IMG/VR virus record: IMGVR_UViG_3300028800_001391
Location: 1 to 23,553 of that record
Reading direction: 5' to 3' (one strand)
DNA length: 23,553 nt
From: a virus
The notes beneath the pieces were generated by a model. That model searched no databases. It saw only the letters and a list, made by a program, of their open reading frames with translations, and was not told where the DNA came from. Positions 1 through 23,553 of the stretch are shown piece after piece (position 1 is the first letter of the stretch; every line of letters begins with the position of its first letter). Made by a program: the position numbers and the translations under genes.

Positions 1-84
1 TATCTTGCGCGGGTTCTTGTCCCACTTCTTGAGGTCTGCAATGTTGCGCAGCTCGGGTACCCATTTGATGCCAAGTGCCTCCAT
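1..84 (-). CDS. ParB-like N-terminal domain protein, 3' part outside the window
   Basis: The minus strand opens with an ATG at 84 and encodes 28 residues before the window ends; no stop is reached. The peptide begins MEALGIKWVPELRNIADLKK and continues WDKNPRKI. The pattern 'I-x-x-L-K-x-W-x-x-N-P-R-K-I' is typical of the start of ParB/sulfiredoxin-like nuclease domains, which in phages occur alone or fused in front of DNA methyltransferases. Only the first strand and loop of that fold are visible, so partition protein, nuclease and methyltransferase fusion cannot be told apart. The gene begins one base after the TAA of the upstream secreted-protein gene, suggesting the same transcript. Confidence 0.6.
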   Translation of the reverse strand, partial: MEALGIKWVPELRNIADLKKWDKNPRKI

Positions 85-85
85 A

Positions 86-637
86 TTAATTCTGTGGGGG
101 AGTCGCGGGTACAGTCGCGTGCGCCGTGCACGATCCGGTGACGCCGTTGAGAGTCACGTCCATCTCGTAGTCGGTCGGACCGAAGATGTAGTAGTACAGC
201 GGGCCCGCGAGTGCGCTGCTATTGAATGTCGTGCCCTTGTTCGGGTATGCGACCACTTGTCCACCCGTCGAGATGGTCGCATAGGCGCCCTGCGTGTAGA
301 CCCATCCGAACTGCACGCGCCACCCCATGTTGGGCAGATTTACCGCTTGCGCCCAGAACGAACACGTCGGGGCGACGGCACCAGTGCTTGTGGCTTGGTC
401 GTCCTGCGAAACCGATCCAGTATCCGCCGGCGGGGAGGCGGTGTCGACCGGAAGAGTCGGTGCGAGGACGGGAGTGACGGCCTCTGTCGTGATCGACTGC
501 GCGGCCTGTTCTGCTTTCGCCACCAGCAGAATCTGGTTCGCGATTTGCAGCGCCTGTATCTTGAATTGAACCGGCACGTTCGGTGACTGCACCTGAACGA
601 GAAGCGAGAGTACTAATGCGATGAGTGTATTTAACAT
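86..637 (-). CDS. Small secreted or membrane-anchored protein, unknown function
   Basis: 183 residues. A hydrophobic N-terminus (about residues 3-16, LNTLIALVLSLLVQVQ) looks like a signal peptide or anchor. Residues 17-45 form an amphipathic helix rich in Ala, Gln and Ile, followed by a Thr/Pro/Ala/Ser-rich linker (about 50-90) and a beta-rich C-terminal part with two cysteines (about 92 and 170) that could form a disulfide. This layout of anchor, low-complexity linker and small extracytoplasmic domain suggests a surface-exposed protein, but I do not recognise the family. The start is preceded by an A/T-rich leader (AAAAATAAAATT) and no Shine-Dalgarno sequence. It follows the structured element at 665-795, which may lie in its 5' UTR. 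Superinfection exclusion or host-surface modification are guesses only. Confidence 0.7.
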   Translation of the reverse strand: MLNTLIALVLSLLVQVQSPNVPVQFKIQALQIANQILLVAKAEQAAQSITTEAVTPVLAPTLPVDTASPPADTGSVSQDDQATSTGAVAPTCSFWAQAVNLPNMGWRVQFGWVYTQGAYATISTGGQVVAYPNKGTTFNSSALAGPLYYYIFGPTDYEMDVTLNGVTGSCTAHATVPATPPQN

Positions 638-664
638 AATTTTATTTTTACTTCTAAACTGTTC

Positions 665-795
665 CTCGGTCTACTCCCTGCCCGGGCGCAACCGGGCGGG
701 GAGCCGCTGGGAGGTCTCCGGATGAACACCAACCGGAATTCCCAAAAATTGAGCGCGCTCACCTCTGCCGTTTTTCAGACAGAGAGTAGGCCGAG
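665..795 (-). ncRNA. Candidate structured RNA element between two genes
   Basis: There is no gene from 638 to 799. In the minus-strand RNA, 795-781 pairs with 679-665 as a 15-position helix (CUCGGCCUACUCUCU with AGGGAGUAGACCGAG) with one C-A mismatch and one U-G wobble. Inside it are GCCCGG-UUGCGC-CCGGGC directly next to the closing helix, UUCCGG/CCGGAG around an 11-nt loop, and GAGGU/ACCUC that could enclose that hairpin. No run of T follows, so it is not an intrinsic terminator. The folding is by eye. It could be a 5' UTR regulator, a free small RNA, or a cruciform DNA site; the outer repeat also gives it the look of a 131-bp inverted-repeat element, but no target-site duplication was seen. 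It matches no RNA family I know. Confidence 0.5.
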
Positions 796-799
796 CAAC

Positions 800-1228
800 T
801 CACGGTATCACCTTGACCCACTTCGCGATTTCCTTCGCGCGCTTCTCGGTGAGACTCTTCTCCTTTGAGGTTTCTTTCTCCTCGACCCATCGGTCAATGT
901 CGATAAAGATAGCCGCCTTCAAGTAGTTCGGCTTGTAGAACATCACGACCACGTATGCCTCGACCCCTTTGAGGAAAAAGCAGTCAAACGGATTTTTACT
1001 TCCGAAGTGCATGCGCCTTCCGTTCACTATCGTTGCCTGTTGGTCCGCAATTTTGTGGTAGAGACCCTTATACTTCGCTTGTCGCAATGCGCCTACTTGG
1101 TGATCGTATACCCGGTCGAATGATAGCCGGCGCCCCTTCTCGAGCTTGAGCTCGTACACAGCAGCCCTCTTCGGCGAATCGTTCGCCAACAGATGTTTGA
1201 ACATGACCTGGAATTCTTTCTCTACCAT
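800..1228 (-). CDS. RecU-like Holliday junction resolvase
   Basis: 142 residues, close to a minimal PD-(D/E)XK resolvase. Visible motifs: E26-L-K28 in AAVYELKLEKG, the conserved 'DHQVGALRQAK' helix (42-52), LYHKIADQ (56-63), D82 in NPFDCFFLKG, and a hydrophobic strand followed by IFIDIDRW near the C-terminus. The RecU/PBP-related-factor-A family has the order ELK, 'H-Q-x-x-x-L', 'Y-x-I-x-D-Q', 'P-F-D', 'IDID', and all are present. The enzyme would cut four-way junctions left by RecA-driven recombination or fork repair before packaging, which fits the RecA, SSB and helicase genes upstream. There is no clear ribosome binding site before the ATG. A related archaeal-type Hjc-like fold is the main alternative; a junction-processing nuclease is likely either way. 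Confidence 0.75.
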   Translation of the reverse strand: MVEKEFQVMFKHLLANDSPKRAAVYELKLEKGRRLSFDRVYDHQVGALRQAKYKGLYHKIADQQATIVNGRRMHFGSKNPFDCFFLKGVEAYVVVMFYKPNYLKAAIFIDIDRWVEEKETSKEKSLTEKRAKEIAKWVKVIP

Positions 1229-1249
1229 AACTATGCCGTCGAGTACGCC

Positions 1250-1855
1250 TTAAGGCAACACGCTTATAATCCCTCGCCGGACAGCCGCAAGGGGCCGTAC
1301 AAGCCGTTCAAGTAGCGAAGGTCTTGTCGCCATGAGGTGCGCGAGTACCTCTTTTCCACTTCGTCCCAATTCTCGATACGATTCAGCGCTATCCACCGGT
1401 TGATTCCCTTGTCGAGTATCCCCGTGTCCATGAACTGGCCCAGCGAGTGCGCGTATTCGCACAACCTCACTAAAGCCCACGTCTCGTTGACCCTCCTCCC
1501 CGCGTGCAAGAGCGCGTGTTCCCACGTCAATCTTCCCTGGCACTGATGGTCCCGAAGTGCCAGTCTCCTCCAGCACTGGCCAGACAGCGGGTGCGCCATG
1601 ACTGCGGCGAGGACTTCGGGCGGTGTTGGGTTCGAGTTCATTGAGTTTCCTATTGAAGAATAACGTGAAGTGCTCGGCGCTGCAGAAGTGATACTCGGGA
1701 TTGCGCGCGCATATCTCCGCCACCGGCTTCCCGGCAAAGAACGGGGGGGCCATCCATCCCGACGTGAAGCCGAGAAGGATGCGGATGTGCCGTTTGTCCG
1801 TGAGGTTCTTCCGGCACTCATCGCACCTATATTGCTCTTCCTTATCTTCTCTCAT
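1250..1855 (-). CDS. Zinc-ribbon protein; only the first ~75 codons look genuine
   Basis: The frame stays open for 201 codons, but only residues 1-75 look like protein. These contain C10-x2-C13 (YRCDECRKN) and a second half HFCSAEHF near residue 58, a split zinc-binding ribbon with a Gly/Pro-rich middle (FTSGWMAPPFFAG). After LNELEPNT the composition turns Arg/Gly-rich and the overlapping +1 frame carries a well-formed HNH protein, so the last ~125 codons are probably out-of-frame readthrough. Either the stop of a short zinc-ribbon gene was lost by a one-base indel, or the zinc ribbon is joined to the HNH domain by frameshifting. The start overlaps the TGA of the DnaQ-like gene as ATGA, implying translational coupling. 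Function: probably nucleic-acid binding. Confidence 0.5.
   Translation of the reverse strand: MREDKEEQYRCDECRKNLTDKRHIRILLGFTSGWMAPPFFAGKPVAEICARNPEYHFCSAEHFTLFFNRKLNELEPNTARSPRRSHGAPAVWPVLEETGTSGPSVPGKIDVGTRALARGEEGQRDVGFSEVVRIRALAGPVHGHGDTRQGNQPVDSAESYRELGRSGKEVLAHLMATRPSLLERLVRPLAAVRRGIISVLP
1264..1641 (-). CDS. HNH-like zinc protein, possible nuclease
   Basis: 125 residues in the +1 frame relative to the zinc-ribbon frame. The start at 1641 is chosen because AGGA lies six bases upstream and the protein looks coherent from there (MNSNPTPPEVLAAVMAHPLS). The core reads HQCQGRLTWEHALLHAGRRV, then N-E-T-W-A-L and LCEYAHS: a Cys, an E-H pair, an Asn and a second Cys/His, the order seen in HNH-type folds of phage proteins. 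The C-terminal part (GINRWIALNR, then a Tyr/Arg-rich helix ending in LNGLYG) resembles the tail of small phage HNH-like proteins. In phages these often act in DNA processing or packaging, but here it sits in the recombination module. Whether it is active cannot be told. It overlaps the open frame of the zinc-ribbon gene entirely. Confidence 0.65.
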   Translation of the reverse strand: MNSNPTPPEVLAAVMAHPLSGQCWRRLALRDHQCQGRLTWEHALLHAGRRVNETWALVRLCEYAHSLGQFMDTGILDKGINRWIALNRIENWDEVEKRYSRTSWRQDLRYLNGLYGPLRLSGEGL

Positions 1856-2469
1856 ACCAGCTTCTTGTATATTTCGTTAGTAAGCATGGTGTCTCCGAGG
1901 GCCCTATGCATCTTCACCTGGGTCGCGTCAATGTCGAGCTGCTTGCAGCAGTGCGCAATGTTGTATTTCACTCCGAAGGCCTTCGTCTCGAGAACGCGAG
2001 CAGCGTACTGCGCAAAGTTCTCGTTCCACTCCCGTTCAATTTCAAGTACCTTTCCTTTGTAAAGCGCTGCCGTGTCTACACCATTCCGATACAGCTTCTC
2101 CTTAATCTCCATTACCTGTCCGATGTTATGCAGACCGTCGTGTGAGACCGCTTCTACCAGGAATGGAATGTCGAAGCGGAAGCCGTTGTGCGTGAGGTTT
2201 ATCCATCCGTATCGGTCGAACCACGACAGGAATTCGTTCACCGCCTCACCCGGGTCCGTCCCCTCAGCGTCGAGCTGCGCCTTGGTGATGGTGGTAATCT
2301 TCGTGATTACCTCTGGTATCGGAATGTGATGGTTGAGAAGCCAGCTTTTTTGCTCAACGACTTTCCCATCCTCGAATCTGACGGCACCAATCTCAAGGAT
2401 TTTCGCGCTCGCTGGGTCGAGCCCGGAGGTCTCGAGGTCCCACGCTATGTAGTGCCTCGGGTACAGCAT
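1852..2469 (-). CDS. DnaQ-like DEDDh 3'-5' exonuclease
   Basis: 205 residues covering one complete exonuclease domain. All three motifs are visible: Exo I with D11 and E13 (AWDLETSGLDP), Exo II with D100 (LTHNGFRFDIPFL), and Exo III with H188 and D193 (MHRALGDTML). The histidine five residues before the last Asp marks the DEDDh subclass of DNA polymerase III epsilon. No polymerase or BRCT/UvrC-like domain is attached. It may proofread for the host polymerase or trim DNA ends during recombination. The stop overlaps the next start as ATGA. It starts five bases after the upstream gene, so it belongs to the replication operon. A role in RNA turnover (oligoribonuclease-like) is possible, but the length and context favour DNA. 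Confidence 0.9.
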   Translation of the reverse strand: MLYPRHYIAWDLETSGLDPASAKILEIGAVRFEDGKVVEQKSWLLNHHIPIPEVITKITTITKAQLDAEGTDPGEAVNEFLSWFDRYGWINLTHNGFRFDIPFLVEAVSHDGLHNIGQVMEIKEKLYRNGVDTAALYKGKVLEIEREWNENFAQYAARVLETKAFGVKYNIAHCCKQLDIDATQVKMHRALGDTMLTNEIYKKLV

Positions 2470-2474
2470 GGTGG

Positions 2475-3026
2475 TTACTTGCCCTGCTTCGCCCGGCGCT
2501 CAATCTCGTGCTCAATCTCCGCGATGAGTTTCTGCGCCTCGTCCGCGCCGAGTTTGTCGACGAGGTCGTAGGCGATCTGCTGCAACGTGCGCGTCTTCTT
2601 CGGCTTCGGCGTGAGCAAGAGCTTCTTGACCTTGCTGAGGGACACGTTCTCGCCGTGCTCAGTTTGGTAGACGAGTTCGAAGTTCCCATACGTGTCGAAG
2701 AACTTGATGGCGAACCACAAGCTGCGTTCCCCCATGTGCCGGCCGCTGATGCGGTTGTCGAGCGCGACACGCGATACGAGTGCGCTGATGCTGACCTTGT
2801 TCTCGCGCTCCTTATTGCGCATCAGCTGACCCGTCTCCCAGAACATGAGCATGGTGTCTGCCCGGGCCTCCTTGCCGCGCTGTACGAGAAGCGCCTCGAG
2901 TTCGTCGATGGTCGACTCGATAACCTGCTCCGTCGGTTTGTTCTTGAACTTCGATGCCTTGAACGCGTCGATCGCGATTTTATCCACGTCGACCGGAACG
3001 ATTGCTTTCGTTGTTTTTTTAGCCAT
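2475..3026 (-). CDS. DUF1016-N-like putative DNA-binding protein
   Basis: 183 residues, mostly helical and charged. The central segment (about 58-115: MLMFWETGQLM, then ALVSRVALDNRISGRHMGER and SLWFAIKFFDTYGN) resembles the winged-helix N-terminal part of DUF1016/YhcG-type proteins, where 'YWEIG' is followed by a recognition helix and 'LWYMRKFYE'. The PD-(D/E)XK nuclease half of those proteins is absent. The C-terminal 40 residues form a Glu/Lys-rich helix likely to make a coiled coil. The similarity is from memory of the motif and is modest. Its start lies inside the end of the previous gene (ATGGCTAA, an 8-nt overlap), so translation is coupled. A DNA-binding accessory of the replication module is plausible; the substrate is unknown. 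Confidence 0.6.
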   Translation of the reverse strand: MAKKTTKAIVPVDVDKIAIDAFKASKFKNKPTEQVIESTIDELEALLVQRGKEARADTMLMFWETGQLMRNKERENKVSISALVSRVALDNRISGRHMGERSLWFAIKFFDTYGNFELVYQTEHGENVSLSKVKKLLLTPKPKKTRTLQQIAYDLVDKLGADEAQKLIAEIEHEIERRAKQGK

Positions 3027-3501
3027 GTATTGCGATTGAATCTAACTTTAGTCTTATAACCCATGCCATTCCCATCTCCTTCGCCGCATCGTAATCGACC
3101 TCGTCAAACCACTCGGCGAGCGGCCTAACGCGAAACGAGCTGAGAAGTCTGGAAAGGCGTGTCTCTTCCTGGTCGCACCATTCGATCTTGCGGCTGTTGA
3201 TTATTTTCATGCGCTCCACGAAGGGCGTTCCCTTGGTGCGCATTTCGTCATTGCGTAAAAGCTCGGCGTCGCGCATTTCGCGGGTCCGGGCCATCAGCCA
3301 CTTGATTTCATCGGCGACCATCTTGTGAAGAACTTTGGGCGTGAATCCTTTGGATGCACGCTCCACCCTATTATGCCTCATGATTTTCACCACGTTTTCA
3401 AGGGTGTGGATAGCCGAAACGTAGGTTTTTAGCCCTGAATTAGCCACTGCACCTAGTGCAGTACGGTAATCGCGCTCCTCTATTTCCTGTGCGTTTTCCA
3501 T
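3019..3501 (-). CDS. Conserved-looking charged helical protein, unknown
   Basis: 160 residues from the ATG at 3501, which follows the helicase stop by one base (TGATATG). An earlier in-frame ATG lies inside the helicase gene and is not used here. The protein is helical and rich in Arg, Glu and Met (for example EIKWLMARTREMRDAELLRN) and has a single cysteine. No motif is recognised. The N-terminal codons (residues TALGAV) contain one of three copies of the 17-bp palindrome described at 3446. It lies between the helicase and a putative DNA-binding protein, so a helicase partner or loader is possible on context alone; nothing in the sequence proves it. Confidence 0.65.
   Translation of the reverse strand: MENAQEIEERDYRTALGAVANSGLKTYVSAIHTLENVVKIMRHNRVERASKGFTPKVLHKMVADEIKWLMARTREMRDAELLRNDEMRTKGTPFVERMKIINSRKIEWCDQEETRLSRLLSSFRVRPLAEWFDEVDYDAAKEMGMAWVIRLKLDSIAIHG
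3446..3462. repeat. 17-bp palindrome, copy 1 of 3
   Basis: ACTGCACCTAGTGCAGT: two 7-bp arms (ACTGCAC/GTGCAGT) around a CTA centre. This copy is inside the coding sequence of the 160-residue protein just after its start. The same 17 bases recur exactly at 6718 and, inverted, at 11207. Possible roles are a repressor operator or another protein-binding site. Confidence 0.8.
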
Positions 3502-3502
3502 A

Positions 3503-4510
3503 TCAGAACGGTATGTCGAGATCCTTCTCGGCCTTTTTCTTACCACCCTTCTCGTCGTCGGAGAAGTCATCGCCCCAATCGTAATCCTCGGTCATGTAGT
3601 GGTCCTTGTGGTACATCGTGAAGAATCCGAGCGTACCGTTTCGGCGATTCTTGAACACGCGAACCTTCGCTTTGTTGTCCTCTTCCTCAATTTCCTCGCG
3701 CCGGGGCTTCGTGCCGTCGTTCGAGTTTTTGATGCGCCACACCCCGATTATCGTGTCGGCGAGACGCGTGATGAGACCGGAGTCGCGAATGTCTTCCTTA
3801 CGTGGCTCACGCGCAGTGCCCTGCGGATCGTCCTTGGTGTGCGCGATAAGGAACACGGCGAGGTTGTGCGTAATCGCTATGTTCTTGATACGCGCGACGA
3901 GGTCGCCTATTTCGAGCGATACGTTCTGCATTTTCGCCATCGGAAATATCTGGTGGATGTGGTCGATGTACACGATTTTGAGGAGCTGCCCATCCTTCTC
4001 GACCTTGACCTTCGCCTCGATGATCTTGTCCTCGATCCAGTCGACCATCTCGTATCGGCGCCGATGCTTCGTCTCCCACTCGCGCACGTACGCCTCCTCC
4101 GCGTCCTCGAGCCCGGCATGCGGCAAGTAGAACAGCGGCACCCTCGGCTGTTCGCCCCCGACCGCCTTGATTAGCTTCTGCATGAACTGGCGCGGCGTGA
4201 CCTCGAGCGTGAACCATACGCTGTCGACCTTCGCCTCCGCCATGTTCTTCGTGATCGACATCAGCAGCGTCGTCTTGCCCTCGCCGGTCGGGCCGGTGAC
4301 CACGATAAGCTCGCCAGCCTCCACGCCGCCGCCTAGGATGCGGTCGAGCGACTTCACGCCAGTGAGTATCTTGAACACCGACTCCTCGGTCTTTGCCAGC
4401 TCCTCCGCGAGCTCGTGCGACGACACGATACGGTCGCGACCCGCGTACGTCGCGAGCCGCTGCTCCTTCTCAAGCAGCTGCTTTCCCTTTAGTTTTTCTG
4501 GAGCAGTCAT
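3503..4510 (-). CDS. DnaB-type replicative helicase ATPase (RecA-fold, SF4)
   Basis: 335 residues. It contains Walker A GPTGEGKTT (73-81), a glutamate in WFTLEVTPRQ (E103), Walker B LKIVYIDHI (D183), a sensor-like VFLIAHTK (219-226) and DIRDSGLITRLADTIIGVWR ahead of the presumed arginine finger. This is the order of the DnaB C-terminal ATPase domain. The N-terminal part is only about 45 residues, so the DnaB primase-interaction domain is missing, as in short phage helicases. The last ~45 residues are acidic/lysine-rich and end EKDLDIPF, like the tip of bacterial SSB. It would form a hexameric ring unwinding the phage fork. It lies directly downstream of the initiator gene (TGATATG junction). 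A KaiC/RadA-like ATPase is the alternative. Confidence 0.85.
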   Translation of the reverse strand: MTAPEKLKGKQLLEKEQRLATYAGRDRIVSSHELAEELAKTEESVFKILTGVKSLDRILGGGVEAGELIVVTGPTGEGKTTLLMSITKNMAEAKVDSVWFTLEVTPRQFMQKLIKAVGGEQPRVPLFYLPHAGLEDAEEAYVREWETKHRRRYEMVDWIEDKIIEAKVKVEKDGQLLKIVYIDHIHQIFPMAKMQNVSLEIGDLVARIKNIAITHNLAVFLIAHTKDDPQGTAREPRKEDIRDSGLITRLADTIIGVWRIKNSNDGTKPRREEIEEEDNKAKVRVFKNRRNGTLGFFTMYHKDHYMTEDYDWGDDFSDDEKGGKKKAEKDLDIPF

Positions 4511-4511
4511 A

Positions 4512-5294
4512 TCACTTCACGTTATTGCGGACCTTGTAACCCTCTATCTGCCTGGCCGAAAGCGCGCGGGTGATGGAGATCGTCTCCTCGTCCGGCTTTC
4601 CCAGCTTGAACCACTCGTCGAAGAGATCGACAATCTGCACCTCGGTGAGGCCGCCAGTATTCATCGCGTAGAGGCACATCTTGTAGCCCTTCACGTCCAT
4701 GACCGGCGAGGACCCGAGCTGCTTCTGCGCCATCTCCACGAACTTCCTCTGCAGCCGCATGGCGATCTTATTTTTTCCCTCCGGCTTCGGCCCAGTACGG
4801 CGCGGCCGAATCTCCTGCCCGTCATCATCTATCGGAACTACTTCCATACTCCGTGGTGAATTCTTACCTTGTAATGGCGAAAACGTCTTTGACGTTTTCA
4901 TTCTCTTGTTATTGTCTTGTATAGTCTTAATTACATTCCCGCTTTTCCGTACATCTCTGCTAGCTTTTCCGTACATCTCTACCCCCTTCTTGAACCGCTT
5001 CTTTGCCTTGAAAACTCTGAATACAATCCCGTACGGCGTTCTGGTGGTCTCGATGTACGGATATGCTCTCAGCTTCTCCACCCACTCGCAGTAGACATTC
5101 CGGGCGATGCCGAGCTCAGCTGCAACCTCTTCGTATTTCACCGGGCGACCCCCAAGCACCAACCCTACTTGTTCCTCGCTGATGGAAGTCATGTGGTCAA
5201 TGAGCCACATATACAACCACACCGCGTTGCGCATACTCTTCACGTGCTTCGGCTCGAGAAGATCGTTTTGAATATATATGCCGAATCCTTTCAT
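4512..5294 (-). CDS. Phage replication initiator / helicase-loader-like protein with N-terminal HTH
   Basis: 260 residues. The N-terminal ~100 (MKGFGIYIQNDLLEPKH, NAVWLYMWLIDHMTS, KYEEVAAELGIARNVYCEW, and a beta wing IETTRTPYGIVFRVF) form a winged helix-turn-helix as in lambda-O/DnaD-type replication proteins. A low-complexity Lys/Ser/Asn linker follows (about 105-170), then a helical C-terminal domain (FVEMAQKQLGSSPVMDVKGY onward) that would contact the helicase. The linker codons carry direct and inverted repeats in an A/T-rich stretch, an arrangement like the lambda origin inside O. The ATG at 5294 has no Shine-Dalgarno sequence. The frame continues upstream for 24 further plausible codons without a normal start. 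Position directly before the helicase supports an initiator or loader role. Confidence 0.75.
   Translation of the reverse strand: MKGFGIYIQNDLLEPKHVKSMRNAVWLYMWLIDHMTSISEEQVGLVLGGRPVKYEEVAAELGIARNVYCEWVEKLRAYPYIETTRTPYGIVFRVFKAKKRFKKGVEMYGKASRDVRKSGNVIKTIQDNNKRMKTSKTFSPLQGKNSPRSMEVVPIDDDGQEIRPRRTGPKPEGKNKIAMRLQRKFVEMAQKQLGSSPVMDVKGYKMCLYAMNTGGLTEVQIVDLFDEWFKLGKPDEETISITRALSARQIEGYKVRNNVK
4879..4980. other. Origin-like element inside the replication gene
   Basis: Three features lie together in the linker of the initiator gene. A perfect 9-bp inverted repeat with a 3-base centre (GAAAACGTC-TTT-GACGTTTTC) is at 4879-4899. An A/T-rich stretch follows at 4900-4938. Two exact 18-bp direct repeats (GCTTTTCCGTACATCTCT) are at 4941-4958 and 4963-4980, with a 22-bp period. 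The two direct copies are read in different codon frames, so protein sequence does not explain their identity. Iterons plus an A/T-rich region plus an inverted repeat within the initiator gene is the lambdoid origin layout. Function is inferred from this arrangement. Confidence 0.5.
4941..4980. repeat. Iteron-like direct repeats, 2 x 18 bp
   Basis: GCTTTTCCGTACATCTCT occurs at 4941-4958 and again at 4963-4980, separated by GCTA. They are read in different reading frames of the initiator gene, encoding EMYGKA in one copy and RDVRKS in the other. Confidence 0.8.
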
Positions 5295-5350
5295 GGCGTT
5301 TGGGTCGATGATTGTACCGTCAGCTGTGAGCGTGCGAGGCCCACAGCCGA

Positions 5351-5359
5351 AGTGGATAA
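5351..5359 (-). promoter_or_regulatory. Near-consensus DnaA box
   Basis: The minus strand reads TTATCCACT, one mismatch from the DnaA box TTATNCACA. It lies in the 68-bp gap between recA and the replication initiator gene, about 370 bp from the iteron-like repeats. A single box can occur by chance; position is the only support. Confidence 0.3.
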
Positions 5360-5362
5360 CCC

Positions 5363-6379
5363 TTATTCTTCCCGCATCTTAGCCATCACAGCCTTGGTGA
5401 GGTCGCGCTCCACTTTCGCGTCGTCGATGAGGAATTGCCGGGCACTCTCGAGTCCGCGGCCGAGCTTCACCTCTCCCCACTTGTAGTCGGTTACGAGCCC
5501 GAACTTCTCGCCGAGTGCGAGCAGCTCACCTTCCCGGCTAATGCCCTGGTTGAACATGACATCGAATTCGCACTGCTTGAACGGTGAAGCAACTTTGTTC
5601 TTGATGACCTTGCATCGGACGCGGGAGCCGATGGGGTCCTCATCAGCAGTTTTCTTGATGTACGCGATGCGCTTAATTTCGATGCGCACGCTCGCGTAGA
5701 ACTTGAGCGCCTTGCCCCCAGACGTCGTCTCCGGCGGAGCGCCCCACGTTGCTTGTGCCGCGAGGTTCATGCGCGTCTGGTTGATAAAGATGACGATTGT
5801 GTTCGACTTCTTAATCACGCTCGTGAGCACACGCATAGCTTGCGACATGAGCCGGGCTTGCGCACCTATCTTCTGCTCGCCTATCTCGCCCTCAATCTCC
5901 GACTTCGGGGTGAGGGCGGCGACGGAGTCGACCACGATCACGCCCATCTTCCCACCGCGCACAAGCGCGTCCACAATCTGGAGCGCCTGCTCGCCGTTGT
6001 CCGGCTGGGAAATCAGCAGCTTCTCAATCTTTACGCCGAGCCGCTTAGCGTACTGCGGGTCCATCGCGTGCTCCGCATCAATGAATGCGCACTCCTCTCC
6101 TTTCATCTGCGCGTTTGCTATCGCGTGGAGGGATAGCGTGGTCTTGCCGGAACTCTCCGGACCGAATATCTCGATGATGCGGCCGCGCGGGTAGCCCCCG
6201 ATGCCAAGCGCCCAGTCGAGACCGATGCTCCCGGTCGGCAGCGCGTCAATGTCGACGTTGCGCGTCGTGTTCAGCATCATGATGCTCTCGTCGCCGAACT
6301 TCGCTCGAATCGACTTGAGCGTGTCTTCGATGGAAGAACCGGTAGCGACCTTCTTAACTTTCTCCTTTGGCTTATTCAT
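5363..6379 (-). CDS. recA: RecA recombinase
   Basis: 338 residues, near full length for bacterial RecA (about 350). Walker A is GPESSGKTT (73-81), then the FIDAEHAMDPQYAKRLGV block (from 99), Walker B GVIVVDSVAAL (D151) and the L1 region PKSEIEGEIGEQKIGAQA. The FINQTRM segment leads into loop L2 (about 201-219), followed by GGKALKFYASVRIEI. L2 reads LAAQATWGAPPETTSGG and is longer and different from the usual IGVMFGNPETT, so DNA-binding details may differ. The short C-terminus lacks the strongly acidic tail of E. coli RecA. A phage-borne complete RecA next to an SSB and a RecB-like nuclease makes an independent strand-exchange system. The start overlaps the preceding 49-residue gene by 8 nt (ATGAATAA). 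Confidence 0.97.
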   Translation of the reverse strand: MNKPKEKVKKVATGSSIEDTLKSIRAKFGDESIMMLNTTRNVDIDALPTGSIGLDWALGIGGYPRGRIIEIFGPESSGKTTLSLHAIANAQMKGEECAFIDAEHAMDPQYAKRLGVKIEKLLISQPDNGEQALQIVDALVRGGKMGVIVVDSVAALTPKSEIEGEIGEQKIGAQARLMSQAMRVLTSVIKKSNTIVIFINQTRMNLAAQATWGAPPETTSGGKALKFYASVRIEIKRIAYIKKTADEDPIGSRVRCKVIKNKVASPFKQCEFDVMFNQGISREGELLALGEKFGLVTDYKWGEVKLGRGLESARQFLIDDAKVERDLTKAVMAKMREE

Positions 6380-6521
6380 GCTTTTTTCTTTCGGTAAATC
6401 CCTTTATCTCTTCAGCCATTCGCCCAGCCGTCTCCAAGCCCATGATGAGCGTGCCGACAAACATGAGAAATATGCCTGCTGCGAAGAAGGGCGAACCGAA
6501 TACCATTCTGATAAACCTCAT
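6372..6521 (-). CDS. 49-residue single-pass membrane protein
   Basis: This small frame translates as MRFIRMVFGSPFFAAGIFLM, a continuing hydrophobic helix FVGTLIMGLE, then a charged tail ending TERKKHE. It has one membrane helix (about residues 7-29) and a positively charged C-terminus. It is tightly packed: its ATG overlaps the upstream TGA (ATGA) and its TAA overlaps the recA start by 8 nt. That coupling on both sides argues it is real. No family is recognised. A membrane tether or regulator inside the recombination operon is possible but unproven. Confidence 0.7.
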   Translation of the reverse strand: MRFIRMVFGSPFFAAGIFLMFVGTLIMGLETAGRMAEEIKGFTERKKHE

Positions 6522-6709
6522 GCAACGCTTGGGTTACCTTCCAACTCTTTACCCACGGCCTCATACTCAGACCAGTAGCGAGGCCAGTTCGCTTTTATGA
6601 GGGAAAGATTGTTAGCATCCGCGTGCCTAGCAAGCGCGGCGAGCGCCTTCACAAAGCCGCCGCCGAACTTTTCCATAGCGATGCACGTCCACGTGTCTCT
6701 GTCATTCAT
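6518..6709 (-). CDS. 63-residue hypothetical protein
   Basis: A short helical protein: MNDRDTWTCIAMEKFGGGFV then KALAALARHADANNLSLIKA and NWPRYWSEYEAVGKELEGNP. The 'F-G-x-G-F-V-x-A-L-A' and 'N-x-x-I-x-x-x-W-P-x-Y-W-x-x-Y' patterns suggest a conserved small phage protein. I have seen similar unannotated phage proteins in this layout but cannot name a family. It starts inside the previous gene (8-nt overlap ATGAATGA) and ends in an ATGA overlap with the membrane peptide. Confidence 0.7.
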   Translation of the reverse strand: MNDRDTWTCIAMEKFGGGFVKALAALARHADANNLSLIKANWPRYWSEYEAVGKELEGNPSVA

Positions 6710-6917
6710 GACGCTTTACTGCACCTAGTGCAGTGCTATTATCGGTAGTAATTGGGCCGCGCAGCTTGACCTCGCTGGACGCCCCGAAGAGGGCCCACGA
6801 CGGCTTGTGGCCTATCGTGTGCCCCTCCTTGACCTTGGTGGCGATGTCGTTGAGGAGGTCGACCATGTCTGAGGCGGAATTCACCTCCTCATCAATCTCA
6901 ATTCTGACCTTCGCCAT
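6702..6917 (-). CDS. 71-residue hypothetical protein carrying a 17-bp palindrome in its 3' end
   Basis: A small protein beginning MAKVRIEIDEEVNSASDMVD, a beta strand followed by a helix, with an acidic first half. The C-terminal codons for TALGAV are the second copy of the repeated palindrome. It begins two bases after the SSB stop and overlaps the next gene by 8 nt. No motif is recognised. The position directly after SSB suggests a role in the recombination operon, without further support. Confidence 0.65.
   Translation of the reverse strand: MAKVRIEIDEEVNSASDMVDLLNDIATKVKEGHTIGHKPSWALFGASSEVKLRGPITTDNSTALGAVKRHE
6718..6734. repeat. 17-bp palindrome, copy 2 of 3
   Basis: Exact copy of ACTGCACCTAGTGCAGT, in the same orientation as the copy at 3446, inside the last codons of the 71-residue gene and just upstream of the next start codon. 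It is read in the same codon frame as copy 1 (T-A-L-G-A-V), so a peptide-level explanation must be considered, but copy 3 is not coding. Confidence 0.8.
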
Positions 6918-6919
6918 AC

Positions 6920-7693
6920 CTAGAACGGGATGTCGTCTGGATTGATGTCGTCCTTCGGGTACTCGATTCCGCCCCCGTGATCGTCGGACCCTCCCTCGTT
7001 GCCCTCCTCGTACCGCTCGCGCGCCTTCTCACCCATGCGCTCGAGGATCTGCTGTATCGGCAACTTCTTCTCGAGGTCGGCCGCCTCTTCCTCCGTGACT
7101 GGCTTACGAATCTGACCGGCTGTGAGCGAGTACTCAACGTCCTTCGGCGTCCACGCGCGCCCCCTCATTTCTTTTTTGCTCTTCGTCACCTTGACGTCGT
7201 ACGGCATCGGAAAATTGTCGAATGAGGTACCCATGTCCTTGTCCTGTTTCAGCGCGAGCAACGCCTCGGACACACCGTGCGGCAAGTCGACGATACGAAA
7301 CTCGTTGACTGTTTCCAACCGTCCCTTCTCGTCCTTGATGGTGCGCACCAGCGCCCATACGCTCCACTTGAGCTCGATGTTTGTGCGGGAGGGTTTCTTA
7401 ATCATCTTGATCTCGGCCGCACTCTTCTTTGCAATTCTTGCAGCGTTCACCTCCAACTCGTACGCCGCCGCCTTCTCTTCGTATTCCTGCTGCAACTTCG
7501 CTGGATCGCAATACGGCGCCCCGGGGTAGCAAACTCCATACCCGAAGCGACTCTCCTTTCTGACCGGCTGTGTCATGATGCGCATGACGTGTTCTCCCAC
7601 TGAGAACTTGTGGAAATCGGAAGCGCTGCTCGAGCTCTGCCGCTCCTCGTTCGCCTTCGCCATGTCGTTCTCCCAACTTGTGTCTTCACTCAT
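6920..7693 (-). CDS. Phage single-stranded DNA-binding protein
   Basis: 257 residues. The core resembles phage gp32/SSB-type proteins. FHKFSVGEHVMRIM opens the fold, then a loop with GVCYPGAPYCDP (two cysteines, perhaps half of a zinc site) and a long charged helix insert (about 68-95). WSVWALVRTIKDEKG, NEFRIVDLPHGVSEALLALK and FPMPYDVKVTKSKKE give the beta-barrel strands and the 'DLPxxVxxAL' helix. The C-terminus is Gly/Asp/Glu-rich and ends in INPDDIPF, the classic SSB-Ct tip that recruits repair and replication proteins. It would coat single strands made by the RecB-like nuclease encoded just upstream (ATGA overlap) and hand them to RecA. A gp2.5-like assignment is also possible. Confidence 0.75.
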   Translation of the reverse strand: MSEDTSWENDMAKANEERQSSSSASDFHKFSVGEHVMRIMTQPVRKESRFGYGVCYPGAPYCDPAKLQQEYEEKAAAYELEVNAARIAKKSAAEIKMIKKPSRTNIELKWSVWALVRTIKDEKGRLETVNEFRIVDLPHGVSEALLALKQDKDMGTSFDNFPMPYDVKVTKSKKEMRGRAWTPKDVEYSLTAGQIRKPVTEEEAADLEKKLPIQQILERMGEKARERYEEGNEGGSDDHGGGIEYPKDDINPDDIPF

Positions 7694-8595
7694 ATGGGTA
7701 GTTTTTTAGTCGTTTTGATGGGCGCGACTTTCGCCTTAGGAATCTTGATAAAGAATTGCGTGGGGATCTCTTCCACCTTCGGGTTGAACTCCGGCTCGTG
7801 CCGGTCGGCAATTACTCGAGCTGCCTCAAAACGGCGCATGTGCTCGCCCTCAGTGTATTTCTGGTCCCACACTTCGAATTGCCACCCAGATGCGTGCAGA
7901 GTCCCGAGCCTTACCACACCGGTGAAGATGCGACCGGCGTAGGTCTTCACGAACTTCTCGAACCTCGGGTCGTGCTTGACCATGGACCAGTACGCTGCGG
8001 TCTGCGCCTCGTACTCGCTCCATATCGCCGAGCTCGACTTCCAGTCCGGGAGTAGGAGCACGTCCTTCCCCCAGAACGGCTTCTCGAACACCTTGTCTCC
8101 AGAAGGGACGGTGATGACGAACAGCCCGTCAAGAGTGCCTGCAAAGTCGATACACGCAATCGTGTCCTCGAACGCAATACGCCTTGGCTGATAACGTTCG
8201 CACCACTCGATCCATGCCTGTACATTCTCCCACTCGTCGTCGTTGAGTGCCTCCATGCGGCCGCCTCGGAGTTCCGTCGGGTACTTCGTGCTCATGGTAA
8301 TCTTGAGCCCCTTGATGAGGTCGCGTATCGCCATGTGCGTACGCGATCCCTCGTCGCCGCGCTCGTTGAGGGTCTTCGCGATTTCCTCCTTCGTGTGCGA
8401 CTCGAGATACGCCCGGAACTGCGGACCCTTGCTGTACCCGAGTGAGAGAACGTGGTTCACGGCCTTCACGAACTTCTGCTCTTTGACGAGGAAGTAGTGC
8501 GTCCAGTCGCCATGTCTGTCGACGAAACGCATCACATTCGGATTGGTGGTTTCTTCCATCGTGAAGCTCGGCACCGTTGTAATTTTTTTACCCAT
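7690..8595 (-). CDS. PD-(D/E)XK (RecB/Cas4-like) exonuclease
   Basis: 301 residues from the ATG at 8595, which has GAGG four bases upstream and overlaps the previous stop by 8 nt; an ATG nine bases earlier is less likely. Motifs, in order: GSRTHMAI with H87, AFEDTIACIDFAGTLDG (E143, D156), LLPDWKSS (D184, K186) and EYEAQTAAYW (Q198, Y202). This H, D, D-x-K, Q-x-x-x-Y order defines the RecB/Cas4-type nuclease family. No helicase domain or iron-sulphur cysteine cluster is seen, so it is a stand-alone phage nuclease, probably resecting DNA ends to feed SSB and RecA. The TGA overlaps the SSB start as ATGA, coupling the two. Confidence 0.85.
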   Translation of the reverse strand: MGKKITTVPSFTMEETTNPNVMRFVDRHGDWTHYFLVKEQKFVKAVNHVLSLGYSKGPQFRAYLESHTKEEIAKTLNERGDEGSRTHMAIRDLIKGLKITMSTKYPTELRGGRMEALNDDEWENVQAWIEWCERYQPRRIAFEDTIACIDFAGTLDGLFVITVPSGDKVFEKPFWGKDVLLLPDWKSSSAIWSEYEAQTAAYWSMVKHDPRFEKFVKTYAGRIFTGVVRLGTLHASGWQFEVWDQKYTEGEHMRRFEAARVIADRHEPEFNPKVEEIPTQFFIKIPKAKVAPIKTTKKLPI

Positions 8596-8824
8596 TGTCC
8601 TCACGCATGTTTAGAAACCGAATAATGTTCGACCCTCTAATTTGGTACCGCTCCATCTTTCCTACCGGCGCGAACTGCGACCGGAGAATGTTGTTGAACA
8701 ATCTATCAGCGGCCACAACCCGGGACATCTTGGCGATTGAATCAACGCCGGGTATAAGCCCTTCTCGAACGATTTCCCCGAGCGTATAGAAACGCTTCCC
8801 GTCAATTTTCTTTCGTTGTGTCAT
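8588..8824 (-). CDS. Small helix-turn-helix protein, excisionase-like
   Basis: 78 residues. KRFYTLGEIVREGLIPGVDS begins with the 'T-x-x-E-I-x-x-x-G' helix of HTH_17/excisionase folds, and the end ERYQIRGSNIIRFLN is the usual wing strand and final helix ('RYxIxGxxIxxFL'). The middle differs from a standard MerR-like turn. Such proteins bind DNA as transcription regulators, excisionases or helicase-loading helpers. As the first sizeable gene of the early operon it may be an early regulator. It is coupled on both sides: ATGA overlap with the 46-residue gene and an 8-nt overlap with the nuclease. Confidence 0.7.
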   Translation of the reverse strand: MTQRKKIDGKRFYTLGEIVREGLIPGVDSIAKMSRVVAADRLFNNILRSQFAPVGKMERYQIRGSNIIRFLNMREDNG

Positions 8825-8961
8825 TGCGTTATTCCTATTTGCGCCATCGTTGCAGATGCAGAGGTTTCCTCCGAAATGCGAATCGTGTTCGTCTCGTCGA
8901 CGCTTGATGCGAGCAAGCAGCCGAGGAATATGGTCGCAAGTAGTGTGTTTTTAATAATCAT
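8821..8961 (-). CDS. 46-residue putative lipoprotein or secreted peptide
   Basis: Reads MIIKNTLLATIFLGCLLASS then VDETNTIRISEETSASATMA and QIGITQ. A single Lys and a hydrophobic stretch lead into FLGC, which approximates a lipobox with Cys15, followed by a short acidic/Ser-rich tail. Its TGA overlaps the next ATG (ATGA), so it appears translated with the operon. A phage membrane peptide expressed first in the early operon could act in superinfection exclusion; that is inference from type and position only. The lipobox is imperfect (Phe-Leu at -3/-2), so it may simply be a membrane anchor. Confidence 0.55.
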   Translation of the reverse strand: MIIKNTLLATIFLGCLLASSVDETNTIRISEETSASATMAQIGITQ

Positions 8962-9006
8962 GATTCTTAAGAGAAAGGCTGGGAGGGAGGGGATACTATA
9001 GGCGAC

Positions 9007-9108
9007 TTACTCTACGAAGGTTCTATACATCGCCAGTACCACAATTACTTCGATTATCCCCCCTCTCCAAACCTTCCCCTCAATGAACTTTGATAAATCG
9101 ACCTTGAG
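9007..9108 (-). other. Open stretch encoding a membrane-like peptide, no standard start codon
   Basis: The frame reads LKVDLSKFIEGKVWRGGIIE and then VIVVLAMYRTFVE before a TAA. It resembles a small phage membrane protein but contains no ATG, GTG or TTG near its beginning. It is in frame with, and separated only by a TGA from, the 38-codon frame at 9109-9225. It could be a pseudogene, use a rare start (ATT in KFIEG), or be chance. Confidence 0.25.
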
Positions 9109-9225
9109 TCATCTCAGGGGATCCATGGCGATACTCTTTCGAGCGCTGGATTTTCCTCCCTCGAATAACTCCCGACTTGTACGCCGGGCGTCGGAACAAC
9201 CGCTTGGCCGCTTGGTGTTTTCCAC
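9109..9225 (-). CDS. Possible 38-residue basic peptide (GTG start)
   Basis: A GTG start with GAGG seven bases upstream gives a peptide with many Arg, Lys and Ser residues (ENTKRPSGCSDARRTSRELF), ending MDPLR before TGA. There is no recognisable motif. It follows the zinc-ribbon microprotein and a hairpin (9249-9266), and the frame continues past its TGA into the membrane-like stretch. Support is weak. Confidence 0.25.
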   Translation of the reverse strand: MENTKRPSGCSDARRTSRELFEGGKSSARKSIAMDPLR

Positions 9226-9265
9226 GTGTGTGCCTCGCTTGGTCCGACGCTCGGCGTGCACCGAG

Positions 9266-9361
9266 CTACTTCAATTTTTTTCCGCAATCTACGCAGCGAT
9301 ATCCACCCGGGATTTTCACCGATGTTGCATGCGGACACTTTTTCTTCGGTTCCTTTTTCAT
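9266..9361 (-). CDS. 31-residue zinc-ribbon microprotein
   Basis: Reads MKKEPKKKCPHATSVKIPGG then YRCVDCGKKLK. Cys9 and His11 (CPH) and a C23-x2-C26 knuckle (YRCVDCGKK) make a compact four-ligand zinc ribbon, with a lysine-rich N-terminus for nucleic-acid contact. This is too organised to be chance. Its TAG is followed at once by a 6-bp hairpin (GCTCGG/CCGAGC, 9249-9266). The leader is A/T-rich with no Shine-Dalgarno sequence. It is probably an early regulator or nucleic-acid-binding peptide. Confidence 0.65.
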   Translation of the reverse strand: MKKEPKKKCPHATSVKIPGGYRCVDCGKKLK

Positions 9362-9455
9362 GGCTATTTTTTAATCTGTTAACGACCTTCCTATAGCCAC
9401 TATACGGCACTGCCGAACTTCTACAACTCGCAAAAGGGGATAACTCATATATAAG

Positions 9456-9481
9456 AAAAAGCCCCATTTTCGGGGCTTTTT
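9456..9481 (-). terminator. Bidirectional intrinsic terminator
   Basis: AAAAAGCCCC-ATTTT-CGGGGCTTTTT: a stem of A/T and four G-C pairs with T runs on both sides, 21 bases after the stop of the 54-residue gene. It should end leftward transcripts from upstream and could also act on the other strand. The segment 9362-9455 beyond it has no gene; it holds an 11-bp palindrome (CGGCACTGCCG at 9405) near TATAGT-like hexamers and may contain the early promoter. Confidence 0.85.
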
Positions 9482-9502
9482 CGTGGATTCTGTCGGCGTA
9501 CC

Positions 9503-9667
9503 TTACGCAGCCGGGACGAATTTCTTCGTCGAGCCGTCCGACAAGAGGATGTCGACTTCGGTGTCTTCCGGCGCGACCACGGGGGCCGAGTTCGTGAACA
9601 CCTTCGTCGTTCCATCTGAGTACGTGACGGTGATCGTGCCGTCCGTGTTGAATGCAATGTTTGTCAT
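9503..9667 (-). CDS. 54-residue beta-rich small protein
   Basis: Reads MTNIAFNTDGTITVTYSDGT then TKVFTNSAPVVAPEDTEVDI and LLSDGSTKKFVPAA. Two similar strands ('TVTYSDGTTKVF' and 'DILLSDGSTKKF') suggest an internally duplicated beta hairpin unit. It is acidic and free of cysteine. The intrinsic terminator follows it, and an A/T-rich stretch (TATATATTTTATAA) precedes it, so it may be a monocistronic unit. No family is recognised; a small structural or decoration-type protein is possible. Confidence 0.7.
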   Translation of the reverse strand: MTNIAFNTDGTITVTYSDGTTKVFTNSAPVVAPEDTEVDILLSDGSTKKFVPAA

Positions 9668-9676
9668 GACAATTTC

Positions 9677-9700
9677 GCTAGGCTTATAAAATATATAGAA
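9677..9700 (-). promoter_or_regulatory. A/T-rich possible promoter before the 54-residue gene
   Basis: The minus strand reads CTATATATTTTATAAGCC just upstream of the small gene, with several possible -10 hexamers. No convincing -35 is seen. The call rests on composition and position. Confidence 0.3.
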
Positions 9701-9758
9701 GGCTATCCACTTGAGGGCGCGTCTGTTTTTAGCACGCCTTAGTGATTGGATAACCTTG

Positions 9759-9830
9759 TTGCGCGAGTAGGAATTGCACCTACGATTTCGAGATTATGAG
9801 TCTCGCGACCTACTGCTGGTCCACCGCGCG
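9759..9830 (-). tRNA. tRNA-Met (CAT), initiator-like
   Basis: 72 nt fold as a cloverleaf. Acceptor CGCGCGG/TCGCGCA has a C1-A72 mismatch and a G7-U66 wobble. T8 and G9 follow, then D arm GACC-AGCAGTA-GGTC, anticodon arm CGAGA-CTCATAA-TCTCG, variable AAATC and T arm GTAGG-TGCAATT-CCTAC, with A73 as discriminator. C1-A72 and the CTCATAA loop are hallmarks of bacterial initiator tRNA. The three consecutive G-C pairs at 29-31/39-41 of initiators are missing (AGA/TCT). The D loop has no GG pair and the T loop has G55 instead of T55, so the tertiary elbow is unusual. CCA is not encoded (CAA follows). Elongator Met or Ile2 (lysidine) are alternatives. Confidence 0.8.
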
Positions 9831-9871
9831 CCACCCATTATACATGGCTTCACAGCACCCCCATGAGTCAT

Positions 9872-9880
9872 TGTGGATAA
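9872..9880 (-). promoter_or_regulatory. Consensus DnaA box
   Basis: TGTGGATAA on the plus strand is the exact complement of TTATCCACA. It lies in the gene-free stretch between the tRNA and the plus-strand gene. With the copy at 11162 it brackets the lysis-early junction. Single boxes can arise by chance. Confidence 0.4.
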
Positions 9881-9932
9881 TGCAGTGACGAGAGTGCATG
9901 GAGAGGCCTTAACCCCTAAAAAAATAAAATAT

Positions 9933-10220
9933 ATGAACTACGACACTAACAACGACCGCAACAACAACGACGGTCGCGGTAACGATGGGCGTAACAACAA
10001 TGACGGACGCTTCAACGACGGTCGCCCCAACGATGTACACAGTAACGCTGTAAGCGTATTTATTAAGAAAATCCAGGCAAAAAACTACGGCACCGGCAAC
10101 CCTATCCCAGCCAGCGAATCGCAGGCACTGAACGCGGAATGGGCGACCATCAAGTCCGGCCTCCCCGCCAACGAACAGGCAGCCGCTGAGGCGCAGGTCC
10201 GCCAAGTTCTCGTCGCGTAA
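9933..10220 (+). CDS. Plus-strand protein with an Asn/Asp/Gly/Arg repeat head
   Basis: 95 residues from the ATG at 9933, chosen because an A/T-rich leader (AAAAAAATAAAATAT) like those of other genes precedes it; an in-frame ATG 60 bases upstream is less likely. Residues 4-34 are a low-complexity repeat of N-D-G-R units (NNDGRGNDGRNNNDGRFNDG), followed by a helical domain: SVFIKKIQAKNYGTGNPIPA then NAEWATIKSGLPANEQAAAE and AQVRQVLVA. It is the only convincing gene on the plus strand and converges on the lysis genes. No family is recognised. The polar repeat could be a flexible or phase-separating nucleic-acid-binding tail. An opposite transcription unit in a junction region is typical of moron-like genes. 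Confidence 0.65.
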   Translation: MNYDTNNDRNNNDGRGNDGRNNNDGRFNDGRPNDVHSNAVSVFIKKIQAKNYGTGNPIPASESQALNAEWATIKSGLPANEQAAAEAQVRQVLVA

Positions 10221-10258
10221 TTAACCGATCCTCTCCACCTACTCTCTCAGAATTTTTC

Positions 10259-10609
10259 CTAGTGAAAATACGCCGCAACGCCCAAGATAGTCGCGATGAG
10301 TCCAGTAGCAGCAATCAGAATCGCCCACCCCTGCGCCAGCCCCTCCCCCTTGCCGACCGAAAGGTTCAGCGCCTTCTCTGTGCCAGTCTTGTAGATATCG
10401 AACTCATCTCGGGGTAAAAAGTTTTTCTCACGATCGGTCATAGCACCGCGCCATTCGTTCGCATTCTCACGCCACTTCTCGGCATTCGTTTCTGCGACAG
10501 CGACAGCCTTTTCAGCAGAAACGAGAGCAGCGCTTACAGCTTTTCCATCAGCGTCACGAAGAGCATCGAAATGCTCTTTTAGAGTGTCCACTGTCCACCC
10601 CATCTCCAT
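10259..10609 (-). CDS. Coiled-coil protein with a C-terminal membrane anchor (lysis-associated)
   Basis: 116 residues. Residues 5-60 form an Ala/Glu/Lys-rich coiled coil (for example VSAALVSAEKAVAVAETNAE). FLPRDEFDIYKTGTEKALN follows (about 64-82), then a Gly-rich turn, and WAILIAATGLIATILGVAAY is a membrane helix at the very C-terminus. This order (coiled coil, 'PRxEF', membrane helix) is common in small phage proteins near holins and endolysins. It may help holin function or span the periplasm, but spanin features such as a lipobox are absent. It starts a few bases after the lysozyme-like gene. Two nearby ATG codons (10609 and 10603) are possible starts. Confidence 0.7.
   Translation of the reverse strand: MEMGWTVDTLKEHFDALRDADGKAVSAALVSAEKAVAVAETNAEKWRENANEWRGAMTDREKNFLPRDEFDIYKTGTEKALNLSVGKGEGLAQGWAILIAATGLIATILGVAAYFH
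10559..10580 (+). terminator. Possible plus-strand terminator inside a minus-strand gene
   Basis: AAGAGCAT-CGAA-ATGCTCTT-TT folds into an 8-bp stem with a CGAA tetraloop and ends in four T on the plus strand. It lies 340 bases past the plus-strand gene, within the antisense lysis gene. The stem is weak in G-C, and coding constraint could explain part of it. Confidence 0.35.
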
Positions 10610-10616
10610 CCCATAA

Positions 10617-11071
10617 TTATACCCTTCCGGCCGCTCCGGGTGGCGGCCCTATATGTTTCTTTACGCAGACCGGAAACTGAATGCCCCACCGTACAGTGGG
10701 GTCTTGCATCATACGCTCGACAATCTCCTCTTGTGTTTTCGGATTCATGTAATCAGCGGGATTTCCTATCCCATAGGAACTCGAAAACATCGCGAACGTC
10801 GAGGGCTTGAATTGCAGCAAGCCGTAACTCGGTGTGCCGTCACGGTCCTTCGGGTTGATCGCGGCGGGATTGCCTCGGCTCTCGCATGTCACCAATCGAG
10901 CGAGCCACGCGTCCTGTTGCACGGCAAGGTCTGACTTCTCCGAAGCAATGGCCACATCTTCCCAAGGAATCCGGACGTACGAAACTTCGGTCGCTGCGAC
11001 CTGGGGGACTAGGAGAATGGTCCACGCGATGGTGGAAATTATGACAGTTGCTAGGCTGTGTTTGTTTGCAT
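10617..11071 (-). CDS. Secreted lysozyme/transglycosylase-like protein, N-terminus frame-shifted
   Basis: The catalytic part (from about 10955) contains LARLVTCESRGNPAAINPKD then DGTPSYGLLQFKPSTFAMF, the Glu and 'S-x-G-L-x-Q-F' pattern of transglycosylase/lysozyme-like folds. Upstream in the same frame is a clear signal peptide (SLATVIISTIAWTILLVPQV then AATEVSYVRIPWEDV). That frame has no ATG, GTG or TTG before the GTG at 10955. An ATG at 11071 with AGGA four bases upstream starts in the other frame and hits TAG after six codons; a -1 slip near CAAACAAAC would join them. So either one base is missing, or a shift or non-standard start is used. The GTG start would lose export. Confidence 0.6.
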
Positions 11072-11144
11072 GGTGTCCTATTTTTGAGCGCCGGATGCTG
11101 ACCTATCGGGAAGCCGACGTTCCTACAATCCTACTCCGAACCCG

Positions 11145-11156
11145 TTTCACGTGAAA
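11145..11156. promoter_or_regulatory. parS-like palindrome
   Basis: TTTCACGTGAAA is a perfect 12-bp palindrome. With flanks (CGTTTCACGTGAAAGT) it matches 13 of 16 bases of the bacterial parS consensus TGTTTCACGTGAAACA. It is in the non-coding segment 11072-11225, next to a DnaA box. A binding site for ParB of host or phage, or another palindromic operator, is possible. Confidence 0.45.
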
Positions 11157-11161
11157 GTGGG

Positions 11162-11170
11162 TTATCCACA
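11162..11170 (+). promoter_or_regulatory. Consensus DnaA box
   Basis: TTATCCACA matches the DnaA box consensus exactly and lies five bases from the parS-like palindrome, in a segment without genes. Confidence 0.45.
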
Positions 11171-11175
11171 AGCGC

Positions 11176-11200
11176 AAAAAATGGCGCTTTTGCGCCATTT
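11176..11200 (-). terminator. Intrinsic terminator after the holin gene
   Basis: On the minus strand AAATGGCGC-AAAA-GCGCCATTT is a perfect 9-bp stem with an AAAA loop, and the T run extends to six (ATTTTTTG). It lies 25 bases past the holin stop and would end the lysis transcript before the lysozyme-like gene. Confidence 0.75.
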
Positions 11201-11206
11201 AATGCT

Positions 11207-11223
11207 ACTGCACTAGGTGCAGT
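11207..11223. repeat. 17-bp palindrome, copy 3 of 3 (inverted, non-coding)
   Basis: ACTGCACTAGGTGCAGT, the reverse complement of the copies at 3446 and 6718. It lies two bases beyond the holin stop codon, between that stop and the terminator. Because it is non-coding here, conservation of all 17 bases is not due to protein sequence. Confidence 0.8.
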
Positions 11224-11225
11224 GC

Positions 11226-11495
11226 TTAGGGCGTGGTGTTCGGAGTGACGTTGAGGACGCTGCCTCGGTTCGTCGAAAGGAAGTCTTTGCCGATGACCAC
11301 GAAGGCCGCCACGATTGAGAGGTTGAGCACTTGATGCCCGACCATCGCGAAGTTGATTGCTAGGATGTCGAAGCCGGGGGCCGTGACGATGCCGTAGAGG
11401 AATATAAACACTGAGCTGACGATGGCCGTGACGATTGTCACGACAATCGCGTCCGCTGCGGTGCCCAGGTCCAGCTTGAATATACCGTTCTGCAT
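11226..11495 (-). CDS. Holin-like membrane protein
   Basis: 89 residues. After MQNGIFKLDLGTAADA come two hydrophobic helices (about 17-40, IVVTIVTAIVSSVFIFLYGI, and 51-72, NLSIVAAFVVIGKDFL). The tail DFLSTNRGSVLNVTPNTTP contains the 'L-S-T-N-x-G-S-V-L' end I have seen in phage holin-like proteins. Two membrane spans, small size and the position next to the endolysin support a class II-type holin that would release it. It starts behind TAAAATAACAAC with no Shine-Dalgarno sequence. A terminator and a palindrome follow it. Confidence 0.75.
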   Translation of the reverse strand: MQNGIFKLDLGTAADAIVVTIVTAIVSSVFIFLYGIVTAPGFDILAINFAMVGHQVLNLSIVAAFVVIGKDFLSTNRGSVLNVTPNTTP

Positions 11496-11499
11496 GTTG

Positions 11500-12630
11500 T
11501 TATTTTACGTTGAGTAATGCTGCGTTCAGAGCGGTTCGACTCGCAGGACCGAAATCTGCGCCCTGCCCGTCTATATCATGGATGCCGCGGTCGGTTTGGA
11601 ACACACCGAGCGCGACCTTCGTCTGCGGTCCGAAGGGGCCGAAAACGCCCGCCTTCATATACGTCTGTCCGGCGGCGTTCTTGACCGTTTGGAGGGCTTG
11701 CTGGAGGGCGTGTAGCTCGACTGGGTCGTTGGTAACGCCAAGGTACGTCAGTTGCTTGGTGAACGTGTAATGGAAGGTCTGTGGGGCGACGTAGAGCGGC
11801 TGGATGACCCCGCGCATGGCATACGAGATGACGTAATTGGGCGAGAAGCGCTTCTGGAAAGGAACGTAGTGGTCGAGGATATCCCGCGTCCCGTCTACCT
11901 CCATAGCTGCGAGCATGGTCGCATGAGCAGATCCCGGACCGCAGCCGTTGATGGGGGCGGCCGTGTTCCACGGCGGGCACACGGCGGTGGCGATGTGAAG
12001 GGGAGACACAGTGAGCGCTTGCCGTATGACATCGTCGCCGGCGCCTATACCGGTGGCAATCACCCACTCGTAGAAGACACCGAGACCATTCGCAGCAAGC
12101 TGCGCAACGAACTCCTGCCCTAGGGCCACGATCTCGGGCGGTACGGTCGCGTAGTAGGTCGCCCAGTCCGCGTTCTGATCGTTGGTGAGCTGCGCGAAAG
12201 GGAACGGCCACACGCTCTCCGGTACAAGACCATTCTTCTTTATTGAGGCCCACACCGCCGGCAGGCTATTGCCGTTGGTGGTGGTGCCAGACATCTTCGC
12301 AGTGAACCGGTCGGAGAAGTTGAGCGTGCCGTCGGGGTTGAAGTACCCCTTGCTCCTCATCCAATCGACGAACGGCTGCGGCAGGCGCCCGGCCTTGATG
12401 TCGGCGTCGCCGGTCGTCTCGAGCGTGTCGTCTGCGCCGAAAGAGACACATGCGTCGGTCTCGAATCCTGAGGCCATGTCGCGCTGCCATTCTCCGGGCG
12501 GCTCCGAGGAGACCCAGTTGCCGAGGGCGTTGCGCGCAATCTCGACGAACCCCGTCTCAGCGCCAGCAACGAAGTCGGTCGGCGTGGGTTCGACTATGAT
12601 TACTGCATTCGGGGGAAGTTTTTCGGGCAT
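11500..12630 (-). CDS. Endolysin: cysteine-peptidase-like domain plus peptidoglycan-binding domain
   Basis: 376 residues. The N-terminal ~280 look like a papain-type (C1-like) peptidase of the sort found in phages of uncultivated bacteria. C61 is in FETDACVSFGADDTLET, then come SGTTTNGNSLPAVWASIKKN and VPESVWPFPF. ATAVCPPWN and GCGPGSAHATMLAAMEVDG carry the candidate catalytic His236, and DHYVPFQKRFSPNYVISYAM follows with Asp253 or Asn265 as third-residue candidates. The C-terminal ~75 residues (FGPFGPQTKVALGVFQTDRG, DFGPASRTALNAAL) form a PG_binding_1 domain. No signal peptide is visible, so release would need the adjacent holin. Substrate is inferred as cell-wall peptide; activity on virion or host proteins is less likely given the wall-binding tail. 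Confidence 0.75.
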   Translation of the reverse strand: MPEKLPPNAVIIVEPTPTDFVAGAETGFVEIARNALGNWVSSEPPGEWQRDMASGFETDACVSFGADDTLETTGDADIKAGRLPQPFVDWMRSKGYFNPDGTLNFSDRFTAKMSGTTTNGNSLPAVWASIKKNGLVPESVWPFPFAQLTNDQNADWATYYATVPPEIVALGQEFVAQLAANGLGVFYEWVIATGIGAGDDVIRQALTVSPLHIATAVCPPWNTAAPINGCGPGSAHATMLAAMEVDGTRDILDHYVPFQKRFSPNYVISYAMRGVIQPLYVAPQTFHYTFTKQLTYLGVTNDPVELHALQQALQTVKNAAGQTYMKAGVFGPFGPQTKVALGVFQTDRGIHDIDGQGADFGPASRTALNAALLNVK

Positions 12631-12634
12631 ATGA

Positions 12635-13003
12635 TTATTTTAGCATCATCTGAGGAGCAGGGGTGATTGGCTTGTTGGGGTTGGGGATACGCTCTTCGAT
12701 GATGGTACTCAGTCGCACGAGTTCTCTGCTAAAGGTGTTGAGATTGTCTCCGATTTTATCCACCTTGACGTCGACCGTGTGTATGTGGTTTTCCGCAAGC
12801 GTCATGGCATCTTTTATATTTCCACCCATGTCTGCGAAGCGCCTCTCAACATTCTCGTTGTTTGATATCACCTGTTGCGCGAGAAGCGCAGCCTTCTGCT
12901 GCTCGTCAATCTGCGGCTTCTGGAAGTAAAAGAAAACGGAAAAGATGATTCCGATAATCCCGATAGCAAACATTATGTTACTAGGAGTGAGCCATTCAGC
13001 CAT
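12635..13003 (-). CDS. N-terminally anchored coiled-coil protein (lysis module)
   Basis: 122 residues. A membrane helix at 9-27 (NIMFAIGIIGIIFSVFFYF) is followed by a coiled coil (EQQKAALLAQQVISNNENVE to about 105) and a Pro-rich tail (NPNKPITPAPQMM). This resembles an inner-membrane spanin or a holin-accessory protein, but no partner outer-membrane lipoprotein gene lies inside or next to it. It is the first gene after the promoter-like hexamer at 13039 and directly precedes the endolysin (4 bases apart). Confidence 0.65.
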   Translation of the reverse strand: MAEWLTPSNIMFAIGIIGIIFSVFFYFQKPQIDEQQKAALLAQQVISNNENVERRFADMGGNIKDAMTLAENHIHTVDVKVDKIGDNLNTFSRELVRLSTIIEERIPNPNKPITPAPQMMLK

Positions 13004-13038
13004 ACCTTTTAGAAAGGAAGCGCTTTACTCATGCACTC

Positions 13039-13044
13039 ATTATA
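13039..13044 (-). promoter_or_regulatory. Possible lysis-module promoter (-10 TATAAT)
   Basis: The minus strand has a perfect TATAAT in the 66-bp gap between the tail and lysis modules, about 36 bases before the first lysis gene. The hexamer 17 bases upstream is a poor -35 match, so it would be weak or activator-dependent. Confidence 0.4.
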
Positions 13045-13069
13045 AGGTCCTACTCGTCTGCCTTGGCGG

Positions 13070-13336
13070 TTAGTATGTATAGGCCATCACGCAGTCATTT
13101 GGATTGGTCTCGTCAAACACATCCACCCGGCACCGTTGCCCAGAGGAAAGGAGAGTGACGTCTACGTTTCTCGCTATAGGGACGTTGCGCACAATGGTGA
13201 GAGGGTTCTCCGCGTAGCTGACATCCACGGTATTCGAGTTGACGTGCACGGCGCTAATGAACGCTTTTTTGAAAGTCGCGCGCACCAACTTGCGCTGCTG
13301 TTTCTGGAAGGTGTCGTTCCCCGGTTGAAGGCTCAT
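13070..13336 (-). CDS. Small baseplate/tail-tip associated protein
   Basis: 88 residues, beta-rich: FKKAFISAVHVNSNTVDVSY, NPLTIVRNVPIARNVDVTLL, then SGQRCRVDVFDETNPNDCVM. The pattern of short strands ending in 'G-x-x-C-x-V-D-V-F-D' suggests the small OB-like barrels found at tail tips, though the family is not recognised. It follows the tail-tip gene with an ATGA overlap, so it is translated with it and probably binds to it. Two cysteines (about 68 and 82) could pair. Confidence 0.6.
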   Translation of the reverse strand: MSLQPGNDTFQKQQRKLVRATFKKAFISAVHVNSNTVDVSYAENPLTIVRNVPIARNVDVTLLSSGQRCRVDVFDETNPNDCVMAYTY

Positions 13337-16300
13337 ACGTTGCCCGTATCTATCGTCAGTGAATAATCAGAGTTGTTATTGCCGCCACCCTGTTCGAAGT
13401 CTTGATCATACACGCGCGTCGGACCGTTCACTCCGGAGGTGTTATTGCCGGTGTTGACCACGGTGACCACGTCGAAGAGCTCGGCGCCGACGTTGATGAC
13501 CTGCGTCGAGGCGTTCTGGTTGAGGTACTGGTTGGCATTGATGAGCGCGTTGTTCGCGCGCGTCTGCGCGTCCGCTTGGGTGAGAATCGTGTAGTCGACG
13601 AGCACGAGTTCGCGCACGGTCACGCCTGCCATGAGGGTTGTGGCTCGGGCTGTCGCGGATACACCGCTACCTTGCACCGTCACTTGCGATACGTACTCCT
13701 TATCGGACTGGTCGACGTTCTGCTGGTAGAGCTGGTTGTCGTACGTGTAGGTCGGCTGGTCGGTGGAGTTTAGGAAGAGCGACTTGAACCGACCGAAGAG
13801 GTCGGAGAAGAACCAGAACATGAGGGATGTGGCCAACGCGGTTATATCGCTCTCGATGTCGTCTCCGGCATTGTAGGAAACCGAGGGAAGCGGTTTCCAC
13901 AGAATCGGAGCGACGATTTCTTGCGCGAATAGAGTGGTGTTGGAATCTGCCGAGAATCCCCAGTAACCAGACTTGAGATAAGCGAGGGTCGTATTGTCGT
14001 CGTTCCATGCTGCTACCATAATGCCGTCAATAAAGGCGAACATCTGGCCGTCTATCATTACGATGCGAAAGGTGTGCAGCACCGTCGGGTCGATGTTGAG
14101 CTGGGCCGTGTTCGAAAACTGCGCGTTATACTCCACATCCTCAGCACTGTTATAGAAGCGGTACGTGGTCCCGCTGGCAAGACGCTCGAACCGGCACGTG
14201 ACCAGTGAACCCGTCCCCGTCGTGCCGTTCCATAGGAGATGGAAATAATAAGCGGTGGTGGGACTTGTGGCGCTGTTTGACCTAAATATGAACTGAAATC
14301 CTGCAGCACTTGCAGCCGACGCTGCGATTTTCGCCTGGAAAGATATCTCACCGTTCGACATCTGGTTCGTGCTCAAAAGCGCAGTGTTGCCAGCCGCTAC
14401 ACGCAGCACGCGATTCGTGACGGTGAAGGTTCCGTTTATCTGGGAGATTGTGTAGAGAAGTTCCCGGAACGTGTACACGATCTTGAACGAGAATATCGCG
14501 GCAAGGCGCGCGAAGGCCCTCGTGACCTCGCCCACGTTATTGGAGTTGTTGTATATCGCAAGCTGGAAGTACCGGAACTCTTGCGTCACACTCGCGCTTG
14601 CTCCGAGCCCAACCGAGAACGCGCCCTGCATCGAGGGGGTGGCTGCAACATTCGACTGTATCGAATAGTGACCACTACTACTGTTCTTGAGGAGATAGGA
14701 CTGCGTAGCGGGGTCGTAGGTTGAGAGCTCGTTACCCGAACTGACGCCCGGCGAAAATATAAAGTTGAAGTCCCAATACGAGTATCTTCGAACGACGACC
14801 ATGTACCAATCGAGGTTAGTCATCGTCGTAGGAAGAGAACCGCTGTCTATCGTGGTCTTGGAACCGGAGACGTTCTTCACCACCGCCCACGTGCTGTGTA
14901 ACGTGTCGATTTCGCAGCGTAGCCAGTTATTTGAATCGACGTACATGCCATACACGTACACGGTTCCGAGCTGCGTGTTTAGAAAGAAGACGCGCATGAG
15001 ATGGCCGAAGGTGTTGTTTTGCACGTTGGCGAGGACCATAGTCGCCTCGGCCCCCGAGTTCAATCCGGACACGGCGTTGGGAGCAGCCTGGAACGTCCAC
15101 GTTCCAGCGATTTGATTCCAGTTCTGGTTCGTCGTCCCGTCGAATATGTCGGTATAGAATACCGGCCCGACGAATTGGTATCCGAAGCGGGTGACGGTAG
15201 TTTTCATCTTCTTGTAAAGGTCGCGACCGACGATGAGCACGTCGTTGGAGGTTCCAGAGACTTGCTGTTGTATGTCGTCTATAAAGTAGATATTCCTCGG
15301 CACCACCTCTGGAATGCCGTTTGAGGCGTAGTATCCCTGCCACAGTACAATTTTCCGATTGCGCATGATTGCTGCGGCGCCGGGACCAGTGGGAGAAGCG
15401 CCTACCCACTTGTTGTTCGCGTTGCCGAGTTTTATCGAAATGCTTGAGGGCTGCCCCGCCTGCTCCGATATCGAGTACCCGATGATGTCGGAAGATATAT
15501 CGGCGGTGATGCTGTTCTGCACGTACTGCCACAAATAGCCTGCGCTCCCCCCTAAGTACCAATACGCGCCTTGCGGAACGAAGGAGGCGGTTGTGCCAGC
15601 GTTGAATTCGGTACCGTCTGTGTACACGAACACGGAAGGGTACGAGAACGTTTTTCCGTCGTCGGACTGTATCAGCATGCAATTCGTGTGCGTCGTAACG
15701 ACCGCGGAACTGCTGCCCTGCGCCGTTTGCGAGACAGAGTCGACAAGAATCGCACGCATGGTGATGTACGCCATCGAACCCTGTACCGTCGCCACGGGGT
15801 CGAGGAATTGGTTTTGATTCAATGAATTGGTGGAGCCGACAGGCATGACCGGTATGGGAGGTGCCCAGAGGTCGGCGCTGGTGTTGTTGAGGCTGTTCAG
15901 TATCGCCGTCACCCATATTGAGAAGTTCTGGTTTGATCCTGCGGACCCGAGAATGTTATGGAAGCCAGAGAACGCGACATACTGAACCCCATTGAGGTAG
16001 AAGGAAGTGAGCCCCTGTATCGTCCAATCGAACGAATCTGCGTCGTTATACGCCCACTGCACCTGAGTGCCGAAAGCGGAGGATTGGTCCTGGAAGACAT
16101 AGAAGATGTCGTAGCCTGTAAATCCAGAAGCGAAGGTGTGGCTGTTCGGCTTGATGTACGCGCACCCCGAAAACATGATGCCTCCGACGTTCCTACTTTG
16201 GAGAGCTGTTATGGAAAGGTTGTCAGTGGGGTAGTTGGTGTTCGGCATGGAGCTGGCAGTCGTGGTGTTTGAGCTCCACGTCACACCACCGTCATCGGAG

Positions 16301-16764
16301 AATTGGTGCACGATCTGCACGTTGGTGGCGTCGCTAATGAGGTTCTTAAAATAGAAGACGTCGACACGGTAGCTGCCGGCGAACCAGTCCGACACTGATA
16401 TCGCCACTTGGTTCGTTGTGGGCGTGAGTCCGGAACTGGTATCCAGTGTCACGGACGTGGGCCACACACCAGCGACCGCATTCAAATCAGGTGCCTTGAG
16501 GAATACGACGTGACCGCTACCGTCGAATCCGGCAGCGAGCATCGCACCATCGGGCGCCAGTACCATACCTCCCCGGTTGAGCGGAAGACCGCTCCCATTG
16601 AAGAGTTGTGCATTCGGCTGGATGGTGTCGTCGACGATTTGGCACGTGAAATACGGTCGAACGGTGAAACTCTGCTGGAGGGCGAGCAGCGTGCTGGTGA
16701 GCCACTTGTATCCCGAGGTGGTTAGCGTCGCAGCGAAGTCCTTAAATGTGCCAGTGGTGCTCAT
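13333..16764 (-). CDS. Large tail-tip protein with Asp-box and lectin-like domains
   Basis: 1143 residues, the longest gene. The N-terminal ~420 are beta-rich with two Asp-box motifs of sialidase-type propellers (S156-D-D-G-G-V-T-W163 and S366-D-D-G-K-T-F). A hub-like segment at ~425-520 (SSISIKLGNANNKWVG, FIDDIQQQVSGTSNDVLIVG) resembles tail-associated baseplate proteins. About 530-740 and 790-970 look like two concanavalin/LamG folds (for example WLRCEIDT, FAFIDGIMVAAWND). The C-terminus (about 990-1143) is again hub-like, with YVSQVTVQGSGV and QTRANNALINANQYL. It probably combines tail-tip assembly with binding of host surface glycans. Sialidase catalytic residues were not identified, so enzyme activity is not claimed. 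Confidence 0.75.
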   Translation of the reverse strand: MSTTGTFKDFAATLTTSGYKWLTSTLLALQQSFTVRPYFTCQIVDDTIQPNAQLFNGSGLPLNRGGMVLAPDGAMLAAGFDGSGHVVFLKAPDLNAVAGVWPTSVTLDTSSGLTPTTNQVAISVSDWFAGSYRVDVFYFKNLISDATNVQIVHQFSDDGGVTWSSNTTTASSMPNTNYPTDNLSITALQSRNVGGIMFSGCAYIKPNSHTFASGFTGYDIFYVFQDQSSAFGTQVQWAYNDADSFDWTIQGLTSFYLNGVQYVAFSGFHNILGSAGSNQNFSIWVTAILNSLNNTSADLWAPPIPVMPVGSTNSLNQNQFLDPVATVQGSMAYITMRAILVDSVSQTAQGSSSAVVTTHTNCMLIQSDDGKTFSYPSVFVYTDGTEFNAGTTASFVPQGAYWYLGGSAGYLWQYVQNSITADISSDIIGYSISEQAGQPSSISIKLGNANNKWVGASPTGPGAAAIMRNRKIVLWQGYYASNGIPEVVPRNIYFIDDIQQQVSGTSNDVLIVGRDLYKKMKTTVTRFGYQFVGPVFYTDIFDGTTNQNWNQIAGTWTFQAAPNAVSGLNSGAEATMVLANVQNNTFGHLMRVFFLNTQLGTVYVYGMYVDSNNWLRCEIDTLHSTWAVVKNVSGSKTTIDSGSLPTTMTNLDWYMVVVRRYSYWDFNFIFSPGVSSGNELSTYDPATQSYLLKNSSSGHYSIQSNVAATPSMQGAFSVGLGASASVTQEFRYFQLAIYNNSNNVGEVTRAFARLAAIFSFKIVYTFRELLYTISQINGTFTVTNRVLRVAAGNTALLSTNQMSNGEISFQAKIAASAASAAGFQFIFRSNSATSPTTAYYFHLLWNGTTGTGSLVTCRFERLASGTTYRFYNSAEDVEYNAQFSNTAQLNIDPTVLHTFRIVMIDGQMFAFIDGIMVAAWNDDNTTLAYLKSGYWGFSADSNTTLFAQEIVAPILWKPLPSVSYNAGDDIESDITALATSLMFWFFSDLFGRFKSLFLNSTDQPTYTYDNQLYQQNVDQSDKEYVSQVTVQGSGVSATARATTLMAGVTVRELVLVDYTILTQADAQTRANNALINANQYLNQNASTQVINVGAELFDVVTVVNTGNNTSGVNGPTRVYDQDFEQGGGNNNSDYSLTIDTGNV

Positions 16765-16765
16765 A

Positions 16766-17182
16766 TTATTTTCTGGTGCCGAAGACCTCGTGCTCTGTTT
16801 CGTTTATGAATTGCTCCTCAATGACCTCACCGTCCTTGATGATGCCGACCGCCCGACCCAGAATCTTGGTCTGCCTCTTGCCGTCCAATATGAGCGCCTG
16901 GCTGCGCACGGCCTGGTATGCCTGGCACCCGCTCGGAACGTCGACATGCGCGCGTAGATCCCCGTGATGCACCCACAACGTCGAGACAGGGAACTTGCAC
17001 ACGAACACCGTCTTAGTGGCACCGAAGTATGCGACGCGCATTTCCTCGGCGATTGCCGACCAGTTGATTTCCTTTTCGGTAAGACTCGAGCCATCATCGA
17101 ACTCGACCTCAAAGAACGAATCGGCGGGCAACCCACGCTCCTCGAGCGTCTTGTTTGTGCATGGTATGTTGTCTGCGATCAT
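16766..17182 (-). CDS. Tail-region protein, unknown function
   Basis: 138 residues, mixed alpha/beta: TNKTLEERGLPADSFFEVEF, LTEKEINWSAIAEEMRVAYF, then VFVCKFPVSTLWVHHGDLRA and QAYQAVRSQALILDGKRQTK. The C-terminal half has strands and a basic loop and ends FGTRK. No family is recognised. It begins in an A/T-rich leader and lies between the tail-tip gene and other tail proteins, so a tail or baseplate role is likely from context. Confidence 0.65.
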   Translation of the reverse strand: MIADNIPCTNKTLEERGLPADSFFEVEFDDGSSLTEKEINWSAIAEEMRVAYFGATKTVFVCKFPVSTLWVHHGDLRAHVDVPSGCQAYQAVRSQALILDGKRQTKILGRAVGIIKDGEVIEEQFINETEHEVFGTRK

Positions 17183-17186
17183 AAAA

Positions 17187-17723
17187 TTAGCTGGACCATT
17201 CGTACTCTATCGAGATGCCGAAGGTGTAGGACGCCGTGCCAACCGCGTCGGGTATCTCGGAGTAAGAGGCTATCTCAATGAACCCGACGCCGTTCGTGTC
17301 AGTTCCCGCGCGTATCTGCGGCGTCGACGTCCCGGCGCTTCCGAACTCGGGGACGTAGAAGTTCCCCTGTGCGCCGACGGCGGTGTCGAGGCCGATGTAA
17401 CGTGAGTATAGACCGGGCGGTGTGGCATTTTCTCCATAGCCATTTTCGTATACACGTATCCACTCCTGCGCACTCACGGATTTGGTAGCCGTGTGCGAGC
17501 CCGGGTCGACCGTGTCGAAGGTGGTCACGCGCACGTTCACGGCCGACGCGATGCCGGCCGCCGCGGCGTAATTGTTGTATATACGGAAAATCAGTATGTT
17601 GGAACTCTCGCCTTGGAGCACCGGGAGGTTGTTCCCACCGAGTGTGGACTGCACGTACGCCGCGGCCGCGAGCACGTCGTACGGCGTTACGCTTCGGCGG
17701 AACGTGATATCGGGGGCGAGCAT
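17187..17723 (-). CDS. Tail-associated structural protein, unknown
   Basis: 178 residues, beta-rich and free of cysteine, with segments ESSNILIFRIYNNYAAAAG, ASAVNVRVTTFDTVDPGSHT, GLYSRYIGLDTAVGAQGNFY and a final FGISIEYEWSS. The ‘N-I-x-I-F-R-I-Y-N-N’ pattern and Gly/Thr/Ser-rich loops suit a beta-sandwich structural protein of tail or baseplate. Start leader TAAACTAATCAT has no Shine-Dalgarno sequence. Function is inferred from position only. Confidence 0.65.
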   Translation of the reverse strand: MLAPDITFRRSVTPYDVLAAAAYVQSTLGGNNLPVLQGESSNILIFRIYNNYAAAAGIASAVNVRVTTFDTVDPGSHTATKSVSAQEWIRVYENGYGENATPPGLYSRYIGLDTAVGAQGNFYVPEFGSAGTSTPQIRAGTDTNGVGFIEIASYSEIPDAVGTASYTFGISIEYEWSS

Positions 17724-17727
17724 ATGA

Positions 17728-18177
17728 TTAGTTTACCAGCTGTGTGGCCTCGGTGACTTCAATTTCTGCGAGTAGGTACGGCTTCTGGACCGTCGAGTAC
17801 TGCGGAATGATGAGATTGAAGTTGGTGAAGTACACACCGTATTGGGCGCTCGGCCCGGGTGAGAGGCCCATCGGATCCACGAACTGCAATACTTGCGCAA
17901 TCTTCCCGTAACTCGTCTCGAGGGCCTGCTCCTGCGTGTCCCAGCTTTGCGTGATTCCATCAAGATAGGGAAGCGACGTCGGCGCCCAATTCGCGAGGAT
18001 GAGCGTCATGTCATACACACGGATGCCGGGACCCTTGTCGATAAAGTTGAGGCGCACGATGTTGCCAGCGAGCTGCGAGGAGAACGCGCGCTGCCACTTC
18101 CGGTTGTACGTGTTCATGGCGACGGGGTACTTGTTACCGTCGAGGATTATGTACGGATACATTTTAAGTGCTGACAT
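17728..18177 (-). CDS. Distal-tail-like protein (putative)
   Basis: 149 residues, directly after the tape measure gene, the usual place of the distal tail (Dit) protein. LKMYPYIILDGNKYPVAMNT, then a domain with NRKWQRAFSSQLAGNIVRLN and GIRVYDMTLILANWAPTSLP, resembles the beta-sandwich N-terminal domain of Dit or tail-tube-like hubs. The assignment is from position and strand pattern, not from a clear motif. Leader ends CAATAAT with no Shine-Dalgarno sequence. Confidence 0.5.
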   Translation of the reverse strand: MSALKMYPYIILDGNKYPVAMNTYNRKWQRAFSSQLAGNIVRLNFIDKGPGIRVYDMTLILANWAPTSLPYLDGITQSWDTQEQALETSYGKIAQVLQFVDPMGLSPGPSAQYGVYFTNFNLIIPQYSTVQKPYLLAEIEVTEATQLVN

Positions 18178-18178
18178 A

Positions 18179-19669
18179 TTATTGCGTTCCTTGGAACTGA
18201 CTATAAAGCTGGGCGGCGATTTGTTTAGCGTTTAGTCCGCCAGCACCTGCGGGCACGTTGAGATGGAATGTGTTCACGAGTTGAGTGTACTGGTTTCCCT
18301 TAATACCTGTAGAGAGTGCACTCAAAAGCGAGTCCATGAGACCCGACGAGGCGGCTGTTTGGTCAATGCGGGAAAGGGAGTCGTTGCTAAAACCCACCCC
18401 AGTGGATTGCAAACCCCTCGTGAGAGCGTCGTTCGGTGCCTTGGATCCCCCGAAAAGTGCCTCTAGTTGAGAGATTCCGAACCCTATGGCACTCCCAGTT
18501 GGATTGAGAGCGGTCTTTAAGAGATTGCTCAATCCTCCAGTACCCGCTATAAGATCGAGAACCTTGCCAATAGCAATGGCGATTCCATCAAACACCGAAG
18601 CGATGTCGCTGCTGATGAGAAGCGCTTTGAGTTTGTTCCAGTCGGTAAACCACTGGTTTGTGCCCACATCCGCCTGCTGGAACGCCTGGTCAATGGTCTG
18701 CGAATTCGTCGCTATCGCCTTCGCATCTGCTGCCACTTGCGGAAGATGAGAGGCGTTTGTCTGGAACTGCCCGACCTGCGTTGCGGAAAGCCCGAAGTTC
18801 GTCGCGATGAGGGAGGCACCTGGACCCATCTTGAGCAGCGCATCCGACGTCCTCTGTATCGCAGAAAGCCCTCCGTCCGTGAGTAAGGACTTCTGTATTG
18901 CACCGAATGACGTACCGAGAAGTTCCATAGGACCGACGGCACTCTGAGAAGAAGACGCGAGCACAGCGAATATCTGCTCCGTGCCGGACGCGCCGACGTT
19001 CTTAATCTCGGCGCCGAACGTGGAAATAAGGCCGTTGAAGGTATCAACGTTCTTGTTCACCGCGGGAAGCTGATCGGAGAATCCGCTGAACTGGTTCGCG
19101 AGGTCGGGTATCGTTTCCTTGGCGGCCTCTGCGCTGTGCATGAGGTCGGTGAGTACCTGTATTGCCTGGTCCGTGGTGGTGACACCGAACTGCTTGAATA
19201 TATCTATAGAGGCCGAAGTGATGTCGTTGAGGCTGCCGAAACCTGCGGTCGCGAGTTCGGACATGGCCGCTACCACCGTCTGCTGGTCCGAAACGTTCCC
19301 AAAGATTGCCGAGACCTGCGCCATCGAATTAGCGATGTCCTGCGCGGATTGTGGAACCGTCGTGGAGAGGTTGAGGGCACTCTGACTCATCTGGCCGATT
19401 TGAGTACTCGTCTCGCCCGCCGCAGTTCCGGTCGTCGCCATGGCCGTCTGGAAGTTCACGGACTGCGCGATTGCAAACGCGAACACGGACGCGACGCTCG
19501 ATATAATCGCGGGCGATACTGAGCGACTAAATATCGCGGTCCAGTCCACGGTCTCGTCGTTCATCGCCTCAACGCCACCCTGAACGACATTGAGAGCCTT
19601 TTTCATCGACGACTCAATGCCGGACGTGTCGCCCGTTATGAGTATCTTGAGTTCGTCGAATGCAGCCAT
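18179..19669 (-). CDS. Tail tape measure protein
   Basis: 496 residues, long and helical. It has an N-terminal hydrophobic segment (SPAIISSVASVFAFAIAQSV at about 50-70), Ser/Thr/Gln/Ala-rich repeats typical of tape measure proteins (GTAAGETSTQIGQMSQSALN; STTVPQSAQDIANSMAQVSA), and a second hydrophobic region near 360-400 (FDGIAIAIGKVLDLIAGTGG). It sets tail length; at about 0.15 nm per residue the tail would be roughly 75 nm, a short siphovirus tail. It lies directly after the tail assembly chaperones and before the distal-tail candidate, the standard order. No lytic domain is seen. Confidence 0.85.
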   Translation of the reverse strand: MAAFDELKILITGDTSGIESSMKKALNVVQGGVEAMNDETVDWTAIFSRSVSPAIISSVASVFAFAIAQSVNFQTAMATTGTAAGETSTQIGQMSQSALNLSTTVPQSAQDIANSMAQVSAIFGNVSDQQTVVAAMSELATAGFGSLNDITSASIDIFKQFGVTTTDQAIQVLTDLMHSAEAAKETIPDLANQFSGFSDQLPAVNKNVDTFNGLISTFGAEIKNVGASGTEQIFAVLASSSQSAVGPMELLGTSFGAIQKSLLTDGGLSAIQRTSDALLKMGPGASLIATNFGLSATQVGQFQTNASHLPQVAADAKAIATNSQTIDQAFQQADVGTNQWFTDWNKLKALLISSDIASVFDGIAIAIGKVLDLIAGTGGLSNLLKTALNPTGSAIGFGISQLEALFGGSKAPNDALTRGLQSTGVGFSNDSLSRIDQTAASSGLMDSLLSALSTGIKGNQYTQLVNTFHLNVPAGAGGLNAKQIAAQLYSQFQGTQ

Positions 19670-19673
19670 AGTT

Positions 19674-19897
19674 TTATTTTTTCCTAATCACTTTCGGTAT
19701 GCCTGCCATGATGTTGAACATGTCGAGGTCGGTGACTCCCTGGTCCGCCGACTTCGCCGGCGCCTTCCCTACCCAGTACGAAAGGTAAGAACTCAGCTGG
19801 CCGAGGGTCAGCTGGGATATCTCCTGCGGAGTCCACCCAGTGCGTGCGGTGACTACGTTGAAGATGACGCCCCAGTCGTTTCCCCCTTCGCTTTTTC
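19674..19897 (-). CDS. -1 frame extension of the tail assembly chaperone (gpT part)
   Basis: The frame -1 to the chaperone continues as SEGGNDWGVIFNVVTARTGW then TPQEISQLTLGQLSSYLSYW and a basic end (IMAGIPKVIRKK). The 'TGW-(S/T)-P-x-E-I' pattern and position before the tape measure are typical of gpGT-type fusions. It has no usable start of its own and would be made by -1 frameshifting within the last ~12 codons of the upstream frame, where an A5 run (19893-19897) and a G5 run (19883-19887) are candidate slip sites. Neither is a classical X-XXY-YYZ heptamer. The fusion would be about 188 residues. Confidence 0.75.
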
Positions 19898-20239
19898 GAG
19901 CTCCGGCGCGTTCCGTTGGAGTATCCCCCGAAGCAATGCCACCTTCTGCCGGCTCATAAAAGCGAATTGCTCGACGATGTCCGCCATCTCGAGGTCGGGC
20001 GCATTCTGCTGCACCCACTCTTCCGTGAGACTAGGAATGGCGGGATTCGCCCCCTGTAAGATGAGGAATAGGCAGTACGCCGCGACCTTCTTCTCCACAG
20101 CGGGATCCTTCGCATCCGTGAGCTTGTTGAAGTAAGCCTGAAAGAGAATCACCTTCTCGAGCGTAGCGTTGTGCACCGTGTATATCGCATCCCCGATTTG
20201 TATGGTTTGCTCGGGGTTAATGAGTTTGAGACCGTCCAT
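19853..20239 (-). CDS. Tail assembly chaperone (gpG-like)
   Basis: 128 residues. A short beta-rich start (LKLINPEQTIQIGDAIYTVH) is followed by helices (LEKVILFQAYFNKLTDAKDP, then CLFLILQGANPAIPSLTEEW and ADIVEQFAFMSRQ), ending ETTGASSST at TAG. Size, position between major tail and tape measure genes, and a C-terminal extension in the -1 frame identify it as the gpG-type chaperone that coats the tape measure before tube polymerisation. Family sequence similarity is low in general, so the call rests mainly on context and the overlapping frame. Confidence 0.8.
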   Translation of the reverse strand: MDGLKLINPEQTIQIGDAIYTVHNATLEKVILFQAYFNKLTDAKDPAVEKKVAAYCLFLILQGANPAIPSLTEEWVQQNAPDLEMADIVEQFAFMSRQKVALLRGILQRNAPELEKAKGETTGASSST

Positions 20240-20243
20240 ACGC

Positions 20244-20717
20244 TTATGCGGTTGCTACCTCGGTTACGTCAATCGACACCATCTCGAAATCCCACTCGCC
20301 GTAGTCCTCCGCCTTGCCGGTGAACTTCGTGCTCTTGAAGAGGGCGTTTGAGAATTGGTACTGAATCTGCTTGTTGTTGCGGTCGAAGAGCGTCACGACG
20401 GGGTTCTGGAGCGTCGGCTGCCCGTCGAGCGTATCTGCGTTGTCGGGTACGCCTATTGCGGAAGAACCTGCAGCAATCATGTCCATCTCGAGCGGGTAGC
20501 TCTTGAGCTTCCCGCTGAGCGTGCACTTTAACGAGTGGCGCACGATGTCCGCCATCTTGACGGAATTCATGATGTAGAGACCGAGGTCCGTCCAATCCAC
20601 CGAAAGGGAAATGTTGTCGATTGCGACGACGCGTGTGTTGCCGAAGTCGATTTGTCCGCTGTTGAATACGAATCGGTTGTTCACCGGAGTACCTGCGGCC
20701 TGGAACTGTTGGGTCAT
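20244..20717 (-). CDS. Major tail (tube) protein
   Basis: 157 residues, beta-rich: NRFVFNSGQIDFGNTRVVAI, DNISLSVDWTDLGLYIMNSV, MADIVRHSLKCTLSGKLKSY and FTGKAEDYGEWDFEMVSIDV. The 'F-N-x-G-x-x-x-x-G' start, the 'KCTLSGKLK' strand pair and 'EYGEWDFEM'-like end are what tube-forming gpV/Hcp-like folds show. It is flanked by the tail terminator and chaperone genes, the expected neighbours. One cysteine only. Confidence is from context plus strand pattern. Confidence 0.75.
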   Translation of the reverse strand: MTQQFQAAGTPVNNRFVFNSGQIDFGNTRVVAIDNISLSVDWTDLGLYIMNSVKMADIVRHSLKCTLSGKLKSYPLEMDMIAAGSSAIGVPDNADTLDGQPTLQNPVVTLFDRNNKQIQYQFSNALFKSTKFTGKAEDYGEWDFEMVSIDVTEVATA

Positions 20718-20746
20718 AAATAGTTGTTACTTGGTAATTTTGATAA

Positions 20747-21157
20747 TTAGGGTTTGATGCTCCAGAAAGTGAAGGTGGCGGCGCGATGCCATATCCTGCG
20801 GTCCTCCTCGAACATGTCGATCGACCCGCCGAGCCGATCCCAGAATATGTGCGCCGTGCCTTGATTGGCAATCTGGAAAGAGAGGAGGTTGATTATTTCC
20901 TCGTAGATGTTCTCCACCTCGAGTTGCGAGTTGCGCGACCAGATGTCCATCTGTATCTGCGTGTCGCGCGCACCCTGCGGGACGGTGCGCTGCACTTCCG
21001 AGACCGTGGAGAGCACAATCATCGGCATGTGGAGTTCCGGCTGCGTCTCGTTGAGCACGTCGACTGGTCCCGTGTAGATATTGTCTACTGGAACAATCGC
21101 CGTGAGAATCGCGTCCCCCGTCATCTGCGTGACTATCCATTGAAGTATTTCTAGCAT
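20747..21157 (-). CDS. Tail terminator/completion protein (DUF3168-like)
   Basis: 136 residues. QPELHMPMIVLSTVSEVQRT then QIQMDIWSRNSQLEVENIYE and EIINLLSFQ match the usual order of DUF3168/gpU-like terminators: a 'P-x-I-V-L' strand, the 'D-I-W-S' motif with E-x-x-x-I-x-x-x-I helix, then a C-terminal strand (IWHRAATFTFWSI). These proteins cap the tail tube and join it to the head. Neighbours are the HK97 gp10-like gene and the tube gene. The start is one base after the upstream stop (TGATATG). Confidence 0.75.
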   Translation of the reverse strand: MLEILQWIVTQMTGDAILTAIVPVDNIYTGPVDVLNETQPELHMPMIVLSTVSEVQRTVPQGARDTQIQMDIWSRNSQLEVENIYEEIINLLSFQIANQGTAHIFWDRLGGSIDMFEEDRRIWHRAATFTFWSIKP

Positions 21158-21158
21158 A

Positions 21159-21644
21159 TCACTTTAGTTCGGCCTTGAGGGCGAATAGTTTGCGGATAGC
21201 GTCCTTCGTAAGGGCCGCGGCCGGCCGCATGAACGGGCGAGCGTGGACCTTCGAGGTACCGTACTCCATGTCGATGCCATACGGCGCAATCCCGAGGTCG
21301 ACGTACACCATGCCTTGAAACTTTCCGTGGCCGACGTGCGTGACCTCCTTCTTCACCGCGCTCTGCAGCAATCCGGTGTCGACCGGGACGCCGAGCTGGG
21401 CGTTCGGGTCTGACACGCGGTTGTGATGGATGTTTCCAGAGAGCGTTCGGAATCCGCGCTTTTGGTGCTGCTTCGAGATGTACGGACGCTTCTGGTGGGC
21501 TATGCGCCACACCATGTTCGTCGCTAGCTCCATGCGGCGGCCCATGATCACGTCGTACTGCTTCACCCTATTGCCAATCTTTCGCCCTAGGTTCTCTAGG
21601 GCGTTCAGCTTAACCCCGGTGATTTTTCCAGATATCTTTGCCAT
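21159..21644 (-). CDS. HK97 gp10-like head-tail joining protein
   Basis: 161 residues. An N-terminal helix (LNALENLGRKIGNRVKQYD) and a Lys/Arg/His-rich loop come first. LGVPVDTGLLQSAVKKEV is the diagnostic 'P-V-D-T-G-x-L-x-x-S' strand, then YGIDMEYGTSKVHARPFMRP with the 'E-Y-G-T-x-K-x-x-x-R-P-F' motif of the gp10 family, and a final helix. These proteins act at the neck or tail end. An insertion of about 25 basic residues between the first helix and the TG motif (KRPYISKQHQKRGFRTLSGN) is larger than usual. Confidence 0.85.
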   Translation of the reverse strand: MAKISGKITGVKLNALENLGRKIGNRVKQYDVIMGRRMELATNMVWRIAHQKRPYISKQHQKRGFRTLSGNIHHNRVSDPNAQLGVPVDTGLLQSAVKKEVTHVGHGKFQGMVYVDLGIAPYGIDMEYGTSKVHARPFMRPAAALTKDAIRKLFALKAELK

Positions 21645-21686
21645 ATTCTCTTAATCATTATAGAGAGTTCTGGCTCTGGTTTGGCG

Positions 21687-22232
21687 TTAGTCTACCCACG
21701 GCACCAGCACGCAGTAGCAGTTGGGGTGGAAGGGGGGCTTGTGGCCGTGTCCCGATTTCTCGAGCTCCGCGGCCTTGAATATCTTGGCCCCGTTGTCGGT
21801 CTTCTTGACGCACACCGGGCAGGCGCTGGGAGAGAGGATTACCTTGTAGGTATCGAATCCAATCTCCTTCCCGATATCTAGGACAGCGTTCGTATCGTCA
21901 CGCTTGGTCTCGGTCCAGAATACCCGAGCGGCAGCCGGCTGGTCGAGGGTGAACTTCCTCATCAGAGCTTTGATTGTCTGGGTCGCGGTTTTGTGTCGCT
22001 TGTTGTAGAGAGCAATGAGCGAACGCGCGTCGGTGATATCTTCGTCTCTAATTGCGTCGTTCGTCTTTTCCACGCGCGCCTTCCCTATCGCTTCGCGTAG
22101 AATTGCGCGCTCGGCCTTGAGTTGATTGCGTTGCTGCCGTAACTCCCACCACTCCTTGAATGTCGTCGCGCCGGCCTCACGCGCGATGAGGTCGTTCTCG
22201 ATGAAGTCCAGGTCCTGAAGTTCTCGTTCCAT
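21687..22232 (-). CDS. MuF-like zinc-motif minor structural protein, short form
   Basis: 181 residues. The C-terminal end has LSPSACPVCVKKTDNGAKIF and PPFHPNCYCVLVP, giving C138-x2-C141 and H169-x2-C172-x-C174, the zinc-binding end of phage Mu gpF/SPP1 gp7-type minor head proteins. The N-terminal ~60 residues are a charged coiled coil (FKEWWELRQQRNQLKAERAI), and RVFWTETKRDDTNAVLDI (about 103-120) resembles the 'A-R-x-x-x-T-E' helix of MuF. MuF genes usually follow the portal, whereas this one lies between head-closure and gp10-like genes. It may be a relocated or duplicated C-terminal domain. Confidence 0.6.
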   Translation of the reverse strand: MERELQDLDFIENDLIAREAGATTFKEWWELRQQRNQLKAERAILREAIGKARVEKTNDAIRDEDITDARSLIALYNKRHKTATQTIKALMRKFTLDQPAAARVFWTETKRDDTNAVLDIGKEIGFDTYKVILSPSACPVCVKKTDNGAKIFKAAELEKSGHGHKPPFHPNCYCVLVPWVD

Positions 22233-22233
22233 A

Positions 22234-22491
22234 CTATGTCATTTGTATCTCTCCGTTTCGAATATGGAAATGAGCATTGCAGTCGATACCGCTCCCCGTT
22301 CCGTGCGTAAAGTTTATACTCGGAGACAGCGAGATGTCCTCGAACGTCGTGCCGGTCATTCCCCACGGAATATCTTCTGGGTCTATCTTCGCCACGGGAA
22401 TGTATAGGCGACTGCCACGACACCGCGGACAATCAAAACGCAAGTGTGTCTTGTTGTCAGTCCATTCCGGATTGAGTTCTGTGAGTCTCAT
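22234..22491 (-). CDS. DUF6527-like small zinc protein
   Basis: 85 residues from the ATG at 22491, one base after the upstream TAG (TAGTATG); an upstream in-frame ATG inside the previous gene is less likely. The protein reads MRLTELNPEWTDNKTHLRFD then CPRCRGSRLYIPVAKIDPED, with LSPSINFTHGTGSGIDCNAH and FHIRNGEIQ. 'L-x-P-x-W', C-P-x-C, 'L-S-P-S-I', 'D-C-x-x-H-F-x-I-R-N-G' is the DUF6527 order. It is common in phage head-tail regions; its role is not known. Confidence 0.7.
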   Translation of the reverse strand: MRLTELNPEWTDNKTHLRFDCPRCRGSRLYIPVAKIDPEDIPWGMTGTTFEDISLSPSINFTHGTGSGIDCNAHFHIRNGEIQMT

Positions 22492-22492
22492 A

Positions 22493-22849
22493 CTATGGGA
22501 GCTCAACGATCGCCTCGTAGTGGTCGATCACCTTCGCTGTTTTGTACGCGACGCGAATCGACGAGACCACGTACTGGATGTTGTCGGGTGTGATGATACG
22601 GTCCTCTTGCCGCACGAGCGGGAAGTCCGCGGAGAAGTACATCGTGCCGTAGGGCTTCACGCGCTCGCCGCCGCGCGCGAACTCGATGCGCTTGTCGGTG
22701 AACGCGAGCTTCGACGGCATCGCGAGGTAGATCAGGTTCCAGCCCGCGCCGGTAACCGGGACGCCGTACGTCGGGTTGTTGAGCGAGTCGCGGCCGGTCG
22801 ACACCCTGCGGTACACGTCGACCGTCTCATTTAGGAGGCTGTTCTGCAT
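22493..22849 (-). CDS. Head closure / head-tail adaptor protein
   Basis: 118 residues. LNETVDVYRRVSTGRDSLNN then PTYGVPVTGAGWNLIYLAMP and KPYGTMYFSADFPLVRQEDR, ending IQYVVSSIRVAYKTAKVIDH and EAIVELP. The 'V-D-V-Y-R-x', 'R-E-D-R-I', 'Y-V-V-x-S-I' and C-terminal 'H-Y-E-A-x-V-E' pattern is that of SPP1 gp16-type stoppers, small beta-barrel rings that close the capsid exit and receive the tail. It starts one base after the upstream stop (TGATATG). Confidence 0.75.
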   Translation of the reverse strand: MQNSLLNETVDVYRRVSTGRDSLNNPTYGVPVTGAGWNLIYLAMPSKLAFTDKRIEFARGGERVKPYGTMYFSADFPLVRQEDRIITPDNIQYVVSSIRVAYKTAKVIDHYEAIVELP

Positions 22850-22850
22850 A

Positions 22851-23553
22851 TCATAGGAACCTCGGGAGCTGCTGCGAGTACGGCCTGAGGAGCTGCTCGA
22901 AGCGCCGCTTCGTCTGGTTGTCCTCGCCGAACGTCACGGAGTACGTCTGCACGCTGAGGGTCTGGATGCCCATCGGGTTCTCGGTCGCCTGTGCTATGAG
23001 CCACTGCGCGACAAGGGCGGTGGCGTGCCGAATTTCCGCCGGGACGCTCTCGTTGGTGACGAAGTCTGCAGTGATGCGACCACTCGGTATGTAAGACGGA
23101 AACGTGACCAGGCCGTTCGCGTAGTCGATTGTGTAGAGGTTCGTGGGAATGAGAATGCCCGTGTCGTACACCGCAGTCGGCTGCGAGGGTGCCCAGAGGC
23201 GGTTGCTGATTGGAGCCTGCCATCCAGTCGTCTCGGCAACCTGGTCGAGTTCCTGCCCAGTGATGGGTTGCCCGAAGCCGAAGGTGTAGTTGGTCCACAG
23301 GACCCCGAGCGGCACGCGATCAATGATTTCCGAGGGAATGGGGGAGCCGAGTCCGTTGCCAGCGTTCGAAAGCATCGGCACAATCTTGTAGTAGCCGAGG
23401 TCGTAAAAGTCTTGGAGGTAACTGTTCGCGCCCGTGGTCTGCACCGGCACGAACCACTTGAGCACCTGTATAAAAATCGAATTGATTCGCGAGTAGGGCC
23501 GGTTGTTGAGCACGACCGTCACAAGCTGCGGGTTGTACGGCCGCACGGTGAAC
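22851..23553 (-). CDS. Head-tail connector protein (gp6/gp15-like), 5' end beyond the window
   Basis: At least 231 residues; the frame is open to the right edge. A GTG near 23546 is only a nominal start and the true start may lie outside. Visible: YSRINSIFIQVLKWFVPVQT, GNGLGSPIPSEIIDRVPLGV, DTGILIPTNLYTIDYANGLV, PAEIRHATALVAQWLIAQAT and KRRFEQLLRPYSQQLPRFL. The middle is beta-rich ('I-P-x-x-x-Y-T-I-D-Y-x-N-G-x-V-x-F', a phrase common in connector and adaptor proteins), then 'P-A-x-I-R-x-A-x-x-L-x-A-x-x' helices as in gp6-like adaptors. It precedes head closure, the usual order. Confidence 0.7.
   Translation of the reverse strand, partial: FTVRPYNPQLVTVVLNNRPYSRINSIFIQVLKWFVPVQTTGANSYLQDFYDLGYYKIVPMLSNAGNGLGSPIPSEIIDRVPLGVLWTNYTFGFGQPITGQELDQVAETTGWQAPISNRLWAPSQPTAVYDTGILIPTNLYTIDYANGLVTFPSYIPSGRITADFVTNESVPAEIRHATALVAQWLIAQATENPMGIQTLSVQTYSVTFGEDNQTKRRFEQLLRPYSQQLPRFL

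Follow-up and report, generated by a model that had tools for sequence, protein, structure and literature searches.

In the early region of bacteriophage T7, RNase III processing sites lie between phage genes. GOLLD is a described RNA family whose members span several hundred nucleotides and show strong covariation. It represents the large structured RNAs that are borne by phages (PMC12286853, PMC2864571). Here, we describe a foldable element at positions 661–799 of a 23.5-kb virus record, which was analysed as a whole and is referred to as the window. Like the T7 RNase III sites, the element separates two genes of one apparent operon by a long, interrupted helix and lacks a terminator. Whereas a T7 site is a single irregular hairpin, the element folds into a multi-arm junction; the hosts are unrelated, and cleavage of the element is a prediction. 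GOLLD and the element are alike in their compact multi-helix folding within phage genomes, but the element comprises only 139 nt and has neither an Rfam match nor a homologue in the data that we searched. In a limited literature search, structured RNAs of phages infecting Patescibacteria appeared to be little described.

Genomic context

All called genes of the window are on the minus strand except one likely plus-strand gene (9933–10220), which contains an N/D/R/G-rich repeat region and has an A/T-rich leader like other genes of the window. The called genes are separated by a median of 4 nt. Few gaps exceed 100 nt, among them the 162-nt gap at 638–799, which lies between two minus-strand genes and is nearly filled by the element (Table 1). 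The stop codon of the upstream RecU-like gene (800–802) directly adjoins the element, and about 24 nt lie between its other end and the start of the next gene (637), whose leader is A/T-rich and has no Shine–Dalgarno site. Such sites are absent from the genes of the window altogether, many starts being preceded by A/T-rich stretches such as AAAATAAT. Read in the frame of the downstream gene, the element is non-coding (stop at 673). A 48-codon ORF starting at 722 on the plus strand, with GGAGG 7 nt upstream, was not counted as a gene because genes here lack Shine–Dalgarno sites. The RecU-like protein matched no entry in Pfam or PDB.

The RecA protein of the window is closest to those of Patescibacteria, with a best match of 65% to a Paceibacterota genome. 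This similarity, on which the host assignment rests, makes an ultra-small member of the Patescibacteria the probable host of this divergent phage. RNase III (TIGR02191) is encoded in 56 of 60 genomes of the likely host order, to which the best RecA match belongs.

Table 1. Features of the element and its surroundings in the window
Feature	Position	Strand	Remarks
Whole foldable element	661–799	unassigned	inverted repeat; folds on both strands; fills most of the 162-nt gap
Closing helix, left arm	661–676	both	pairs with 784–799
Closing helix, right arm	784–799	both	pairs with 661–676
G-C hairpin	677–700		9 pairs on plus; stacked on closing helix
Long middle arm	701–760	both	contains UCCGG/CCGGA inner hairpin
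Small arm	764–783	both	in folds of both strands
Promoter-like match	631–660	plus	weak, sigma-70-like (TTAACA, 18, TAAACT); just before element
RecU-like Holliday junction resolvase gene, upstream	800–1228	minus	weak match to PHROG 843 (E 5e-4)
Secreted-protein gene, downstream	86–637	minus	183 aa; N-terminal hydrophobic stretch

Fold architecture and strength

The element is bounded by an inverted repeat (661–680 with 780–799) of 85% complementarity. On the minus strand, CUCGGCCUACUCUCUG and CAGGGAGUAGACCGAG pair at 15 of 16 positions, including one wobble, with one C-A mismatch in the closing helix, and GUU/AAC lengthens the helix outward beyond a 1x1 mismatch. On the plus strand, the 12 pairs of the helix core are all formed, one of them as a wobble. 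Pair probabilities are about 1 over most of the closing helix on both strands. An inward continuation, CUCUCUG/CAGGGAG, is possible on the minus strand and yields the long helix described in an earlier sequence-only reading of this DNA; in this alternative, CUCUG (~780–784) and CAGGG extend the closing helix with a pair probability of ~0.4–0.5. The closing helix and three inner arms are formed by either strand, giving a four-armed shape. At minimum energy, the helices of the plus strand follow one another directly, the only unpaired bases being three before the small arm. The inverted repeat had been noticed in the sequence-only reading, and two inner hairpins proposed there, the G-C hairpin (677–700) and UUCCGG/CCGGAG (716–738), are found in the minimum-energy fold; a possible GAGGU/ACCUC helix is absent from it.

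The folding energy of the minus strand (−65.3 kcal/mol, z −4.24) was better than that of 200 of 200 dinucleotide shuffles, a check that had been named in the sequence-only reading, and none of 200 shuffles equalled the plus strand (−69.6 kcal/mol, z −6.84). The proposal that the gap is not simple spacer is supported. When the window was scanned in 131-nt tiles (362 per strand, 20 shuffles each), the element took first place on the plus strand and second place on the minus strand. The background is heavy-tailed, since a tile at 13785–13915, inside the large minus-strand gene 13333–16764, reaches a plus-strand z of −5.25. Ranked against the best helices of whole-window shuffles, the closing helix by itself reaches only about the 95th percentile; it is the overall fold, together with its fit to the intercistronic gap, that sets the element apart.

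Homologue searches

No homologue of the element was found in viral contigs, phage records or plasmid records, nor in several hundred Patescibacteria genomes, and the window holds no second copy. Covariance models, which were built from this single sequence and may therefore miss distant homologues, revealed no second copy in 27 records of relatives (minus-strand model) or in fetched stretches of relatives (plus-strand model). The exact 22-nt core of the element had no match. DNA matches of 18–29 bases in three Patescibacteria genomes were rejected as homologues, their lengths being of chance size. At the gathering scores of the covariance models in Rfam release 15, no family matches the element, and the best sub-threshold matches in 600–860 remain far under these scores; an Rfam search had been suggested in the earlier reading. 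The only Rfam match in the window is a tRNA at 9759–9830. The element is a real, well-folded orphan prediction without comparative support.

The relatives themselves were reached through the head–tail adaptor. Among viral contigs, the RecU-like, DnaB-like and exonuclease proteins had no relatives, and the RecA query found distant relatives only, whose gene order is not shared; the final scan with the head–tail adaptor yielded 29 relatives. Those relatives whose genes were compared have the structural module in common with the window, and the replication module hardly at all. There was no credible RecU-like gene in the 27 relative records searched; a RecU-like match in one of the genomes (G761) was dropped, as it sits in the frame of a 250-aa ORF unlike RecU.

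Strongly folding intergenic stretches are also present in relatives. Two of these, G001 and G007, share one folded intergenic RNA, identical in both (L196:19103–19269, z −5.5), which resembles the element in its long closing helix, interrupted by a 1x1 mismatch. Its innermost seven pairs, CUCUCUG/CAGGGAG, are those of the window minus strand, a coincidence expected at ~1% by chance in a rough, after-the-fact estimate, whereas its inner arms are unlike those of the element. A model of this RNA did not detect the element under default filters, and with filters off the window scored 15–18 bits, the strands being about equal. Because detection needed the filters to be off and did not distinguish the strands, the model comparison lends no support to homology, which we do not accept.

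Functional interpretation

Our preferred reading, tentative and at somewhat under an even chance, is that of an intercistronic structure in the mRNA, which RNase III cuts or which protects the RNA, and which sets the replication genes apart from the gene for the secreted protein. Both flanking genes and the element between them would be transcribed into one minus-strand polycistronic mRNA, in which the closed multi-arm structure would form right behind the RecU-like stop codon. It could then serve as a double-stranded site cut by host RNase III or as a block to exonucleases, so that the replication and recombination messages and the secreted-protein message may meet separate fates, while the downstream gene would keep its short A/T-rich start region open. 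The extended double helix characteristic of RNase III intercistronic sites is found here in the 15 of 16 paired positions and the outer GUU/AAC, between genes of the same strand. Gene order likewise favours the minus strand, whose fold beats its shuffles, and the gap consists almost entirely of the element; the folded intergenic stretches of relatives also speak for this reading. Against it count the somewhat better fold of the plus strand, the dependence of the host assignment on RecA similarity and the failure to find a homologue in the searched data, which leaves no covariation to set in its favour.

The RNase III genes of the likely host order and the lack of certain transcription signals also speak for this reading. 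No minus-strand promoter-like site was found in the gap or anywhere in 500–1000, and neither strand of this region has an intrinsic terminator (a G+C-rich stem followed by a T run), in agreement with the sequence-only reading, which had held that the element is not a terminator. That reading also assigned the element to the 5′ UTR of the secreted-protein gene; this is plausible, although "intercistronic" fits better because the gap lacks a minus-strand promoter and the element abuts the upstream stop codon.

The plus strand offers another reading, that of a stand-alone small RNA started from the promoter-like match at its border and folded into a four-way junction, acting in trans or as an antisense RNA to the 3′ end of the RecU-like gene. 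In its favour, the plus-strand fold is the stronger one, by ~2–4 kcal/mol and with the lower z, and the promoter-like match stops just short of the element. Three wobbles of the plus strand become mismatches on the opposite strand, as opposed to two of the minus strand; these counts lean towards the small RNA, but favour neither strand clearly. We nevertheless consider it unlikely, as the plus strand of the window has only one likely called gene, the region 500–1000 lacks a terminator for such a transcript and the plus-strand model found no homologue. The match itself is weak and possibly a chance occurrence: such matches number one in 500–1000 (0.4 expected) and eight over 20 kb (9.9 expected), no more than in shuffles. 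That the element is a discrete regulator representing a new class of small four-way-junction RNAs of Patescibacteria phages, with the window as its only sequenced member, seems to us rather improbable.

The lack of a clear strand preference in the wobbles would also suit a DNA-level site, used in binding, replication or recombination, or the remnant of a small mobile element whose inverted ends are now the closing helix. Folded as DNA, both strands behave alike, and a resolvase-like gene is adjacent. However, the arms of the inverted repeat are separated by a 99-nt spacer, and long spacers between arms hinder cruciform extrusion. There is also no second copy in the window, and the flanks, read by eye, contain no target-site duplication as would mark an inverted-repeat mobile element; compared with attC, the GTT/AAC ends of the element are in reverse order. 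Taken together, we regard a DNA site as quite unlikely. A functionless chance fold, or a by-product of G+C-rich spacer, would be in keeping with the modest percentile of the closing helix alone, with the z of −5.25 reached by a coding tile without known role and with the lack of conservation in our searches. Against it stand whole-fold z values of −6.8 and −4.2, for which no shuffle was as good, and an unusually long gap that is filled almost exactly; we attach a low probability to it. Should the element turn out to act as a processing site or as a regulator, it would reveal how phages of this kind part replication from later functions in long operons; at present, it is chiefly of use as a candidate to follow in RNA-Seq data or by mining metagenomes more deeply.

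Other repeats and folded regions

The window contains a second long inverted repeat at 9178–9262 (18-position helix, plus-strand z −5.3); a tiny zinc-ribbon ORF of the minus strand (9266–9361; MKKEPKKKCPHATSVKIPGGYRCVDCGKKLK) lies upstream of it. In addition, the palindrome ACTGCAC(C/T)(A/T)(A/G)GTGCAGT is present at 3446–3462, 6718–6734 and 11207–11223 (three found, 0.02 expected), two of the copies being inside genes; it is possibly the binding site of a phage regulator. Used as bait, the 17-nt palindrome retrieved 24 contigs, about the chance number by our own estimate, none of them with common proteins.

Further folded regions were seen in the relatives. In G001, a folded region of ~1.1 kb (L196:18260–19345) without an Rfam match lies behind a promoter-like repeat (18227–18256), and 321 of its bases (18980–19300) are identical in G007. 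It contains two small ORFs, each flanked by complementary arms; between the two units, these arms show compensatory changes (AAGCCGAT/ATCGGCTT versus AAGCGGAT/ATCCGCTT). The region may merit separate study. Four intergenic stretches of G771 (L238:18817–19001 and L239:5537–5807, 14443–14628 and 17229–17366) fold with z of about −5 to −7 and have no obvious likeness to each other. Finally, G008 carries ~30 tRNA genes and one tmRNA gene at L205:7061–12986.
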